A stretch of 64,000 bases of DNA from contig NZ_CP097562.1 of NCBI RefSeq assembly GCF_000487995.2, positions 1,919,001-1,983,000 on the forward strand, written 5' to 3'. The notes beneath the pieces were generated by a model, which was not told the origin of the DNA, did not search any database, and saw only the letters and a list, made by a program, of their open reading frames with translations. The position numbers were made by a program, and so were the translations under genes. Every line of letters begins with the position of its first letter. Positions within the stretch are counted from its first letter, which is position 1. Shown one piece after another: positions 1-64,000 of this stretch. The stretch is from Mucispirillum schaedleri ASF457. GTDB lineage: Bacteria > Chrysiogenota > Deferribacteres > Deferribacterales > Mucispirillaceae.

Positions 1-1352
1 TCTATATCAGAGCTGTTATTCAGCTGCTTTTCTATTATATATATTCCTGCTGTTGTAATGCTGTTATAATCTTCTATACTGCTGTTGCTGTCTATGTTTG
101 TGATTTTTATCTGCCTTGTATCAAGGCTGGTGCATTCAATAAGCAAATCATCGCTGTATACTGGATACTGAGAATTATTTTTGCCAGTTCTATATGCAAG
201 ATAATCTTTTAAAGTTTTGGGATTTACTGCTTTATCTACATCTTCATTTTCTATTATTTCATGTAAGCTTGCAAACATAATGCCAGTAAGTCCGCCATTA
301 GATGAGCGAATTGCATTTAAGTTATTTTCTTCATCAGCTGTTGAAAATATCATAAAAAAGTAATCTGTTCTTAAAATATTATTCCATGCTCCATAATGGC
401 ATGGTGTTTTTATCCACCTGATACCGTCAAAGCTTGCAAGAGTAACCCCAGTTGATGAAGCAAGGGTATATACATTTGCTCCGCAGCTTATATCTTTCCA
501 AGGCTCATTATAATTTAAACTAATTTTCTGCCATACTGGGTTTTTATTAAGTATATCTTTTTCAAGACAGTAAACAAGGCGGGTTTCTCCATCATAAGCA
601 CATGCTGTAAACCTGCCATTACCATAAGTTAAAGATATCCATGATGATAAAGGCATATTTATTTCATTCCATGTTAAGCCGCCATCTGTGCTGTATATTG
701 AACGAGTGTTTCCAGATACTCCAACTGCCATTATAATATTTGAAGAAGAAAATGATATTTTTGAAATCTGTATACTGCTGTATTCGCATACTTTTCTCCA
801 GCTTTTGCAATAATCTTCTGATATATATATTTTGCCAGATACTGTGCCTGCGATAAATTTATTATTGTTATATGTAATACATGAAAAATTATCTTCTGCT
901 ATTATGCTTTCTTCCCATAAGTTACCATTATCCGTGCTTTTAAAGCATTTGCCAGTATTAGAAAGCAGGATAAATATTCCACTGCCATAAGTTATAGCAG
1001 TTAATTTATTATTTATCTGTTTTTCTTCCCAGTCTGCTCCATAATTATAAGACAAACATATCTTCCCGTCAGCTGCTGCTGCAATAATAGTATTACCGCC
1101 ATAGGCAGAAGATATCCATAATCCTTTTGGCATATATACTGCGTCCCATGGTGCATATTTTATTTCTGCAGCTTTAAGATTTAGTGCATTATGAAGCCAT
1201 GATATATCTATCTGTCCGTTAAAATCAGCAGGTTTTTCAGATAATATATCATTAAGAGAAAGTTTTCCTTTTTCCTGCACATAAACTGGGCTTGTTCTGT
1301 TTTCTGGTGTATTTTTAGACACTTCTACTGAAATATAAGCTGTATTATTCAT
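1..1352 (-). CDS. BNR/propeller-repeat fibre-like protein (3' end outside window)
   Basis: The minus-strand frame is open from the ATG at 1352-1350 to base 1, at least 450 codons, so the C-terminus lies off the left edge. The N-terminus (MNNTAYISVEVSKNTPENR) has no signal peptide. From about residue 80 onward there are repeated blade-like motifs of the BNR/Asp-box type, such as YSTDGGLTW near residue 217, ISEDYCKSW, STDNGNLW and SYNYGADW. These are typical of beta-propellers in sialidases, PSII-stability factors and phage tail fibres. The start codon overlaps the stop of the upstream coiled-coil gene by 8 nt, so the two are probably translationally coupled. A phage- or tailocin-type fibre or receptor-binding protein is the best inference, because the partner ends in a tail-fibre-like motif. 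A secreted adhesin is less likely without a signal peptide. Confidence 0.6.
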   Translation of the reverse strand, partial: MNNTAYISVEVSKNTPENRTSPVYVQEKGKLSLNDILSEKPADFNGQIDISWLHNALNLKAAEIKYAPWDAVYMPKGLWISSAYGGNTIIAAAADGKICLSYNYGADWEEKQINNKLTAITYGSGIFILLSNTGKCFKSTDNGNLWEESIIAEDNFSCITYNNNKFIAGTVSGKIYISEDYCKSWRKVCEYSSIQISKISFSSSNIIMAVGVSGNTRSIYSTDGGLTWNEINMPLSSWISLTYGNGRFTACAYDGETRLVYCLEKDILNKNPVWQKISLNYNEPWKDISCGANVYTLASSTGVTLASFDGIRWIKTPCHYGAWNNILRTDYFFMIFSTADEENNLNAIRSSNGGLTGIMFASLHEIIENEDVDKAVNPKTLKDYLAYRTGKNNSQYPVYSDDLLIECTSLDTRQIKITNIDSNSSIEDYNSITTAGIYIIEKQLNNSSDI

Positions 1353-2067
1353 TTACATAACCTTTACTGCTAGATATTTTTGCATAATGAAGTGCAGAAT
1401 AAAGCCCATTTTCCACAGGTATATTTAAAGGACTGCATGCCCATTTTTTGCTTAAATCTGCATATTTTTTACACTCATCTGTTTTAGAAGATACTGCATT
1501 AATATATTTATTATAAATATTATCCATATTTAAGCGGACAGCCATATATTTTGCAGCCACTTTATTTTCTGCCTGCTCCATAAGGTCTGATATATTCACT
1601 TGTGCTTTATTAAAAGAAAACTCAGCTTCTTTTATTTTTGTATCAGTATCTTTCTGAAAAAGTGAAAGAGTTTCTTTATATTTTTTTGTTTCTTCCTGTA
1701 TAGACTTTCTATATTCTTCTGCTTGATTTATAATTTTAATATATTCATTTTTTAAGTTTTCTATTTCCTGCATACTTTTTTTTATTTCTTTAAGCTCATT
1801 TAAAGAGTTTTCTGCTGTTTCATATATATTTATTAAATTCTCTGTTTTCTCTGCTACAATATCTTTTATATCATTTGTAACCATTTCTATATTGTCAGAT
1901 ACTGCCTTTAACTCTTGAATATTAAAAATACTGCCTAAATTAGTGTAGTGACTGCTGTTAAAAAGATGTGCTTTATCATCACTTACTAAGAAAAATGGTG
2001 ATATTGCTTTTATTTTTCCATTATCATTTACCTGTATTTTTTGTGTATTCCACGAATATAGTTTCAT
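1345..2067 (-). CDS. Coiled-coil protein with phage-tail-like C-terminus
   Basis: Start chosen at ATG 2067-2065, which has a strong GGAGGAA ribosome site at 2077-2071. A longer frame from 2190 would run through a non-coding repeat block and a poly-C tract. The product is about 240 aa. Residues 1-60 form a small N-terminal segment. Residues about 60-190 are a lysine/glutamate-rich coiled coil. The C-terminus (ENGLYSALHYAKIS) resembles the YSAKHYA motif that recurs in phage tail-fibre and baseplate adaptor proteins; that comparison is from memory. It overlaps the BNR gene downstream. I infer a trimeric stalk or adaptor for the fibre. Exact family not recognised. Confidence 0.6.
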   Translation of the reverse strand: MKLYSWNTQKIQVNDNGKIKAISPFFLVSDDKAHLFNSSHYTNLGSIFNIQELKAVSDNIEMVTNDIKDIVAEKTENLINIYETAENSLNELKEIKKSMQEIENLKNEYIKIINQAEEYRKSIQEETKKYKETLSLFQKDTDTKIKEAEFSFNKAQVNISDLMEQAENKVAAKYMAVRLNMDNIYNKYINAVSSKTDECKKYADLSKKWACSPLNIPVENGLYSALHYAKISSSKGYVNE

Positions 2068-2075
2068 ATTTTCCT

Positions 2076-2203
2076 CCATTTTTAAAAAATGGTAGCATAT
2101 ATAAAAACAGGTATGTCTGATAAAAGCAAAAAAGTCCGTAAAGTCCAAAAAAATATGATTTTTTATAAATTGCAAAATAATACTTGACAAATCCCCCCCC
2201 CCG
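2076..2203 (+). repeat. Copy 1 of 128-bp poly-C promoter block
   Basis: Nearly identical to 14108-14235, with about two substitutions plus one C fewer. It starts with a near-palindrome (CCATTTTT..AAAAATGG, 2076-2092), contains two AAAGTCC heptamers 9 bp apart, then TTGACA at 2184-2189 and ten Cs at 2193-2202. Unlike the other copy, no TATAAT follows the C tract; the sequence reads GTATTTTTTAAACC. As a plus-strand promoter it therefore looks dead or orphaned. The palindrome overlaps the ribosome site of the minus-strand coiled-coil gene. Confidence 0.85.
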
Positions 2204-2375
2204 TATTTTTTAAACCATGCTCTGCCAAAACAAGTTCAGTTATCGCTTACTTTCAGACGGCTCATCTTGAGCCTGATTTCGTTGCACAAATTGCAAAGAC
2301 AATAATAAATTTTCCTTTTAATAAGAAATGTATTATGCTATATATAATTTGTATTAGATATAGAGGTATAATTCA

Positions 2376-4349
2376 TTGGAATTTAAAATATCATCAGAGT
2401 ATGAACCAGCAGGAGACCAGATAGAAGCTATAGAGCAGATTGTATCATCATATAAAGCAGGTGCAAAGCGGCAGGTGTTATTAGGTGTTACAGGTTCAGG
2501 CAAAACATTTACTATGGCAAATGTTATAGAAAGGTTGCAGGTGCCTACATTAATTATAGCACACAATAAAACTCTTGCTGCTCAGCTTTATGGTGAGTTT
2601 CTTAAATTTTTCCCAGATAATGCAGTAGAATATTTTGTAAGTTATTATGATTATTATCAGCCTGAAGCATATATTCCATCAAGTGATACATATATAGAAA
2701 AAGATTCTGCAATTAATGAAGAAATAGAAAAGCTAAGGAATAGAGCAACCCGCTCATTAATAGAAAGGCGTGATGTTATTATTGTTGCATCAGTTTCATG
2801 TATATATGGGCTTGGCTCTCCAGAAACTTATGCAACTATGATACAGCATTTTGAAGCAGGAAATGATTATAATTTTGATGATGTATTAATGAAGCTTGTG
2901 CAGGTCAGGTATGAAAGAAATGATATAGACTTTCACAGGGGAGTATACAGAGTAAAAGGGGATACTATTGAGATATTTCCAAGTCATGAAGATGAAACTG
3001 CATACAGGCTTGAATTTTTTGGCGATACTCTTGATAGAATAAGTGAATTTAATGCAATTACAGGCAAAACATTAAATGAGCTTACAGAGCTTTCTGTATA
3101 TCCTAACACCCACTATGTAACAAATACCATTACAGTAGACAGTGTTATAGAGCAGATGAAAAAAGACCTGCTTGAAAGATGTGCTGAATTTGTAAGCCAG
3201 AATAAACTGCTGGAAGAACAAAGGCTTACTCAAAGAACTATGTTTGATATAGAAATGATTAAGGAGACCGGCTACTGCACAGGCATAGAAAACTATTCCA
3301 GATATTTTGACGGCAGAGCAGCAGGCTCAACACCTTATACATTAATAAGCTATCTTCCAAAAGATGCACTTGTTATAATAGATGAAAGCCATATTACAAT
3401 ACCACAGGTGCGGGGCATGTATAATGGGGACAGGTCTAGAAAAATGACATTAGTTGATTTTGGTTTTCGTCTGCCTGTTGCTCTTGATAACAGACCTTTA
3501 AAGTTTGATGAGTTTGACAGCAGAGTAAATAATGTTTTATATGTAAGTGCAACACCAGACAGGTATGAAATAGAGCAGGCTCAAGGGGTAATTGCAGAGC
3601 AGATTATCAGGCCGACAGGACTTATGGACCCAGAGATAGAAGTGCGGCCTGCAAGAACTCAGGTAGATGACTTGTATGCAGAAATATTAAAGGTAACAGG
3701 TGAAGGTGGCAGAGTGCTTGTTACTACACTAACTAAGCGAATGGCAGAAGAGCTGACAAGATACTATAAAGATATGGGTATAAAAGTGGAATACCTGCAC
3801 TCTGAAATAGATACTTTGCAGCGGATAAAAATAATAACATCACTTCGTCTTGGTGAATTTGATGTGCTTGTAGGCATTAACCTTTTGCGGGAAGGCTTAG
3901 ATATTCCAGAAGTAAAACTTGTGGCTATACTTGATGCTGATAAAGAAGGGTTTCTTCGCTCTACAAAGTCACTTATTCAGACAATAGGAAGAGCTGCCAG
4001 AAATGCAGAGGGCAGAGCTATTTTTTATGGTGATAAAATAAGTGGAGCAATGCAGCAGACAATAGATGAAACGGTAAGACGCAGAGCAAAACAGCAGGCA
4101 TATAATGACGCACATGGCATTACACCTGAAACTGTTAAAAGTGCAATAAGTGATATTTTATCATCTATTTATGAAAAAGATTATTTTACTGTTGAAGTCA
4201 ATGATAGTTTTGATGTAAAATTAAGTGGTAAAACAGATAAAGATATTGAAATGCTTGAAAAGAAAATGTATAAAGCATCAGAAGATTTGGATTTTGAAAC
4301 AGCTGCTAAGCTGAGAGATTTAATATTTGAGCTGAAAGCTAAAAAATAG
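2376..4349 (+). CDS. uvrB: UvrABC system protein B
   Basis: UvrB is the DNA-damage verification helicase of nucleotide excision repair; it is loaded by UvrA and recruits UvrC. The 657-aa length is normal for the family. Visible features: Walker A GSGKT at residues 40-44; the beta-hairpin region [16 protein letters not shown] near residue 90; Walker B-type DESH in VIIDESHIT; helicase motif VI (QTIGRAARN) near residue 540; and a C-terminal UVR domain ([22 protein letters not shown]) that contacts UvrC. The start is TTG at 2376 with a GAGG site about 9 nt upstream; no in-frame ATG is better placed. The PBP gene follows 17 nt later, so the two may be co-transcribed. Confidence 0.97.
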
Positions 4350-4366
4350 ATAATATGGAGTAGATA

Positions 4367-6838
4367 ATGTCAGAAAATAAGCTGGATAATAGTGAAGATA
4401 ATATTCCAAATTTGTCAGAAGAGTTAAGTAATATTGCTAATAATGATGACAATAATAATAAAAAGCAGAAAAAACGCTCTAAACTGCGTATAATTTTATA
4501 TATTATAGGTGCTGTGTCTGCGTTTGGAGTAATAGGATTTGTATCTATTATAGTATATGTTTATATTCTCAGTCTGCAGCTGCCGTCAACTGATGAGTTC
4601 AGTAAATTTAAATATACAGAGCCAATGGTGGTATATGATGCAAAAGGTAATATTATAGCAGAGCTTGGAGCAGAAAGACGCTATCCTATATCTATTGAGC
4701 AAATGCCCCCGTATGTGTATCAGTCAGTGGTAGCTGTTGAAGATGCAAGGTTTTATGAGCACAGTGGCATTGACCCATTGGGTATAGCTAGGGCTATGGT
4801 GTCAAACATCAAGGCAGGCAAAATGGTAGAAGGTGGCTCCACATTAACTCAGCAGCTTGTAAAAGTAATATACCTTTCTCCAGAAAGAAAAGTAAAGCGT
4901 AAAATAAAAGAAGCAATTATTGCATACAGACTTGATAAAGAGTTAAGTAAGGATAAAATATTAGAATTATACTTAAATCAGGTAAACTTTGGCCGTGGTG
5001 CTTATGGTATTCAGGCAGCAGCAATAAACTATTTTGGTAAAGAAGATGTAAAAGATTTAACTATTGCAGAAGCTGCTATGATTGCAGGTATTCCAAAAGG
5101 TCCTTCAATTTATGCACCACACTTAAATATGAAAAGAGCAGTCGCTAGGCGAAACCATGTGTTAAAAAGAATGTTAGAAGTAAAATATATTACTCAGGAA
5201 GAATATAATGCAGCTGTGAATGAAACTGTAAAACTTTCAGAAAGTATTCCTTTACGACTTCGCCATGCTGGTTACTTTATGGATTTTGTTCATAAATATA
5301 TAGAAGAAGATTTGAAAATTGAAGATGCACAAAATAAAGGTATTAAAGTTTTTACTACATTAAATTTAGACTATCAGATAGCGGCAGAAGATGCATTGAT
5401 TAAAAACTTAATGAGTATTGCAAAAAGAGAAGGATATAAAGGCACACTTGGTAAAATCTTAATAGAAGATGATACAGATGTGGAGCAGATTGAAGATATT
5501 ATAGATAATGCAGTAGTAAGCGAAGAAAATGATAACAATACTGTTAAATATGTGCGTCTTGATAATGATGTGCCTAGCTATTTAAAAGATTTAGGGTATC
5601 AAAAGGCTGTTATTACAGAAGCAGAAAAAAATACTTTAAAAATTAAATTAAGTGACGGCTCAGAAGGTACCATTAATTTTAAAGATAATAACTGGATAAC
5701 AAATGCTAAAAATGCCAGAGCAAAATCATTTTTAGATGTTTTTGCTATTGATGATATGATATATGTTTCGCCTGTATTGAAAGATAATATTTCAACAGGT
5801 GTATATATGATAGAACAAAATCCAGACTTAGAAGGGGCTGTTGTATCTATAAACCCACAGACTGGTGAAATATATGCTATGGCTGGTGGTATGTCATATT
5901 TTAAATCATTTTTTAATAGAGCAGTGCAGGCAAGAAGACAGGTAGGCAGCACATTTAAGCCACTGGTTTATGCAGCAGCTTATGAAAGTGGATATTATCC
6001 TATGAGTGTATTTTATGATACACCTGTTATTCAGAAAAGTGTAAAACAAGGCGAAGAAGACTGGCGTCCTAAAAACTTTGACGGTCAGTTTATGGGGGAA
6101 ATGACACTTGAAAGAGCGTTACAATTATCAAATAACTCTATAACTATAAAACTTGCACAGGCAATAGGCATTAAGAAAATTATAAGATATGCACAAATGT
6201 TTGGTTTTACAGGAGAAATTCCTGCTGATTTATCTGTAAGTATTGGCAGCCTTTCTGCATCTCCGCTTGAGCTTGCTGTTGCTTATTCTACTTTTTCAAA
6301 TCAAGGCATGAGACCTTCAAAACCATTTTTTGTTACAAGGGTAGCAGATATAGATAATAAAACTTTATTTGAATTCCAAAAACCTGAAATGACTCGTGTG
6401 CTTGATGAAAAATCTGCATCGTTAATTACAGACAGTTTAGTAAAAGTTGTGGAAAAAGGTGGTGCATGGAAAAGCAGAAATGCAGTAAACAGAATACTTG
6501 GTGGAAAAACTGGCACATCAAATGATTCAAAAGACGGCTGGTTTGCTGGAGTGCTTCCAAACTTTGTAACTGTTGCATGGGTTGGTTATGATGATTATAG
6601 AAAAATGGGAAGTTATGCTGTTGGGGGAAATACTGCCCAGAATATATTTATAGATTACTTTAAAAGCATAAATGAAAAAGTGCCACTTGCTCTTTTTAAA
6701 GCTCCAGCAGGTGCATCTTATTTTAAAGTAAATAATGATATGCATGAGATAACTGACTCGCTTATTGGAAATCTTGGATATTCTATTTATCCAGTTGACA
6801 GCAGCAACAATCCAACAGTATATGATTTTAAAAAGTAG
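4367..6838 (+). CDS. Class A penicillin-binding protein (PBP1A type)
   Basis: Bifunctional peptidoglycan glycosyltransferase/transpeptidase of 823 aa. There is a cytoplasmic acidic/basic tail (residues 1-40) and one transmembrane anchor (about 42-68). The GT51 domain carries the catalytic-Glu motif (VVAVEDARFYEHSGID) and GGSTLTQQLVK. An insert of about 130 residues follows (about 360-490). The transpeptidase domain has S528-T-F-K (SxxK), S588-N-N (SxN) and K714-T-G (KTG), so all active-site motifs are intact. It acts in the periplasm on lipid II. The next gene starts essentially at its stop codon, suggesting an operon. Close to mrcA/ponA; no symbol is given because orthology was not tested. 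Confidence 0.95.
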   Translation: MSENKLDNSEDNIPNLSEELSNIANNDDNNNKKQKKRSKLRIILYIIGAVSAFGVIGFVSIIVYVYILSLQLPSTDEFSKFKYTEPMVVYDAKGNIIAELGAERRYPISIEQMPPYVYQSVVAVEDARFYEHSGIDPLGIARAMVSNIKAGKMVEGGSTLTQQLVKVIYLSPERKVKRKIKEAIIAYRLDKELSKDKILELYLNQVNFGRGAYGIQAAAINYFGKEDVKDLTIAEAAMIAGIPKGPSIYAPHLNMKRAVARRNHVLKRMLEVKYITQEEYNAAVNETVKLSESIPLRLRHAGYFMDFVHKYIEEDLKIEDAQNKGIKVFTTLNLDYQIAAEDALIKNLMSIAKREGYKGTLGKILIEDDTDVEQIEDIIDNAVVSEENDNNTVKYVRLDNDVPSYLKDLGYQKAVITEAEKNTLKIKLSDGSEGTINFKDNNWITNAKNARAKSFLDVFAIDDMIYVSPVLKDNISTGVYMIEQNPDLEGAVVSINPQTGEIYAMAGGMSYFKSFFNRAVQARRQVGSTFKPLVYAAAYESGYYPMSVFYDTPVIQKSVKQGEEDWRPKNFDGQFMGEMTLERALQLSNNSITIKLAQAIGIKKIIRYAQMFGFTGEIPADLSVSIGSLSASPLELAVAYSTFSNQGMRPSKPFFVTRVADIDNKTLFEFQKPEMTRVLDEKSASLITDSLVKVVEKGGAWKSRNAVNRILGGKTGTSNDSKDGWFAGVLPNFVTVAWVGYDDYRKMGSYAVGGNTAQNIFIDYFKSINEKVPLALFKAPAGASYFKVNNDMHEITDSLIGNLGYSIYPVDSSNNPTVYDFKK

Positions 6839-6843
6839 TGCTT

Positions 6844-7866
6844 ATGTATAATGAAAATATAGAAAATATTAATAAATTTAATTTGCAGAAAACAGCAGAA
6901 GAGCAGCAGCATGCAAAATATAAGAGCAGAAGCATTGCAAATAGTTCTGCAAAAATGAAAAGAATATATGATTTAGTGGAAGTTGTTGCACCTATTGATG
7001 TAAGCATACATATTACAGGAGAAGATGGCTGCGGCAAAGACAAGCTGGCAGAATATATCCACAGTCAAAGCGGAAGAACTGGCAATTTTATAATAATTAA
7101 CCCTGTAGAATTAAATGATATAGTTGGGTCTCTTGGTTTCAGTAAAGTATATGATTACTTTAAAAAGGCAGAAAAAGGCACGCTCTATATTTCAGATATT
7201 GCCTCAGCTAATGCAAAACTTCAGGAATACCTGCTTAATTCTATTATTAAAATAGAACAGGAATTAGGTATGTTTTCTCCAAGATTTATTTCTTCTACCA
7301 ATAGAAACTTAACTGAGCTTTCCCGCCAGCAAAGGTTTAACCAAAGGTTAAGGGACAGTTTTGCTATTATCATAAATATACCACCTTTAAGAGAAAGAAA
7401 AGAAGATATAGTAGATTTAATACGAATAATTATGCGTGATTTAGGATATTTTGGTCAGAAAAGCATACCAATATCTGAAGAAGCAGAAGAAATGCTGCAA
7501 AGCTACGACTGGCCGGGTAATGTCCGACAGCTTGTAAATACAATATATCATGCAGTAAATCATACAAGCAGTGGTATGATAGTGCTGTCATCTTTACCTA
7601 AAGATGTTAGGAAAAAACAGGGATTTGTTGAAGCAGAAATAAACACTATTAATGAACTTTATAAATTTGCCCGCGGATTAATAGAAAGCGGCATTCATTC
7701 AGAAGCTATTAATCCTTATGAAGAATACTGCAAAACTATAGAAAGGCCCTTAATACAGGCAGCTCTTGATATGACAAAAGGCAACAGGTCTCAAGCAGCT
7801 CAGCTTATCAGAATAAATAGAAATACACTGCATAAAAAAATACAAACTTATGATATGGAAGAGTAA
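6844..7866 (+). CDS. Degenerate sigma-54-activator-like AAA+/Fis-HTH regulator
   Basis: About 340 aa. It is related to the NtrC-type AAA+ domain plus C-terminal Fis helix-turn-helix (final ~40 residues, GNRSQAAQLIRINRNTLHKK), but altered at key sites. The phosphate-binding loop is GEDGCGKD (about residues 61-68 from the GTG at 6838). The GAFTGA sigma-54-contact loop is absent: the region runs directly from NDIVGSLGFSKVYDYFKKAEKG to the next strand. The Walker B acidic pair (usually DE) reads SD in LYISD. The sensor/arginine region and LRERKEDI are retained. It therefore binds DNA through Fis but probably cannot remodel sigma-54 holoenzyme. No receiver or other sensory domain precedes the ATPase. 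GTG 6838 is an alternative start that overlaps the PBP stop. Confidence 0.75.
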   Translation: MYNENIENINKFNLQKTAEEQQHAKYKSRSIANSSAKMKRIYDLVEVVAPIDVSIHITGEDGCGKDKLAEYIHSQSGRTGNFIIINPVELNDIVGSLGFSKVYDYFKKAEKGTLYISDIASANAKLQEYLLNSIIKIEQELGMFSPRFISSTNRNLTELSRQQRFNQRLRDSFAIIINIPPLRERKEDIVDLIRIIMRDLGYFGQKSIPISEEAEEMLQSYDWPGNVRQLVNTIYHAVNHTSSGMIVLSSLPKDVRKKQGFVEAEINTINELYKFARGLIESGIHSEAINPYEEYCKTIERPLIQAALDMTKGNRSQAAQLIRINRNTLHKKIQTYDMEE

Positions 7867-7869
7867 TTG

Positions 7870-8304
7870 ATGAAATATATAAAATTAATAATGATTATAT
7901 TACTGCTTTTTCAGAGTATGTGTGTTTTTGCAGAAGATGAAAGAGTTATAATGGTGCTTGAAGTAAATAATATTGAAAAATCAACAGGAAATATTATGAT
8001 ACATTTATGCAGAAATCAGCAGGAGTTTTCAGGCAGTGTGCCTGTGGCGTATGCTTTTTTCTTCCCAGCAAAAAAGAATACTGTTACTGCAAAAATAAAT
8101 ATTCCTAAGGGGATGTATGCTGTAAAAGTTTTCCATGATGAAAATGAAAATAAAATACTTGATTTAAATGCAGCAAACCACCCAATAGAAAAATTTGGAT
8201 TTTCTAATAATTTTTTTGGCTCATATTCAGAACTTCCACCTTATGATAAAGTGCTTATAAATATTGATAAGGCAGAAAATTTTGTAAGAATTAATTTAAG
8301 ATAA
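7870..8304 (+). CDS. Secreted DUF2141 family protein
   Basis: Product of about 144 aa with a signal peptide (charged MKYIK, hydrophobic LIMIILLLFQSM, cleavage after CVFA). The mature part matches the DUF2141 pattern: an early G-N-I-M-I-x-L strand, a P-K-G-M-Y-A-V-K-V-F-H-D-E-N-E-N-K-I-L-D-L-N motif near residue 80, then EKFGFSNN. The HDEN-NxxLD segment looks like a metal- or sugar-binding loop, but the family's function is not established. The ATG at 7870 is preferred over the TTG at 7867. The gene starts 3 nt after the regulator's stop, so they likely share a transcript. Periplasmic or exported location inferred. Confidence 0.8.
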   Translation: MKYIKLIMIILLLFQSMCVFAEDERVIMVLEVNNIEKSTGNIMIHLCRNQQEFSGSVPVAYAFFFPAKKNTVTAKINIPKGMYAVKVFHDENENKILDLNAANHPIEKFGFSNNFFGSYSELPPYDKVLINIDKAENFVRINLR

Positions 8305-8417
8305 TAATATAATGATATAATTATACAAAAATTAAATTTTACTCTTGTATTATTTTATAAAAAGAGTATATTCAGACAAAAGAAGTCTTTTTAATAAGAT
8401 TATGTGGAAGTGATAAA

Positions 8418-9392
8418 ATGAGTGAAATACAAAATAACACAAGTTCTTCTCGTTTACAGTTTTTTCCTGTTATGATGTTTGCTGTTATAATGGGGTTTTC
8501 AGGTATTACACTGGCTTATAAAAAAGCAAGTGAAGTTTTTTTACTGCCTGAAATAATATATCAGATATTATCATATATTACTGCATGTATTGCTGTAATA
8601 ATCACATTTATATATCTTTTGAAACTGATAAAATACCCAAATGAAGTAAGACAAGAAATAAAACATCCTGTAAGGGTCAATTTTTTTGCAGCAATATCTA
8701 TTTCCATGCTTCTGATTTCTACTGTTTTCCATGAATATGAAAATATTGCATTACCTTTATTTATATTCGGAGCAGGTATGCAGACATTTTTTACATTTTA
8801 TACTATTACATACTGGCTTAATAAAAATATTGAACTTGCTCACTCAAATCCAGCATGGTTTATTCCAGTTGTAGGCAATCTTATAGTGCCTATTGCAGGT
8901 GATGGGTTTGCTGATATTTATCTGCTTGATTTCTTTTTTTCTCTAGGTATTTTCTTTTGGATAATATTAACTGCTATCCTTTTTAACAGAATTATTTTTC
9001 ATGGCATGCTTGCTCAAAAATTTTTGCCAACACTTGCAATATTTATTGCTCCCCCGTCTGTTGGAATGTTAAGTTACTTAAAATTACAGGGTGCTTATGA
9101 TATGTTTGCAGTTATACTTTTTAATGTGGCTTTAACTTTTGGTTTAATACTTTTAGCATTAATAAAAAATTTCTATAAAATTAAATTTTTCATATCTTGG
9201 TGGGCATTTACTTTCCCAATGGCAGCATTAACTATGGCAATTATTACTGTATATGAAAAAACAAGTTTTGAATATTTAACATTTAAACTGCTTGGCTATG
9301 TTTCCCTGATTATGACATCTATTTTAATATTAATTGTATTGATAAGAACAATAATTGCAGTTAAAAATGGCGAAATATGTGTAAAAGAATAA
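8418..9392 (+). CDS. TDT/SLAC1-family membrane transporter (TehA-like)
   Basis: 324 aa, about ten hydrophobic segments. It begins with the family hallmark FFPVMMFAVIMGFSGITLA and has the HPVRVNFF motif after the second helix pair and PAWFIPVVGNLIVPIAG in the middle. These place it in the tellurite-resistance/dicarboxylate transporter (TDT, SLAC1/TehA/Mae1) family. Members are anion channels or C4-dicarboxylate/sulfite exporters; the substrate here cannot be read from sequence. AGTG at 8408-8411 is a weak ribosome site before ATG 8418. It is separated by 113 nt from the DUF2141 gene. Confidence 0.85.
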   Translation: MSEIQNNTSSSRLQFFPVMMFAVIMGFSGITLAYKKASEVFLLPEIIYQILSYITACIAVIITFIYLLKLIKYPNEVRQEIKHPVRVNFFAAISISMLLISTVFHEYENIALPLFIFGAGMQTFFTFYTITYWLNKNIELAHSNPAWFIPVVGNLIVPIAGDGFADIYLLDFFFSLGIFFWIILTAILFNRIIFHGMLAQKFLPTLAIFIAPPSVGMLSYLKLQGAYDMFAVILFNVALTFGLILLALIKNFYKIKFFISWWAFTFPMAALTMAIITVYEKTSFEYLTFKLLGYVSLIMTSILILIVLIRTIIAVKNGEICVKE

Positions 9393-9888
9393 AATAGGGT
9401 AATTTTAAAATCAGACTGTGGGATAAATCCAGATATTTTAAATATATTATACATCACTGTAATATAAATAATTTAGATTTTTCGCCTTTAAAAATCAGGC
9501 TCAAAATGACATAATTGTAATAGTTTTATTGTTTAGATTTGCCGCTGCAAAATGTCTATTCTGAGCATAGCGAAGAATCTAAAATATACAAACGACAATA
9601 ATCATAAAAATAGTATGTATATTTATTGAAACTTATCCTATATATATTTTTCGCTTTGCTTAAAATGACAATATGTGAATTATTGTGATAACTGTATATG
9701 GTTCAACATAATAACTATGAATATAAAACAACTTATTCATGATAATAATTATTACGATTATGTCATACTGAGCCAAAGGCGAAGTATCTACAAAACATAT
9801 TTTAACTTTTTAGAACATTATCCTTTTCTTTATCTTTTTACTTGACAAATTAAGCTATTCATATACATATATCATAATATTATTTTAT
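9393..9888. repeat. Intergenic stretch filled with interspersed repeats
   Basis: No gene of usable length. It holds a family A element in minus orientation (9400-9511), then family B motifs: TCTGAGC..GCGAAGAATCT at 9556-9580, a partial at 9646-9670, and TGTCATACTGAGCC..GCGAAGTATCT at 9760-9790. The segment 9571-9650 is also similar to 57451-57530, so the repeat unit is longer than the short core. Confidence 0.7.
9842..9869 (+). promoter_or_regulatory. Likely promoter of ferredoxin gene
   Basis: TTGACA at 9842-9847 with a weak -10-like TACATA at 9864-9869 (16-bp spacing), followed by GGAGG at 9890-9894. The -35 is perfect and the -10 is only approximate. Confidence 0.45.
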
Positions 9889-9900
9889 TGGAGGATTACT

Positions 9901-10077
9901 ATGGCTCATATTGTAAACCAAGATATCTGTACTTTTTGCACTTCCTGCATGGAAGTATGTCCTGTTAGTGCAATAAGTGAAAAAAATGATAAAGCATGGA
10001 TAGATGCTGATATTTGCATTGACTGCGGTGCTTGTGCTGAAGAATGTCCAGTTGAAGCTATATCACCAGAAGACTAA
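9901..10077 (+). CDS. Small 2[4Fe-4S] ferredoxin
   Basis: A 58-aa protein starting at ATG 9901 with GGAGG 7 nt upstream. It has two full cluster motifs: C-TFC-TSC-MEVCP in the N-terminal half and C-IDC-GAC-AEECP in the C-terminal half, i.e. CxxCxxCxxxCP twice. This is the clostridial-type low-potential ferredoxin fold. It carries electrons in anaerobic metabolism. It stands alone with its own promoter and is followed by 240 nt without a gene. Confidence 0.95.
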   Translation: MAHIVNQDICTFCTSCMEVCPVSAISEKNDKAWIDADICIDCGACAEECPVEAISPED

Positions 10078-10247
10078 TTATGTAATATACAGGAAATATT
10101 TTCTTTATATATTAAATCAGTTTTCTAGTAGTAATTTTACAAAAATGGGCTTGCCCATTAATTTATATATTGACTTATTACATTAGTAATGGTTATTATA
10201 TATTCATAACTTGAAACAAGTGTAGTTTTAAGGTTATTTAATTGTGC

Positions 10248-10286
10248 AAAATAGGGGTATAGTTTTCTGCTATACCCTATTTTTAG
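10248..10286 (+). terminator. Hairpin terminator or leader hairpin before cysE
   Basis: Inverted repeat GGGTATAG (10255-10262) and CTATACCC (10270-10277), extended by AAAATA/TATTTT flanks, giving a strong stem with a T-run on the plus strand and an A-run on the other. It can terminate the ferredoxin transcript. It also lies about 32 nt before the cysE start, so a leader attenuator is possible. Confidence 0.7.
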
Positions 10287-10317
10287 ACAATAATAGTCTA
10301 GTTTAGCGGTATATTTT

Positions 10318-10962
10318 ATGACAGTTTTTAAAACATTATATGAAGATATTAAGACAGTTTTAGAGAGAGACCCTGCAGCAAGAAGTGCATTAGAAGTATT
10401 TTGCTGCTATTCTGGTTTCCATGCTTTAACTATGCATAGAGTTTCTCACTGGCTTTGGCATCATAAACTAAAATCATTTGCCCGTTTTAATGCTATGCTT
10501 GCCCGTTTTTTTACAGGTGTAGAGATACACCCTGCAGCTAAAATTGGCAGGCATTTTTTTATTGACCATGGTATGGGTGTAGTAATTGGTGAAACTGCAG
10601 AAGTAGGCGATGATGTCACTATTTATCATGGGGTAACATTAGGCGGTGTTTCTTTAAAAAAAGAAAAACGCCACCCAACAATAGGCAATAATGTTGTTAT
10701 AGGTGCTGGTGCTAAAGTATTAGGACCTTTTAGAGTAGGGGATAGAGTGCGTATTGGTGCAAATTCTGTTGTGCTGCATGAAGTGCCAGATGATGCTACT
10801 GTTGTAGGTGTGCCGGGCAGGATTACTGGGGACATTAAAAGGCAGGATATGTTTAACCATACTGAGCTTCCAGACCCAGTTGCTAATGCTTTTAACTGTA
10901 TTGTTGACAGGATTGTGGAAATGGAAAAAGAAATTCAAACAATCAAAAAAAATGATAGATAA
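10318..10962 (+). CDS. cysE: Serine O-acetyltransferase
   Basis: CysE makes O-acetylserine from serine and acetyl-CoA, the first committed step of cysteine synthesis. The 214-aa product has an alpha-helical N-terminal part ([24 protein letters not shown]) and a C-terminal left-handed beta-helix of hexapeptide repeats. It includes the conserved [19 protein letters not shown] and the [20 protein letters not shown] active-site loop. Length and order match the shorter Gram-positive/Epsilon type. No clear Shine-Dalgarno precedes ATG 10318. It leads a probable cysE-iscR-iscS operon (11-nt gap to the next gene). Confidence 0.95.
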
Positions 10963-10973
10963 CGGGGTGGCTT

Positions 10974-11396
10974 ATGAAAATTACAACTAAAAGCAGATAT
11001 GCTATCAGAGCTATATATGCCCTTTGTATGCTTGGTGGAGATAAACATCCTGTAAGCATATTAAGAATACTAGAGTTTGAAGACATTTCTAAAAAATATT
11101 TAGAGCAGATTTTTACAAAACTAAAGCATGTAAATATTATAATAGGTTCCCGCGGTGTTGGCGGCGGCTATATGCTTGCTAGAAACCCAAACCAGATAAA
11201 TTTAAAAGAAATAGTTAACACAATGGATGGACCGCTTAAAACAGAAGACTGTGGAGCAGAGGGCGATTGCCGTAATTTTTCATCATGTGCTGTAAACTGG
11301 CTTTGGGCAGGGCTTGAAAAGGCATGTGATGATTATTTAGAAAAAATTACAATTGCTGATATGATGAAGCAGTCAGCAGCTCATTTTGCAGTTTAA
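10974..11396 (+). CDS. Rrf2-family Fe-S regulator (IscR-like)
   Basis: 140 aa. An N-terminal winged helix (MKITTKSRYAIRAIYALCML) and the recognition-wing sequence GSRGVGGGYMLAR are diagnostic of the Rrf2 family. Three cysteines at residues 93, 99 and 105 (C-x5-C-x5-C) reproduce the [2Fe-2S] ligand spacing of IscR. The protein thus likely senses Fe-S or cysteine status and controls this operon. CymR-type Rrf2 proteins that pair with CysE/CysK lack these cysteines. The location between cysE and a cysteine desulfurase supports a role linking cysteine supply and Fe-S assembly. Confidence 0.9.
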   Translation: MKITTKSRYAIRAIYALCMLGGDKHPVSILRILEFEDISKKYLEQIFTKLKHVNIIIGSRGVGGGYMLARNPNQINLKEIVNTMDGPLKTEDCGAEGDCRNFSSCAVNWLWAGLEKACDDYLEKITIADMMKQSAAHFAV

Positions 11397-11460
11397 AATA
11401 CAGGATAATATATCAGTATGCCTTAAACAAATTGTTTATGGCAGATTATGGGAGGATAAT

Positions 11461-12621
11461 ATGGCTATTTATTTTGATAACAGTGCAACAACCAGAGTTG
11501 ACCCTGAAGTTGTTAAGGCAATGCTGCCTTTTTTTAGTGAATATTATGGTAATATTTCAAGTATCCACTTAATAGGCAGGCAGGTGCATCCCTATGAAGA
11601 ACAGGCAAGAAAATCAGTTGCAAAATTAATAAATGCATCACCAGATGAAATTGTTTTTACTGCCAGTGGCTCAGAATCAGATAACCTTGCAATTATAGCA
11701 GCAGCAAGAGCATATAAACATAAAGGAAAACATATAATAACATCTTCTATTGAGCATAAAGCAGTGCTTGAAACATTTAAGTTTTTAGAAAATTATGAAG
11801 GCTTTGAAGTAACATATCTTCCAGTTGATAAATACGGCTTAATAGATATGGATTATTATAAAAATGCTGTAAGAGATGATACTATACTTGTAAGCTGCAT
11901 GCTTGCTAACAATGAAATAGGCACTATTGAACCTGTTAAAGAAATGGCAGCTTTTGCAAACAGTAAAGGTATTATATTTCATACAGATGCTGTGCAGGCA
12001 GCTGGCAAAATACATATAGATGTTAATGAGTTAGGTATAGATTTACTCACCTTTTCAGGCCATAAAATATATGCACCAAAAGGAATAGGTGTTCTTTATG
12101 TAGATATTGAATTAAGAGAAAAATTAAAACCTATTATCCACGGTGGTCAGCAGGAAAGAGGGCTTAGAGCAGGCACAGAAAATATTCCTTATATTATTGG
12201 TCTTGGTAAAGCCTGCGATATTATTATGGAAAGGCAGGATACAGAAATACTGCATATTAAAAAGTTAAGAGATACTTTTGAAAAGAAAGTTTTAGAAAAT
12301 ATACCAGATACTTATGTGAATGGTCATCATAGATTAAGAGTGCCTTCTATAAGCGATATAGTTTTTAGATATATTGAGGGAGAAGCATTAATGGTATATG
12401 CACAGGAAGTGTGCTGCAGTGCAGGAAGTGCATGCACATCTGCAGCAACTAACCCGTCACATGTATTATCTGCAATCAAAGTGAACGATGTAGATATTCA
12501 TGGTGCACTTCGTTTCAGCTTTGGCAGATTTAACACTATGGAAGAAGTAAATAGAGCTGTGGAAGTTTTAAAAGACAGTGTTGAAAAGCTAAGAAAAATG
12601 TCACCATTATATAACAAATAA
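11461..12621 (+). CDS. Cysteine desulfurase (IscS/NifS type)
   Basis: PLP enzyme that converts cysteine to alanine and passes persulfide sulfur to Fe-S scaffolds. The start is ATG 11461, behind GGGAGGAT; an in-frame extension to 11386 overlaps the iscR stop and adds unconserved residues. From ATG the product is 386 aa. Visible: N-terminal MAIYFDNSATT; SSIEHKAV (PLP ring contact); PLP lysine K202 in SGHKIYAPKG; AGTENIPYI; and the mobile catalytic-cysteine loop with C325 in GSACTSA. No IscU follows here; instead there is an 85-aa gene. Group I (IscS/NifS), since the loop is the long form. Confidence 0.93.
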   Translation: MAIYFDNSATTRVDPEVVKAMLPFFSEYYGNISSIHLIGRQVHPYEEQARKSVAKLINASPDEIVFTASGSESDNLAIIAAARAYKHKGKHIITSSIEHKAVLETFKFLENYEGFEVTYLPVDKYGLIDMDYYKNAVRDDTILVSCMLANNEIGTIEPVKEMAAFANSKGIIFHTDAVQAAGKIHIDVNELGIDLLTFSGHKIYAPKGIGVLYVDIELREKLKPIIHGGQQERGLRAGTENIPYIIGLGKACDIIMERQDTEILHIKKLRDTFEKKVLENIPDTYVNGHHRLRVPSISDIVFRYIEGEALMVYAQEVCCSAGSACTSAATNPSHVLSAIKVNDVDIHGALRFSFGRFNTMEEVNRAVEVLKDSVEKLRKMSPLYNK

Positions 12622-12622
12622 T

Positions 12623-12880
12623 ATGGCAAAAAATACTAAAAAAAATCTGCTTTTAGAGCTTGAAGAGCTGGCACAAAAAGCAGGCATTAAAGTCCGATAT
12701 GAAAAAACAGAAGCAAGAGGTGGAATGTGCACATTTCAAGGCAACCCGCTTATTATTATTGATAGAAAAGCTGCTGATGATTACAAAATAGCAGTGATTG
12801 CTGAAAATATTAAAAAAATGGATTTGCGGGATATATATATAAGCCCTAAAATGCGAGAAGTTTTAGATAGTTTTGAATGA
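12623..12880 (+). CDS. Small conserved protein downstream of cysteine desulfurase
   Basis: 85 aa, starting one base after the desulfurase stop, so certainly in its operon. It is predicted alpha/beta: an amphipathic helix (LLLELEELAQKAGIKV), then RYEKTEARGGMCTFQGNPLIIIDRKA, then helices to DIYISPKMREVL. It has one cysteine, in the GGMCTFQGN loop. I recall similar short proteins (GGLC-x5-lilN pattern) near cysteine or cofactor genes in Deltaproteobacteria, but no function is known. A role in Fe-S assembly is inference from position only. Confidence 0.8.
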   Translation: MAKNTKKNLLLELEELAQKAGIKVRYEKTEARGGMCTFQGNPLIIIDRKAADDYKIAVIAENIKKMDLRDIYISPKMREVLDSFE

Positions 12881-12938
12881 TTAATATTTTTGGATAAATT
12901 CAGGTAAGTATTTAAAGTAAAAGTGAAAAAGGTGTTAT

Positions 12939-13799
12939 ATGTCTAGTGCATTTGCATTGATTGTGATAAGTGCAGTATTCCATGCAGCATGGAATTTATT
13001 AGTTAAGACATCAGCTGATAAAGTGGCTTATAATGTCCATATACAAGTAGCAACAGCTGTATTTATCACAAGTTATACAGTATTGTTTTTCCCAGAAGCT
13101 TTTTATTTTCATAAACCTACTTTTATATATGCACTGCTTTCATCATTCTTTTTTGCCCTTTATCAGCATTTTACAGCAATAAGCTATAAATATGCAGATG
13201 TATCATTAGTTTATCCAATCACTACTTCATCGCCTTTTTTTATTATGATTTGGGCATATTTTATTTTAGATGAGCATGTTACTCCATTTGGTATTCTTGG
13301 TATTGTGTTAGTGCTTGCTGGCTGTTATATAATGAATATAACAAAAGGCAAAGGCAATAAATCAGGTTTATATGGCATATTGACTGCTCTTCTTGCTGCT
13401 TTTTTATACTCGTTTGGTGCAATGGCAGATAAAATGGGGGTAGAATCAGTTAATACCCATCTATATATTATGCTTATGGCAGATTTTATGTCATTTTATT
13501 CTGTCCTATTTACAATAATAAGCCATCGTAAATCAGTAACACTTCATAGAAAAGTCAGTGTCCCTGTTCAGTGGAAATTAGTTATTCTTGGGGGGCTTGC
13601 AATGTCTGCATCTACTATTACATACAGATTAGGGCTTATTGACATGCAGATTTCGTATTCATCAGCTTTAAGACAGTTAAGCTCATTATTTGGTGTGCTA
13701 ATGGGATTGTTTTTTTTGAAAGAATCTTACGGCTTGCAAAGAATAGTAGGAAGTATGGTAATTGTGGCAGGAATAATGCTTATTCGTTTAAATATGTAG
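12939..13799 (+). CDS. EamA/DMT-superfamily transporter
   Basis: 286 aa with about ten transmembrane helices in two EamA repeats. Each repeat ends with the usual charged turn after a conserved helix: FALYQHFTAISYKYADVSLVYPITTSSPFF in the first half and SALRQLSSLFGVLMGLFFLKE in the second. Drug/metabolite-type exporter of unknown substrate. AAGGTG lies about 8 nt before ATG 12939. It is separated by 58 nt from the small desulfurase-linked gene; co-transcription is possible. Confidence 0.85.
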   Translation: MSSAFALIVISAVFHAAWNLLVKTSADKVAYNVHIQVATAVFITSYTVLFFPEAFYFHKPTFIYALLSSFFFALYQHFTAISYKYADVSLVYPITTSSPFFIMIWAYFILDEHVTPFGILGIVLVLAGCYIMNITKGKGNKSGLYGILTALLAAFLYSFGAMADKMGVESVNTHLYIMLMADFMSFYSVLFTIISHRKSVTLHRKVSVPVQWKLVILGGLAMSASTITYRLGLIDMQISYSSALRQLSSLFGVLMGLFFLKESYGLQRIVGSMVIVAGIMLIRLNM

Positions 13800-14107
13800 T
13801 ATACGGAGTATTATTTTTCATTACTACTTCGTTGTTTAAAAAAACAGCTCAGTCATTTACTATTATGCAAACTCCTGTCATAAAATTTTCTATTCGCCTT
13901 GTCTAACTTAAAAATCTTAAAACCTTGCTGTAATCATAACTTTCGCTGTTTTTATTTATATTTCATTTTATCACATAAATTTTTCATTTTGCTCAGAAAT
14001 GAAAATAGATACTTTTTTGTAAAAAACTTAAATTAATTTTTATAAATTATTTTTCGCAGTGATGTTTCTGATAGATTATATTTTTTGCGAAGCTGGAATA
14101 AACTGAC
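13800..14107. other. Gene-free AT-rich stretch
   Basis: No gene, hairpin with a T-run or RNA signature seen. It leads into the repeat block that carries the poly-C promoter. Confidence 0.6.
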
Positions 14108-14235
14108 CCATTTTTAAAAAATGGTAGCATATATAAAAACATGTATGTCTGATAAAAGCAAAAAAGTCCGTAAAGTCCAAAAAAATATGATTTTTTATAA
14201 ATTGTAAAATAATACTTGACAAATCCCCCCCCCCC
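14108..14235 (+). repeat. Copy 2 of 128-bp poly-C promoter block
   Basis: Same block as 2076-2203. It has a near-palindrome at 14108-14124, AAAGTCC heptamers at 14163-14169 and 14172-14178, TTGACA at 14216-14221 and a run of eleven Cs at 14225-14235. The paired heptamers sit about 40-55 bp upstream of the -35, a plausible activator site. Confidence 0.85.
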
Positions 14236-14244
14236 GAATATAAT
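14216..14244 (+). promoter_or_regulatory. Poly-C spacer promoter, probably phase-variable (17-bp spacer)
   Basis: Perfect -35 TTGACA (14216-14221) and perfect -10 TATAAT (14239-14244) with exactly 17 bp between; 11 of these are an uninterrupted C run (14225-14235). Gain or loss of Cs by slipped-strand mispairing would move spacing away from 17 and change transcription. The next gene's AGGAGG and ATG are about 20 and 31 nt downstream of the -10. Confidence 0.85.
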
Positions 14245-14275
14245 GCCCCTATCTTTTTTTGTATAGGAGGATTTT

Positions 14276-15085
14276 ATGAAAAAGTCTTTATTACTTATTT
14301 TAGCAAGTCTTTTTGCTGTTTTTTCACTTACTGCTTGTGCAGATGAAGACAAAAACGATACAGCGGGGGAAGTAAACGGTGGAACACCAGTAGTAAACCC
14401 AGCAAGTGAATATGTGGGAACTTACGATGTTACATTTTTTGCAACAAAACCTTATGATTCAAATAATCATGCAATGGATATGTTAGTAACTACAGGCAAT
14501 ATGTCAACAGATTGCACAATGGCAGATACCTTAGGTATTTTGAAAAAGGTAGATGGTCAAGCAAATGTTCAAGATGGTGAATGTGCCGCAGATGGTTCAA
14601 ATGATGCTAAAATAATTGGTAAACAGGCAGTAATTAATTATAATGACGATGGTCTTGTTTTAGAAACAAAACTTCAAATGTGGAGTAGTGTTTTTTCATT
14701 TTCTCAAGATGATGTTTATCAATACACTAAATATACAGCTGTTCCATCTTCATCTGTTACATCTAATGCAATTAATAATGTTGCTAATCCTGTATTAGGG
14801 GTAAGCGGCAGAAATTTAACCACAAAAACATTAAATCCTAAATCTACTTTTAAAATAACTAAAAGAGATGATGGCACATTATATGTTGAATTAGAATTAA
14901 TGGAGAAATCTGTATTAAACGGTCAATTAAAAGCTAATGCTCCTACTTATGTTATTTTAAAGAAAAAATTAGATAAACCTGAACCTGTTGACCCTAATAC
15001 TCTTTTTACAACTACTTCAGGTAATGATACAGCTGATGGCATTTATGCAAAATTTAAACCAACACCAGATGAAGCAGCACAGTAA
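14276..15085 (+). CDS. Surface or periplasmic lipoprotein under poly-C promoter
   Basis: 269 aa. Signal peptide MKKSLLLILASLFAVFSLTA followed by the lipobox cysteine C21 (LTAC), so a lipid-anchored protein. The mature chain begins acidic (ADEDKNDTAGE) and is rich in T, N, D and beta-prone segments: YVGTYDVTFFATKPYDSNNH, MSTDCTMADTL, GTLYVELELM. It ends with an Asp/Thr-rich tail. Two further cysteines near residues 82 and 103 could form a disulfide. Family not recognised. AGGAGG 14265-14270 is optimally spaced. The poly-C promoter implies switchable expression of a surface antigen (inference). An IS3-family element begins 8 bp after the stop. Confidence 0.8.
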   Translation: MKKSLLLILASLFAVFSLTACADEDKNDTAGEVNGGTPVVNPASEYVGTYDVTFFATKPYDSNNHAMDMLVTTGNMSTDCTMADTLGILKKVDGQANVQDGECAADGSNDAKIIGKQAVINYNDDGLVLETKLQMWSSVFSFSQDDVYQYTKYTAVPSSSVTSNAINNVANPVLGVSGRNLTTKTLNPKSTFKITKRDDGTLYVELELMEKSVLNGQLKANAPTYVILKKKLDKPEPVDPNTLFTTTSGNDTADGIYAKFKPTPDEAAQ

Positions 15086-15225
15086 TTGCATATGAACTTA
15101 CCCAAAAATTTTGAACTAAGCCACTAAATAAATTTCTTTTTCCTGTAAAGGTGTAAGTCCATTAGCTTTTATTCTGTAATTATTATAGAAATCAATATAT
15201 TTTTCAAGTTCATATTTAAACTGTT

Positions 15226-15250
15226 CTATATTTTTGAATTTGTTAATATA
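15226..15250 (+). repeat. Left copy of 25-bp direct repeat flanking nested IS
   Basis: Identical to 16347-16371. It encodes YINKFKNI of orfB on the minus strand. Interpreted as the target-site duplication of the nested insertion. Confidence 0.9.
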
Positions 15251-16346
15251 ATGTAAGAGTATAAGACATATGTTACAAAAATAAGTATAACAAAATACCT
15301 CTTAGTATATAGTATAAAATTAAGCAAAAAACTAAACTAAACTAAGAGGTATAACAATGAATAAAGTGATAATAACAGAAGAAATGCGATTTCGTCAACG
15401 GTTATGTGAGTATGCATTAAAAAAAGGAGCAACGAAAGCAGCCCGCAAATATCAAGTGAACCGTATGTTTGTATACAGGCATTTAAAGAAATATGATGGA
15501 ACAGTTCAGAGTTTATCTTTTAAAAGTCGTAGACCAAGAACCAGTCCAAATAAGCATAGTAAAGAAGAGCTTGATTTAATATTTAACACATATGCCGAGC
15601 ATGGTTTGTATGGTAATGCGGAGGTATATGTCAGACTTCTAGAAATTGGTTATAATCGTAGTTTTGGCAGTATGTGTATGCAGATAAGGAAGAAAGGCTT
15701 AAAGTCATTAAACAAGTCAAAAAAGAGCTATACAAGATATGAACCAATAACAGGTCAGTATATAGGCGACAAGGTTCAGATAGATATAAAATATGTTCCA
15801 CAGGAATGTATAATGTTTTCCAGCTATGGTAAAAAATATTATCAGATAACAGCGATAGATGAATACAGCAGAATGAGAATATTAGAAATAGTAGAAGAAA
15901 AAAGCACATTTGAAACAGGTAAGTTTTTAGACGAACTGGAAAGTAAATTTGGCTTTCCACTAAAAACAATTCAAGTGGATAATGGCTATGAGTTTGTAAA
16001 TGATAAGGAAGTTACAAACAAGAAAAGCTATTTTGAAGAGACAGCTGAAAAGAAAGGATATACTATTAAACGAATAAGACCTTATTCACCTTGGCAGAAT
16101 GGAAAGGTGGAAAGAAGTCATAGAGAGGATGGAAAAATTTTATATGCAAATAATAAATTCTATTCCAAAGATGAATTAATTAAGGCTCTTAAACAGCATG
16201 AAGATAGATATAATAATACTGCTAAAACATGCTTAAATTTTAAATCTCCATATGAGATTGTTATTGAAAATAAATTATTGCTTGATTTATATTAAATTAA
16301 GATTTATTTTTTATTAAAAATGTAACATATGTCCTGTTAGTTAAGA
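15251..16346 (+). mobile_element. IS481-like element nested inside the IS3-family orfB
   Basis: About 1.1 kb between two perfect 25-bp direct repeats of orfB (15226-15250, 16347-16371). Near each end lies the inverted core GACATATGTTACA (15264-15276 and the complement at 16320-16332). The outermost 12-13 bp of the ends match poorly, so the exact borders are uncertain by a base or two. Confidence 0.85.
15357..16295 (+). CDS. DDE transposase, IS481-like
   Basis: 312 aa. An N-terminal helix-turn-helix (EMRFRQRLCEYALKKGATKAARKYQVNRMFVYRHLKKY) is followed by an rve-type integrase core. Catalytic residues: the first D in VQIDIKYV, the second D in IQVDNGYEF, and the E in KVERSHRED. The motif RIRPYSPWQNGKVERSHRED is typical of IS481. 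AGAGG about 9 nt before ATG 15357. It appears intact, so the nested element may still be active. Confidence 0.88.
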   Translation: MNKVIITEEMRFRQRLCEYALKKGATKAARKYQVNRMFVYRHLKKYDGTVQSLSFKSRRPRTSPNKHSKEELDLIFNTYAEHGLYGNAEVYVRLLEIGYNRSFGSMCMQIRKKGLKSLNKSKKSYTRYEPITGQYIGDKVQIDIKYVPQECIMFSSYGKKYYQITAIDEYSRMRILEIVEEKSTFETGKFLDELESKFGFPLKTIQVDNGYEFVNDKEVTNKKSYFEETAEKKGYTIKRIRPYSPWQNGKVERSHREDGKILYANNKFYSKDELIKALKQHEDRYNNTAKTCLNFKSPYEIVIENKLLLDLY

Positions 16347-16371
16347 CTATATTTTTGAATTTGTTAATATA
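16347..16371 (+). repeat. Right copy of 25-bp direct repeat flanking nested IS
   Basis: Identical to 15226-15250. orfB coding changes to nonsense (VLTNRTYV..) immediately after it, which proves the point of insertion. Confidence 0.9.
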
Positions 16372-17063
16372 AACCAATTCACATTTTAAAGTAGCAAAGA
16401 AACTTTCCATAACAGCATTATCATAGCAGTTGCCACGCCTTGACATACTCTGCTCTATATTATTTTCCTTTAATAACTTTCTAAATTGATTAGCCTGATA
16501 TAATATACCCTGGTCTGAATGTATCATTAACCCTGTTGTATCTTTTGTTTTATCTATTGCCTGTTTTAAATTATCTATTACCATTTCTTCATTATTATAT
16601 TTGCTTACACTGTATGCTGTTATTTCTCTGTTATACAAATCCATTATTGCTGATAAATACACCTTTTCATTATTAATTTTTATCTCTGCCACATCTGTTA
16701 CCCATTTTAAACATGGTTTCTCACTTGTAAAGGCTCTGTTTAATTTATTGCTGCATATATGACTTACTCTGCCTTGTTTATACCTTTTCTTAACCCTGAT
16801 TATTGATGAAATATTTAATTCCTTCATTAATTTTGCTACTGTCTTCCTGTCATAAGTATAACCCAGTTTCTCTAATGCCTTTGTTATTCTTGGATAGCCG
16901 TAAGTCTTGTTAGATTTTTCATATATTTCTAATATATATGCCTTGACTTCTGCATATTTATCTAATGCAGCAGGCTTTTTAACATTATAATAGTAAGTGC
17001 TTCTTTTCATATTACTCACAGACAACAGGATATCCAAACTGTAATACAGCCTTAATGCAGTTA

Positions 17064-17627
17064 TTATTTGTGCTTTTTCTGTTGAACTCTCTGTTCCTTT
17101 GACTGCATTAAGGCTTCCAGCTTTTTTAAATATGCATTCTCCGCTGACTTGTAATAAAGCTCTTTTTCAAGCTCTGATATTCTCTCTTTTAATTGTCTTA
17201 CTTCTTCACTATCATCTGATTTAGTGAGTTTAATATCAGTAGAGTTTGAGTGTTTACTCTTTTTACTGTTCGGGATATTCTTATCTGACATATTATCTCC
17301 AATAAACTTACTGCAAAACTTATTCCAGTCATATATTACTGATGCTGATGGTATATTAAAATATAGTGCTGTCTGCTCATAACTTAAATTATTTGATGCC
17401 TTATAAGTTAACACATTTAATTTAAAATCTCTACTATATTCATTGCGGGTAAAGCTATGATGTAAACTTGATTCGCCTGAATGCTTATATCTGTTATAGA
17501 TATTACATATTACTCCTTTATGAATTTTACAGCATCTTGATAATTCACTGGCACTCATTATTCCATTTTCTATGACTGTTACTAGATATTTCTTAAACTC
17601 ATAGCTGTATTTTCTTGCCATATACAC
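17064..17627 (-). CDS. IS3-family OrfA (HTH) protein
   Basis: 187 aa. Two helix-turn-helix units (EFKKYLVTVIENGIMSASELSRCCKI; DFKLNVLTYKASNNLSYEQTALYFNI), then a leucine-zipper-like coiled coil (EEVRQLKERISELEKELYYK) at the end, as usual for IS3 OrfA. The frame overlaps orfB's open frame in the -1 register, with slippery GAAAAAG just before the stop, so OrfA and OrfAB are both expected. OrfA is complete although its partner is broken. Confidence 0.88.
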   Translation of the reverse strand: MYMARKYSYEFKKYLVTVIENGIMSASELSRCCKIHKGVICNIYNRYKHSGESSLHHSFTRNEYSRDFKLNVLTYKASNNLSYEQTALYFNIPSASVIYDWNKFCSKFIGDNMSDKNIPNSKKSKHSNSTDIKLTKSDDSEEVRQLKERISELEKELYYKSAENAYLKKLEALMQSKEQRVQQKKHK

Positions 17628-17776
17628 TCCTTATATGGCTAGTACAACTTTTTCGGGTAAGTTCAGTATCTTAAAAACATACAAATCTCTTTAACCTATA
17701 ACAGGTTCAACAGTGATACATATACAACCTATATTAAGTTAACATACTTTTAAAAAATATGTATTTTATAAATAAA

Positions 17777-17803
17777 AACCCCGATATATTAAATATCAGG
17801 GTT
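17777..17803 (-). terminator. Terminator of minus-strand flagellin/small-gene unit
   Basis: Inverted repeat AACCCTGATAT / ATATCGGGGTT (one mismatch, minus-strand reading), followed by a T-rich run. It lies 45 nt beyond the small gene. Confidence 0.8.
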
Positions 17804-17847
17804 TATTCATTGCCACTATTTAGGCATTAAGTTTAATACATCTGATT

Positions 17848-18168
17848 TTAATTAGTGTTTTTCCACATCATTTTAGCAAGCTCTATAATATCTTCTGATG
17901 GGAAAGCATCTACTAAATTATCAGCTTTTTCTCCGTCAAGATTTTTTATGACATTTTTTAACTCTTTATTAACTTCTTCAACACTTTCAAGTTTAAATTC
18001 GCTTGAATTTCTATTCATTTGAGCAGAAAGAAGTCTTATGTCATAAATATCACTAAAGCTTACTTTTTCAGCTTTGTTTCTCTCCACTTTTTTATCGTTT
18101 TGAGACCCGCGGTATGCGGAATCACTCAAACTTGTATCTATTTTAGATACTTTGTTAATATTATCCAT
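17848..18168 (-). CDS. Flagellin-linked small protein, copy A
   Basis: 106 aa. Start set at ATG 18168 because the paralogues begin M[DG]N..KVS.ID, and GGGCGGG lies upstream; ATG 18174 is the alternative. The N-terminus (MDNINKVSKIDTSLS) and the mid motif VSFSDIYDIR are shared with the gene after the third flagellin. The C-terminal half is helical (ESVEEVNKELKNVIKNL). No signal peptide, cysteine cluster or known domain is seen. Situated 72 nt after the minus-strand flagellin with a hairpin between. Function unknown; a flagellin chaperone, an anti-sigma-like factor or a secreted filament accessory are all possible. Confidence 0.8.
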   Translation of the reverse strand: MDNINKVSKIDTSLSDSAYRGSQNDKKVERNKAEKVSFSDIYDIRLLSAQMNRNSSEFKLESVEEVNKELKNVIKNLDGEKADNLVDAFPSEDIIELAKMMWKNTN

Positions 18169-18200
18169 AAGCATACCCGCCCTTTTATATTACTTAACCT

Positions 18201-18231
18201 AAATGGTATAAGTTTGAAACATATACCATTT
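18201..18231 (-). terminator. Hairpin between flagellin 1 and small gene A
   Basis: Perfect 10-bp inverted repeat AAATGGTATA / TATACCATTT with an 11-nt loop and no T-run. It looks like an mRNA-stability or partial-termination hairpin rather than a full terminator. Comparable hairpins follow the other two flagellins. Confidence 0.65.
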
Positions 18232-18239
18232 ATTATTTA

Positions 18240-20546
18240 TTATGCTAATAAAGTCATTGCATAATTAGGGATTTGGTTAGCCTGTGCAAGCATTGCAGTA
18301 GCTGACTGCATTAATACCTGCTGTGCTGCTAAATCACTAGATGCAGTAGCAATATCTAAGTCACGGATACGGCTTTCAGCAGCAATCATATTTTCCCTTG
18401 TAGTATTAAGGTTAGTAATAGTGTATTCCAGCCTGTTTATTTGAGCACCTGCTGTTGCTCTTGATTTTGAGATTTGTTCAAGTGCTAAATCAAGTTTAGT
18501 AATAGATGACTGTGCGTCATCAAAAGTTGCAACATTAACATCATTAATACCCATAGATTTAGTATCAAGCCTGCCAATAGATATATCTAATGTCTGACCT
18601 TCGTTTGCACCTATTGCTGCTTTTGTTGCATTATCTGTAATATGCAGGAATGTGCTGTTTGTGCCTGATTTTGCTTTAAATTCCATAGTGTTAGAAGCAG
18701 TATTAAATATAATATCTGCAGCAGATGATGGAGTAATATCAATATCTACACCTTCTATTACATTACGAAGTCTGCCGTCAGTAATAGTATCTTCTCCAAC
18801 AAAAGCGCCAGTATTAGCATTTTGAACAGATACTGTTAATGCTGAGTCTGTTGCTTTTTGAGTTTGAGTAACACCAAGTGCATTTAAAATACCTTCATCA
18901 CCAACAAATGTTAAATTAGAATCTTTTCCTAATACTGCACCTTGAATTGTGAATGAGCCAGCACTTGCACCATTTGTGCCATCATTTTCAGTAAACTGAA
19001 CTAAATTTTTATTAACAGATGCAGAAGCAGAACTGCCATTTGGAGCACCCATGTTAAGCTGGTCAATAATAGCAGAATTTAATTTATTTTTTAAATCTTC
19101 TATTGTATCACTGCCTTCAAGGATAACTTTTGCCACATTACCATTTCCGCCATATATACTGATTTCTTGTGTATTATCAAGCACCATTCTACCGTCTGCA
19201 TTGGTAAACTGTGCAAGCTGAGAAAGTTTTGTATATTTAGAAGCTACATCACCTTCGCCTAATATATCTATTGTGGCTGTGCCTGATACTATTTTGCCTT
19301 TTTCAAGTGTTACATCCATTGAGCCGTAATATACATTTCCTGCTTTATCCATTTGTGAAGTATAAATTGTATGAGTTGTTGCAGTAGCAGAGTTTGTTGC
19401 ACCAGCTGTAATATGTAATGTGGAGCCTGTTGAACCAACTTTGATTGTTGCTCCACTTGTTGAGCCTGCTCTACCAGCTGCTACATTTACAAGCATTTTA
19501 TCTCCGTCATTCCATGCAGCAGTTCCAAATGTTGCTGTGCCGCTGCCTGCAAAAATCCTGCTTGCTATTCCTGCAAGATTACTAAATGAGTTTGAGCTTG
19601 TAACGCCAGCAACACCACCAGTGGAAGCTACATTTGCAGAAGCCCATTCACTTAATTCACCAGTTTTTGTATTCATTACACGGAAACGGATTTGACCTGT
19701 GCCATTTGCTGACCTGTCTCCTACTGCTTCTATTTCTATTGAATATGAGTTTGCACCAGTTGCTGCAGCACTAGCAGAAGCAAAGCTTGTTACAGTTATG
19801 TTTGACATACCGCCTGTTCCCCCAGTAAGTGAAGCAGAACCTGCTGTTACTGCTCCTGAGCCTTTAACTGTTACTGTAATACCTGCTGTTGACATATCAA
19901 CAGTTCTAAGCATACCTTGAATGTTATCAAATTTTGTTATGCTTGTGCCGTTTGTTGTAATATCGTATGACATATTGCCTTTGCCAAGTGTCATCATATT
20001 AGATTTGTAAACTGAGTTTTTACCGGGGTCTAATGTATAATTTATTTTATAATCACCGGCAGCAGGAGCACCTTTAATAATTGCTTCAATATCGCCGCTT
20101 GATGCTGACCAGATAGCTGCTGCATCACCATTTAAAAGTTTTTTAGTGTTGAACTCTGTTGATGATGATACACGGTCAATTTCCTGTTTCAACTGGTCTA
20201 CTTCAAGCTGTAACATTGCTCTATCATTAGAAGTATAAGCTGGGTCGCCTGCCTGAACTGCAAGCTCTCTTATACGCTGAACCATAGATGTCATTGAGCC
20301 CATTGCACCCTCTGCTGTCTGTAACATACTTATTGCATCTTGAGAGTTTGTTGCTGCTTTTGCAAGACCAGAAATCTGTCCTCTTAATTTTTCTGATACT
20401 GCCAAGCCTGAAGCATCATCTGAAGCTGAGTTTATTCTTAAACCAGTAGATAATGCTTTTAATGTTTTTGTTAAACTGTTATTAGCATTGTTAACGCTGC
20501 TTTGAGCGCCTATTGCTGTTGAGTTATTGATAATTGAAATAGCCAT
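18240..20546 (-). CDS. Flagellin 1 (768 aa, large variable domain)
   Basis: The D0/D1 termini are conserved. N-terminus: INNSTAIGAQSSVNNANNSL, then LSTGLRINSASDDASGLAVS and MVQRIRELAVQAGDPAYTSND. C-terminus: RIRDLDIATASSDLAAQQVL to IPNYAMTLLA. The QRIREL segment is the region that in other flagellins contacts TLR5. The centre (about residues 170-650) is a long Ser/Thr/Ala/Gly-rich surface domain, so the protein is about 1.5-2 times the size of many flagellins. GGAGG is 9 nt before the ATG. It is divergent in its centre from the two plus-strand flagellins while its ends are nearly the same. Exported by the flagellar type III system. Confidence 0.96.
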   Translation of the reverse strand: MAISIINNSTAIGAQSSVNNANNSLTKTLKALSTGLRINSASDDASGLAVSEKLRGQISGLAKAATNSQDAISMLQTAEGAMGSMTSMVQRIRELAVQAGDPAYTSNDRAMLQLEVDQLKQEIDRVSSSTEFNTKKLLNGDAAAIWSASSGDIEAIIKGAPAAGDYKINYTLDPGKNSVYKSNMMTLGKGNMSYDITTNGTSITKFDNIQGMLRTVDMSTAGITVTVKGSGAVTAGSASLTGGTGGMSNITVTSFASASAAATGANSYSIEIEAVGDRSANGTGQIRFRVMNTKTGELSEWASANVASTGGVAGVTSSNSFSNLAGIASRIFAGSGTATFGTAAWNDGDKMLVNVAAGRAGSTSGATIKVGSTGSTLHITAGATNSATATTHTIYTSQMDKAGNVYYGSMDVTLEKGKIVSGTATIDILGEGDVASKYTKLSQLAQFTNADGRMVLDNTQEISIYGGNGNVAKVILEGSDTIEDLKNKLNSAIIDQLNMGAPNGSSASASVNKNLVQFTENDGTNGASAGSFTIQGAVLGKDSNLTFVGDEGILNALGVTQTQKATDSALTVSVQNANTGAFVGEDTITDGRLRNVIEGVDIDITPSSAADIIFNTASNTMEFKAKSGTNSTFLHITDNATKAAIGANEGQTLDISIGRLDTKSMGINDVNVATFDDAQSSITKLDLALEQISKSRATAGAQINRLEYTITNLNTTRENMIAAESRIRDLDIATASSDLAAQQVLMQSATAMLAQANQIPNYAMTLLA

Positions 20547-20734
20547 ATTAATATCCTCCGTGAATACAGCTTATACAAACTTTACATATTCATCCTTGAT
20601 ATGTAAGCTGCATTTTATTTAGTAAAAAATGCCCGCCAAAGCATATTTTTACTAATATTTTCCTTGCATAGATATTGTATAGTAATATCAGACTTAGAGT
20701 ATTATTTTACTTTTCTTTCTTCTCATCTCCTTAA

Positions 20735-20774
20735 CAAAACAAAAAAAGCCGCATCAGTGTTAACTAATGCGGCT
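20735..20774 (-). terminator. Intrinsic terminator upstream of flagellin 1
   Basis: Minus-strand stem AGCCGCAT (20774-20767) / ATGCGGCT (20754-20747) followed by TTTTTTT. It lies about 190 nt before the flagellin 1 start, with no gene ending there. Confidence 0.85.
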
Positions 20775-20955
20775 CAATTGTGTTGATACATACATTTATA
20801 TTTATAAATATTCAATAATAAATGTTTCAACAGCTTTATCATATATATAATATGTATAACTAACTATGCTTAAATATTTTATTTATATGCAGATAAATAT
20901 GAATAATATACATACTTCATAAACAAATACTGATTAAAGCATAGTGATTAAACAT

Positions 20956-21160
20956 AAAAAAAACCAAGACACAGGGTATAATCCTGCCTTGGCTCATATA
21001 TTTTGATACCATATTTCAATGTAATATAAGCTATTCATCCACTAATAACTTACAATGCTAAGCTGTTTAAACAAACTTAGCGAAAGAAACCCCCTGATTT
21101 CACTGGCAGGTTCTTATTCGCTCCATATATATATGCAGTTTACGCACATGCTGCATATTT
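20956..21160 (-). ncRNA. Candidate structured non-coding RNA with own terminator
   Basis: On the minus strand, a TATAAT-like box (about 21173-21168) is followed by four hairpins. First: ATATGCAG/CTGCATAT (21158-21131). Second: a long stem closed by AGCGAA/TTCGCT (21122-21079). Third: GCTAAG/CTTAGC (21081-21057), which shares 3 nt with the second, so the two compete. Fourth: a terminator hairpin CCAAG../..CTTGG (20992-20964) with an eight-T run. CCTGCC in the second hairpin (21110-21105) is exactly complementary to GGCAGG in the terminator arm (20988-20983). No reading frame of note. Could be an sRNA or a switch-like leader. No -35 box was recognised. Confidence 0.5.
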
Positions 21161-21516
21161 TAAACATATTATACACACGCATAGTATAATATATATAATA
21201 TTTTATATATTTTTTTATAAATTGCAATATTTTTTTTGGTGATACCAGTATATTTTTTTAAATCCACTCATTTTTAAGATACTTTGCTTAAAAATCAAGT
21301 TCAGCATGACATAAGTTGAAGTGTATAAATGCTCTATTTAACTTTGTATATTTTTTAATGCAAAAGTATTTTTATATTGTATATATTTTTGATATACTAA
21401 AATATGTATTCCTGAGTGAGTATCAACGAGCGAAGGAACTATTAATATTATAGATTATACTATTTTAGATACTTCGCCTTTGGTTCAGCATTGACATAAT
21501 TTTTTTAAAAAAATTC

Positions 21517-21543
21517 TAAAGTATTTTTTTTATATACCGATAA
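21517..21543 (+). promoter_or_regulatory. Sigma-28-like promoter 1
   Basis: TAAA (21517-21520), 15-bp spacer, then ACCGATAA (21536-21543). This matches the FliA consensus TAAA-N15-GCCGATAA with one mismatch and exact spacing. Position in a flagellin locus supports it. Confidence 0.7.
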
Positions 21544-21601
21544 ATAAGCCATAAAGGGAATATATAGTTTATAAAACCTTTAAAAAAATAATAAAAAATA
21601 C

Positions 21602-21628
21602 TAAACTTATTTAAAATATTTCCGATAA
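21602..21628 (+). promoter_or_regulatory. Sigma-28-like promoter 2
   Basis: TAAA (21602-21605), 15-bp spacer, TCCGATAA (21621-21628). One mismatch to the FliA consensus. A short transcript from here would end at the terminator 21695-21734, about 100 nt long. Confidence 0.7.
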
Positions 21629-21694
21629 AGAAAATGTGTAAGGAAATTATAAAGAATTAAAAATTGATTTTAACATAAAGGCATCAAAAAAATT

Positions 21695-21734
21695 GAGCTG
21701 GTAGAGATTATCTCTTTATCAGCTCTTTTTTTTT
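21695..21734 (+). terminator. Intrinsic terminator downstream of sigma-28-like promoters
   Basis: GAGCTG..CAGCTC stem with inner AGA/TCT pairing, then eight Ts. No coding gene precedes it on this strand within 1 kb. Confidence 0.88.
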
Positions 21735-21828
21735 AAACAGTCAGTATTATTGTTAAATAGATAGTTATTATTCTTAATGTGATGTTTTTTATATTTTAAA
21801 TATGATTATATCGGTATTAAACCAATTA

Positions 21829-21867
21829 AGCCGGCTTTATGTTTTTGCATAATGTCGGCTTTTTTTA
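21829..21867 (+). terminator. Second intrinsic terminator upstream of flagellin 2
   Basis: AAGCCG (21829-21834) pairs with CGGCTT, then seven Ts. The preceding sequence (GGTATTAAACCAATTAAGCC) resembles that before the terminator at 25927 upstream of flagellin 3. Confidence 0.85.
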
Positions 21868-21898
21868 TTTATAAATATTGGTGTATTCAGGTTTTATC

Positions 21899-21922
21899 AA
21901 TAAGGTTTTTCAAAACCTTATT
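21899..21922 (+). repeat. Perfect 11-bp inverted repeat
   Basis: AATAAGGTTTT-TC-AAAACCTTATT. Hairpin or operator-like palindrome downstream of the second terminator; no T-run, so not a terminator. Confidence 0.7.
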
Positions 21923-22451
21923 AATAAGGCTTGATGTATAAGCTTTTTCCTTTTGAGCATGCTTTTCAGCAGTGTGAGCAGCTGCTGGTAAGCGAATGTA
22001 ATTTGTGTATATGCAGTATGATACATGAATAAGTATTAATGAGAGAATTAATAGAGCTGTTTAAGTTATTTTCAGGCTGAAAAGCCACTTGCGCGGAAAA
22101 TCAACAAAAGCAGCGGGCTATATTATTTTAGAGAGGTGAGAATAAATTAAAGAAATTTTAGTTTAATTTCAGGTTTATAAGTTATCCATAAACTTTAGTG
22201 CAAGGACAAATTTTTATACAGTAAAGTAAGGAAGAATATGCCTGAAAATATATGCAGTGTAGATAATATAAAATACTCATGCAGCAGTATATTTTTAGGA
22301 TAAGAACCATATCTTTATGTATAAGAACATTATGTTATACCTTATGTTTATAAGGTAAATAATAACATTTTATGGCATATAAATATGCTATTATGTAATT
22401 AACAACTAAAAAATTTTTTTAGCAGACAAATTTAAATTTAGATAGGATGAA

Positions 22452-22475
22452 ATATAAGAACACGGATGTTCTTAT
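22452..22475 (+). promoter_or_regulatory. Flagellin 2 leader hairpin
   Basis: ATAAGAACA and TGTTCTTAT form a perfect 9-bp stem around CGGA, about 50 nt before the ribosome site (GGAGG 22523-22527). Likely 5'-UTR structure, or an operator palindrome. Confidence 0.55.
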
Positions 22476-22535
22476 AAAGCTTTTCATTATAGTTGGAAGG
22501 ATAATGATTAAGCATATTTCATGGAGGATAAAATT

Positions 22536-24830
22536 ATGGCTCTTTCAATAGTTAATAACTCAACAGCAATAGGCGCTCAAAGCAGCGTTAACAATGCTAA
22601 TAATAACTTAACAAAAACAATTAAATCATTATCAACTGGTTTAAGAATTAACTCTGCATCAGACGACGCATCAGGTTTAGCAGTATCAGAAAAATTAAGA
22701 GCACAGATTTCTGGTTTAAACAAAGCAGCAACAAATGCTCAAGATGCAATAAGTATGTTACAGACAGCAGAGGGAGCAATGGGCTCAATGACATCTATGG
22801 TTCAGCGTATAAGAGAGCTTGCAGTTCAGGCAGGCGACCCAGCTTATACTTCTAATGATAGAGCAATGTTACAGCTTGAAGTAGACCAGTTGAAACAGGA
22901 AATTGACCGTGTATCATCATCAACAGAGTTTAACACTAAAAAACTTTTAAATGGTGATGCAGCTGCATTATGGTCAGCATCTAATGGTGATATTGAAGCT
23001 ATTATTAAAGGTGCCGCAGCAGAAGGCAACTATAAAATATCTTATGATGTAGACCCAGGTCAAAACTCAGTATATAAATCAAATATTATGCGTCTTGGCG
23101 AAGGTGAAATGTCATATGACATAAATACAAATGGCACAAGCATAACAAAATTTGATAATATTCAAGGTATGCTTCGTGGCAGTGATATGACTATTAAAGT
23201 TAAAGGCACAGCAGCAACAACAGCTTCAGCAGTATTTACTGGTGGAACAGGCGGCATGAATTCTGCTGCAATGACAGCAGCTGGCTTTACATCAACAGCA
23301 TTAGCAACAGTAACTGGTGGAAACTCATATTCAATAGAATTTGAAGCAGTAGGAGACAGGTCAGCAAGCGGCACAGGTCAAATCCGTTTCCGTGTAATGA
23401 ATACTAAAACTGGCGAATTAAGTGAGTGGAAAACAGCATCAGTTAATAGTGCAGGGGCAGTGCTAAATGCATCAGCAATATCAACTGGTTTAGCAGGTCT
23501 TGATAAACCTGTTCTGACATCAGCTGCTACAACTTTTACAGCAACAGCAGCTTGGACAAGTGGAGATAAAATGCTTGTAAATGTTGCAGGTGTAAGAGCT
23601 TCAAGCTCAACTTCAGCAACTATTCAGATAGGCTCAACAGGCTCTACTTTACATATTAATGCAGATGCAACTAATTCTGCTACTGCTACAACCCATACTG
23701 TTTACACATCCCAAATGGATAATGCAGGTAATGTATATTACGGCTCAATGGATATAAAATTTGAAAAAGGTGCTATAGTATCAGGCACAGCATCAATAGA
23801 TATATTAGGCGAAGGTGATGTGGCTTCTAAATATACAAAACTTTCTCAGCTTGCACAGTTTACTAATGCAGATGGCAGAATGGTTCTTGATAATACACAA
23901 GAAATCAGCATATATGCAGGCAATGGCAAAACAGCTAAAGTTACACTTGAAGGCAGCGACACAATAGCAGATTTAGAAAGCAAATTAACAGCAGCGTTAG
24001 TTGACCAGCTTGGTATGGGAGCAGATGTAACAAATACAAGTGCAACAACAGTTAATAACAACCTTGTAAAATTTGTAGAAGATACAAGTTCTGGAGACAG
24101 GGCAGTAGCTGGCACATTTGTAATACAAGGTGCAGTATTAGGTAGTGACTCTAATCTTACATTTGTAGGTGATGAAGGTGTGCTTAATGCGTTAGGTATC
24201 ACTCAAATCCAAAAAGCAAGCGACTCAGCATTAAATGTAAGAGTGCAGGATGCCCACACTGGAGCATTTATAGGTGAAGATACAGTAACAGATGGAAGAC
24301 TTCGTAATGTCATACAAGGTGTAGATATTGATATTAAACCAGAATCTGCAACTAATATATCATTTGATACAGCAAGCAATACAATGAAATTTCTTGCTAA
24401 AGGCGAGCCAACAGTAGCATATCTTCACATTAAAGATAACTCAACAGTGGCAGCAATAGGTGCTAATGAAGGTCAAACATTAGATATATCTATAGGCAGA
24501 CTTGATACAAAATCTATGGAAATAGATGGTATCACAGTAGCTACACTGGAAGATTCGCAAAAAGCAATAACAAAACTTGATATGGCATTAGAGCAAATAT
24601 CAAAAGCAAGAGCAACAGCAGGTGCTCAAATGAATAGGTTAGAATATACTATCAGCAACCTGAATACAACAAGGGAAAACATGGTAGCAGCAGAAAGCCG
24701 TATCCGTGACTTAGATATAGCTGTAGCTTCTACTAATTTAGCGGCACAACAGGTAGTTCTCCAATCAGCAACTGCAATGCTTGCGCAGGCTAACCAAATC
24801 CCAAGCTATGCAATGCAGTTATTAGGCTAG
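22536..24830 (+). CDS. Flagellin 2 (764 aa)
   Basis: Start at ATG 22536 (MALSIVNNSTAIGAQ) behind GGAGG; an upstream ATG at 22521 contains the ribosome site and is rejected. D0/D1 ends as in flagellin 1: RIRELAVQAGDPAYT in the N-part, RIRDLDIAVASTNLAAQQVV near the C-end, final SYAMQLLG. The centre is a Thr/Ala/Ser-rich domain, nearly identical over long stretches to flagellin 3 and exactly the same length, but clearly different from flagellin 1. Exported filament subunit. Terminator at 24848-24876. Confidence 0.96.
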   Translation: MALSIVNNSTAIGAQSSVNNANNNLTKTIKSLSTGLRINSASDDASGLAVSEKLRAQISGLNKAATNAQDAISMLQTAEGAMGSMTSMVQRIRELAVQAGDPAYTSNDRAMLQLEVDQLKQEIDRVSSSTEFNTKKLLNGDAAALWSASNGDIEAIIKGAAAEGNYKISYDVDPGQNSVYKSNIMRLGEGEMSYDINTNGTSITKFDNIQGMLRGSDMTIKVKGTAATTASAVFTGGTGGMNSAAMTAAGFTSTALATVTGGNSYSIEFEAVGDRSASGTGQIRFRVMNTKTGELSEWKTASVNSAGAVLNASAISTGLAGLDKPVLTSAATTFTATAAWTSGDKMLVNVAGVRASSSTSATIQIGSTGSTLHINADATNSATATTHTVYTSQMDNAGNVYYGSMDIKFEKGAIVSGTASIDILGEGDVASKYTKLSQLAQFTNADGRMVLDNTQEISIYAGNGKTAKVTLEGSDTIADLESKLTAALVDQLGMGADVTNTSATTVNNNLVKFVEDTSSGDRAVAGTFVIQGAVLGSDSNLTFVGDEGVLNALGITQIQKASDSALNVRVQDAHTGAFIGEDTVTDGRLRNVIQGVDIDIKPESATNISFDTASNTMKFLAKGEPTVAYLHIKDNSTVAAIGANEGQTLDISIGRLDTKSMEIDGITVATLEDSQKAITKLDMALEQISKARATAGAQMNRLEYTISNLNTTRENMVAAESRIRDLDIAVASTNLAAQQVVLQSATAMLAQANQIPSYAMQLLG

Positions 24831-24847
24831 TAAAGGAATACAAATAT

Positions 24848-24880
24848 AAAGGTGGGGATATTTATCCCTGCCTTTTAATA
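24848..24880 (+). terminator. Terminator after flagellin 2
   Basis: AAAGG.GGGGAT / ATCCC..CCTTTT stem, then a T-rich run. It lies 18 nt after the stop. Confidence 0.8.
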
Positions 24881-25205
24881 TTTTTATTAAGTATTTTATC
24901 AAAATGTTTAATAAAGATATTAGTTTTAATATTAATAATAAATAGGATAATGTTTTAAACAGTTTGCAGGTTCTATTAATTATAACTTGTGGCAATCGCA
25001 ATACTGTATAAAATTATTGTAGTTTATATATTATAGATACTTCGCCTTTCAGGCTCAGTATGACCGTGCAGTGTATTTATTATTTGTAAAATATTTCACA
25101 CTTGTTGTCTATTCTGAGCAAAGCGAAGAATCTGATGCTTGTAAACTGTAATTAGAGCTGCAAACTTTTTGGGACACTATAATTTTAAAAGCGGAGGGTT
25201 ATGTT

Positions 25206-25487
25206 ATGGATAACGAATATAAAGTATCATGGATAGATACCAATCCGCAAAACTCATCATACAAAAATGAGTATTTTGCAAAAATAAAAACAGAGAAAAA
25301 AAGTTTATCTCAAGATTTAAAAGATAAATATGAGCATCGTTTACAAAAAGGTGAATTTACTGTATTAGATAATATTGAAGCAAAATCAAAACTGGAAAAT
25401 GTGCTATCGTTTTTACCAAATATTAATCCTGATGGACTTGTTGATAATATTTCTTATGATTTTGTTTCATACTGCAGCAGTTTTTAA
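25206..25487 (+). CDS. Flagellin-linked small protein, copy B
   Basis: 93 aa, ATG 25206 behind GGAGGG. The N-terminus MDNEYKVSWIDTN matches the family signature of copies A and C. The rest is charged and helical (KKSLSQDLKDKYEHRLQKGEF; IEAKSKLENVLSF) and has diverged most. One cysteine near the C-terminus (SYCSSF). It is 375 nt after flagellin 2 and beyond that gene's terminator, so it needs its own promoter or read-through. Family B repeats lie between. Function unknown. Confidence 0.78.
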   Translation: MDNEYKVSWIDTNPQNSSYKNEYFAKIKTEKKSLSQDLKDKYEHRLQKGEFTVLDNIEAKSKLENVLSFLPNINPDGLVDNISYDFVSYCSSF

Positions 25488-25605
25488 AAGCAATATATAA
25501 GTATATGTTTACACACAGAGCCTTATTTATATTATATCTGCTTGAATATGCAAGGGATATAATGTATTGCTGGTGTAAATTTTAGATTTTTGTATCAAAA
25601 TAATT

Positions 25606-25644
25606 GGGCTGAAAAACTAACTTGTTTTATCAGTCTTTTTTTGT
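25606..25644 (+). terminator. Terminator after small gene B
   Basis: GGCTGA / TCAGTC stem (one G-T pair) extended by AAAC/GTTT, followed by seven Ts. 118 nt beyond the small gene. Confidence 0.75.
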
Positions 25645-25926
25645 TGACAAAATTATATATAAGGATTATAAGTAAATTAATATCGGTTATGATATTAAGA
25701 AACTTTAATAAAAATAATGCTTTGCATGAAAATATGACGACCAAAGTATTTAAAATATAGTCACTCTGAATGAAGTGAAGAGACTAAAATTTATATTAAA
25801 CTGTGAAATTTAGATTCTTTGCCTTTTTTAAAGGCTAAGAATGATATACAAGTAGTTAATAATAAGAGTTGCAAGGACAAAATTTTTAATAAAAGTTATA
25901 AAATTTAAAATGGTATTAATACAATT

Positions 25927-25964
25927 AAGCCACTATCAAGGTTATCCTTTTTAGTGGTTTTTTT
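25927..25964 (+). terminator. Intrinsic terminator upstream of flagellin 3
   Basis: AAGCCACTA (25927-25935) pairs with TAGTGGTTT (25952-25960), followed by Ts. No gene ends nearby; it parallels the terminator at 21829. Confidence 0.85.
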
Positions 25965-26363
25965 ATTTAAATTATTTATAGATTTTTGCTGTATGATTAG
26001 AATAGATATTCTACTTTAATAGTATATTACTTTCTATTCATGCGAAAAAAATCTAAAATTAATATAATATTAATAATTAATGAGGTGAAAGAAAAAAGGA
26101 TACACTTACTTTTTATCAAGGTTTAGCTTTTTACCATAAAATAAGCAAATGAAAGGACGAGTTTTTAAGCCTTACTGTATGAAGAATATATGTATTTTGA
26201 ATATGCACTTTATAATAAAGCATGAAAGCCCTGCTGGCTTTATCAAAATAAGCAAAATAACATACAGTAAATGTGTATTAAGGGTAGTTTATTCCATTGT
26301 AAATTAAATACACTTGGCTTTTAAGTATCCATATTTGGCGGTATGGTGCTTAAAGAAACATAC

Positions 26364-26381
26364 AGGCATGGAAGCCTGTAT
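26364..26381 (+). promoter_or_regulatory. Flagellin 3 leader hairpin
   Basis: ACAGGC / GCCTGT stem with a short loop, about 18 nt before the ribosome site. Comparable leader hairpins precede flagellins 1 and 2. Confidence 0.5.
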
Positions 26382-26411
26382 AAAAAAGAGTTTATCAGGG
26401 AGGATAATATT

Positions 26412-28706
26412 ATGGCTCTTTCAATTATTAACAACTCAACAGCAATAGGTGCTCAAAGCAGCGTTAACAATGCTAATAATAATTTAACCAAAACGATTAA
26501 AGCTTTATCTACTGGTTTAAGAATCAATTCTGCATCAGATGATGCATCAGGTTTAGCAGTATCTGAAAAATTAAGAGCACAGATTTCTGGTTTAAACAAA
26601 GCAGCAACAAATGCTCAAGATGCAATAAGTATGTTACAGACAGCAGAAGGAGCAATGGGCTCAATGACATCTATGGTTCAGCGTATAAGAGAGCTTGCAG
26701 TTCAGGCAGGCGACCCAGCTTATACTTCTAATGACCGTGCAATGCTTCAGCTTGAAGTAGACCAGTTGAAACAAGAAATTGACCGTGTATCAACATCAAC
26801 AGAATTTAACACTAAAAAACTTTTAAATGGTGACGCAGCTGCATTATGGTCAGCATCTAATGGTAATATTGAAGCTATTGTAAAAGGTGCTGCAGCAGAA
26901 GGCAACTATAAAGTATCTTACGATTTAGACCCAGGTAGAAATGCAGTATACAAATCAAATATTATGCGTCTTGGCGAAGGTGAAATGTCATATAATATTG
27001 ACACAAACGGCACAAGCATAACAAAATTTGATAATATTCAAGGTATGCTTCGTGGCAGTGATATGACTATTAAAGTTAAAGGCACAGCGGCGACAACAGC
27101 ATCAGCAGTATTTACTGGCGGAACAGGCGGCATGAATTCTGCTGCAATGACAGCAGCTGGCTTTACATCAACAGCATTAGCAACAGTAACTGGTGGAAAC
27201 TCATATTCAATAGAATTTGAAGCATTAGGTAAAAGAACAGCAAGCGGCACAGGTCAAATCCGTTTCCGTGTAATGAATACTAAAACTGGCGAATTAAGTG
27301 AGTGGAAAACAGCATCAGTTAATAGTGCAGGGGCAGTGCTAAATGCATCAGCAATATCAACTGGTTTAGCAGGTCTTGATAAACCTGTTCTGACATCAGC
27401 TGCTACAACTTTTACAGCAACAGCAGCTTGGATAAGTGGAGATAAAATGCTTGTGAATGTTGCAGGTGTAAGAGCTTCAAGCTCAACTTCAGCAACCATT
27501 CAGATAGGCTCAACAGGCTCTACTTTACATATTAATGCAGATGCAACCAATTCTGCTACTGCTACAACACATACTGTTTATACATCTCAAATGGATGATG
27601 CAGGTAATGTATATTACGGCTCAATGGATATAAAACTTGAAAAAGGTGATGTAGTATCAGGCACAGCATCAATAGATATATTGGGTGCAGGCGATGTAGC
27701 TTCTAAATATACAAAACTTTCTCAGCTTGCACAGTTTACCAATGCAGACGGCAGAATGGTTCTTGATAATACACAAGAAATCAGCATATATGCAGGCAAT
27801 GGCAAAACAGCTAAAGTTACACTTGAAGGCAGCGACACAATAGCAGATTTAGAAAGCAAATTAACAGCAGCGTTAGTTGACCAGCTTGGTATGGGAGCAG
27901 ATGTAACAAATACAAGTGCAACAACAGTTAATAATAACCTTGTAAAATTTGTAGAAACAAAAGGCACAGGCGATAGAGCGGTGGCTGGCACATTTGTAAT
28001 ACAAGGTGCAGTATTAGGCGATTCTTCTAACCTTACATTTGTAGGTGATGAAGGTGTGCTTAATGCATTAGGTATAAACCAAATCCAAAAAGCAACCGAT
28101 TCTGCATTAAATGTTAGAGTGCAGGATGCCCACACTGGAGCATTTATAGGTGAAGATACAGTAACAGACGGCAGACTTCGCAATATCATAGAAGGTGTAG
28201 ATATTGATATCATTCCATCTTCAGCTGCTGATATTGCATTTGATACAGCAACAAATACAATGAAATTTCTTGCTAAAGCTGAGCCAGAAGTAGCATATCT
28301 TCATATTAAAGATAACTCAACAGTAGCTGCAATAGGTGCCAATGAAGGTCAAACATTAGATATATCTATAGGCAGACTTGACACAAAATCTATGGGTATT
28401 GATGGTGTTAATGTTGCAACTTTTGATGATGCACAAAGCTCTATCACAAAACTTGATATGGCATTAGAGCAAATATCAAAAGCAAGAGCAACAGCAGGTG
28501 CTCAAATGAACAGGTTAGAATATACTATCAGCAACCTGAATACAACAAGAGAAAATATGGTAGCAGCAGAAAGCCGTATCCGTGACTTAGATATAGCTGT
28601 GGCTTCTACTAATTTAGCTGCACAACAGGTATTAATGCAGTCAGCAACTGCAATGCTTGCGCAGGCTAACCAAATCCCAAGTTATGCAATGCAGTTATTA
28701 GGATAA
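26412..28706 (+). CDS. Flagellin 3 (764 aa)
   Basis: ATG 26412 (MALSIINNSTAIGAQ) after GGGAGG; an in-frame ATG at 26343 lies before the ribosome site and is not used. Same D0/D1 ends as the other flagellins. The central domain is close to identical to flagellin 2 over many stretches, including silent positions, with scattered differences (EALGKRTASG versus EAVGDRSASG; ETKGTGDRAV versus EDTSSGDRAV). Toward the end (MGIDGVNVATFDDAQSSITKLD) it matches flagellin 1 better than flagellin 2, a mosaic pattern. Followed by a hairpin and small gene C. Confidence 0.96.
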   Translation: MALSIINNSTAIGAQSSVNNANNNLTKTIKALSTGLRINSASDDASGLAVSEKLRAQISGLNKAATNAQDAISMLQTAEGAMGSMTSMVQRIRELAVQAGDPAYTSNDRAMLQLEVDQLKQEIDRVSTSTEFNTKKLLNGDAAALWSASNGNIEAIVKGAAAEGNYKVSYDLDPGRNAVYKSNIMRLGEGEMSYNIDTNGTSITKFDNIQGMLRGSDMTIKVKGTAATTASAVFTGGTGGMNSAAMTAAGFTSTALATVTGGNSYSIEFEALGKRTASGTGQIRFRVMNTKTGELSEWKTASVNSAGAVLNASAISTGLAGLDKPVLTSAATTFTATAAWISGDKMLVNVAGVRASSSTSATIQIGSTGSTLHINADATNSATATTHTVYTSQMDDAGNVYYGSMDIKLEKGDVVSGTASIDILGAGDVASKYTKLSQLAQFTNADGRMVLDNTQEISIYAGNGKTAKVTLEGSDTIADLESKLTAALVDQLGMGADVTNTSATTVNNNLVKFVETKGTGDRAVAGTFVIQGAVLGDSSNLTFVGDEGVLNALGINQIQKATDSALNVRVQDAHTGAFIGEDTVTDGRLRNIIEGVDIDIIPSSAADIAFDTATNTMKFLAKAEPEVAYLHIKDNSTVAAIGANEGQTLDISIGRLDTKSMGIDGVNVATFDDAQSSITKLDMALEQISKARATAGAQMNRLEYTISNLNTTRENMVAAESRIRDLDIAVASTNLAAQQVLMQSATAMLAQANQIPSYAMQLLG

Positions 28707-28713
28707 TATAAAC

Positions 28714-28740
28714 AGGGTCTGGTTTTCATGACCAGACTCT
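28714..28740 (+). terminator. Hairpin between flagellin 3 and small gene C
   Basis: GTCTGGT / ACCAGAC stem (7 bp) with a weak T-run. Probably partial termination or mRNA stabilisation, as after flagellin 1. Confidence 0.6.
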
Positions 28741-28806
28741 TATAACTACCTGTATGTAAAACATAAGGAATAAGTGTTTTAATGCGCAAAAAAAGGCAGG
28801 TGATTT

Positions 28807-29121
28807 ATGGGTAATATATTTAAAGTATCATCTATTGATGCACAGTTAAACAATACACCACATAATCCCATGCCCCATAATAAAAAAGAAATGGAGCGGG
28901 CTAAAAACAACAGTAATGCTGATTTTAGCGATATTTATGAAGTAAGGCAGCAGTGTTTAAAGTTTAATAAAGCATGTTTAATGAGTAAAACTGAAAGTAT
29001 AGCAGCTATTAGGCAGGAAATGCAGGATGTAGTGCATAATATCAGGTTTTCTGGAATGTTTATTATAAAAGATATATCTTTTAATGAACAGATACAGGCT
29101 CGTAGACTTTTAGAAAGCTGA
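28807..29121 (+). CDS. Flagellin-linked small protein, copy C
   Basis: 104 aa, ATG 28807 after GGCAGGTGA. The N-terminus MGNIFKVSSIDAQLNNTP and mid motif ADFSDIYEVR match copy A closely. The C-terminal segment (IRFSGMFIIKDISFNEQIQARRLLES) is vaguely like the end of FlgM anti-sigma-28 proteins (I..G.Y.I....IA..LL); I regard this as weak. No signal peptide. 100 nt after flagellin 3; own terminator 29206-29236. Confidence 0.8.
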   Translation: MGNIFKVSSIDAQLNNTPHNPMPHNKKEMERAKNNSNADFSDIYEVRQQCLKFNKACLMSKTESIAAIRQEMQDVVHNIRFSGMFIIKDISFNEQIQARRLLES

Positions 29122-29205
29122 CTTATATTCTTTTCATATGCGTCATTCTACCCAAAAAGTAGATAAAGCTTCACTAATTGTATGTGGGGCATTACAAATT
29201 ATACA

Positions 29206-29236
29206 ACTGCTCCCTTAAAAAAGGAGCAGTTTTTTT
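29206..29236 (+). terminator. Terminator after small gene C
   Basis: ACTGCTCC (29206-29213) / GGAGCAGT (29223-29230) stem followed by seven Ts. Confidence 0.92.
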
Positions 29237-29261
29237 ATAAATGTAGATTAATATAAAAGTG

Positions 29262-29411
29262 TGGGTAAGTTCAAAAAAAATATTTTAAATATATTATGCA
29301 CTGCTGCAACATATATAATTTAGATTTTTCTCCTTTAAAATCAGGCTCAAAATGACTTGTAGTGTGAAAACCGTATGTCAATGCTGAGAGTGATAAGGCG
29401 AAGTATCTAGA
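29262..29411. repeat. Family A repeat (minus) plus family B repeat
   Basis: Family A reads leftward from the TCATTTTGAGCCTGATTTT core at 29355-29337 to an IS3-terminus-like TTTTTTTGAACTTACCC at 29280-29264. The family B motif follows at 29376-29411 (TCAATGCTGAG..GCGAAGTATCTAG). The rest of the gap to 29669 shows nothing. Confidence 0.75.
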
Positions 29412-29669
29412 ATATATAACCTGCAACAGTTATAGAAATTGTATGTATAATCATTGCAGCTTATATTATCTAGATTATTCACATTCATTCATAATAACAC
29501 AGTGTTGTATGATTATAATGATACAGTTGTTATGATTATATCAAAAACAGAAACAGTTTTTTATAAAAGCATTGAACAGCAGTGTTTTATATGGTATAAT
29601 AAAAAAGTATATAAAAGTATTTATTATTTATAAAAATTGTAATATTATATGAGTATAATGGGGTGTATT

Positions 29670-29867
29670 ATGAAAACATATTCAGACCTTATCCAGCTGC
29701 TTCAAGCAAAAGGATTTACAGCAGAAGAAGCAGAAAGTTTTGTAAAAATTGAAAAAAATATGAAAGGTGCTTCAGGAGCTGATAATTCTGCAGAATGTGG
29801 TGATGATGTGTATGCTTTTTATGAAAGCCGTTCAATGCTTGAAATAGACCCTGCAAAAGCATGGTAA
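29670..29867 (+). CDS. Small protein of unknown function
   Basis: 65 aa from ATG 29670 (GGGGTG upstream). Sequence MKTYSDLIQLLQAKGFTAEEAESF looks like a short helical domain; the rest is acidic (GADNSAECGDDVYAFYESRSMLE) with one cysteine. No family recognised. A GTG/ATG start further upstream (29649) is possible. Stands alone between gene-free stretches. Confidence 0.6.
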   Translation: MKTYSDLIQLLQAKGFTAEEAESFVKIEKNMKGASGADNSAECGDDVYAFYESRSMLEIDPAKAW

Positions 29868-30156
29868 TCCACATAAAAAGCAAAAATATCATTTTATTTA
29901 AAGTTTTGATTTTAACTTTATTTTTTTCAGCCTTATTCTTGCAGGTAAAAATGAAAGATTAATTAAATTTCTTCATAATTTAAGTTATACCCTGCACAGT
30001 ATCATATTCTGTTTTTGTAATTGCTTGTAAAACAAATTTTTTTATGCTAAACTTTATATTATTCACTAAATCTAAATATTTTTAAATAATTTAATATGCT
30101 GTTGTATATTTTTTGATAATATATAAGCTTGTAAAAAGCTTAAAAAGAGGTGTTAT
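29868..30156. other. Intergenic stretch with weak hairpin
   Basis: A 6-bp stem (AAAGTT 29900-29905 / AACTTT 29914-29919) followed by seven Ts may terminate the small gene. Nothing else recognised. Confidence 0.4.
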
Positions 30157-31263
30157 ATGAAGAAAATATTTTATGCAGTATTATTTGTCCTATTACTTGC
30201 AGGATTGTTTGGCTGTAAAAGTAATAATAATGTATCAAGCGAGGCTGATATGAGTAATGGAAAATTAGAAAAAACTATTATTGCTCATCGTGGGGCAAGT
30301 GGTTATATTCCAGAGCATACTCTTGCATCAAAAGCTCTGGCTTATCAAATGGGTGTTCCATTTTTAGAGCAGGATTTAGCTATGACAAAAGATAATCGTC
30401 TTGTAGTTATTCATGACCATTTTCTTGACAGAGTAACAGATGTGGCAGATAAATTTCCGGGCAGGACAAGAGATGACGGCAGATATTATGTTATAGATTT
30501 TACACTTGATGAGATAAAAAGCTTAAATTTTATGGAAGGCTTTACTGTAAAAGACGGCAGGCGTGTGCAGGATTATCCAGACAGGTTTCCAATGGGTAAA
30601 TCTACTTTTGAAATACATACATTTGAAGAAGAAATAGAATTTATTCAAGGCTTAAATAAGACACTTGGAAAAGATGTTGGCTTGTATGTAGAAACAAAGG
30701 CACCATGGTTTCATAAACAGGAAGGTAAAGATATTTCTAAAGCCACATTAGAAGTGTTGAAAAAATACGGCTATACAACAAAAGATAGTAATGTATATTT
30801 TCAAACATTTGATTTTCCTGATTTAGTGTATGTAAGAGAAAAATTAATGCCTGAAATGGATATGGATTTAAAAACAGTTATGCTTTTTGCAGAAAATTCA
30901 TGGAATGAAACATACGAAAAAACAGATGACGGTTTATGGGTGCCGTTTGATTTTGATAAACTTAGAACTCCTGACGGTATGGCACTTGTTGCTAAATTTG
31001 CAGATGGTGCAGGTCCAAGTAATGATATGGTTATAGATAAAACATTATCTAAAAAAGGAAATATTGTTATAACTGATTTTGTAAAACTTGCTCATGATAA
31101 TAATATGGTTGTTCATCCATATACAGCTAGAAAAGATAAACTGCCAGCTTATGTTGATAATATAGACGAGCTTTATGAAGCAATATTATATCAGGCAGGG
31201 GCTGATGGGTTGTTTACAGATTTCCCTGATTTAGGGCTTAATTTCGTAAAAAATCATAAATAA
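30157..31263 (+). CDS. glpQ: Glycerophosphodiester phosphodiesterase, lipoprotein
   Basis: Hydrolyses glycerophosphodiesters from phospholipids to glycerol-3-phosphate and an alcohol. 368 aa. Signal peptide MKKIFYAVLFVLLLAGLFGC with lipobox cysteine C20, so lipid-anchored outside the cytoplasm. Catalytic GDPD motifs: IIAHRGASGYIPEHT with the active-site HR, FLEQDLAMTKDNRLVVIHDHFLDR with the metal-binding E.D and HD, and YVETKAPWF with the third metal ligand. Length and the RFPMGKSTFEIHTFEEEI segment match periplasmic GlpQ rather than cytoplasmic UgpQ. AAGAGG before ATG 30157; terminator 31287-31316. Confidence 0.93.
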   Translation: MKKIFYAVLFVLLLAGLFGCKSNNNVSSEADMSNGKLEKTIIAHRGASGYIPEHTLASKALAYQMGVPFLEQDLAMTKDNRLVVIHDHFLDRVTDVADKFPGRTRDDGRYYVIDFTLDEIKSLNFMEGFTVKDGRRVQDYPDRFPMGKSTFEIHTFEEEIEFIQGLNKTLGKDVGLYVETKAPWFHKQEGKDISKATLEVLKKYGYTTKDSNVYFQTFDFPDLVYVREKLMPEMDMDLKTVMLFAENSWNETYEKTDDGLWVPFDFDKLRTPDGMALVAKFADGAGPSNDMVIDKTLSKKGNIVITDFVKLAHDNNMVVHPYTARKDKLPAYVDNIDELYEAILYQAGADGLFTDFPDLGLNFVKNHK

Positions 31264-31286
31264 AGAAAATATACTTTAATATTATA

Positions 31287-31316
31287 CAGGCAGGTTAATT
31301 TATCTGCCTGTTTTTT
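31287..31316 (+). terminator. Terminator after glpQ
   Basis: ACAGGCAG (31287-31294) / CTGCCTGT (31304-31311) stem plus six Ts. Confidence 0.92.
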
Positions 31317-31376
31317 AAAGGCGAAAAATCTAAATTATTTATTATTACAGCATTGATATATAAGAAGAATATATTA

Positions 31377-31467
31377 CGGAGAGAGAGGGATTCGAACCCT
31401 CGATACCGGTTTCCCAGTATACTCGCTTAGCAGGCGAGCGCCTTCGACCATACTCGGCCATCTCTCC
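31377..31467 (-). tRNA. tRNA-Ser (anticodon GCU)
   Basis: Minus strand. Acceptor GGAGAGA (31467-31461) pairs with TCTCTCC (31384-31378). The D arm starts with TGGCCGAG. Anticodon stem CTCGC..GCGAG has loop CTGCTAA, giving GCT for AGY serine codons. Long variable arm as in class II tRNAs; T arm GAGGG-TTCGAAT-CCCTC. No encoded CCA. A partial family A repeat lies just upstream on the plus strand (31318-31362). Confidence 0.97.
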
Positions 31468-31548
31468 ATCATATTATATTAGAGATAATTATATACTTGA
31501 ATTATTTTATAATGTCAAATAAAAAATACATTTTTTACAAAAAAGCTG

Positions 31549-31743
31549 TTAAGTATGTTTTATTTGTGTTTCTATGCCATTCTGCTGTGCAAACATTACT
31601 CCTCTGCCACACATTGGTGCTGAAAGCTCGCATCTTCTTGAGCATAGTGGGCAGTTGGTTGGTGCACTGCTTAAAATAGTATCTGATTTTTCTTCCTTTT
31701 TATGCTGCTCTTCCAGCTCTTTAAAATATTTATCCATATCCAT
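31549..31743 (-). CDS. Small cysteine-rich (zinc-knuckle-like) protein
   Basis: 64 aa from ATG 31743. Charged N-terminal helix (MDMDKYFKELEEQHKKEEK), then NCPLCSRRCELSAPMCGRG, which supplies four cysteines in CxxC-x3-C-x7-C spacing. I recall similar CPLC..C.L.AP.CGRG motifs at the tails of some MarR regulators and small clostridial proteins; metal binding is likely, function unknown. AAGGG about 8 nt upstream. Stands between the tRNA and the dicarboxylate transporter. Confidence 0.65.
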   Translation of the reverse strand: MDMDKYFKELEEQHKKEEKSDTILSSAPTNCPLCSRRCELSAPMCGRGVMFAQQNGIETQIKHT

Positions 31744-31839
31744 ACAAATACCCTTTAATATAATAAGTGTAGTGAAAAACTAATATATAAATTTTTTGAT
31801 TTTTGCAAGAAAAGATTTAGTGATTAATATAAAAACTAC

Positions 31840-31868
31840 AAAAAAGCTCCAGTTTTTATCTGGAGCTT
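31840..31868 (-). terminator. Terminator after dicarboxylate transporter
   Basis: AAGCTCCAG / CTGGAGCTT perfect 9-bp stem with TTTT on the minus strand, 9 nt after the transporter stop. Confidence 0.92.
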
Positions 31869-31876
31869 TATATATT

Positions 31877-33205
31877 TTAGTAAATAAAATTTGCCAGAAG
31901 ATAGCCTATAATAGTGGAAACTGTAACAGAAATCAAGCCAGGTATCATAAATGAGTGGTTTAAAAGATATTTACCAATAACCGTTGTACCAGACCGGTCA
32001 AAATTGACCGTTGCAATATCTGATGGATAGTTTGGTATGAAGAAGTAACCATAAACTGATGGAAGAACACCTAAAAGAACATACCAAGGTATACCTAAAT
32101 CATAAGCCAGTGGCATAATTGCAAGAACAACACCACCTTGAGTATTAATTAATACTGATACTGCAAAAAGAACGAATGCGATTGCCCAAGGGTATGCATT
32201 AACTATATCTTTCATAGCTGTCATCATTTCTCCTTTATATGCTGCAAAATAAGTATCTGAAAGCCATGCAATACCATAAATTGCAACTACCGCAACCATA
32301 CCAGCCTGCCATACTGAGCCTGAAACAACTTTTTTCGGCTCTGCTTTACATGTAAGAATCATCAAACCTGCAACTGTAAGCATAACTATTTGAATAACTA
32401 AATTCATTTTTAATGGTTTGCCATCATAATGTGGCAAAAGTGCTGGGAATGTTGCAAGTATTACAATTACTGCAAGTGCTGTTAAAAACAGTAATACTGA
32501 AGCTTTTGCAGTTGCAGGAAGTTTTTTATCAAGAGTAGTTGCTGTTGAACCAAACATATATTCTTTTAACTCAGGGTCAGCAAGTCTTGCCTGATATTTA
32601 GGGTCTTTGTCTAAATCAAGACCTCTTTTAGATGAAAACAATGCAGCTGCAAAAATGCCACATAAACATGCAGGAATGGTTATCATTAATACCTGCGGAA
32701 TAGTCAGTCCAAGTTCTGGCATTTTAGTATTAGTAATAGTGACAAACGATACAACTGCTGCAGCAATAGGTGAGCATGTGATACCAACTTGTGATGCAAC
32801 AGATGCAACAGCACATGGTCTTTCAGGTCTAATTCCTTTTTTTAAAGAAATATCTGCAATGATTGGCATAAGTGTATAAACTACATGACCTGTGCCAACT
32901 AAAACTGTTAAAAAGAATGTGCAGAAAGGGGCATAAAAAGTAATTCTTTCAGGATGGGCTCTTAAGAATTTTTCTGTTATTTGTATCATAAAGTCCATTC
33001 CCCCTCCCGCCTGTAATACACCTGCACAGGTAACAGCTGCAATAATAATATATATAACATCTGTTGGTGGTGTGCCAGGTTTTAAGCCAAAAGCAAAAAC
33101 TAAAACAGCTAAACCAATACCTGAAATAACACCAAGTGCAATGCTGCCATAGCGGGAGCCTACATACAATGCTAGTAAAACGATTAATAACTGAACAATA
33201 ATCAT
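31877..33205 (-). CDS. Anaerobic C4-dicarboxylate transporter (DcuA/DcuB family)
   Basis: 442 aa from ATG 33205, which has GGAGG 6 nt upstream; a longer start at 33217 would include that site. 10-12 hydrophobic segments. Dcu hallmarks: AGGGMDFMI, GTGHVVYTLMPIIADI, KKGIRPERPCAVASVASQVGITCSPIAAAVV and the C-terminal FIPNYPSDIATVNFDRSGTT. Exchanges fumarate, malate or aspartate for succinate during fumarate respiration. DcuA versus DcuB cannot be decided from sequence here. Upstream 393 nt (33218-33610) holds no other gene. Confidence 0.93.
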   Translation of the reverse strand: MIIVQLLIVLLALYVGSRYGSIALGVISGIGLAVLVFAFGLKPGTPPTDVIYIIIAAVTCAGVLQAGGGMDFMIQITEKFLRAHPERITFYAPFCTFFLTVLVGTGHVVYTLMPIIADISLKKGIRPERPCAVASVASQVGITCSPIAAAVVSFVTITNTKMPELGLTIPQVLMITIPACLCGIFAAALFSSKRGLDLDKDPKYQARLADPELKEYMFGSTATTLDKKLPATAKASVLLFLTALAVIVILATFPALLPHYDGKPLKMNLVIQIVMLTVAGLMILTCKAEPKKVVSGSVWQAGMVAVVAIYGIAWLSDTYFAAYKGEMMTAMKDIVNAYPWAIAFVLFAVSVLINTQGGVVLAIMPLAYDLGIPWYVLLGVLPSVYGYFFIPNYPSDIATVNFDRSGTTVIGKYLLNHSFMIPGLISVTVSTIIGYLLANFIY

Positions 33206-33610
33206 CTTATCCTCCATATAAGTATTTTTAAAAAAGATATATTAATAAAATGCTAAAATCAAGCATAACATATCTTTAAAGTAAAAATTTTTTATAAAAA
33301 TAAAATTATGTTTTATAAAAAATATGGTTTAGCTCCCTTTTTGAGTTATTTCTTACTTTTGTAGTTTCAATAGTTTACTATATTTAAAAAATATTATGTA
33401 TTATAAACTTTTATAAAATAATATATTGTTTTATCTATATATATCTTTCTAGCAGCATCTGTAATATAAAAAGCAATATGAATATTATTGGTTACATTTT
33501 TTAATATTATCTATCTTGACAGTTAGTAGAGAAGGGAGTAAATTTAGCTGGATATTTTTCAAATAAATAGAATGTCAGGCTGTATTTTATTCTAATTTTA
33601 TGGGGTTTTT

Positions 33611-33964
33611 ATGCACTATTTACATATTCATTCTGGTGTTGTAACTGTATGTATGCTTATTCTATCAAATGTTTTTATGACATTTGCATGGTATGCTCAT
33701 TTAAAAAATCTGTCATCTATGCCTTGGTTTGGTGCAGCTCTTGCAAGCTGGGGGATAGCTTTTTTTGAATATATGATACAGGTGCCTGCAAATAGAATTG
33801 GATATACAGTTTTTACTCTGCCACAGCTTAAAATTATGCAGGAAGTTATAGCATTAGGTGTATTTATTCCTTTTGTTACATTATATATGGGTAAGCCTTT
33901 GAATTTAAACTTTTTATGGGCTTCTCTATGCCTTTTAGGTGCAGTATATTTTATGTTTAAATGA
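33611..33964 (+). CDS. DUF486/DMT-family small membrane protein
   Basis: 117 aa with four helices. The sequence follows the DUF486 pattern: LILSNVFMTFAWYAHLK, WFGAALASWGIAFFEYMIQVPANRIGY and LPQLKIMQEVIALGVFIPFV. Related to the DMT superfamily; transport activity unproven. Convergent with the next gene, overlapping by 8 nt at the 3' ends. Confidence 0.88.
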   Translation: MHYLHIHSGVVTVCMLILSNVFMTFAWYAHLKNLSSMPWFGAALASWGIAFFEYMIQVPANRIGYTVFTLPQLKIMQEVIALGVFIPFVTLYMGKPLNLNFLWASLCLLGAVYFMFK

Positions 33965-34739
33965 TTTGATATACTTCTCGCAGAGTTTTTACAGGTGTTT
34001 TATCTCTGCTTAATGAAAGTGCATTTTTAGGACAGTGATGAATGCACCTGTAACAGTTTTCACATCTTGCTTTAATAAAGGCAGGGTAGTTTTCCTTATT
34101 TTTATAAAGAGCATGATGTGGGCAGTCATTTATACATTTGTCGCATTTTACACATTTATCTTGATGAATGTATATATTAAAGGTCATAAGATGTCCAATA
34201 AGTTTGTTTGGTGCATTAAAAATAGATGATATTTTAAAATGTGGGATATATCCTGTATATTCTTCATTAATTATAGATACAAATTTGTTACAATCTGCAT
34301 TTATTTTTTCATATATATTTTTTTCAAATTCAAAAAATCTTTTAATAAATGGAGTAATAAGAGTGCCGTCGCTTGCAGGGCTTCTGTATGCTGTATCATA
34401 TATTGTTATTATATTTTTTTCTCTTATTATTTTTGCAGTAATTCTATTTGTATTGCATGACCATAATGAATAAGAATTAAAAACCATTGTAGGTTTAGTA
34501 TTTATAAGTTTTGACAGTTTTTGAAAAAATGAAATTAATGTAAGGCATGGGGCACAGTGATAACATGGAGTCCCTATAATTAAAGCATCATAATTATTAA
34601 TATTTTCTTCTAAATCATTTTCCATTGAATGAATATATGCTGAACAGCCTGTTATATTATTAATGCAGGTTTGCATATATTTTATAGAATTAAGTGTTGC
34701 TCCAGCACCAGAGAAATATAAAATCAGAATTTTTTTCAT
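33957..34739 (-). CDS. EFR1-type flavodoxin-ferredoxin protein
   Basis: 260 aa. N-terminal flavodoxin-like domain (ILILYFSGAGATLNSIKYM, then ALIIGTPCYHCAPC) with an FMN-binding loop. Then two [4Fe-4S] motifs: C-VKC-DKC-INDCP and C-ENC-YRC-IHHCP near residues 195-240. Expected to shuttle electrons between a flavin and ferredoxin-type partners in anaerobic metabolism; specific partner unknown. No operon partner adjacent. Confidence 0.9.
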   Translation of the reverse strand: MKKILILYFSGAGATLNSIKYMQTCINNITGCSAYIHSMENDLEENINNYDALIIGTPCYHCAPCLTLISFFQKLSKLINTKPTMVFNSYSLWSCNTNRITAKIIREKNIITIYDTAYRSPASDGTLITPFIKRFFEFEKNIYEKINADCNKFVSIINEEYTGYIPHFKISSIFNAPNKLIGHLMTFNIYIHQDKCVKCDKCINDCPHHALYKNKENYPAFIKARCENCYRCIHHCPKNALSLSRDKTPVKTLREVYQII

Positions 34740-34849
34740 AATAACATACTTTTATATTATATTATAATGACAGTCAATATAAATCAATAATACTACACAT
34801 TTATATTATTGTGGAATTGTATAGAATATAATTTTTTTTAAAAAAACTC

Positions 34850-34878
34850 TTGACACTTTTCACTGTGATTACTAAATT
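34850..34878 (+). promoter_or_regulatory. hrcA operon promoter
   Basis: TTGACA (34850-34855), 17-bp spacer, TAAATT (34873-34878). The CIRCE operator follows directly, over the expected start site. Confidence 0.85.
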
Positions 34879-34882
34879 AGTT

Positions 34883-34909
34883 CTAGCACTCAATGATTGT
34901 GAGTGCTAA
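34883..34909 (+). promoter_or_regulatory. CIRCE operator
   Basis: CTAGCACTC (34883-34891), nine bases, GAGTGCTAA (34901-34909): one mismatch to the canonical TTAGCACTC-N9-GAGTGCTAA. HrcA binding site; the downstream gene is hrcA itself, so autoregulation. Confidence 0.97.
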
Positions 34910-34926
34910 CAAATGAGGTATAATAA

Positions 34927-35982
34927 ATGGATATGCGTTTCTTAAATGAGCGTGAAGAGCTTGTTTTAAGGACAATAATTGATGAATATGTAGATACCAG
35001 TGAGCCTGTTGGTTCTCGTAATGTTTCAAAAGTAGGACCTTTAAAAATGTCCCCTGCTACTATAAGAAATATTATGAGTGATTTGGTAGAAAAGGGTTTT
35101 ATTGCTCAGCCTCATACATCAGCTGGCAGGGTGCCAACAGACAGCGGATATAGATACTATATTGATAAATTTGTAAAAATACAAAATATATCAGAAAATT
35201 TTATAGAAAATATTTACAGGGAAATGAGTATTGACCCAGTGAATGTGATGAATCTTTTTCGTCATTTTTCTAAAAAAATGGGGGATATGACACATGCTGT
35301 TGGGTTTGTAGTATCCCCTAAAATGAATACTATAAACTTAAAACATATAGAGTTTATAAGAATAAATCGGGAAACAGTGCTTGCTGTGATTGTTTCAAAA
35401 ACAGGCATGGTGCAGAATGTGCTGCTGAGAGTTGATAATAGTATTAAAGATAATGACCTTGTGCGAATGAGTAATTTTATAAACAGTAATTATGAAGGAG
35501 CAAATCTTTATGAAGTGCAGCGTATGCTTTTACAGGAGCTGCAGGCAGCAGAAGGCGAAATAAGGCGTCTTGCAGAACAGGCTGTTAAATTAAGCGAGGC
35601 AGTAGTTAAAAGCCCAGTATTTGATGAAGAATTTATTTTTGAAGGCACAAAAAATATTATAGATATACCAGAGCTTAGGCAGAATGGCAAATTAACTGAT
35701 GTATTGCGGGCTTTTGAAGAAAAAAGCCATATCTGTGCTCTGCTTGAGAGCTGTATGAAAGAAGACAGTGTGCAGATATTTATAGGTTCGGAAATAGGGC
35801 TTAATCATACAGATGAGCTTGGGATGGTTATAAAACCATACCACAGGGGCGGAAATATAGTAGGAACAATGGGTGTGATAGGTCCCAAAAGAATGAAATA
35901 TTCACAAGTAGTTTCTATTGTAGATTATTCCTCAAAAATAATATCAAAAATGCTTAATGAATACTACGAGGGAGATAAGTAA
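34927..35982 (+). CDS. hrcA: Heat-inducible transcription repressor HrcA
   Basis: 351 aa repressor of CIRCE operons. An N-terminal winged helix (LNEREELVLRTIIDEYVDTSEPVGS; LKMSPATIRNIMSDLVEKGFI; QPHTSAGRVPTDSGYRYYID) is followed by a GAF-like domain and the C-terminal VGTMGVIGPKRMKYSQVVSIVDY signature. GAGG 8 nt before ATG 34927. Overlaps grpE by one base. GroE normally aids its refolding, though no groEL lies in this window. Confidence 0.97.
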   Translation: MDMRFLNEREELVLRTIIDEYVDTSEPVGSRNVSKVGPLKMSPATIRNIMSDLVEKGFIAQPHTSAGRVPTDSGYRYYIDKFVKIQNISENFIENIYREMSIDPVNVMNLFRHFSKKMGDMTHAVGFVVSPKMNTINLKHIEFIRINRETVLAVIVSKTGMVQNVLLRVDNSIKDNDLVRMSNFINSNYEGANLYEVQRMLLQELQAAEGEIRRLAEQAVKLSEAVVKSPVFDEEFIFEGTKNIIDIPELRQNGKLTDVLRAFEEKSHICALLESCMKEDSVQIFIGSEIGLNHTDELGMVIKPYHRGGNIVGTMGVIGPKRMKYSQVVSIVDYSSKIISKMLNEYYEGDK

Positions 35983-36587
35983 TGAGCGAAGAAAACAAAG
36001 AAAATATGCAGCAGAACGAGGGAGTAAAAATTAATATAAAATCACCGGAAGCAGAAGTTGCTGAAAATGCTGAAGAATTGCAGGAAGCAGAAAATCAGGC
36101 AGAAGAAACAGATATGGGCGGCGGTGAAATTGGCATATTAAAAAAACAGGTGGAAAATTTAGAAAATATATTAAAAGAAAAAAATGAAGAAATTCTTCGC
36201 CGTGCTGCTGATTTAGATAATTACAGAAAAAGGCTTACAAAAGAAACTGAAGATAAAGTCCGCTTTGCTAATCAGGCAGTTGTAAAAGACTTTCTGCCTG
36301 TTATTGATAATATAGAGATGGCTTTGCAGCATACTGAGGAAGGCTCACCTTTAAGAGAAGGGATAATGCTTACTATCAAATCATTTAAAGATGTGTTAAG
36401 CCGCCACGGTGTCACTGAAATAAACTCAGAAATTGGCACAGTTTTTGACCCGGCAGTTCATGAAGCAATAATGATGGATAATTTAGCAGAATATGAAAAT
36501 AATACTGTAACTTTATGTGTTCAAAAGGGGTATATATTAAATGACAGAGTAATACGCCCTGCAAAAGTGAAAGTAAATAAAATATAA
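35982..36587 (+). CDS. grpE: Nucleotide exchange factor GrpE
   Basis: 201 aa. An acidic, disordered N-terminus (about residues 1-50) and long helix coiled coil (LKKQVENLENILKEKNEEILRRAADLDNYRKRL) precede the GrpE signature region (FLPVIDNIEMALQHT..EGIMLTIKSFKDVLSRHGV). The C-terminal beta-wing includes FDPAVHEAIM. Exchanges ADP on DnaK. Start shares bases with the hrcA stop (TAATG). Confidence 0.97.
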   Translation: MSEENKENMQQNEGVKINIKSPEAEVAENAEELQEAENQAEETDMGGGEIGILKKQVENLENILKEKNEEILRRAADLDNYRKRLTKETEDKVRFANQAVVKDFLPVIDNIEMALQHTEEGSPLREGIMLTIKSFKDVLSRHGVTEINSEIGTVFDPAVHEAIMMDNLAEYENNTVTLCVQKGYILNDRVIRPAKVKVNKI

Positions 36588-36629
36588 ATATAATAAATAT
36601 ATAACAGTTAAAGCTGTTTTGGAGGAACA

Positions 36630-38552
36630 ATGGCTCAAGGAAAAGTTATAGGTATTGACTTAGGAACAACTAACTCAGTTGTTTCTGTAATGGAAAATGG
36701 TCAGCCTAAAGTTATAGTAAATGCAGAAGGTATGACAACAACACCATCTATAGTAGGGTTTACAGATGGGGACAGACTTGTTGGTATACTTGCTAAGCGT
36801 CAGGCAGTAACTAACCCTGAAAATACAATTTTTAGTATTAAAAGATTAATAGGCAGAAAAGCAGATTCAGCTGAAACTGCAAATGCAAAAAAACACCTGC
36901 CATATAAAATAGTGCCAGCAGATAACGGCGATGCATGGGTAGAAATTAAAGGCAAAAAATATGCTCCACAGGAAATATCTGCAATGATATTACAGAAATT
37001 AAAACAAACTGCAGAAGATTATCTTGGCGAAACTGTTACAGATGCAGTAATTACAGTTCCTGCATATTTTAATGATGCACAGCGTCAGGCAACAAAAGAT
37101 GCCGGTAAAATTGCAGGCTTAAATGTTCAGCGTATTATCAATGAACCAACAGCAGCAGCACTTGCTTATGGTTTAGAGAGAAAAGGCGAAGAAAAAATAG
37201 TTGTATATGATTTAGGTGGCGGAACATTTGATGTATCTATCCTTGAACTTGGCGATGGTGTATTTGAAGTTAAAGCTACAAATGGCGATACTTTCTTAGG
37301 TGGTGATGATTTTGATGAAAGAATAGTTAAATGGTTATGCGAAGAGTTTATGAAAGACAACGGCATAGACTTAGCTAATGATAAAATGGCTCTTCAAAGG
37401 TTAAAAGAAGCTGCTGAAAAAGCAAAACATGAGCTTTCTGGCACAACTGAAACTGAAATCAATCTGCCATATATTACAGCAGACCAAACAGGACCTAAAC
37501 ACTTAGTTAAAAAATTAAGCAGGGCAAAATTTGAAGCATTAGTTTCTGATTTAGTTGAAAAAACATTAGAACCATGCAAAAAAGCTTTAAATGATGCAGG
37601 GCTTACAACTTCTGATATTAATGAAGTTATACTTGTTGGTGGTATGACTCGTATGCCGCTTGTGCAGCAGAAAGTAAAAGAATTTTTTGGCAAAGAGCCG
37701 CATAAAGGTATCAACCCTGATGAAGTTGTTGCAATAGGTGCAGCAGTGCAGGGCGGTGTATTAATGGGAGATGTTAAAGATGTGCTTCTTCTTGATGTAA
37801 CTCCGCTTTCATTAGGTATTGAAACTATGGGCGGTGTAATGAATAAAATCATTATGAGAAATACAACAATACCTGCAAAAAAAAGCCAGATATATACAAC
37901 TGCTGCTGATAACCAGCCGTCAGTTACTATTCAGGTGCTTCAAGGCGAAAGGGAAATGGCAAGTGATAATAAACTTATAGGTCAGTTTGATTTATCAGGC
38001 ATTGCACCGGCTCCAAGAGGTGTGCCTCAAATTGAAGTTACTTTTGATATAGATGCAAACGGTATATTACATGTTTCTGCAAAAGATAAAGGCACTGGCA
38101 AAGAGCAGTCTATTGTTATTAAAGATTCTTCAGGTTTATCAGAAGATGAAATTGATAGAATGGTGCATGATGCAGAAGCCCATGCAGAAGATGATAAACG
38201 CAAAAAAGAATTAGCAGATGTAAGAAATCAGGCTGATACTCTAGTATATACTACTGAAAAATCATTAAAAGAGCATGGTGATAAACTTGAAGCTGCTGTA
38301 AAAGAAAACATTGAAAAAGAAATGGAAAATTTAAAACAAAAATTAACCAGTGAAAATGTTGGCGAAATAAAAGAAGGTATTGATAAACTTTCAGCTGCAG
38401 CACAAAAGCTGGCAGAAGTTTTATATGCTCAAAATAATCAGAGTGGCGATGCTTCTCAGGCTGGCAGTGCTTATGCTCAGGAAGAAACAGCTAAAAAAGA
38501 TGAAAATGTGGTAGATGCTGATTTTGAAGAAGTAAAAGACGATAAAAAATAA
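36630..38552 (+). CDS. dnaK: Chaperone DnaK (Hsp70)
   Basis: 640 aa. ATPase domain: [20 protein letters not shown], then [30 protein letters not shown] and [12 protein letters not shown]. Substrate domain: [17 protein letters not shown], then the helical lid. C-terminus [19 protein letters not shown] ends in the acidic EEVKD tail typical of DnaK. GGAGG about 7 nt before the ATG. 42 nt after grpE. Followed by a strong terminator, so dnaJ is transcribed separately or by read-through. Confidence 0.98.
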
Positions 38553-38570
38553 GCATAAATATAAAATACA

Positions 38571-38605
38571 GGCGTTCTCAAATTAATCTTTGGGAACGCT
38601 TTTTA
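38571..38605 (+). terminator. Terminator after dnaK
   Basis: GGCGTTCTC / GGGAACGC stem plus TTTTT, about 20 nt after the stop. Confidence 0.9.
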
Positions 38606-38735
38606 ATTTATCCAAATAGATAAAGCCACGAAAATTAGTATAAACCTATATAAAATTTTAGATAAGCTTTTTTTTTTATTGCTTATGCATAATAAATATT
38701 TTATAATATGCTAAAATATTTAAGGCAGGTATATT

Positions 38736-39011
38736 ATGGCATCACTTACTTCTATGAAAAATATAGGCAAAAATATTGCAAAAAAACTTTCAACAGTAGG
38801 TATCAATACTTCTGAAGAACTTATTGAAATAGGCTCTAAACGGGCATTTAAAAGAATGAAAGAAGTATATCCAAAAATCTGCTCTGTTTATATATATACT
38901 CTTGAAGGTGCCATAACTGATACAGATTATAATAAACTGCCTGAAAATACTAAAAAAGAATTAAAAGCTTACAGTGATTCTTTAAAATTTGAATTACACC
39001 AAAATATATAA
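38736..39011 (+). CDS. TfoX C-terminal-domain protein
   Basis: 91 aa. It follows the TfoX_C pattern throughout: MKNIGKNIAKKLSTVGINTSEELIEIGSKRAFKRM, then YIYTLEGAITDTDYNKLP. It lacks the N-terminal TfoX domain. The domain contains a helix-hairpin-helix-like GIxTxxEL motif but its role outside competence regulation is unknown. GGCAGGT before ATG. Lies between dnaK and dnaJ, flanked by gene-free gaps; link to heat shock not shown. Confidence 0.85.
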   Translation: MASLTSMKNIGKNIAKKLSTVGINTSEELIEIGSKRAFKRMKEVYPKICSVYIYTLEGAITDTDYNKLPENTKKELKAYSDSLKFELHQNI

Positions 39012-39222
39012 ATATTTCTAAATTAATATATCAAAATCTTTATAATAATACCTAATATGCTTTAATAACTATATCATGAAGTTGTTTAAAAAATGATAGT
39101 AACTAAGAATGGAAAGGCAGCAAAAAGTCATAAAAAATAATGAAAAACTTATTATTTTTGCTTGCAAAATCATATATAAAATATTAAAGTAATCATTCAA
39201 AAAATTTTAAGGACGGATAAAG

Positions 39223-40341
39223 TTGGCTAGAGATTATTATGAAATATTAGGTGTGGAACGCACTGCAACAGATGTTGAAATAAAAAAAGCATATAGAAAA
39301 TTAGCATTACAGTATCATCCTGATAAAAACCCTGATGATAAAGAAGCTGCTGAAAAATTTAGAGAAGCTGCTGAGGCATATAGTGTGCTTTCAGACCCAG
39401 ATAAGAAAAACCAGTATGATACTTATGGCAGGGTAATGGATGACAGTATGGGCGGTTTCAGTTCTACTGGCAGTGTATTTGATGATTTACTAGGAGATGT
39501 TTTTGGTGAGTTTTTTGGAACATCTTCTTCACGACGCTCACGGAACAGACCAACTAAGGGTCAGTCTATAGAAATGTATCAAGAGCTTACATTTGAAGAA
39601 TCAGTTTTTGGGGTAGAAAAAGAATTAACTATTAAAAAACGAGAAAACTGTAAAAGATGTGATGGCACAGGTGCTGAACCCGGTGGTATGAAAACCTGCG
39701 AAAAATGTAATGGTCAGGGCGTATTTACCCAAAGAAATGGTATATTTGCAGTGCGTTCAACATGCCCAGCATGTAACGGAAGTGGTCAGGTTATAAAAGA
39801 AACCTGCACAGAATGTAAAGGTAAAGGCAGCCATACAATAGAAAAACAAATAAAAGTAAAAATTCCTGCCGGCATTGATGATGGTATGATTATGCGTGTT
39901 AGTGGTGAAGGTAATGCAGGAAGCCATGGCGGACCTTCTGGCGATTTACTTTTGCATATTAAGGTAAAAGAGCATAAAATATTTAAGCGTGTAGATAATG
40001 ACCTGCATTTAATGCTGCCTGTTACTGTTTTTGATGCTGTATTAGGCAACGAGTTTGAAATAGAATTAATAGATGGCTCAAAAGAAACAATAAAAGTTAA
40101 GCCGGGCACTCAGGTAGGCGAACGGATAACATTAAAAGGAAAGGGTGTGCCTTCTGTTAAAGGCTATAATGTAGGTAATATGTATGTAGATTTGCAGATA
40201 CTTATACCGACTAACCTTTCAAAAGAGCAGAAAGAAGTTTTAGAAAAAATGAGAGAAGAAGCCAAAGAAAATGATATGTTTGGCTCTAAATTAAAAAATA
40301 TATTAGAAAGATTTAAAGAGTTTATAAAAGGCTCAAAATAG
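39223..40341 (+). CDS. dnaJ: Chaperone DnaJ (Hsp40)
   Basis: 372 aa. J domain with H32-P33-D34 in LQYHPDKNP; a short Gly/Ser-rich linker; four CxxCxGxG zinc motifs ([32 protein letters not shown], about residues 145-205); then the C-terminal substrate-binding domains. TTG start at 39223 with AAGGA upstream; no better ATG. Stimulates DnaK ATPase. Strong terminator follows. Confidence 0.97.
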
Positions 40342-40360
40342 ATTTATCAAAAAATATTTA

Positions 40361-40392
40361 TCCCTTAACTTGTAAAAGTTAAGGGATTTTTT
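40361..40392 (+). terminator. Terminator after dnaJ
   Basis: TCCCTTAACTT / AAGTTAAGGGA stem, then six Ts. Confidence 0.93.
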
Positions 40393-40463
40393 AACTATTT
40401 ATTTATAAATAGTTGTAATTACTCAAAAATTTTTATTACATTCATTTTAAGTTTGATTTTGAA

Positions 40464-40690
40464 AGCGAAGTATCTAAATTATCTTACTTTTTAGATACTT
40501 CGCCTTTGGCTCAGCATGACCTACAGCTTTCACAATATAAGTCATTTTGGGCCTGATTTTACAGGCAAAAAATCTAAATGATATATATTACAGCAGTGCA
40601 TAATATATTTAAAATATCTATTTTTAGATACTTTGCCCTATGACATGAAAGAAGGTTCAGTATGAACTTATCCAAAAAATATTGGTATGC
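40464..40690 (+). repeat. Family B inverted pair plus full family A repeat
   Basis: GCGAAGTATCTAAA and its complement (40465-40503) form a hairpin; GCGCC..CTCAGCATGAC follows to 40520. Family A then runs from GTCATTTTGGGCCTGATTTT (about 40541) through AAAAATCTAAATGATATATATT and AATATATTTAAAATATC to TATGAACTTATCCAAAAAAT (40661-40681), an IS3-terminus-like end. Confidence 0.8.
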
Positions 40691-40703
40691 CTATATACAC
40701 AAA

Positions 40704-43700
40704 TTAATACTTAATATTTGGATGATGTATAATAAAAGCAGATGTAGAATATTCTGGGTGCATTTGGTGAGACTGGCTTAATGTAACCCCTATCCTTTCA
40801 CTTTGCAGCATATTTGCAATAATAGTATTGTTTTCAATATCAGGGCACAGCGGATATCCAAAGCTGAACCGTTTGCTTCTGTATTTTCCTGCAACTGCAT
40901 TTTCTGGGGTGTCACTGCTTTTATCAATAAGATTTAATTCTTTTCTTATTATCCTGTGGGTATATTCTGCCAGACTTTCAGTAAGTTCAGTAAAAAGTCC
41001 ATGAGCCATATAGTAGTTTTTATAATCATTATTTTTAAAAAGCTCTGCACAATACTGGGCTGGTTTTTCCCCTAATGTTACAATCTGTATAGGAAGAACA
41101 TCATAATATTCTTCACTGTTTGAAATATAGTCAGCAAGGCAGTATTTTGGCACAGCTTTACTGTCTGGGAAATTAAAAGTATGGAGCAAAGCATCATCTT
41201 TTGAATAAACTTCAATAGAGTTATTTATACTTCTGCATTTAAAATATCCATATATTGCTTTTGGTGAAACAGCATTTTTATTAGTAATATTTTTAAATAA
41301 ACTTTTAAGCTCATGCATAGCTGTTTCATTTATTAAAAATTCATATTCTTCGCAGCTTAAATCTCTTTTCTTATAGCCCCATATATTTGAGAATAAAAAG
41401 TTTTTGTTAAGATATTTATACACATCAAAAATATTTGCATCAATAACTTTTGTGCCGTAAAATGGTGGTGTTGGTATATCTTTTTTATCAAGTTTTAATA
41501 TATCTGCTCTTTCTTCTTTTTTAACATTAAATTCTTCTATAATTTCTATAACTGGTTTTTTGTTTTCACTTTTTACTGCTGCTTTTTTAGAGCCATCCAT
41601 TGCAGCAATATTATCAAAAGCATCTTTGCAGTAAAAAACTTTATATGGCATAATTTCAGCACAGCTTTCGTTTACAAATTTAGAATTTAAGGCTGCACCG
41701 CCAAGCATAATTTTTATATCAGGCAGTTCTTTTGCAATTTCTTTTATATTTTCTTTCATAATAAGTGTAGATTTTACAAGCAGTCCGCTCATACCAATAG
41801 CTTTGGCACCTGTTTCTTTTGCTTTTTGTATCATTTGGGCAGCTGGCACCTTTATACCAAGGTTATGCACTTTAAAGCCGTTATTACTCATAATAATATC
41901 TACTAAATTTTTACCAATATCATGCACATCGCCTGCTACTGTTGCAATAACTATTTCGCCTTTTGATGCTCCAGCTGATTTTTCAAGATAAGGCTCTAAT
42001 ATAGAGACTGCTGCTTTCATAGTTTCTGCAGATTTTAATACAAAAGGCAGGAGCATTTTTCCTTCGCCAAACATATCTCCAACCTGCTGCATTGCAGGAA
42101 AAAGTATGTTGTTAATAATATCTTCTGCCTTATGGCTTTCCAAAAGAGATGAAATTATGGTTTCAAGCTCAGTTTTATCGCCTTTTATAATTTTTAAAGG
42201 AAGTATTTCAAAAGGCGGCAAATCTTTATTTATTTCATCAGTTTCTACTTTTGCATTTGCAAAATGTTCTATAAAATTAGGCAGTGCATTATCACGGGCA
42301 TATATTAAATCAAGGCAGTAATCTACATCATCTTGTGACATACTTGCAATAGGTGTTAATTTAGATGCATGAACTATTGCTGTATCAAGCCCGGCTTTTA
42401 CTGCTTCATGTAAAAATACAGAGTTTAATATCTGCCTTGAAGCAGGGGATAAGCCAAAAGATACATTGCTTACTCCAAGAGTAGTTTTTACACCTTTTAG
42501 ATTTTCTTTAATCATTTTAACTGCTTTTAATGTTTCTAGTGCTGCATTAGTTAAAGTAACATCTCCTGAACCAATAGAAAATGTAAGAGTATCTATTATT
42601 AAATCTTCTGCCCTGAATTTATACTCATGGACCCATACATCATAAAGTCTTTTAGCTATTTGAAACTTTTTATCAGCTGTTGCAGCCATACCATCTTCAT
42701 CAATAGTTAGAGCTACAACACATGCGGGGTGTTCTTTTACAATATCAAGCATTTTATATAGTTTTGTGCCGCCATCTTCAAAATTGACTGAGTTAATAAT
42801 AGGTTTTCCAGAATATCTTTCAAGGCTTGCTTTAACAGTTTTCGGGTCAGTAGAATCTATTACAAGGGGTGCCATAAGCAGAGAATTTAATACAGGCACA
42901 ATTTTTTTATAGTCTTCTATTTCATCTCTTGAAGCATAAGCAAGTGATAAATCTATAAAATGGGCACTATCTTCTTGATTTTTGCACAGGGCTGTTATTC
43001 CATCAATATCTTCTGCTAAAAGCATTTCTCTAAATGCTTTTGAACCTGTTGCATTTGCTCTTTCACCAATCATGGCTGGTTTTGGGTTCTGCTCTAATGC
43101 GACAGCAGTAAAAAGGCTGGCAGCTTCTCCATAATATGGTTTTTCTTCTCTTTTTGGCACTGGTCTGTCTTTTGCCATTTCACTTAACATTTTTATATGT
43201 GTTTTATCTGTTCCACAGCAGCCGCCTGCCATAGATACTGGATATTTATCCATTATACTTTTCATAATGGCAGTAAACTTTTCGTCATTCATAGGGTATA
43301 TAGTTTTGCCATCAATAGTTTCAGGCATACCAGCATTAGGCGATATATAAATATTTCCCTGCCATATATTAGATAATGAAGCAACAGCAGGCTCCATCAT
43401 ATCAGGACCCATTGCACAGTTAAGCCCAAGAGCAAATATCGGCATGCCTGCCATAACTGCGGAAATCGCAGAAATATCTGAGCCAGTTAAAAGTATATAG
43501 TTATTTTCAACAGTAAATGATACAAGTATTGGCGTATCCGTATTTTTACGCCTGTTAGCTTCAGTGCATGCATTAACAGCAGCTTTTAACTGTAAAATAT
43601 CCTGTGCAGTTTCTATATTATATAAATCCACATCAACACATTCTGCCTGCTGCAAATACTGCTCATAAAGATACTGGTAGCTGGTATGTCCTAAACTTGC

Positions 43701-44057
43701 AAGTTTTGTTCCCGGCCCCATTGATAATGAAACAAAAGTATTTTTTCTGCCAGCAGCTGCACGCCTTGCAATCTCAACTGCTTCCCTGTTTATTTCAACA
43801 ACTTTGTCTTCTAAGCCATATTCTGATAAAACAGAAGCAATAGCTCCAAATGTATTTGTAACAGCAACATTTGCACCAGCATCAAAATAGCCTTTATGTA
43901 TGTCATATATAATTTCAGGATAAGAAATACACAAAAACTCATTGCAGCCATTTTTACCCTGCCATTTATTTTCATCAATATTTATTTTTTGGATAGATGT
44001 TCCCATAGCACCATCAAAGACAACTATGTTGTTTTTTGCAAACTCTTTTAATGACAC
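40704..44057 (-). CDS. metH: Cobalamin-dependent methionine synthase
   Basis: Methylates homocysteine with methyl-THF through cobalamin. 1117 aa, all modules visible in order: homocysteine domain with zinc cysteines (GLNCAMGP; GGCCGTD, about residues 200-290); pterin-binding domain (MIGERANATGSKAFREML to about 590); cobalamin cap; B12-binding domain with GDVHDIGKNLV (the D-x-H-x-x-G cobalamin-ligand motif); and an AdoMet reactivation domain near the C-terminus (FGYPLCPDIENN). It is somewhat shorter than E. coli MetH. GTG start with GAGGG upstream. No cobalamin or SAM riboswitch was recognised in the 250-nt leader. Confidence 0.95.
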   Translation of the reverse strand: MSLKEFAKNNIVVFDGAMGTSIQKINIDENKWQGKNGCNEFLCISYPEIIYDIHKGYFDAGANVAVTNTFGAIASVLSEYGLEDKVVEINREAVEIARRAAAGRKNTFVSLSMGPGTKLASLGHTSYQYLYEQYLQQAECVDVDLYNIETAQDILQLKAAVNACTEANRRKNTDTPILVSFTVENNYILLTGSDISAISAVMAGMPIFALGLNCAMGPDMMEPAVASLSNIWQGNIYISPNAGMPETIDGKTIYPMNDEKFTAIMKSIMDKYPVSMAGGCCGTDKTHIKMLSEMAKDRPVPKREEKPYYGEAASLFTAVALEQNPKPAMIGERANATGSKAFREMLLAEDIDGITALCKNQEDSAHFIDLSLAYASRDEIEDYKKIVPVLNSLLMAPLVIDSTDPKTVKASLERYSGKPIINSVNFEDGGTKLYKMLDIVKEHPACVVALTIDEDGMAATADKKFQIAKRLYDVWVHEYKFRAEDLIIDTLTFSIGSGDVTLTNAALETLKAVKMIKENLKGVKTTLGVSNVSFGLSPASRQILNSVFLHEAVKAGLDTAIVHASKLTPIASMSQDDVDYCLDLIYARDNALPNFIEHFANAKVETDEINKDLPPFEILPLKIIKGDKTELETIISSLLESHKAEDIINNILFPAMQQVGDMFGEGKMLLPFVLKSAETMKAAVSILEPYLEKSAGASKGEIVIATVAGDVHDIGKNLVDIIMSNNGFKVHNLGIKVPAAQMIQKAKETGAKAIGMSGLLVKSTLIMKENIKEIAKELPDIKIMLGGAALNSKFVNESCAEIMPYKVFYCKDAFDNIAAMDGSKKAAVKSENKKPVIEIIEEFNVKKEERADILKLDKKDIPTPPFYGTKVIDANIFDVYKYLNKNFLFSNIWGYKKRDLSCEEYEFLINETAMHELKSLFKNITNKNAVSPKAIYGYFKCRSINNSIEVYSKDDALLHTFNFPDSKAVPKYCLADYISNSEEYYDVLPIQIVTLGEKPAQYCAELFKNNDYKNYYMAHGLFTELTESLAEYTHRIIRKELNLIDKSSDTPENAVAGKYRSKRFSFGYPLCPDIENNTIIANMLQSERIGVTLSQSHQMHPEYSTSAFIIHHPNIKY

Positions 44058-44314
44058 AGCTATACCCTCATGTAAATAATTGTTTAACTATATATAAAAA
44101 TAAGATTTTTGCAAGAACATATTGTGTTATAAGGCAATTTTTCAAATATACTTATTCTCATTAACAAATACTGCAAACTTATTAAAGATTATTTAAAAAT
44201 ACAGCATTATACATATATTTTTTGCAGAATTTTATATTTTTATAATAATATATTGCAGTGGTATTAAATTTTATATATAATCTTTACAGTCCAATATGAC
44301 AAGGAGAGCCTTTT

Positions 44315-46177
44315 TTGGTTACGGATTTGAAAGAAACTGCATCAATAAATTATACACAAAAGGTTTTTTTAAAACACAGCTTTTTTAATACAATTATAAT
44401 ATTTAAACTCGTTGTAAAAGATTTTCTAAAATATTTTTTATTCAAAATCAAGCCGTTTTCAAGATATGAAGCTTGGTGTTATTTTACTGCAAGTGCTACT
44501 ATATTATTTTTTACAGGTTCTGTATTAATTCTTATCAGCTTTGCTGTTCCAGTTATTTCACCTATTGCAGAGTTTATTTTTTATGTATGTGTAATTATTT
44601 CTGCTTTAATGTCGCTGCGTGTATTTGCTGGCAGGCTTATAAATGCAAAAGATTATGTTGATTATGTAAGCCTTATACCAAATAAACAGAAGTTATTTGA
44701 TAAACTTGAAAAATTTTTCCTTAATATTTTTTTCAGCATTTCTTTATTTTATACGGCAGCTTTTTTAAAAATTATTCTTTTATCTATATATTTATTTGGG
44801 CATTTTTTTTATGGTGCAGGAAGAATAGAGCTTGTTGATGAGCTTTATAAAATAACATTTATTGATTTTACTGTATTTGCACTTAAAGCTATGGGTGCTG
44901 TTTATTTTGTATTTTTTATTTCTCCATCTGTTCACAGGTTTGATTATTTAGAAAAAAGTGGTGTAGAGTATTTTACTGTTTCTAAATATTATACATGGTA
45001 TTCAAAAGAGTATATTGTAGATTATTTATCTTTATTATCTAGTTTATTTGTTGTTATATCCATAGGTTATATTTTTATTGTAGGCTATTCTTTGCTGCTG
45101 CATATAGTTATATGTATAGCTGTTATTGTGCAGAGTGCGGCTCTAATGTTTTCAGGCAGATTTTTATCTGCTGTTATGGGTTTAGGAAGTATACTGGTTA
45201 TTATATATGCAAATGCAGTAGTTGTTTTTCATGGTTTTGAATATATTTTTATATCATATGATGCAGTATATTTTATGATTAATTATTATAAAATCTCTAT
45301 TGCCATGATTTTTTTTGGTATGCTTTATATTACCACATTTGACAGAGATATAATAAAAATACTTGCAGTTATTAGTTTTTTCTTATCAGCTTTATTTGTG
45401 TTTGAAGATATTTCTGCATTTAAAGGTTTAATAGTTTATGATGTCAGCTCATTTAATATAACTTTTTATGCTTTTATTGAGCTGGTATCTATTTTTATAT
45501 TTTTAAGCAGGGTTGCATATAATAAAGGCACTTATCAGTCTGATAAAAAATATGCTGCAATGCTTTGGTATGATTTTAGAGAAATAGTTAATTTTATAAA
45601 GCTGAAACACATATATATGGTATTATATTATTCATCAATAGCTATGGTTATATATTCATTATTCATGTGGCTTCTTCCTTTTGTATTTAATATAACAGCT
45701 TATAAGCAGATAGATGAAGATATTATGACAACTTTCTTAAATTTAAAGCATATAATAGCTTTTTATGTTTTTTTAGGTCTTTTTCTGCTTTTTAAAAACT
45801 ACAATGATGTATTCCCTATGTTTATTATTTCCGCAGTTATACTTGGAGAAATATATATATTACTTTTTAATTCTATGAATATACTGATTACAGATTTAAG
45901 AATATATCCTGTTGAATATGTTTATGTATTTTTATATACAGTAATGTTTGTGATTGCTGTATGTATTAATAGATATAATAATTATATAGCAGCTGGATTT
46001 TCTCTATCAATTATATTAGTTTTAATAACAGTTTTAGATATTTTATTTAATGAAGGTTTTAAAACTAATATATTTGTATATAATTTATTTTTCTTTACTT
46101 TAATTATAAGCAATTTGTTTGTAGTAATAGGCACTTATAAGAAAATAAAGGAAGAAAAAAGGATGGAGTTAGAATAA
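44315..46177 (+). CDS. Large multi-pass membrane protein, unknown family
   Basis: 620 aa, TTG start at 44315 with AAGGAGA 7 nt upstream. About 14-16 hydrophobic segments; soluble loops are short (e.g. residues 115-135, 225-245, 405-430). No conserved motif that I recognise. The fully hydrophobic, I/F/Y-rich composition and immediate neighbour, a peptide-type ABC ATPase starting 1 nt after its stop, suggest a permease-like partner, but it does not resemble OppB/OppC. Hence function is open. The two-gene unit runs into cysS. Confidence 0.75.
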   Translation: MVTDLKETASINYTQKVFLKHSFFNTIIIFKLVVKDFLKYFLFKIKPFSRYEAWCYFTASATILFFTGSVLILISFAVPVISPIAEFIFYVCVIISALMSLRVFAGRLINAKDYVDYVSLIPNKQKLFDKLEKFFLNIFFSISLFYTAAFLKIILLSIYLFGHFFYGAGRIELVDELYKITFIDFTVFALKAMGAVYFVFFISPSVHRFDYLEKSGVEYFTVSKYYTWYSKEYIVDYLSLLSSLFVVISIGYIFIVGYSLLLHIVICIAVIVQSAALMFSGRFLSAVMGLGSILVIIYANAVVVFHGFEYIFISYDAVYFMINYYKISIAMIFFGMLYITTFDRDIIKILAVISFFLSALFVFEDISAFKGLIVYDVSSFNITFYAFIELVSIFIFLSRVAYNKGTYQSDKKYAAMLWYDFREIVNFIKLKHIYMVLYYSSIAMVIYSLFMWLLPFVFNITAYKQIDEDIMTTFLNLKHIIAFYVFLGLFLLFKNYNDVFPMFIISAVILGEIYILLFNSMNILITDLRIYPVEYVYVFLYTVMFVIAVCINRYNNYIAAGFSLSIILVLITVLDILFNEGFKTNIFVYNLFFFTLIISNLFVVIGTYKKIKEEKRMELE

Positions 46178-46178
46178 T

Positions 46179-46997
46179 ATGCAAAATAATAGTATTTTAT
46201 CTCTTGAAAATGTAAGTAAATATTTTTATACATCGTCTAATTTTTTTCGTAAAAATGAATATTTTGCAGCACTTAATAATGTTTCATTAAATATAGCTTC
46301 TGGCTCATCTCTTGGCATAGTTGGAGAATCTGGCAGTGGCAAAACAACTATTGCAAGGCTTATGTGCAGCATATATAAGGCAGATAAAGGTAAAGTGCTA
46401 TACTGCGGCAAAGATATATCAGCTTTATCAAAAGCAGATAGGCAGGAATATACAAAAAATGTGCAGATGGTTTTTCAAGACCCTAATAATACACTAAATC
46501 CAAAACTAACAATAAAATCTGCATTAAGTGATGGTATAAAGCAGCATATTACAAAAGATAAATATGAAATACAGGCGAAATTAGAGCATCTTATGGAAAT
46601 GGTTGGGCTGCCAGCAGCATATTTAGAAAGGTATCCACATGAGTTTTCAGGCGGACAAAGGCAGCGTATATCAATTGCAAGAGCAATATCTATTAATCCA
46701 AAAGTGATTATTGCAGATGAGCCTGTCAGCTCCCTTGATGTGTCAGTGCAGGCACAGATTTTAAATTTAATGAAAGCCTTGCAAAAAAATGGAATTACCC
46801 TTATATTAATATCCCATAGTTTAGCAGTTGTTTCAAACTTATGTGAAAATATAGCAGTTATCAAAAAAGGCTGTCTGGAAGAATATGGAAACACTTTGGA
46901 AGTGCTTTCAAATCCAAAATCAGAATATACAAAAAGTCTTTTAGCATCATCACTGTATGCTGTTATGAATAATAATAAAATAATGGAGAATATATGA
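46179..46997 (+). CDS. ABC transporter ATPase (OppF/DppF type)
   Basis: 272 aa. Walker A GESGSGKTT (49-57), Q-loop VFQDPNNTLNP, signature FSGGQRQR, Walker B VIIADEP, D-loop SSLD, H-loop SHSL. The C-terminal extension after residue 235 is short, lacking the cysteine-rich tail of many Opp/Dpp ATPases. No OppA/B/C/D in the window; the only partner is the preceding 620-aa membrane protein. Overlaps cysS by 4 nt (ATGA), so translationally coupled to it. Confidence 0.9.
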   Translation: MQNNSILSLENVSKYFYTSSNFFRKNEYFAALNNVSLNIASGSSLGIVGESGSGKTTIARLMCSIYKADKGKVLYCGKDISALSKADRQEYTKNVQMVFQDPNNTLNPKLTIKSALSDGIKQHITKDKYEIQAKLEHLMEMVGLPAAYLERYPHEFSGGQRQRISIARAISINPKVIIADEPVSSLDVSVQAQILNLMKALQKNGITLILISHSLAVVSNLCENIAVIKKGCLEEYGNTLEVLSNPKSEYTKSLLASSLYAVMNNNKIMENI

Positions 46998-48424
46998 ATA
47001 TCATACTTTATAATACAATGACTTCAAAAAAAGAAGAGTTCAAACCTATTGTTGAAGGAAAAGTGGGTATGTATGTATGCGGTGTTACTGTATATGATTA
47101 TACCCACATAGGACATGGCAGAAGTTCTGTTGCTTTTGATGTGATTAGAAGATTTTTTGAATATAAGGGCTATGATGTTACCTTTGTGAAAAATTTTACA
47201 GATGTTGATGATAAAATAATTAACCGTGCTAATGAAAACCATGAATTATGGAGCGAGCTTTCTGAAAGGTTTATAAAGGAACATGATGCAGATATGGACA
47301 GCCTTTATATTAAAAGACCAACATATACTCCAATGGCTACAAAATATATAGAAAAAATGATAGACTACTGCGAAAGATTAATAGAAAAAGGCAATGCTTA
47401 TGCAGTAGACGGTGATGTATATTTTAGAGTAAATTCTTTTAAAGAGTATGGCAGACTTTCAGGTAGAAATCTGGAAGATATGATAGCTGGAGCAAGAGTA
47501 GATGTAAATGATAAAAAGGAAAACCCACTTGATTTTGCTTTATGGAAAGCTGCAAAACCGGATGAGCCGTCATGGAAATCGCCATGGGGGCAGGGCAGAC
47601 CGGGCTGGCATATAGAATGCAGTGTTATGAGTGAAGCTATTTTAGGCAGTAATATTGATATTCACGGAGGCGGTCAGGATTTAATATTTCCACATCATGA
47701 AAATGAAATAGCACAGTCAGAAGCAATATCATGCTCTACTTTTGCAAACTACTGGATACATAACGGGTTTGTAAATATTAATAAAGAAAAAATGTCAAAA
47801 TCATTAAATAACTTTTTTACTATCCGTGATATTTTAAAAATATGTCATCCGGAAGCATTAAGGCTTTTATTTTTAATGACACATTACAGACAGCCGCTTG
47901 AATATTCTGAAGATAAGCTGAAAGAAGCATCATCAGCACTGCATAGAATATATATTTTCCTTGATGAAGCTGCTCATTTAACCGGCTCTAAAAAAGGTAA
48001 AAATTTAAAGCAGGAAATAGGCGATATGAAAAGCCATTTTATTAAAGAGTTTGAAGAATCTATGAATGATGATTTTAACACTCCAAAAGCAGTTGCTGCA
48101 ATTTTTGAGATTGTTAGAATGGGTAATACTATTATTGCAGGAAAACCTGATACTGAAAGTGCAGAACATTTAAAAGAAGTAAGCAGCTACATTTTTGATA
48201 TAGTATCAAAAGTGCTTGGTATTATTAACCACAGTGCAGATGAGTGGTATAAAAGCAACTTAAAAATACCAGTTCAAGAAGTGGAAGCATTAATATTAAA
48301 AAGAGCAGAAGCTAGAAAAAATAAAGATTTTGCTCTTGCAGACAGTGTCCGTGCAGAATTAACAGAAAAGGGTATTGAAATTATAGATACACTTGATGGC
48401 ACAAGGTTTAGAACACTTGTGTAA
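46994..48424 (+). CDS. cysS: Cysteinyl-tRNA synthetase
   Basis: 476 aa, class I. Zinc and HIGH region MYVCGVTVYDYTHIGHGRSSV; KMSKSLNN as KMSKS loop; GWHIECSVMSEAILG and GGGQDLIFPHHENEIAQSEA. C-terminal anticodon domain includes FALADSVRAELTEKGIEI. Standard length. Overlaps the ABC ATPase stop. A weak hairpin (GGCGGCTT/AAGCAGCC, 48449-48477) follows and may terminate. Confidence 0.97.
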   Translation: MNIILYNTMTSKKEEFKPIVEGKVGMYVCGVTVYDYTHIGHGRSSVAFDVIRRFFEYKGYDVTFVKNFTDVDDKIINRANENHELWSELSERFIKEHDADMDSLYIKRPTYTPMATKYIEKMIDYCERLIEKGNAYAVDGDVYFRVNSFKEYGRLSGRNLEDMIAGARVDVNDKKENPLDFALWKAAKPDEPSWKSPWGQGRPGWHIECSVMSEAILGSNIDIHGGGQDLIFPHHENEIAQSEAISCSTFANYWIHNGFVNINKEKMSKSLNNFFTIRDILKICHPEALRLLFLMTHYRQPLEYSEDKLKEASSALHRIYIFLDEAAHLTGSKKGKNLKQEIGDMKSHFIKEFEESMNDDFNTPKAVAAIFEIVRMGNTIIAGKPDTESAEHLKEVSSYIFDIVSKVLGIINHSADEWYKSNLKIPVQEVEALILKRAEARKNKDFALADSVRAELTEKGIEIIDTLDGTRFRTLV

Positions 48425-48505
48425 AAATTTATGATGATTATATAATATGGCGGCTTGTTTATTATTGATAAGCAGCCTTTATATTTTAAAAAGGTGTAAA
48501 AGCTA

Positions 48506-49096
48506 ATGAATGTAAATCAGTTAAATAATAAATGCGGTGATTATCGCTTAATATTTGATAATGTGTCACTTTATGCTGGGGACAAAGTAATATTAGAGCA
48601 GGAATGCTTTAATATAACATATTCTAATATAGTTATTTTAAAAGGGCAGATAGGAAGTGGGAAAAGCACAATATTAAAAGCAATAGCAGGTATAAATAAA
48701 TTAAACAGCGGCAGCATTTTTTCCTATAATAAAAATAATGAAAATGCAGGTGCAGTTTATGTTCATTCACAGCCTGAGCTTAATTTTTTAACAGGCTATA
48801 TAAAAGATGAATTAAAAATATTAGGCATAAAAGATTATTCTCCATTTGAAAAATATTTAAATAAATCAATTTATGAGCTTTCAGGTGGAGCGTTAAAGAA
48901 AATATCACTGCTTATGGCACTGCATATAAGCAGCGGAAGAATAATTTTATCAGATGAACCCCTTGATATGCTTGATGATATAGAAGCAGAAAATTTATCA
49001 AAAGTTATTATAGAATATTCTAAACATACACCATTTATAATAGCAACTCATGATAAGCATTTTGATAAATATGCTGATGTATTAATAAGTTTATAA
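48506..49096 (+). CDS. Short ABC-type ATPase domain protein
   Basis: 196 aa. Walker A GQIGSGKST, signature ELSGGALKK, Walker B IILSDEP, H-loop ATHDKHF. The alpha-helical region between is reduced, as in CcmA or short export ATPases. No permease is adjacent; upstream is cysS and downstream a convergent HD-GYP gene. An incomplete transporter or a non-transport ATPase are both possible. Confidence 0.8.
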   Translation: MNVNQLNNKCGDYRLIFDNVSLYAGDKVILEQECFNITYSNIVILKGQIGSGKSTILKAIAGINKLNSGSIFSYNKNNENAGAVYVHSQPELNFLTGYIKDELKILGIKDYSPFEKYLNKSIYELSGGALKKISLLMALHISSGRIILSDEPLDMLDDIEAENLSKVIIEYSKHTPFIIATHDKHFDKYADVLISL

Positions 49097-49146
49097 AAAA
49101 ATATTAAAATTTTTTATGATATGTTTATACTGTCTGCAATAAGTTT

Positions 49147-50367
49147 TTATTCTGTTTTTTGAACTTGATGGGTAATTCTATCTTGTAAAAAGTTATTGAA
49201 TATTTCAAATGGGTTAATATTAAGTTCAGTATTATTAATTTCTTTAACTATTTTTATTGCAGGGTGTTTTTTTAAATTTACAAGTTCTATTTTTTCAGGG
49301 CTGTCTTTTGGCATCATTAATATTTTTGGTCTTGCCTGATCCTGCTTATTTACTTCGCATACTATACCTATTGCACCATTGCTTAATGTTACTGCTGTCC
49401 CTACAGGATATACCCCCATTATAGATACAAAAGTTTTCACAATATCAGCCTGATATTTTTTGCCAGCTTCTGCATATATTTTTTTTATAGCATCAGTGTT
49501 ATTAAATGCTCTTGGAAACTCTGGGCTGTATGTAAGTATAGTGTTGTATGCTTCTGCAATGGCTAATACTTTTGATGGTTTTAATATATATTGAGCATTA
49601 ATACCTGATGGATAGCCTGAGCCGTCACAGCATTCATGGTGCTGGTATATAATATTTATTACATCTTCACCAATGTTATCATACCTTTGGAGCACCTGCC
49701 CTGCATATTCAGGGTGTCTTTTTAATGCTGCCATTTCATATTCTGAAAGGTTAGCTTTTTTATTTAATATCTGCTCTGGCACTCTTACTTTGCCTATATC
49801 ATGCAGAAGTCCTGCCAGCCCTAAATCGTGAAGCTCTTTTCCTTTGATACCAACTGCCTGACCGAGAGATACTGCATTAATACATACATTAAGTCCATGG
49901 GTATATTCATCTTTTGTCATACCTTCACTTAAAGCAATTTTAGTGAAAACTTCAGGATTATCGCTAGTCATAAATATAATATCAGAAACCACATCTACAA
50001 TAGCAGGAGTATCTATAGCTTTTCCCATTTTGAGTCCTGCCATAGATTCTGTAAAGTTTTCTTTAAGCATGTGGACAAGTTCTGCAGCAGATGATAATAA
50101 TATGGCATTAACATCATCATCTTTTGCAACCTTATATTCTACAGCTTTTGTTTTGTCATCTTTTTTAGCTGCTTCCTTTTTTTCAGTGCTTTCAGTTTCG
50201 CTCCATATATAAACATGTTCTACCCCATAATCATGCAGGCTGTGTATATAACCTAAGTTTGACAGGGGACGGCCATATTCATTAAATGGAACACCAGCTT
50301 TATCGCATTTGACAATAACCATACCAAGCTGTATATCCCACACACCTATTCTTTTAAGTGCTGCCAT
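49147..50367 (-). CDS. HD-GYP cyclic-di-GMP phosphodiesterase
   Basis: 406 aa. N-terminal region with a short DUF3391-like start (IGVWDIQLGMVIVKCD) and a charged linker at residues 57-80. HD-GYP domain: H189-D190 in GLLHDIGKVRVP, H243-H244 in YQHHECCDGSGYP (GYP at 251-253). Expected to break c-di-GMP to GMP in the cytoplasm; no membrane segment or receiver domain. Start ATG 50367, 20 nt after the Na/Pi cotransporter gene, so the two are likely co-transcribed. Confidence 0.93.
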   Translation of the reverse strand: MAALKRIGVWDIQLGMVIVKCDKAGVPFNEYGRPLSNLGYIHSLHDYGVEHVYIWSETESTEKKEAAKKDDKTKAVEYKVAKDDDVNAILLSSAAELVHMLKENFTESMAGLKMGKAIDTPAIVDVVSDIIFMTSDNPEVFTKIALSEGMTKDEYTHGLNVCINAVSLGQAVGIKGKELHDLGLAGLLHDIGKVRVPEQILNKKANLSEYEMAALKRHPEYAGQVLQRYDNIGEDVINIIYQHHECCDGSGYPSGINAQYILKPSKVLAIAEAYNTILTYSPEFPRAFNNTDAIKKIYAEAGKKYQADIVKTFVSIMGVYPVGTAVTLSNGAIGIVCEVNKQDQARPKILMMPKDSPEKIELVNLKKHPAIKIVKEINNTELNINPFEIFNNFLQDRITHQVQKTE

Positions 50368-50386
50368 TTATTTTCGCTGCTCCAAA

Positions 50387-52066
50387 TTATAAATTTTCAT
50401 CTGCTATCAACTGTGCAATAGCATAAGTATTATCGGCTATTTTTTCAAGAGTATTTAGTAAATCAATAAATGCAAGCCCAGCAGGAAGTGAACATATACC
50501 AGCATCCAGCCGTTTTAAATGATTTTTCTTATATGTTTTGCGTATTTGGTCAATTCTTTCTTCATTTTCTGCAAAAAGATTTATTTCTTTCAGTTTATTC
50601 CCAGAAATATATAATTTTTCCACTTGATGACAGAATTCTTCCACTAATTTAATAATATTATTTAATTCTTCTGAAGCATCAGAAGAAAAGATAATATTTT
50701 TATCGTTCATTTTATTTTTAGTTTTAATAAGTTTAACACTTCTGTCGCCTATTTGGTTTATTTCTTCCACAGCAGTGCTTATATTATGTATAATTCTTAA
50801 TGACCGTGCGGAAATTGATTTTGCAGAAAGTTTTGTTAAAAAAGCATTGATTTCATCATTAAATATATCTAGTGTTTTAGATATGGATTTTCCCTCAGCT
50901 GCTGCTTTCATATCGTTTTCAATAACTGCTTTTTTAGCACAGTTAAAAATATTAAGCGCATATTCATACATTCTGATAGCTTCTTTTTGAGTTAATCCAA
51001 CAGCTATTTCTGGAGTAGAAAGCATTTCGTTGGATAAATGCACAACTTTTGTTTCTATTTCTTCTTTTTTATCATCTTTTATAATTTTTTCGCAGAGTTT
51101 AGCTAAAATAGGTAAAAATGGCAGAAATATTAATGTGTTGATAATATTAAACATAGTATGCAGGTTTGCGATATGTCTGCCAATATTTGGATATATTACT
51201 TCTGTCCCCTGCTGCACAGAATAAGCCACATCACCCGGTGTTATATAGTTAATAAATGACATAAAAGGGTGCAGGAAAATAAGCATATAAGTAACACCTA
51301 TAAGATTAAAAAGAAAATGCCCAAGTGCTGCCTGCTTTGCTGTGCGACTGGCATTTAAAGCTGCTATATTTGCGGTGATAGTTGTTCCTATATTTTCACC
51401 AAGCACAAGAGCAACAGCAGCAGAGAAATCAATAATACCTGCTGTTGCAAGTGCTATTGTAATACCCATTGTTGCAGAAGAGCTTTGCACAATAAGTGTT
51501 GTTAATGCACCTGCAAGCACTGCCATTACAGGATTATGAGAAAAGTATATAAATATAGATTTAAATTCTTCTGAATGAGAAAGCGGCTTGAATGCATTTG
51601 TCATAGTATCCATACCAAGAAAAATCAAACCAAAGCCTAATATAATCTGCCCTAAATAAACTATGGCAGGGCGTTTGAAAAATATATATAAAACAGCACC
51701 TATGCCAATGCAGGGAAGAGCAGCAGCAGAAATTTTAAATGCGATAATCTGCCCGGTAATAGTTGTGCCAATATTTGCACCTAAAATTACACTTAATGCC
51801 TGTGTCAAACTCATAAGCCCTGCACTAACAAACCCTACCACCATTACTGTGGTTGCTGAAGAGCTTTGGATAACTGCTGTAACAATAGCACCAACCCCTG
51901 TGCCTATAATTCTGTTTGTGGTAAGTTTTTCAAGGATTTTTTTTAAGCTGTCCCCTGATGATTTTTGCAGTCCTTCAGACATAAACTGCATACCAGTAAG
52001 AAATAAACCCAGTCCGCCTATAAGCTGGAAGATAATTAGTGTTACATTAATATTCTCCACAAGCAT
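50387..52066 (-). CDS. Na+/phosphate cotransporter with PhoU-like C-terminus
   Basis: 559 aa. Two Na/Pi repeats with the QSSSATT motif, in GAIVTAVIQSSSATTVMVVG and LTTLIVQSSSATMGITIALA; GANIGTTIT and GENIGTTIT follow each. C-terminal helical PhoU-like domain (about residues 340-545). Takes up phosphate with sodium or regulates it. Operon with HD-GYP. Confidence 0.93.
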   Translation of the reverse strand: MLVENINVTLIIFQLIGGLGLFLTGMQFMSEGLQKSSGDSLKKILEKLTTNRIIGTGVGAIVTAVIQSSSATTVMVVGFVSAGLMSLTQALSVILGANIGTTITGQIIAFKISAAALPCIGIGAVLYIFFKRPAIVYLGQIILGFGLIFLGMDTMTNAFKPLSHSEEFKSIFIYFSHNPVMAVLAGALTTLIVQSSSATMGITIALATAGIIDFSAAVALVLGENIGTTITANIAALNASRTAKQAALGHFLFNLIGVTYMLIFLHPFMSFINYITPGDVAYSVQQGTEVIYPNIGRHIANLHTMFNIINTLIFLPFLPILAKLCEKIIKDDKKEEIETKVVHLSNEMLSTPEIAVGLTQKEAIRMYEYALNIFNCAKKAVIENDMKAAAEGKSISKTLDIFNDEINAFLTKLSAKSISARSLRIIHNISTAVEEINQIGDRSVKLIKTKNKMNDKNIIFSSDASEELNNIIKLVEEFCHQVEKLYISGNKLKEINLFAENEERIDQIRKTYKKNHLKRLDAGICSLPAGLAFIDLLNTLEKIADNTYAIAQLIADENL

Positions 52067-52265
52067 TCCCTCATATTATTTTTAAATATAAATATATATT
52101 ATATAAATATTATGAATTATAGTGAATGTCAAATATTCTTTTTAAAGGTGTTTATAAATTCTGTTATAATTTTATATTGCATTGATGATGAAAAAATTTT
52201 ATATTAGGACTTCAAAAGTATAAAAAATAAAATTTTATATAATAAATATTTTGAGGTGATAATAT

Positions 52266-53507
52266 ATGACAGAAAAAAAAGTTCCTTTTACAAAAGAAGA
52301 AATAGAAAAAATAATTGAAAAATATCCTACACCTTTTCATATATATGATGAAAAAGCAATATTAGATAATGCAAAAGCATTTCTTGACGCTTTTAAATGG
52401 GCTTCAGGTTTTAAAGAATATTTTGCAGTAAAAGCTCTGCCTAACCCTGCAGTTTTAAAACTTTTAGCAGGTTTAGGCATAGGTGCAGACTGTTCATCTA
52501 TTGCAGAGCTTTATTTAGCAGAAATGGCAGGTATCAGGGGAGAAGATATAATGTTTACTTCTAACGATACACCAGCTCATGAGTTTAAAAAAGCTTGTGA
52601 AATGGGTGCAGTTATTAACCTTGATGATATTACACATATTGAGTTTTTAGAAAAATCTCTTGGTCATCTCCCAGAGCTTTTATGTTTCAGATATAATCCC
52701 GGTCCATTAAAAGGCGGTAATGATATAATAGGTAAACCGCAGGAAGCAAAATACGGCTTAACAAGGCAGCAGATGATAGATGCTTATAAAATATCAAAAG
52801 CAAAAGGTGTGAAACGCTTTGCAATGCACACGATGGTTGCATCAAATGAATTAAACCCAGAATATTTTGCAGAGACTGCCATTATTCTTTTTCAGCTTGC
52901 AGCAGATATTTATAAAGAAACAGGTATTGAAATGGAATTTATTAATCTTGGCGGTGGTGTTGGTATACCATACAAACAAGAGCAGGATAGAATAGAGTGG
53001 GAAGATTTATCTGCACTAATAAAAAAAGCATACGAAGATGTATTTAATCAATTAGGTTATAATCCAAAAATATATTTTGAATTAGGCAGAGCAATAACAG
53101 GACCTTATGGCTATCTTGTTACAAAAGCAATACATGAAAAACATATTTATAAAGAATATATTGGGCTTGATGCCTGTATGGCAAACTTAATGCGTCCTGC
53201 TTTATATGGTGCATATCATCATATTACAGTTATGGGGAAAGAAAATGCACCGTGTGATTATATGTATGATATATCTGGCTCACTTTGCGAAAATAATGAT
53301 AAATTTGCAGTAGACAGGAAACTTCCAAAAATAGAAATTGGTGATATTATAGTTATTCATGATACAGGAGCTCATGGTCATGCAATGGGCTTTAACTATA
53401 ATGGTAAACTTCGTTCTAGTGAACTGCTTTTAAAACAAGATGGCTCAGTGGAAATGATTAGAAGAGCAGAAACACTGGAAGATTTATTTGCAACACTAAA
53501 ATTTTAA
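52266..53507 (+). CDS. Diaminopimelate/ornithine decarboxylase-family enzyme
   Basis: 413 aa PLP enzyme with fold III. PLP lysine K56 in EYFAVKALPNP; glycine loop INLGGGVGIPYK; ELGRAITGPYG; ISGSLCENNDKFA (the C-terminal cysteine region of DapDC). Most similar by motif to LysA, making lysine and, upstream, the peptidoglycan cross-linker. Specificity for diaminopimelate not proved. GAGGTG 10 nt before ATG. Start of a probable unit with the DUF4282 genes. Confidence 0.85.
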   Translation: MTEKKVPFTKEEIEKIIEKYPTPFHIYDEKAILDNAKAFLDAFKWASGFKEYFAVKALPNPAVLKLLAGLGIGADCSSIAELYLAEMAGIRGEDIMFTSNDTPAHEFKKACEMGAVINLDDITHIEFLEKSLGHLPELLCFRYNPGPLKGGNDIIGKPQEAKYGLTRQQMIDAYKISKAKGVKRFAMHTMVASNELNPEYFAETAIILFQLAADIYKETGIEMEFINLGGGVGIPYKQEQDRIEWEDLSALIKKAYEDVFNQLGYNPKIYFELGRAITGPYGYLVTKAIHEKHIYKEYIGLDACMANLMRPALYGAYHHITVMGKENAPCDYMYDISGSLCENNDKFAVDRKLPKIEIGDIIVIHDTGAHGHAMGFNYNGKLRSSELLLKQDGSVEMIRRAETLEDLFATLKF

Positions 53508-53527
53508 CATCAATAAGGGTGGTGGGT

Positions 53528-53848
53528 ATGAAAAAAGAATCATTTTTCAAAAATATACTTTTTTTAAATAAAATGTATATGCCTAAAATTATAAATATAT
53601 TATACATTTTATCAGTTATTGCATCAATTATATTTGGTTTATTTCATTGTTCTTTTGGAATATTGTATCTTACTGATTATGAAATGAAAGTATTTGTAGT
53701 TCAAGGCATTGCACTTATTATTTTAGGTCCTGTTGTATCCCGTATTTGTGCAGAACAGCTTGTAATTCTTTTTAAAATTAATGAGCAGATTGAAAAACTT
53801 GCAGATATGAATATATCAGAAAATAAGCAGAATAATATTAATGGCTAG
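53528..53848 (+). CDS. DUF4282 membrane protein 1
   Basis: 106 aa from ATG 53528 (GGTGG upstream). Two transmembrane helices, preceded by FKNILFLNKMYMPKIINILY. The core RICAEQLVILFKINEQIEKL is DUF4282-like. Overlaps the next gene by 8 nt. First of three tandem paralogues; the family's function is unknown. Confidence 0.8.
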   Translation: MKKESFFKNILFLNKMYMPKIINILYILSVIASIIFGLFHCSFGILYLTDYEMKVFVVQGIALIILGPVVSRICAEQLVILFKINEQIEKLADMNISENKQNNING

Positions 53849-54242
53849 TGATAGTATGAAAAATATTTTTACCTTAAATAAGTTTATTTTGCCAAAAGTC
53901 ATAAATATTTTATATATTTTGGCAGTAATTTTTTCAATATTATTTGGTATATCTATTATTTATGATGCAGCATGTATATTTCTGCCATTATATTACCATC
54001 CGTGTATAATATTTACTACTTATAATGATTTAATAATAGATAATATCTTTTTTTTCGTTGAAAATGATGGCTTAGCTGTAGCAGCAGCATTATCTGTTGG
54101 TTTGTTTTTTATTTTTATTATGCCATTTATTATACGCATATATGCTGAAATGCTTTTTGTTTGGTATAAAATATATAAAAAAATGCAGCTGATTTCAGAA
54201 TTAAAAGAGAAAAAATTAAAAAGAGAAAATGCAGGAGTGTAG
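53841..54242 (+). CDS. DUF4282 membrane protein 2
   Basis: 133 aa. Same plan: NIFTLNKFILPKVINILYIL, hydrophobic helix, longer insert (residues 45-75), second helix, then RIYAEMLFVWYKIYKKMQLI. C-terminus basic (LKEKKLKREN). Overlaps gene 1 by 8 nt. Confidence 0.8.
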   Translation: MASDSMKNIFTLNKFILPKVINILYILAVIFSILFGISIIYDAACIFLPLYYHPCIIFTTYNDLIIDNIFFFVENDGLAVAAALSVGLFFIFIMPFIIRIYAEMLFVWYKIYKKMQLISELKEKKLKRENAGV

Positions 54243-54246
54243 AAAC

Positions 54247-54564
54247 ATGAATATTACAGACATTTTATTTTTAAATAAACTTTATACACCTAAATTAATT
54301 AATGTAATATACTGGGTCTCTGCAGTATTATATACTTTAACAGGTTTATTTTTAATCATAGCAGGCTATGATGCAGAAGAAAGGATTAATGGCTTATTCT
54401 TATTTATTTTTGGAATTGTCATTGCAAGAATAATGGCGGAATTAACAGTTATTCCATTTAAAATATATGCAAAAGTTTCTAAAATAGCTGATACTATGCT
54501 TACTGATGAAGAAAAACACAGCTCAGAAAATAATATGCAGGCAGTGGTAAAAGAAACTGAATAG
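54247..54564 (+). CDS. DUF4282 membrane protein 3
   Basis: 105 aa from ATG 54247 (CAGGAG upstream; ATG 54229 overlaps the previous gene). DILFLNKLYTPKLINVIYWV, two helices, then RIMAELTVIPFKIYAKVSKI and an acidic tail. Completes the tandem triplet. Confidence 0.8.
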   Translation: MNITDILFLNKLYTPKLINVIYWVSAVLYTLTGLFLIIAGYDAEERINGLFLFIFGIVIARIMAELTVIPFKIYAKVSKIADTMLTDEEKHSSENNMQAVVKETE

Positions 54565-55056
54565 CAAAACACTATAAAATAATAGAGTTTTAATAAAAAT
54601 ATTGTAAACAGTCTGTGAATAAAACATGGCTTGTTTTTATCAAAGTATAATTAATTAGATAAAGTATACAGGTGGGGGATAAAAATGATAAAAAAATTTT
54701 AGTATTATCATTTCTCTATCTTTATATTATGAATATGATAGTGGATTTTAATTTTGGACTACAGTCATTTTGAGCCTGATTTTTACAGGCGAAAAATCTA
54801 AATCATATATATTGCAGTATCATATTGATATATTTAAAGTATTTATTTAAATAAATTATAAGCTCATTATATATCTTTATCTAATTTTTTTCTAGTAAGT
54901 CCAAAAATTATATTTATTAAAAAATATTTAATATTTATACATCAAATGGTTATAAAAGTTATTATAAAAAATGGGGTCATGTAGTCTTAAAATTATCTTG
55001 TATTTTTTAATAATCTAAACTAAAATTTATAAAATATATTAAACAAGGAGAAGTTA
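54565..55056. repeat. Intergenic stretch with family A repeat
   Basis: Family A core from about 54762 (CAGTCATTTTGAGCCTGATTTTT) through GGCGAAAAATCTAAATC to the TATTTAAAG region near 54840; an AGTAAGTCCAAAAATT terminus-like motif at 54895-54910. No gene. Confidence 0.7.
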
Positions 55057-56574
55057 ATGGATAAACAAAAAGTAATTCTTCTTATTCTTGACGGATGGGG
55101 TTATAGAAAAGATACAGAGCATAATGCAGTATCAGCAGCAGACCCTGTTAATTTTAAATCACTTATGCAGGATAATAAATGGACATTAATTGATGCTTCT
55201 GAAGAACGAGTTGGGCTTCCAAGCGGTCAAATGGGTAATTCAGAAGTAGGGCACACAAATATAGGTGCAGGTCGTATTGTATATCAAGACCTGCTTCGTA
55301 TTTCTAATGATATTAAATCAGGGGAAGCAAAAAACAACTCTGTAATTAAAAAATTAATGGAAGATACTAAAAATGGCAGTGGCAGACTGCATCTTTTAGG
55401 GCTTATATCTGACGGCGGTGTTCATTCTCATATAGAGCATTTTAAAGGAATATGCTTAATAGCTAAAGAGTATGGTATAAAAGAAGTATATATCCATGCT
55501 TTTACTGATGGCAGAGATACTCCACCTAACAGTGGTTTAGGCTATATTACTGATTTAGATAACTTCCTAAAAGAAAACAATGCTGGGCAAATATCTGATA
55601 TTACAGGCAGATTTTATGCTATGGATAGAGATAAACGCTGGGACAGGGTAGAAAAAGCATGGAACCTGCTTAAAAACGGCATTGGAGAAAGTGAAGCTGC
55701 CTCACCAGTTGAAGCTATGAAAACAGGCACAGAAACAGATGAATTTGTAAAACCAGTGAAAATTACTGGGGTAGATGGCACATTAAAAGATGGTGATAAT
55801 GTATTTATGATGAATTTCAGAGCAGACAGAGTTCGTGAAATTGTAAGCATTATGATACAGGATAATTTTGACGGATTTGACCGTGGTGCAAAACCAAACC
55901 TTAATGTAGTTACTATGACAGAGTATGAAAAATCATTTGGACTGCCTATTGCTTATCCACCTGAAGATTTAGTGAATATTTTAGGTGAAGTTATCAGTAA
56001 CAGCGGTTTAAAACAGTTAAGAATTGCTGAAACTGAAAAATATGCCCATGTAACATATTTCTTTAACGGCGGCAGAGAAGAGCCTTTTAAAAATGAAGAA
56101 AGAGCGTTAATAGCATCTCCACGAGATGTTGCAACTTATGATTTAAAGCCACAGATGAGTGTATATGAAGTGGAATCAAAATTTGAAGAGCTTTTTAGAA
56201 AAGGCGATATAGATGTGGTTATTATGAATTTTGCAAATCCTGATATGGTAGGTCATACTGGTGTAGAAGAAGCTGCTGTAAATGCATGTAAAGCAGTAGA
56301 TGACTGTTTAGGTAAAGTCATGCAGACAGCAAAAGATATGAATGCAGCTCTTTTTGTTACAGCAGACCATGGCAACTCTGAGCAAATGTGGGATTATGAA
56401 AATAACCAGCCACATACAGCTCACACATTAAACCCTGTAGTTTTTGCAGTATATAACTATCAAGGAAACTTAAACGGTATCCATGGCAAACTGGCTGATA
56501 TTGCACCAACAATATTAAAAGTATTAAATATTTCTCAGCCAAAAGAGATGACTGGAGAAAGCCTTTTAGCTTAA
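55057..56574 (+). CDS. gpmI: Phosphoglycerate mutase, cofactor-independent
   Basis: 505 aa. Interconverts 2- and 3-phosphoglycerate. Metalloenzyme with N-terminal metal site (ILLILDGWG), catalytic serine S62 in GQMGNSEVGHTNIGAGR, ITGRFYAMDRDKRWDR and VTADHGNSEQMWD. Standard length. AAGGAG before ATG. comF starts 4 nt after. Confidence 0.97.
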   Translation: MDKQKVILLILDGWGYRKDTEHNAVSAADPVNFKSLMQDNKWTLIDASEERVGLPSGQMGNSEVGHTNIGAGRIVYQDLLRISNDIKSGEAKNNSVIKKLMEDTKNGSGRLHLLGLISDGGVHSHIEHFKGICLIAKEYGIKEVYIHAFTDGRDTPPNSGLGYITDLDNFLKENNAGQISDITGRFYAMDRDKRWDRVEKAWNLLKNGIGESEAASPVEAMKTGTETDEFVKPVKITGVDGTLKDGDNVFMMNFRADRVREIVSIMIQDNFDGFDRGAKPNLNVVTMTEYEKSFGLPIAYPPEDLVNILGEVISNSGLKQLRIAETEKYAHVTYFFNGGREEPFKNEERALIASPRDVATYDLKPQMSVYEVESKFEELFRKGDIDVVIMNFANPDMVGHTGVEEAAVNACKAVDDCLGKVMQTAKDMNAALFVTADHGNSEQMWDYENNQPHTAHTLNPVVFAVYNYQGNLNGIHGKLADIAPTILKVLNISQPKEMTGESLLA

Positions 56575-56577
56575 ATT

Positions 56578-57240
56578 ATGCTTAATGAAATATTTTCAGG
56601 CAAATGCCCTGCATGCAGCGGGGCAGCTGCCATTAATGCAGCACTTTGTGATGAGTGTATGTCTTTGCTGCATCCATTTAATTATTTTTGCGGCAGATGT
56701 GCCTTTCCTTTATTATGGCCCGGGGCTTCCTGCTACAGGTGCAAAGGTAAACTTTCCAAAAGAATAACTAATATTTATGCTTTATATCATTATGATAAGG
56801 TAGTGAGAAATATGATACTTCAAATGAAATTTCACTATCATATCAGGCTTAAATATACATTAAAGCAGTTAATCTTTCTTCCAAACTTTATAACAAAGTA
56901 TGATGGAATAGTTACTGTTCCAAGCCATTTTTTAAGGCATTTTGTCAGATTTTATCACCCTGCAGATATTTTAGCAGAATATGCTGCATACAAACTAAAT
57001 ATTCCCATTTTACATAATCTTAAAAGAGTGCGGTATACTAAATTTCAGTCACATATTTTAAGAGCAGACAGAAAAGAAAATGTTAAAAAAGCATTTTACT
57101 GCAAAAAGTTTAAAAGTCATATTAAAAATATTCTTCTTGTAGATGATATATTAACAACAGGTGCTACAATTAATGAATGTGTAAATGAGCTGTATACCGC
57201 AGGTGCAGGAAGAATAGATGTGTTAGTATTTGCAAAGTAA
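56578..57240 (+). CDS. ComF-family phosphoribosyltransferase-like protein
   Basis: 220 aa. N-terminal zinc cysteines (CPACSG; CDEC; CGRC; CYRC) followed by the PRTase domain with PRPP loop ILLVDDILTTGATINEC. Related to ComF/GntX, implicated in DNA uptake. The substrate of this domain is unknown. ATG 4 nt after gpmI stop, no separate promoter. Confidence 0.9.
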   Translation: MLNEIFSGKCPACSGAAAINAALCDECMSLLHPFNYFCGRCAFPLLWPGASCYRCKGKLSKRITNIYALYHYDKVVRNMILQMKFHYHIRLKYTLKQLIFLPNFITKYDGIVTVPSHFLRHFVRFYHPADILAEYAAYKLNIPILHNLKRVRYTKFQSHILRADRKENVKKAFYCKKFKSHIKNILLVDDILTTGATINECVNELYTAGAGRIDVLVFAK

Positions 57241-57371
57241 AAATATTTGAAAAAATCTTGTAAAACATAATTTACTATATTATAATATTGTCAGGTAAAA
57301 ATATGTTTATAGGCAGGCAGAAAGAATTAGCCATATTGAACAAACATTATCAGATTAATATATTATAAGAA

Positions 57372-57443
57372 GCTGGACTTACACTATTACAGGAAAAAGA
57401 AATTTATTTAGTGGCTTAGTACAAAATTTTTGGGTAAGTTTAG
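57372..57443 (+). repeat. IS3-family end relic
   Basis: About 72 bp nearly identical to the 3' terminal region of the IS3 element (the complement of 15093-15163), including the last codons (..QEKEIYLVA), stop TAG and the outer TIR (TTTTTGGGTAAGTT). No matching partner end nearby, so a remnant. Followed by GTATCTAAAATATACAAAT, like the flank of the intact element, and then a partial family A core (57504-57545). Confidence 0.85.
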
Positions 57444-57660
57444 TATCTAAAATATACAAATACAATAATCATAAAATATAGTATTTATAGTTATTGAAAC
57501 TTATACTATTTAGATTTTTGCCTTTAAAAATCAGGTTCAAAATTACTGCAATATAAAATTTTTATGTAAGTCCAATTTAAATTTATATGATTTTCTATTT
57601 ACAAATTTATATTTTTCGTGCAATATTTACTGAAAATTTAATTTATGGAGTATAGTATTA

Positions 57661-58512
57661 ATGAGCATTTCAAATATTTTAAATACAAGAAACCCTTCTA
57701 TTTCTTTTGAATTTTTTCCACCTAAAACTTTAGTTATAGAAAAAGTGCTTTTTGATACTATAGATTCTTTGCAGGAAGAGCATGCAGATTTTTCATCAGT
57801 TACTTTTGGAGCAGGGGGCAGCACTGCAGATAAAACTTTAGACTGGATAAATTATATTAAGGATACATGCAGATATGAAACAATGATGCATATTACATGT
57901 GTTGGTTTTGATAAAGTTACACTTGATAATATACTGGAAAAACTTGAAAATGCAGGTATAGAAAATGTGCTTGCACTTCGTGGCGATATACCAAAAGGAA
58001 GCGATTTAAAACAGGGTGATTTTAAGTATGCTTCTGATTTGGTAAGCTATATTGCAAAACGGGGTAAGTTTTGTATAGGTGTGGCAGGCTATCCTGAAAG
58101 ACATCCTGAATCACCAGATTTTGAAAAAGATATAGAGATGCTGAAATATAAAGTAGATATGGGTGCATCATTTATTATTACTCAGTTATTTTTTGATAAT
58201 GAATATTTTTACAGATTTAGAGAAAGAGCAGAAAAAGCAGGAATAAAAGTGCCTATTGTGGCAGGAATAATGCCTATTGTAAATTTTTCTCAGATAGAAA
58301 GATTTAAAGTAATGTGTTCAAGCAATATACCTGAAAATTTAATAAAATCTATGCAAGGCAAAAGCGAGGAAGATATTGCATCTATTGGCATAGATTATGC
58401 AGTTAATCAGTGTGAAGATTTAGTTAAAAATCAGGTGGCAGGGCTGCACTTTTATACATTAAACAGGTCTCATGCTACAAAACGCATATTAGATAAACTC
58501 CATTTTTTATAA
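57661..58512 (+). CDS. metF: Methylenetetrahydrofolate reductase
   Basis: 283 aa. Reduces methylene-THF to methyl-THF, the donor for MetH. N-terminal ISFEFFPPK with the catalytic glutamate, VTFGAGGS, then MHITCVGFD and LALRGDIPKG, then CIGVAGYPERHPESPDFEKD, and ITQLFFDNEYFYRF. ATG 57661 has GGAG upstream. The neighbour is the alanine symporter on the same strand, 180 nt on. Confidence 0.95.
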   Translation: MSISNILNTRNPSISFEFFPPKTLVIEKVLFDTIDSLQEEHADFSSVTFGAGGSTADKTLDWINYIKDTCRYETMMHITCVGFDKVTLDNILEKLENAGIENVLALRGDIPKGSDLKQGDFKYASDLVSYIAKRGKFCIGVAGYPERHPESPDFEKDIEMLKYKVDMGASFIITQLFFDNEYFYRFRERAEKAGIKVPIVAGIMPIVNFSQIERFKVMCSSNIPENLIKSMQGKSEEDIASIGIDYAVNQCEDLVKNQVAGLHFYTLNRSHATKRILDKLHFL

Positions 58513-58692
58513 TAATTAGATGAATTTTAGTGCAGTGTATATTAGCTGCTTCCAGTTTCTTTATTTTATTTATTCAATTTTTTCGTAATCGTTTTTAGAT
58601 TTTACAAACTAGGGGAGTATTTAAACTTTTCATTGAGAAATATTGAAAAGTATGGTAACATATCTCTTTAATATATATTAAGGATTATATTT

Positions 58693-60081
58693 ATGGATAG
58701 TTTTGTATCATATTTAAATAGTTTTAGAGATATAGTATGGGGAGTGCCTATGATTTTACTGCTTTTAGGCACGCATATTTATCTTACATATAAAACAGGA
58801 TTTATTCAAAGAAAAGTGCCATTAGGCATAAAACTTTCCATAACAAAAGATGACAGTTCTGCAGGTGATGTAAGTCAGTTTCAGGCATTGACTACAGCCC
58901 TTGCTTCTACAATAGGCACAGGCAATATCATAGGTGTAGGCACAGCAGTATATTTAGGTGGACCGGGTGCAGTTTTCTGGTGCTGGATAACTGGTGTATT
59001 TGGTATTGCTACAAAATATGCAGAATCATTAATAAGTGTAAAATATAGAGTTCAGTCAAAAGACGGCAGAATGTTAGGCGGTGCAATGTATGCTCTTGAA
59101 AGGGGCTTAAATATGAAAAAAATGGCAGTTGCATTTGCTCTTTTTGCTATGATTGCATCATTTGGCATAGGATGTGCAACTCAAATTAATGCTATTGCAG
59201 AAGTATTTGACTCTAACTTTGCTTTTGCAGGTGTTCCACGCATTTATATTGGCATAATTTTTGGCATTTTAACAGCTTTTATTATTATTGGTGGTATTAA
59301 ATCTATTGCAAGAGTATGTGCAAACTTAGTGCCTTTTATGGCAGTCTTTTATATTTTAGCAAGTATTTATATACTGTTTTTAAACTATGACTATCTTTTT
59401 CCTGCATTAAAATCAATTATAACTCTTGCTTTTGCTCCCGGCTCTGTGGAAGGCGGTTTAATAGGTCAGGGTATTATAATTGCTGCAAGGTTTGGTATTG
59501 CAAGGGGGCTTTTTTCAAACGAATCAGGTCTTGGCTCTGCTCCGCTTGTAGCCTCAGCTGCTCAAACTAAAAATCCTGTCAGGCAGGCTCTTGTTTCTGC
59601 AACAGGCACATTCTGGGATACTGTTGTTTTCTGCCTTATAACTGGTATAATTATAGTTTCAACAGTTATGAAATACCCAGAAGTGAATATGATAAATTTC
59701 CAAAATGGCGGGCAGATGACTACTGCGGCTTTTAATCAGATACCATATTTTGGCTCGTTTATATTAATTATTGCATTAACAACTTTTGCTTATTCTACAA
59801 TTTTAGGCTGGTCATATTACGGTGAACGATGTGCAGAATATTTATTTGGCAGAAAAGCTATACTGCCTTATAAACTTTTATATATTGCAGTATTAATATT
59901 TGCACCAGTGCTTGCTCTTGATATGGTATGGACTATTGCAGATATTCTGAATGCTTTTATGGCAGTGCCAAACTTGATTGCTGTGCTGCTTCTTTCATCA
60001 CAAATATCAAATGATACTAAATTTTATATAGATAACATTGACCATACACATAAGGAAGAAATACCAGTGGTGGATAAATAA
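58693..60081 (+). CDS. Sodium:alanine symporter (AGCS family)
   Basis: 462 aa, about 11 helices. AGCS motifs: ALTTALASTIGTGNIIGVGTAVYLGGPGAVFWCW and the fingerprint RGLFSNESGLGSAPLVASAAQTKNPVRQ, and YGERCAEYLFG near the end. Imports alanine or glycine with sodium. AAGGA before ATG. Confidence 0.95.
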   Translation: MDSFVSYLNSFRDIVWGVPMILLLLGTHIYLTYKTGFIQRKVPLGIKLSITKDDSSAGDVSQFQALTTALASTIGTGNIIGVGTAVYLGGPGAVFWCWITGVFGIATKYAESLISVKYRVQSKDGRMLGGAMYALERGLNMKKMAVAFALFAMIASFGIGCATQINAIAEVFDSNFAFAGVPRIYIGIIFGILTAFIIIGGIKSIARVCANLVPFMAVFYILASIYILFLNYDYLFPALKSIITLAFAPGSVEGGLIGQGIIIAARFGIARGLFSNESGLGSAPLVASAAQTKNPVRQALVSATGTFWDTVVFCLITGIIIVSTVMKYPEVNMINFQNGGQMTTAAFNQIPYFGSFILIIALTTFAYSTILGWSYYGERCAEYLFGRKAILPYKLLYIAVLIFAPVLALDMVWTIADILNAFMAVPNLIAVLLLSSQISNDTKFYIDNIDHTHKEEIPVVDK

Positions 60082-60158
60082 TAAATTAAAAAAATATACT
60101 TGATAAACAGATTAAAAAATAATACTATCAAAACAGTTTTTTATATAAGGGAAGAATA

Positions 60159-62219
60159 ATGGTTAATGCGGTTTTTATTGAAGGCTTGATTTATGCAATG
60201 ATGGTTCTAGGAGTTTTTATGACTTTTAGAATTCTTGATTTTCCAGATATGACGGTAGATGGTTCTTTTGCAACAGGTGCATGTGTTGCAGCTATGTTTA
60301 TTACTAATGGTTCTGATTTATATCTAGGTTTAGTCGTTGCAATTATTGCAGGTATGACAGCAGGTATTTTTACTGCTCTTTTGCATACTTTATTAAAAAT
60401 TCCAAACCTTTTAGCTGGTATTATTACCATGACTATGCTTTATTCTATAAATACACGCATAACTAATGGCAGCAGCTTTGTACCGCTTCCTAATAATAAA
60501 TATGATACTGCAGTTACAAATGCAGATAATGCAATTACTGGCTTTTTTGGCAGTTTTGGTTTAGAAATAAGCTCAAGTATAAGCATACTTATATTTTTCC
60601 TGCTTTTACTTATTTATATAAAAATTCTTATAGACATATTTTTCAGAACAGATTTAGGTATATCTCTTGGTGCTTTAGGCTCTAATGAGCAGATGATATT
60701 ATCTCAGGGCATGAATCCTAATGTATTAAAAGTATTAGGTGTTGGTATGTCTAACGGTCTTGTAGCATTAAGCGGTGCAATGTATGCTCAGTTTACAGGC
60801 AGTGCATCAGTGCAGAGCGGTCAGGGTATAATAGTTGTTGGTCTTGCTGCTGTTATGATTGGGGAGTTTTTAATCCGCTCTAATAAAATATGGCTTATAA
60901 CTTTTGGAGTAATAATTGGCTCTATTATATATAAAGCAATTATTTATTTCGGCTTAAAATATGGCTATGACATAGGTCTTGGACCTAATGATTTAAAACT
61001 TATTTCTGGTATATTAATAATATTAATTATTGTTGCAAGTAAACTGCAGAAAAAGAAAGGCGGCAGTAAAAAAATGGCAGTTGAAAAATCAAGCCCTGTT
61101 GTTGCCAGCATATCTTTTGTAGACGGCTTTATTAATAAAACATATCCATTTTGGTTTTTGTCATTATATTTAATGCTTTTTATATACCCTATGGTATTGT
61201 TTTTTAAATACTGTAAAAATAGTGATAATTCAGTATGGATGCTGATTTTTGCTCTTACAGTGCTGTTTTTAGTATTTATACATATTAAAGTATTCTTAAT
61301 GAGTAAATTTGGTGCAGAAAGCAAGATTAATATGGCATTTAAAAAAGTATCTTTTGGTATAAATAAACGCAGTAAATCAGTAGCTGGAGCAAATACTCTT
61401 GAAGATGATTATAAAGGTGATAATGTTTTAGTTTTGCAGAATGTATCAAAAAGTTTTTTTGAAGGTACACCAGATGAAAAACATGTATTAAAAAATCTAT
61501 CTTTAACAGTGAATAAAGGCGATTTTATTACAATAATTGGCTCAAATGGAGCAGGTAAATCAACACTATTTAATGTTATAGCTGGCACATATAAAGCATC
61601 ATCAGGTAATATTATATATAAAATGAAAAATATTACAAAAATGCCTGAATACTTAAAAGCTGTGTTTATTGGCAGAATATTCCAAAACCCACTGCTTGGA
61701 ACAAGCGGTGATATGGCATTAGAAGATAATATGATATTATGCCGTAAAAAAGGCTTTAAACTGCCAGTGATAAGCCTTAATAAAAAAGTAAGAAAAGAGT
61801 TTGCAGACCATGCTGCTCGTCTAAATATGGGGCTTGAAAAAAGACTTGGAGATAATGTAGGACTTTTTTCCGGTGGTCAAAGACAGGCACTTACTCTGCT
61901 TATGACAGCTATGAGCCACCCTGAACTTGTGCTTTTAGATGAACATACTGCAGCTCTTGACCCAGATAACTCTAACAGGGTAATGGAGCTTACTTTACAG
62001 TTAAGAGAAGAATACGGGCTTACAATGATGATGATTACTCATAATATGCAGCATGCTATAAAGTATGGCAACAGGCTTTTAATGATGGATAATGGCGAAA
62101 TAATTATGGATATATCAGGTAAAGAAAAAGAAAACTTAACTGTTGAAGCTATTATGGAAAAATTTAAAGCTATTAGAAAAGATGAATTAACAGATGAAAA
62201 ACTGCTGCTTGCAAGATAG
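60159..62219 (+). CDS. ABC transporter: fused permease and ATPase
   Basis: 686 aa, two halves usually encoded apart. N-terminal permease (residues 1-290, about 8-9 helices; MVLGVFMTFRILDFPDMTVDGSF and NGLVALSGAMYAQFTGSASVQSGQG) of the COG4120 type; an extra helix pair at about 335-390; C-terminal ATPase with Walker A GSNGAGKST (461-469), signature FSGGQRQ, Walker B LLDEHTAALDP (D594) of the COG1101 type. Relatives import aromatic amino acids or similar solutes through a periplasmic binding protein; none is in the window. GGGAAG before ATG. Confidence 0.9.
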   Translation: MVNAVFIEGLIYAMMVLGVFMTFRILDFPDMTVDGSFATGACVAAMFITNGSDLYLGLVVAIIAGMTAGIFTALLHTLLKIPNLLAGIITMTMLYSINTRITNGSSFVPLPNNKYDTAVTNADNAITGFFGSFGLEISSSISILIFFLLLLIYIKILIDIFFRTDLGISLGALGSNEQMILSQGMNPNVLKVLGVGMSNGLVALSGAMYAQFTGSASVQSGQGIIVVGLAAVMIGEFLIRSNKIWLITFGVIIGSIIYKAIIYFGLKYGYDIGLGPNDLKLISGILIILIIVASKLQKKKGGSKKMAVEKSSPVVASISFVDGFINKTYPFWFLSLYLMLFIYPMVLFFKYCKNSDNSVWMLIFALTVLFLVFIHIKVFLMSKFGAESKINMAFKKVSFGINKRSKSVAGANTLEDDYKGDNVLVLQNVSKSFFEGTPDEKHVLKNLSLTVNKGDFITIIGSNGAGKSTLFNVIAGTYKASSGNIIYKMKNITKMPEYLKAVFIGRIFQNPLLGTSGDMALEDNMILCRKKGFKLPVISLNKKVRKEFADHAARLNMGLEKRLGDNVGLFSGGQRQALTLLMTAMSHPELVLLDEHTAALDPDNSNRVMELTLQLREEYGLTMMMITHNMQHAIKYGNRLLMMDNGEIIMDISGKEKENLTVEAIMEKFKAIRKDELTDEKLLLAR

Positions 62220-62225
62220 GTAAAT

Positions 62226-62927
62226 ATGGTATTAACCGATTTTATTCAGGGATTTTTACTAGAGCTTGGCTTAGTTATGACTGTTGGGCTGCAAAGTGCT
62301 TTTATATTAAAGCAGGGTATCCGCAGAGAGTATGTTATAGTTGCTGTTCTTACATGTTTTTTCAGTGAAACACTGCTTGTAGTAACAGGCATTGCTGGTA
62401 TGGGAGCCGTTGTCCGCTCTATACCACATTTATATGAAATCATAACTGGTGCAGGTATTGTTTTTCTATTTTTCTATGCAGGCAGGTCATTATATGCAGC
62501 AGTCAGGAAAAATGATTACATAGTTATAGATAATGAAGAAAAAGGTCTTGTTTCTAAAAAAGAAGTGCTGCTTTCAGGGCTTGCATTTGCACTGTTTAAC
62601 CCGCATGTTATTATTGATACTACCATAATGGGCTCTTTGGCAGCTAACTTTTATCCACATCATTGGATATTTGGTTTAGGTGTTATATGTGCAGCATTTG
62701 TATGGTATTCTTTTTTAGGAACAGTGGGTGCTGCTCTTGCAAAACCATTAAGCCATCCAAAAACTTGGAAAATAATTAATGTAATTATTGCCGCCCTTTG
62801 TATCTATATGGCATCTCAATTTATACATAACTTTAATAACCCAAATCATGACCATAGTCATATTAACTTATTTGGTGTGCATGATGATTTATTTGAAAAC
62901 AGTCATAATCACGGTATAGATAGATAA
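62226..62927 (+). CDS. LysE/ArgO-family amino-acid exporter with His-rich tail
   Basis: 233 aa, about six helices. LysE motifs: GLVMTVGLQSAFILKQGIRRE and LSGLAFALFNPHVIIDT (the conserved NPH/P region). C-terminus is unusual: NHDHSHINLF...NSHNHG, at least five histidines, possible metal binding. ATG 7 nt after the ABC fusion's stop, so the same transcript. Basic amino acid export likely. Confidence 0.9.
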   Translation: MVLTDFIQGFLLELGLVMTVGLQSAFILKQGIRREYVIVAVLTCFFSETLLVVTGIAGMGAVVRSIPHLYEIITGAGIVFLFFYAGRSLYAAVRKNDYIVIDNEEKGLVSKKEVLLSGLAFALFNPHVIIDTTIMGSLAANFYPHHWIFGLGVICAAFVWYSFLGTVGAALAKPLSHPKTWKIINVIIAALCIYMASQFIHNFNNPNHDHSHINLFGVHDDLFENSHNHGIDR

Positions 62928-62939
62928 AAATATCAGACA

Positions 62940-63416
62940 TTATTTTTTAAGTCTTTTTATAATATCACTTACTGTTATAATTAAGGCAAATAATGCAGGG
63001 AAAGTATTAATAAGCAGTTTGTTTATGTTATCAATATCTGTTATGATAAAATGAATAATAAGCAGCAGCTCAAACAGACCTAAAATATATATTTGTTTAA
63101 AAATAATATTATATAATATTTCTTTTAAATGGTTATTTTTCTGAGTTTCTTTTGTCTCTTTTATGTTTTCTTTTATTATTTTTTCTTTTGTTTCATCACT
63201 TAATTCATCTGCATTAGCATAAGTGAGCCTGTATCTGTTATCAAATAAAAGCAGTAAATATATAAATAAGCATATAAGCACTAAACATGAGAAAAAGCAT
63301 ACTGCAAAAAAAAGTATATTATAATCTCTACGGAATATATACTCTGCCAAAAAAAATATTGTAAATACTGCAATCAAAGTAACAGCTGTATTTTTTAAAT
63401 TAAATCTATATTTCAT
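62940..63416 (-). CDS. Small membrane protein, unknown
   Basis: 158 aa, four transmembrane helices in two pairs (residues 10-60 and 105-150), with a charged helix between (DETKEKIIKENIKETKETQ). No family recognised. Convergent with the LysE gene, 12-nt gap. Confidence 0.7.
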   Translation of the reverse strand: MKYRFNLKNTAVTLIAVFTIFFLAEYIFRRDYNILFFAVCFFSCLVLICLFIYLLLLFDNRYRLTYANADELSDETKEKIIKENIKETKETQKNNHLKEILYNIIFKQIYILGLFELLLIIHFIITDIDNINKLLINTFPALFALIITVSDIIKRLKK

Positions 63417-63527
63417 ATTATTAATATAAAAGAAAATTTGTAAAAGTAAATAGTTTGCTTTATTTTATATCTAAATTAAATAATCATAATTTTTTAGTAT
63501 TAAATAAAGGTATAATTTGTTTTGCAA

Positions 63528-63680
63528 GTTTGTTGGACTTATTCAAAAAATTTAGATTACTGTCATTTTGAGCCTGATTTTACAGGCGAAAAATCTAAAT
63601 TATCTATGTTATATTATAATATATTTAAATTATATTCTCTTTTAGATACTTCGCTATAAATCAAGCTCAGTATGACCTAA
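63528..63680 (+). repeat. Family A repeat followed by family B repeat
   Basis: GGACTTATTCAAAAAA (63534-63549) is IS3-terminus-like; core CTGTCATTTTGAGCCTGATTTT, then GGCGAAAAATCTAAATTATC, and AATATATTTAAATTAT. Then TTTAGATACTTCGC..CTCAGTATGACC (63641-63676). A TTTTTTGGGTAAGTC terminus lies at about 63730. Confidence 0.8.
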
Positions 63681-63865
63681 TTTGCTTTAAATTCTCTTGC
63701 TGTATTCATTATATGGATTAGTCTAAGTTTTTTGGGTAAGTCTATATTGTTATTGAATTATTCGTGGTATGGATTGTTTGCTTTGCTCACAATAAGATAG
63801 CTATGGTTATGCTAAACATAATTACACACATATATAAATTATTTTAACTTTTTTAAAAATTTCTC

Positions 63866-63892
63866 TTGACAAAATCCCCCCCCCGTTATAAT
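63866..63892 (+). promoter_or_regulatory. Poly-C spacer promoter (15-bp spacer)
   Basis: TTGACA (63866-63871), then AAAT, nine Cs (63876-63884), and TATAAT (63887-63892). Spacing 15 bp, 2 bp shorter than the copy before the 14276 gene, so probably weak or off in this sequenced state. The sequence upstream is unrelated to the 128-bp block, so the motif recurs on its own. Confidence 0.8.
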
Positions 63893-63921
63893 GGCATAAA
63901 TTTTTAATTGGTAGATTAATA

Positions 63922-64000
63922 ATGAAAAAAAATTTATTACTTATTTTTGTATTGTCTTTAATGACAATATTATTTGCTGGCTGTGCTGATGATAAAGGGG
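63922..64000 (+). CDS. Lipoprotein, N-terminal fragment (runs off window)
   Basis: ATG 63922; MKKNLLLIFVLSLMTILFAGC with lipobox cysteine C21 (FAGC), then ADDKG. Open to the window end. No strong Shine-Dalgarno. Same design as the lipoprotein at 14276: poly-C promoter, Lys-rich signal, A-D-D/E after the cysteine. Rest unknown. Confidence 0.8.
   Translation, partial: MKKNLLLIFVLSLMTILFAGCADDKG

Follow-up and report, generated by a model that had tools for sequence, protein, structure and literature searches.

The 64-kb stretch of DNA analysed here (the window, 64,000 nucleotides of the Mucispirillum schaedleri ASF457 genome) includes a promoter at positions 14216-14244 in which eleven consecutive C residues separate two perfect consensus hexamers in front of a lipoprotein gene, raising the question of whether transcription of this gene is subject to phase variation through changes in the length of the tract, as the original prediction had proposed. 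The elements of the locus are the following:

14216-14221, + strand: -35 hexamer TTGACA, perfect (consensus scan)
14225-14235, + strand: C11 tract within a 17-nt spacer (AAT-C11-GAA), i.e. the genus mode of C9 plus two C
14239-14244, + strand: -10 hexamer TATAAT, perfect (consensus scan)
14265-14270, + strand: Shine-Dalgarno sequence AGGAGG (from the sequence)
14276-15085, + strand: lipoprotein gene, 269 aa, MKKSLLLILASLFAVFSLTAC lipobox, ATG at 14276

The architecture described in the original prediction is exact at the sequence level, as the spacer (14222-14238, AATCCCCCCCCCCCGAA) is 17 nt long and contains 11 C between perfect hexamers. This promoter is the sole 12/12 match to the consensus in the region 13700-15400, and only about 0.07 perfect TTGACA-N17-TATAAT arrangements are expected by chance in 64 kb, both strands considered, from base composition. 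The ORF starting at 14276 is intact and its product carries a lipoprotein signal peptide. A beta-rich fold was predicted for this protein (mean pLDDT 75), with no Pfam domain above the cut-off and no PDB fold at E <= 0.001, the only similarities being weak matches to calycin-like beta-barrels; because no significant Pfam or PDB-fold match was found, we do not claim a specific function for it. A single-protein query of named genomes returned no confirmed relative of the lipoprotein, and the search across the genus identified paralogues in ASF457 itself as well as homologues in nine Mucispirillum genomes. Directly 3' of the gene lie nested insertion sequences (15090-17630), in which an rve-domain transposase (15357-16295) appears to have been inserted into another insertion sequence on the minus strand.

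The plus strand of the window has just three C-runs of at least six residues, C10 at 2193, C11 at 14225 and C9 at 63876, and all three are directly preceded by TTGACAAAT or TTGACAAAAT, that is, TTGACAAA(A)T. The two sites besides that at 14216, which had escaped the original prediction, are:

63866-63892, + strand: second intact promoter, TTGACA-AAAT-C9-GT-TATAAT, 15-bp spacer
2184-2202, + strand: orphan TTGACAAAT-C10 with no -10 after the tract; the next gene on the same strand is uvrB

The promoter at 63866 is followed by another lipoprotein gene (MKKNLLLIFVLSLMTILFAGC, start at 63922). The segment 2076-2202 duplicates, at 98% identity over 127 bp, the sequence that leads up to and into the 14216 promoter (14108-14235), and this duplication ends inside the poly-C tract, leaving a TTGACA-C10 near uvrB devoid of a -10 hexamer.

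The genome of the strain consists of one contig of 2,347,083 bases with 32% GC, and on both of its strands we found 43 C-runs of at least nine residues (33 C9, 8 C10 and 2 C11) against 0.27 expected from composition, which bears out the earlier view that such a tract is unlikely to arise by chance. Run length has its mode at nine, with fewer runs of C7 and of C8 than of C9, so the long runs do not simply tail off as random ones would. TTGACA lies 1-4 nt before 8 of the 43 runs, where 0.06 cases are expected (binomial P ~2e-15), and two more TTGACA sites have shorter tracts, C7 and C8. As the site at 2184 lacks a -10, the promoters with both a tract and a recognisable -10 in this genome number nine. 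The promoter at 14216, presented originally as a lone case, is thus one of at least nine of its kind, and the tracts exceed what composition predicts both in length and in frequency.

Three simple origins for these tracts were considered and rejected. Chance is ruled out by the composition expectations and by the reversed-pattern controls. Loss of mismatch repair as their driver is made less likely by the presence of MutS in the window genome, as a result of which mononucleotide slippage is probably partly repaired. A phage or plasmid origin of the design finds little backing, since the pattern turned up in no more than 5 viral contigs.

Ten genomes of the genus were searched with the pattern TTGACN{2,6}C7, with the reversed pattern as control. 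Matches were obtained in 9 of the 10 Mucispirillum genomes, and the control gave none in all but one genome. A TATAAT-like -10 follows at 58 of the 67 sites, so that the design TTGACA-N(2-4)-C(7-11)-N(2-4)-TATAAT occurs 58 times in nine of the ten genomes. Tract lengths at these sites are C7 (2), C8 (6), C9 (43), C10 (6) and C11 (1), and their spacers measure 14 bp (7 sites), 15 bp (39), 16 bp (6) and 17 bp (1), with five more at 11, 12 or 19 bp. The spacer bases outside the tract add up to 6 nt in 45 of the 58 sites, split as 2+4, 3+3 or 4+2; because these six bases are kept wherever the tract begins relative to the -35, it is the total -35/-10 distance that is conserved. The non-C bases of the 14216 promoter number six as usual (AAT + GAA), and with two C more than the mode it is the only C11/17-bp site among the 58. 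At 14216 and at the 58 genus sites alike the poly-C tract is placed between the -35 and -10 hexamers, as in the promoter-spacer SSR type. A search of 51 genomes of the phylum found the pattern outside Mucispirillum only in G048, a member of another genus of the same family with five sites, several of them with a -10-like hexamer followed by signal-peptide ORFs, and once in G039.

The genes behind these promoters are mostly of one class. A lipobox was identified in 34 of the 52 downstream ORFs scored versus 2 of 40 ORFs taken from the window as controls (P ~1e-9), and in 22 of 32 downstream ORFs after collapsing to distinct N-termini. This excess indicates that the tract promoters target mainly envelope lipoproteins, which may be exposed on the cell surface.

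So uniform a family could instead be explained if the poly-C were an element of fixed length, either the site of a regulator or a deliberately weak, G/C-rich spacer of 15 bp, defining a co-regulated lipoprotein regulon in which no switching occurs. The strong mode, with C9 and a 15-bp spacer exactly in 37 of the 58 sites, and the stereotyped flanks (T/A-T before the tract, A/G-TGA after it) would fit such an element, but the variable offset of the tract at constant total spacing argues against it. So does the existence of lengths from 7 to 11, with C7, C8, C10 and C11 represented at the promoters of homologous lipoproteins within the ASF457 genome itself. We regard this explanation as unlikely, and further evidence on it comes from promoter spacing, from the tracts in coding sequences and from other phyla.

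The spacing that works in the genus was assessed from tract-free perfect TTGACA/TATAAT pairs among those listed for five genomes. In this set, distances of 15, 16 and 17 bp were enriched 2.8-, 3.8- and 2.7-fold over other distances, with no enrichment at 14 or 18 bp in the same five genomes. The reversed-pattern control was equally numerous overall, so many of the tract-free pairs are chance occurrences and the informative part is the peak. Tract-free homologues of the 14276 lipoprotein have a spacer of exactly 16 bp in five species, and in a sixth species one of 16 bp with a weaker -10; this retention of 16 bp by related genes lacking a tract is not what a fixed poly-C element would lead one to expect. 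The tract-bearing homologues show C11/17, C10/16, C9/15, C8/14 and C7/14 combinations of tract and spacer. Tract lengths therefore straddle the functional spacing, as tract spacers are mostly of 14-17 bp and tract-free ones are enriched at 15-17 bp only, and a one-base slip would be expected to carry a promoter across the limits of the usable spacings. Judging from the sequences, promoter strength plausibly follows the order 14 bp weak or off, 15 bp usable, 16 bp best, 17 bp usable and 18 bp off. A fixed ideal of 17 bp as a general rule was discarded, since most of the family stands at 15 bp and the tract-free peak is at 16 bp.

Differences in tract length were found between homologous promoters. 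L092 or L112 and L133 differ as C8 and C9 with 95-96% identity in the flanks, L131 and the window promoter as C10 and C11 with 86% flank identity, and L114 and L091 have C7 and C9 before related lipoprotein genes. Some of the pairs that differ in length also differ elsewhere in the spacer, and in most homologous promoter pairs tract length is equal, most of them sharing the C9 that a fixed element would require. With C9 at 43 of 58 sites and mostly equal pairs, the family appears more stable than a very fast switch would be. The C9 mode alone does not exclude slippage, because a nine-residue mode is shared by the coding tracts described below and by Treponema pallidum tprL, whose tract has been proven to vary from 7 to 11 G, mostly 9 (PMC7864442). 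A published study that set metagenomes taken after 22 years against the ASF457 genome reports few signs of extensive indels, on data not shown (PMC9600240); single-base homopolymer changes may have been left unscored in it.

Tracts within coding sequences were found in a family of lipoproteins with a Tat signal (SRRSFLKG..GCSKDG), in which a G9 tract lies just after the lipobox:

L001, L011, L013 and L042, ASF457 genome: Tat-signal lipoprotein loci with G-tract
L306 and L308, genome G009: Tat-signal lipoprotein loci with G-tract

In three of the four ASF457 paralogues the frame is lost only because of the G9 tract: a G7 or G10 tract would leave each open for at least 500 codons. The fourth is in frame. 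The presence of an intact ORF in another frame beyond the tract is a mark of coding contingency, here in the Tat-signal lipoproteins and not at the 14216 site, and frames preserved behind such a frameshift are hard to explain unless the tract often returns to frame. When checked across species, the Tat-lipoprotein tract was an identical G9 in one other species, with no length difference. C9 is also the mode of the tracts inside ORFs, where it can have no promoter role, which again speaks against a length fixed by promoter function.

Other ORFs of the ASF457 genome also carry tracts. L025, L027, L016, L031, L041 and others have G9 or C9 tracts, most of them now in frame, and their N-termini are those of glycosyltransferase-like, membrane and secreted proteins. 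At L038 (~2.079 Mb), a glycosyltransferase-like N-terminus has a G11 tract soon after which the present frame closes, with another frame open for ~205 codons. The tract repertoire of the genome thus exceeds the promoter set. At L008 (~863.2 kb), the signal peptide of a paralogous lipoprotein, whose promoter is of the C10/16-bp kind, is interrupted by a frameshift at about codon 6, which could point to a pseudogene, to a sequencing error or to a further slip site.

Beyond the phylum, the TTGACA-polyC pattern was present in many contigs labelled as uncultured Clostridia, and 14 genomes were reached via selected matching loci. In several gut Clostridia genomes of ~1 Mb, ~4-12 distinct sites were counted per genome and the reversed controls were empty; several sites were also found in Histophilus somni. 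As these genomes were chosen for matching, no prevalence is claimed for the Clostridia. Promoters in Clostridia MAGs (L139, L143, L175, L180, L183, L185, L199 and others, from G051-G061) often have 15-17 bp spacers. Genes downstream are more mixed in the Clostridia than in Mucispirillum. This distribution suggests that the design arose repeatedly, and the same design with other spacings in unrelated gut bacteria is a further argument against a fixed-length element.

It might also be that the tracts are prone to slippage without being adaptive, poly-C being tolerated in spacers and carried along as promoter-lipoprotein units are duplicated, in which case their variation would be noise. That such units do spread is evident from tandem duplicates in G005 that have identical promoters (L104 and L105) and from the 127-bp copy at 2076; we nevertheless hold this to be very improbable, given the 32 different N-termini downstream, mostly of lipoproteins, the lack of tracts in nearly all other Deferribacterota and their apparently independent occurrence in Clostridia MAGs. 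Homopolymers are error-prone, but a wrong run or run length from sequencing or assembly is scarcely credible when nine separately assembled genomes and contigs of several studies share the architecture, the run is flanked by -35 and -10 in most cases, and 33 of 43 runs are identical in length.

We therefore favour, with good confidence, the reading of 14216-14244 as a phase-variable sigma-70-type promoter of the porA/tp0126 type, organised genus-wide, and Mucispirillum probably switches its surface proteins at random, as some pathogens do. The slippage proposed originally is supported in part, by the repetition of the design across the genus, the lipoprotein targets, tract lengths from 7 to 11 beside a non-tract portion kept near 6 nt, the tract-free homologues at 16 bp and the coding contingency loci; what requires amendment is the place of 17 bp, which is not necessarily the peak, tract-free promoters being most enriched at 16 bp with 15-17 bp tolerated. 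Slipped-strand mispairing during replication would add or remove C in the hypermutable tract of the spacer and shift the -35/-10 distance in 1-bp steps (C8 = 14, C9 = 15, C10 = 16, C11 = 17, C12 = 18). If only 15-17 bp works well in the genus, each slip would raise, lower or abolish transcription of the 14276 gene, and we infer that slippage takes place within populations and yields graded transcription. The repertoire of at least nine promoters in the genome and ~58 in the genus would put mainly surface lipoproteins under independent random control, and the second set of C or G tracts, inside ORFs, would switch other genes by frameshift. The benefit may lie in escape from host immunity or phages, or in coping with changing mucus conditions.

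The mechanism itself is already known elsewhere. In porA and fetA of Neisseria meningitidis, a poly-G or poly-C tract between -10 and -35 sets by its length the spacing and the transcription of genes for outer-membrane proteins, and the 14216 promoter, of sigma-70 type as well, resembles them in having a homopolymer as part of its spacer. In Neisseria, control of this kind affects one or a few genes per genome. Mucispirillum, known here from sequence, differs in being a gut commensal from a separate phylum and in having at least nine promoters of stereotyped design in one genome, placed before lipoproteins. In T. pallidum tp0126, a poly-G lies between -35 and -10 with an optimum of 17 bp (PMC7864442). 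The likeness to tp0126 and tprL comprises the tract in the spacer (tp0126), an optimum near the consensus distance, a surface protein as product and the modal length of nine (tprL), whereas the tract is of C here and of G on the coding strand there, the tprL tract overlaps the -10, and the optimum is seemingly 16 bp in Mucispirillum versus 17 bp in tp0126. The poly-C tract of N. meningitidis opc, grouped with spacer tracts by one source (PMC2791445), encompasses the -35 and acts via a regulator (PMC7864442). Like the case described here, it is a poly-C in a promoter, that of a surface protein with graded expression; unlike it, the TTGACA at 14216 is perfect and stands outside the tract, three bases upstream. 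Finally, Mucispirillum ORFs with G or C tracts, some of them out of frame only there, resemble coding contingency loci of the Helicobacter/Campylobacter type, from which the 14216 case differs in being transcriptional and not translational.

What is unusual here is the number of promoters, their stereotyped design and the host range. A literature search, mostly of sources other than subscription journals, found no spacer-tract phase variation described for Mucispirillum or Deferribacterota, in agreement with the original statement that no such promoter was known from this kind of organism. A wider proposal, to which we give an even chance of being right, is that in Mucispirillum and independently in ~1-Mb gut Clostridia a stereotyped TTGACA/poly-C/TATAAT cassette forms a multi-gene switchboard of random transcriptional control that has arisen more than once. 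As part of this joint proposal, the promoters would rest near C9 at the edge of functional spacing, one more C would give the best spacing, and the targets in Mucispirillum would be mostly surface lipoproteins.

A commensal genus of the mouse gut has, per genome, ~10 promoters with a spacer tract besides some 30 other tracts, and gut Clostridia have a similar number of promoters. The Mucispirillum strain of the ASF consortium, with its decades of gnotobiotic passage, is ready material for their study. If phase variation is at work, results on bulk expression, serology and phage sensitivity in Mucispirillum would hinge on hidden tract states, and if the wider proposal is true, it would amount to a promoter-based phasome in non-pathogenic gut bacteria.

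Follow-up and report, generated by a model that had tools for sequence, protein, structure and literature searches.

Flagellin genes and the fla1 leader RNA

The window analysed here is a stretch of 64,000 nt from Mucispirillum schaedleri ASF457 (NZ_CP097562.1, positions 1,919,001 to 1,983,000), which has a genome of 2.35 Mb in one contig. It carries the flagellin genes fla1, fla2 and fla3, each preceded by two terminators (Table 1). A flaG-like gene lies behind fla1; FlgM had been considered for this gene and was dropped, as Pfam gives FlaG, weakly, and the counterpart in a relative (G006) matches PF03646 above the cut-off. Beside the fla1-flaG operon, at 15357–17037 of the window, lie two genes resembling transposases, both with integrase core domains (PF00665).

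Table 1. Positions of leader elements, promoters and genes in the window (hairpin A and the modules are described in the text)
Feature	Position	Strand	Remark
fla1 leader 5' domain, H1–H4	21011..21160	-	core near-invariant in five Mucispirillum genomes, flanks diverge
Hairpin A of fla1 module T1, GGUAUCAAAAUAUAUGAGCC	20991..21010	-	antiterminator-like
Terminator T1 of fla1, stem and U-tract	20956..20996	-	-14.5 kcal/mol; its 5' arm doubles as 3' arm of hairpin A
Hairpin A of fla1 module T2, UGUAUCAACACAAUUGAGCC	20771..20790	-	
Terminator T2 of fla1, stem and U-tract	20739..20775	-	
TGCAAGGA motif	20661..20668	-	common to long flagellin leaders
fla1 flagellin (PF00669, PF00700)	18240..20546	-	behind the leader
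flaG-like gene behind fla1	17848..18174	-	PF03646 E 0.023, below cut-off
σ28-type promoter 1 of fla2, TAAAG-N15-CCGATAA	21517..21543	+	read in the sequence, outside the 1-kb promoter scan
σ28-type promoter 2 of fla2, one mismatch	21602..21628	+	from the promoter scan
fla2 module T1, GGCAUCAAAAAAAUUGAGCU and terminator	21680..21727	+	
fla2 module T2, GGUAUUAAACCAAUUAAGCC and terminator	21813..21863	+	
fla2 flagellin	22521..24830	+	
fla3 module T1, UGUAUCAAAAUAAUUGGGCU and terminator	25591..25638	+	
fla3 module T2, GGUAUUAAUACAAUUAAGCC and terminator	25912..25962	+	
fla3 flagellin	26343..28706	+	94% identity to fla1 across the N-terminal 100 aa

A preliminary description of the minus strand between 20956 and 21160 had reported a structured RNA with tandem hairpins. 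Our fold of this strand forms these hairpins as described (-60.3 kcal/mol, z -1.87), and the overlap claimed for the second and third was found again: H2 (GCGA../..UCGC, 21121–21080) and H3 (GCUAAG../..CUUAGC, 21081–21056) have 2–3 nt in common. The terminators it had named are present at 20996–20956 and, as a second one, at 20775–20746. The observation that no gene directly follows holds up to the terminator at 20774; beyond that second terminator lies the fla1 ATG, at 20546. The RNA at 20956–21160 corresponds to the first 200 nt of the long fla1 flagellin leader.

Since 11 of 200 shuffled sequences folded at least as stably, folding energy alone is modest evidence for this RNA, and stronger evidence comes from its conservation. 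A 261-nt query run against 59 genomes, the one analysed and relatives, found the leader RNA kept in four other Mucispirillum genomes, with strong matches of 89% identity across the whole query in G003 and 84–85% across its core in G006, G007 and G001, so that the structured region is more than a product of chance. The exact leader core was also present in four contigs named Mucispirillum. In all four relatives, as in the window, the RNA lies upstream of, and co-directional with, a flagellin gene behind which a small flaG-like gene is found. The flagellins behind this type of leader measure 764–768 aa in the window and G003 and about 500 aa in G001, G006 and G007, a size gap between syntenic genes that corresponds to a variable region (window 18240–20546 versus L030 2965–4473).

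Several other identities were considered for the RNA. 6S RNA is excluded, as a 6S gene is present elsewhere in the genome (C1:189770–189951, 87.3 bits); the frame of a small ORF in the core (GTG AAA TCA GGG GGT ...) is broken by an indel between relatives, as judged by eye; and a phage origin was dropped since the core is absent from viral contigs. No Rfam family matches the leader RNA, in agreement with the earlier statement that no known class is recognised: above the gathering threshold only a tRNA was found in the window and nothing at seven other loci including the flaG leader, all other matches being sub-threshold.

The 5' domain has an invariant core, CCTGCCAGTGAAATCAGGGGGT and GCTAAGTTTGTTT..ACAGCTTAGC, in the five Mucispirillum genomes, and about 120 nt of the leader are nearly invariant there while the flanks and the terminator vary. 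Such a pattern would suit a metabolite riboswitch with the 5' domain as aptamer and the T1 and T2 terminators as expression platform. However, the comparison covers five sequences of a single genus, in which 5 of 51 pairs are changed on both sides; no informative change is seen in H3 or in the lower part of H2, both of which are conserved, and H4 shows a few changes. The pairing proposed as the switch, CCTGCC with GGCAGG, is complete in the window (6/6) but falls to 4/6, 3/6, 3/6 and 3/6 in the four other genomes, a loss caused by changes in the terminator stem opposite a constant CCTGCC. Moreover, the 5' domain of about 150 nt was seen before one flagellin only, fla1, and other flagellin leaders have the terminator-overlapping element described below without it. 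We therefore regard a riboswitch as very unlikely. Of the two kinds of switch first suggested, riboswitch or attenuator, the attenuator is the one that the data resemble.

The fla1 leader has no recognizable σ28 box, and its promoter is apparently of another type. Together with the additional conserved 5' domain, this suggests that the fla1 copy may have an added input, or that the domain may serve as a separate small RNA. The fla1 promoter region is bordered by a dispersed MITE-like repeat, one copy of which lies at 21247–21400 and, in part, 21155–21199 of the window. This repeat occurs in dozens of copies in the genome, in places in tandem (for example L258), and fuller copies have arms like GTCATTTTGAGCCTGATTTTAAAGGCGAAAAATCTAAA and TTTTAGATACTTCGCTTAAAAATCAAGCTCAGTAAGAC. 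The short sequence GGAGCGA occurs in the fla1 leader, after fla1 T2 in relatives and just past the flaG terminator (L304–L309; L030 at about 2225 and 2573), and is possibly a second motif shared by these leaders. The TGCAAGGA motif, which we take to be a possible CsrA-type site, was also found in the leader of a divergent flagellin without the element (L114), and further in L030 and L048.

A hairpin that shares its 3' arm with the terminator

The 3' end of the fla1 leader RNA, GGTATCAA..GAGCC running into the terminator, recurs elsewhere, and a pattern search found this module in pairs before other flagellin genes. Its upstream part is a hairpin of 20 nt, hereafter hairpin A, composed of GGU, a bulged A, four base pairs around a 5-nt loop, and GCC. 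The last five nucleotides of hairpin A form the foot of the intrinsic terminator stem, so that the two structures cannot both form fully. At fla1 T1 the competing structure is GGUAUCAA..GAGCC (21010–20991), overlapping the terminator foot. It has six of seven pairs in the window and all seven in G001, G006 and G007, the one mismatch being found in the genome analysed and in G003. The overlapping hairpin is repeated at the second fla1 terminator, T2, and the sequence upstream of this second module appears, by eye, able to form a longer hairpin. The suspicion of attenuator logic was thus right in kind, in that a conserved hairpin competes with the terminator, though the pairing is not the one first proposed.

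We examined whether base pairing or sequence is conserved in hairpin A. In an alignment of 28 module segments (A4), pairing in hairpin A reached 98.0%, and three of its pairs showed changes on both sides, as did nine of eleven terminator pairs. In a larger set (A5), 98.9% of 378 cells were paired across 54 distinct segments, compared with 16–53% when the pairing frame was slid, and 67 cells were changed on both sides against a shuffled mean of 17.7; these values refer to 54 of 55 distinct segments, as one (G031 at -595, UGUA/UACA, fully paired) was dropped by hand. Covariation, called for at the outset as a check, is therefore found in the terminator-overlapping hairpin, whereas H2 and H3 are mostly without informative changes among their five sequences. 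Among the inner stems are UCAA/UUGA, UUAA/UUAA, UUGA/UCAA, CUGA/UCAG, CUGA/UCGG, CUAA/UUAG and UCGA/UCGG, to which the copies before flaG add UUGC/GUAA and UUAC/GUAA.

Both A4 and A5 were picked with the hairpin in mind, and two further scans were each freed of one selection criterion, either the inner pairs or the terminator. With no requirement for inner pairs, the forward strand yielded 59 GGY..GCY candidates directly next to a terminator and the reverse strand none, against five candidates in ten shuffles of all regions. All four inner pairs were present in 58 of these 59, and the remaining one, fla1 T1 of the window, had three. Among loop spacings of 3–8 nt, only the 5-nt spacing was occupied, except for a single 6-nt case that lacked pairing. 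Dropping the terminator requirement instead gave 66 hairpins on the forward strand and none on the reverse; 56 of them were followed by a terminator of the strict scan, the arm of which began exactly at hairpin nucleotide 16 in 47 cases. The ten hairpins without such a terminator include T1 of G031, where the U-tract is visibly lost.

Certain features of hairpin A hardly vary at all. The bulged nucleotide is A in 64 of 66 hairpins and G in the other two, A occupies loop position 2 in 61 and loop position 4 in 63 of these hairpins, and the U·G pair is kept in 52 of 54 aligned segments, with U-A also occurring at this third position. With so little variation, the bulge, wobble pair and loop resemble a binding site for a protein. 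An inverted repeat downstream of a promoter could alternatively be a DNA operator for a transcription factor, and inner arms such as CTGA-N5-TCAG do resemble a dyad. The changes in the stem, however, preserve pairing rather than letters, which argues for RNA: the half-sites vary freely while remaining paired, even between paralogues of one genome, and a U·G pair is retained. Furthermore, all 66 hairpins were found on the coding strand, and in most of them the 3' arm doubles as the foot of a terminator. We consider a DNA operator hardly credible.

The terminator was more stable than hairpin A in all 62 distinct modules, with medians of -20.5 kcal/mol for the terminator, -2.6 kcal/mol for hairpin A and -11.8 kcal/mol for hairpin A together with the remaining stem. 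This large difference suggests that termination is likely the default and that read-through needs hairpin A to be held. A partner may also be dispensable if hairpin A, which is short enough to form first and whose overlap with the terminator is fixed in geometry, served as a built-in brake on the kinetics of terminator folding, setting a constant share of read-through and so damping flagellin expression. This explanation is unlikely, since at -2.6 kcal/mol hairpin A appears too weak to compete for long with a structure of -20.5 kcal/mol, and a brake would need neither a near-invariant bulged A nor a U·G or U-A third pair nor a 5-nt loop with A2 and A4 across an entire order.

Modules before flagellin and flaG genes across the order

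We analyzed the distribution of the module among the flagellin genes of the phylum, which comprised 141 rows in 47 of 50 genomes; 140 upstream regions were scanned to a depth of at most 1 kb, one gene having no upstream sequence. The strict scan detected the module in 43 of the 140, with one on the reverse strand and 2, 0, 0, 1 and 0 in shuffles. Allowing other standard pairs at the third position raised this to 50 of 140 forward and 3 of 140 reverse (1, 0, 0, 0 and 0 in five dinucleotide shuffles), the module being absent from the other 90 upstream regions in this relaxed scan. At least one module was present in 34 of the 42 genomes of the order with flagellin rows, eight having none. The order is taken to be Deferribacterales from its named Mucispirillum members. 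Seven of its eight families (f1, f2, f3, f4, f6, f7 and f8) have the module; none was found in f5, represented by two flagellins, or in f9 and f10 outside the order, represented by 23.

Genomes were also searched with covariance models. A first model (R1) found matches in 21 of the 45 order genomes, some of them members of other families in which σ28 box, module and flagellin gene stand in succession. A second (R2), slightly blurred because some of the 65 rows from which it was built (A6) are non-module sequences, matched 33 of 45 order genomes at E ≤ 0.001 and 2 of 339 others, both plain terminators (G331 and G050). Further matches of the two models were set aside, namely L135, which lies in a coding frame, L310, a plain terminator, L030, L031 and L032, which lie behind a flaG-like gene (L030 alone was read), and reverse-strand matches, which are palindromic echoes. 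With a wider pattern, matches followed by a terminator precede flagellin genes with one exception, a tRNA end plus terminator in G038, and those without a terminator, mostly in coding frames, were disregarded. An orphan leader consisting of a σ28-like box and a complete module, with other ORFs (L312) and no flagellin behind it, was also observed (L282 527–588; G021:C3:25826–25887).

Next to these modules, σ28-type boxes with at most one mismatch precede the first module in 35 of 43 leaders and follow the last module in 3 of 43; in shuffled versions of these regions, 3 to 10 of 43 had any box. An upstream box is missing in eight leaders, namely the five of fla1, that of fla3 in the genome analysed, that of G040 and one of two or more in G044. 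The gap between the terminator and the flagellin ATG is about 45 nt in G031, a stretch with little space for a promoter. The upstream position of the boxes and this short gap indicate that the module is generally part of the flagellin leader, and by comparison each module sits between promoter and flagellin gene. In Mucispirillum, the module is additionally found before flaG (PF03646, E 5e-8) in this genome and five relatives, behind what appears by eye to be a σ70-like promoter.

The same positions bear on the possibility that the modules are the ends of stand-alone small RNAs, σ28-dependent in general and constitutive at fla1, with flagellin transcribed from another promoter. The fla1 leader up to T1 is indeed a compact, conserved RNA of 200 nt with its own terminator, and σ28-dependent small RNAs of flagellar regulation have been described elsewhere (PMC10578931). 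Nevertheless, this interpretation is quite unlikely for the modules as a group, because boxes downstream of the last module are confined to 3 of 43 leaders, the gap in G031 is about 45 nt, and the constant feature is the position before flagellin or flaG. For fla1 alone, an additional role as a small RNA may apply.

A putative antitermination mechanism and known systems

Taken together, the leaders have a terminator between promoter and gene and a conserved alternative structure, the arrangement by which an attenuator based on intrinsic termination is recognized. Our main reading, to which we assign a probability of roughly 0.6 on comparative sequence evidence, is that the fla1 RNA is the start of a flagellin mRNA leader with two copies of an order-wide, terminator-overlapping attenuator that depends on a factor. 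RNA polymerase coming from the promoter, usually a σ28 promoter, would stop at the terminator by default. A factor, most likely a protein recognizing the bulge, the U·G pair and the loop, would hold hairpin A closed, leaving the terminator without its foot beside the U-tract, and polymerase would then continue into flagellin and flaG. Tandem modules would act as two gates in series. It is about an even bet that this constitutes a so far undescribed, order-specific class of flagellar antitermination, in which an RNA-binding factor must seize the bulged 20-nt hairpin before polymerase can get past one or two terminators and reach flagellin and flaG, as a checkpoint after initiation.

Flagellin is among the costliest proteins of a cell, and its well-known control points are the release of σ28 and translation through CsrA-FliW. 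Gating by a conserved terminator in the flagellin leader would add one more layer of control across an order that includes the mouse gut commensal Mucispirillum. If the proposal is correct, this second, post-initiation checkpoint could report the status of export or of the filament, and the 5' RNA domain of fla1 would provide another input or a separate small RNA. Hairpin A offers a compact RNA target for fishing out a regulator, and the switch is directly testable with deposited M. schaedleri RNA-seq data (BioProject PRJEB13534, cited in PMC5285517).

The idea of a protein-stabilized antiterminator draws on the logic of two known systems, BglG/LicT and ANTAR. In the RAT elements bound by BglG, SacY and LicT, as outlined in PMC9981650 and PMC3369936, the 3' part of a short interrupted hairpin is the foot of the terminator and the two are mutually exclusive; the latter source describes a stem with two asymmetric internal loops. 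The module hairpin likewise excludes the terminator and overlaps its foot, with 47 of 56 arms starting at nucleotide 16, whereas its stem has one bulged A and a 5-nt loop in place of two internal loops, and it precedes flagellin or flaG rather than sugar genes. The CAT_RBD domain (PF03123) was found above the cut-off in none of the 45 order genomes, with one sub-threshold match in G014 and positive results in 4 of 14 control genomes.

For the ANTAR proteins NasR and EutV, PMC3369936 describes a protein-stabilized hairpin that overlaps and shortens the terminator stem, and a requirement for two hairpins, P1 and P2, whose loops carry A1 and G4. The module shares the overlap with the terminator stem but is a single hairpin with a 5-nt loop carrying A2 and A4. 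A search for ANTAR proteins (PF03861) gave no match in the 45 order genomes, and its controls likewise gave none. With no BglG-type domain above the cut-off and a layout other than that of ANTAR, the module is better described as working like these systems than as a member of either.

Premature termination ahead of flagellar genes is also known from c-di-GMP riboswitches, such as that before flgB of C. difficile. The module resembles these in placing a terminator ahead of flagellar genes and differs in consisting of 20 nt plus a terminator, with no Rfam match. CsrA-FliW, too, controls flagellin after initiation through its mRNA. According to PMC4894983, CsrA represses translation through GGA motifs; unlike such sites, the loop of hairpin A has no GGA, and CsrA could act in addition, at TGCAAGGA. 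Within the search wording used, no description of an element like the module was found in the open PMC literature. Overall, we rate attenuation with an antiterminator hairpin as a known kind of control, and this RNA family and its targets as new.
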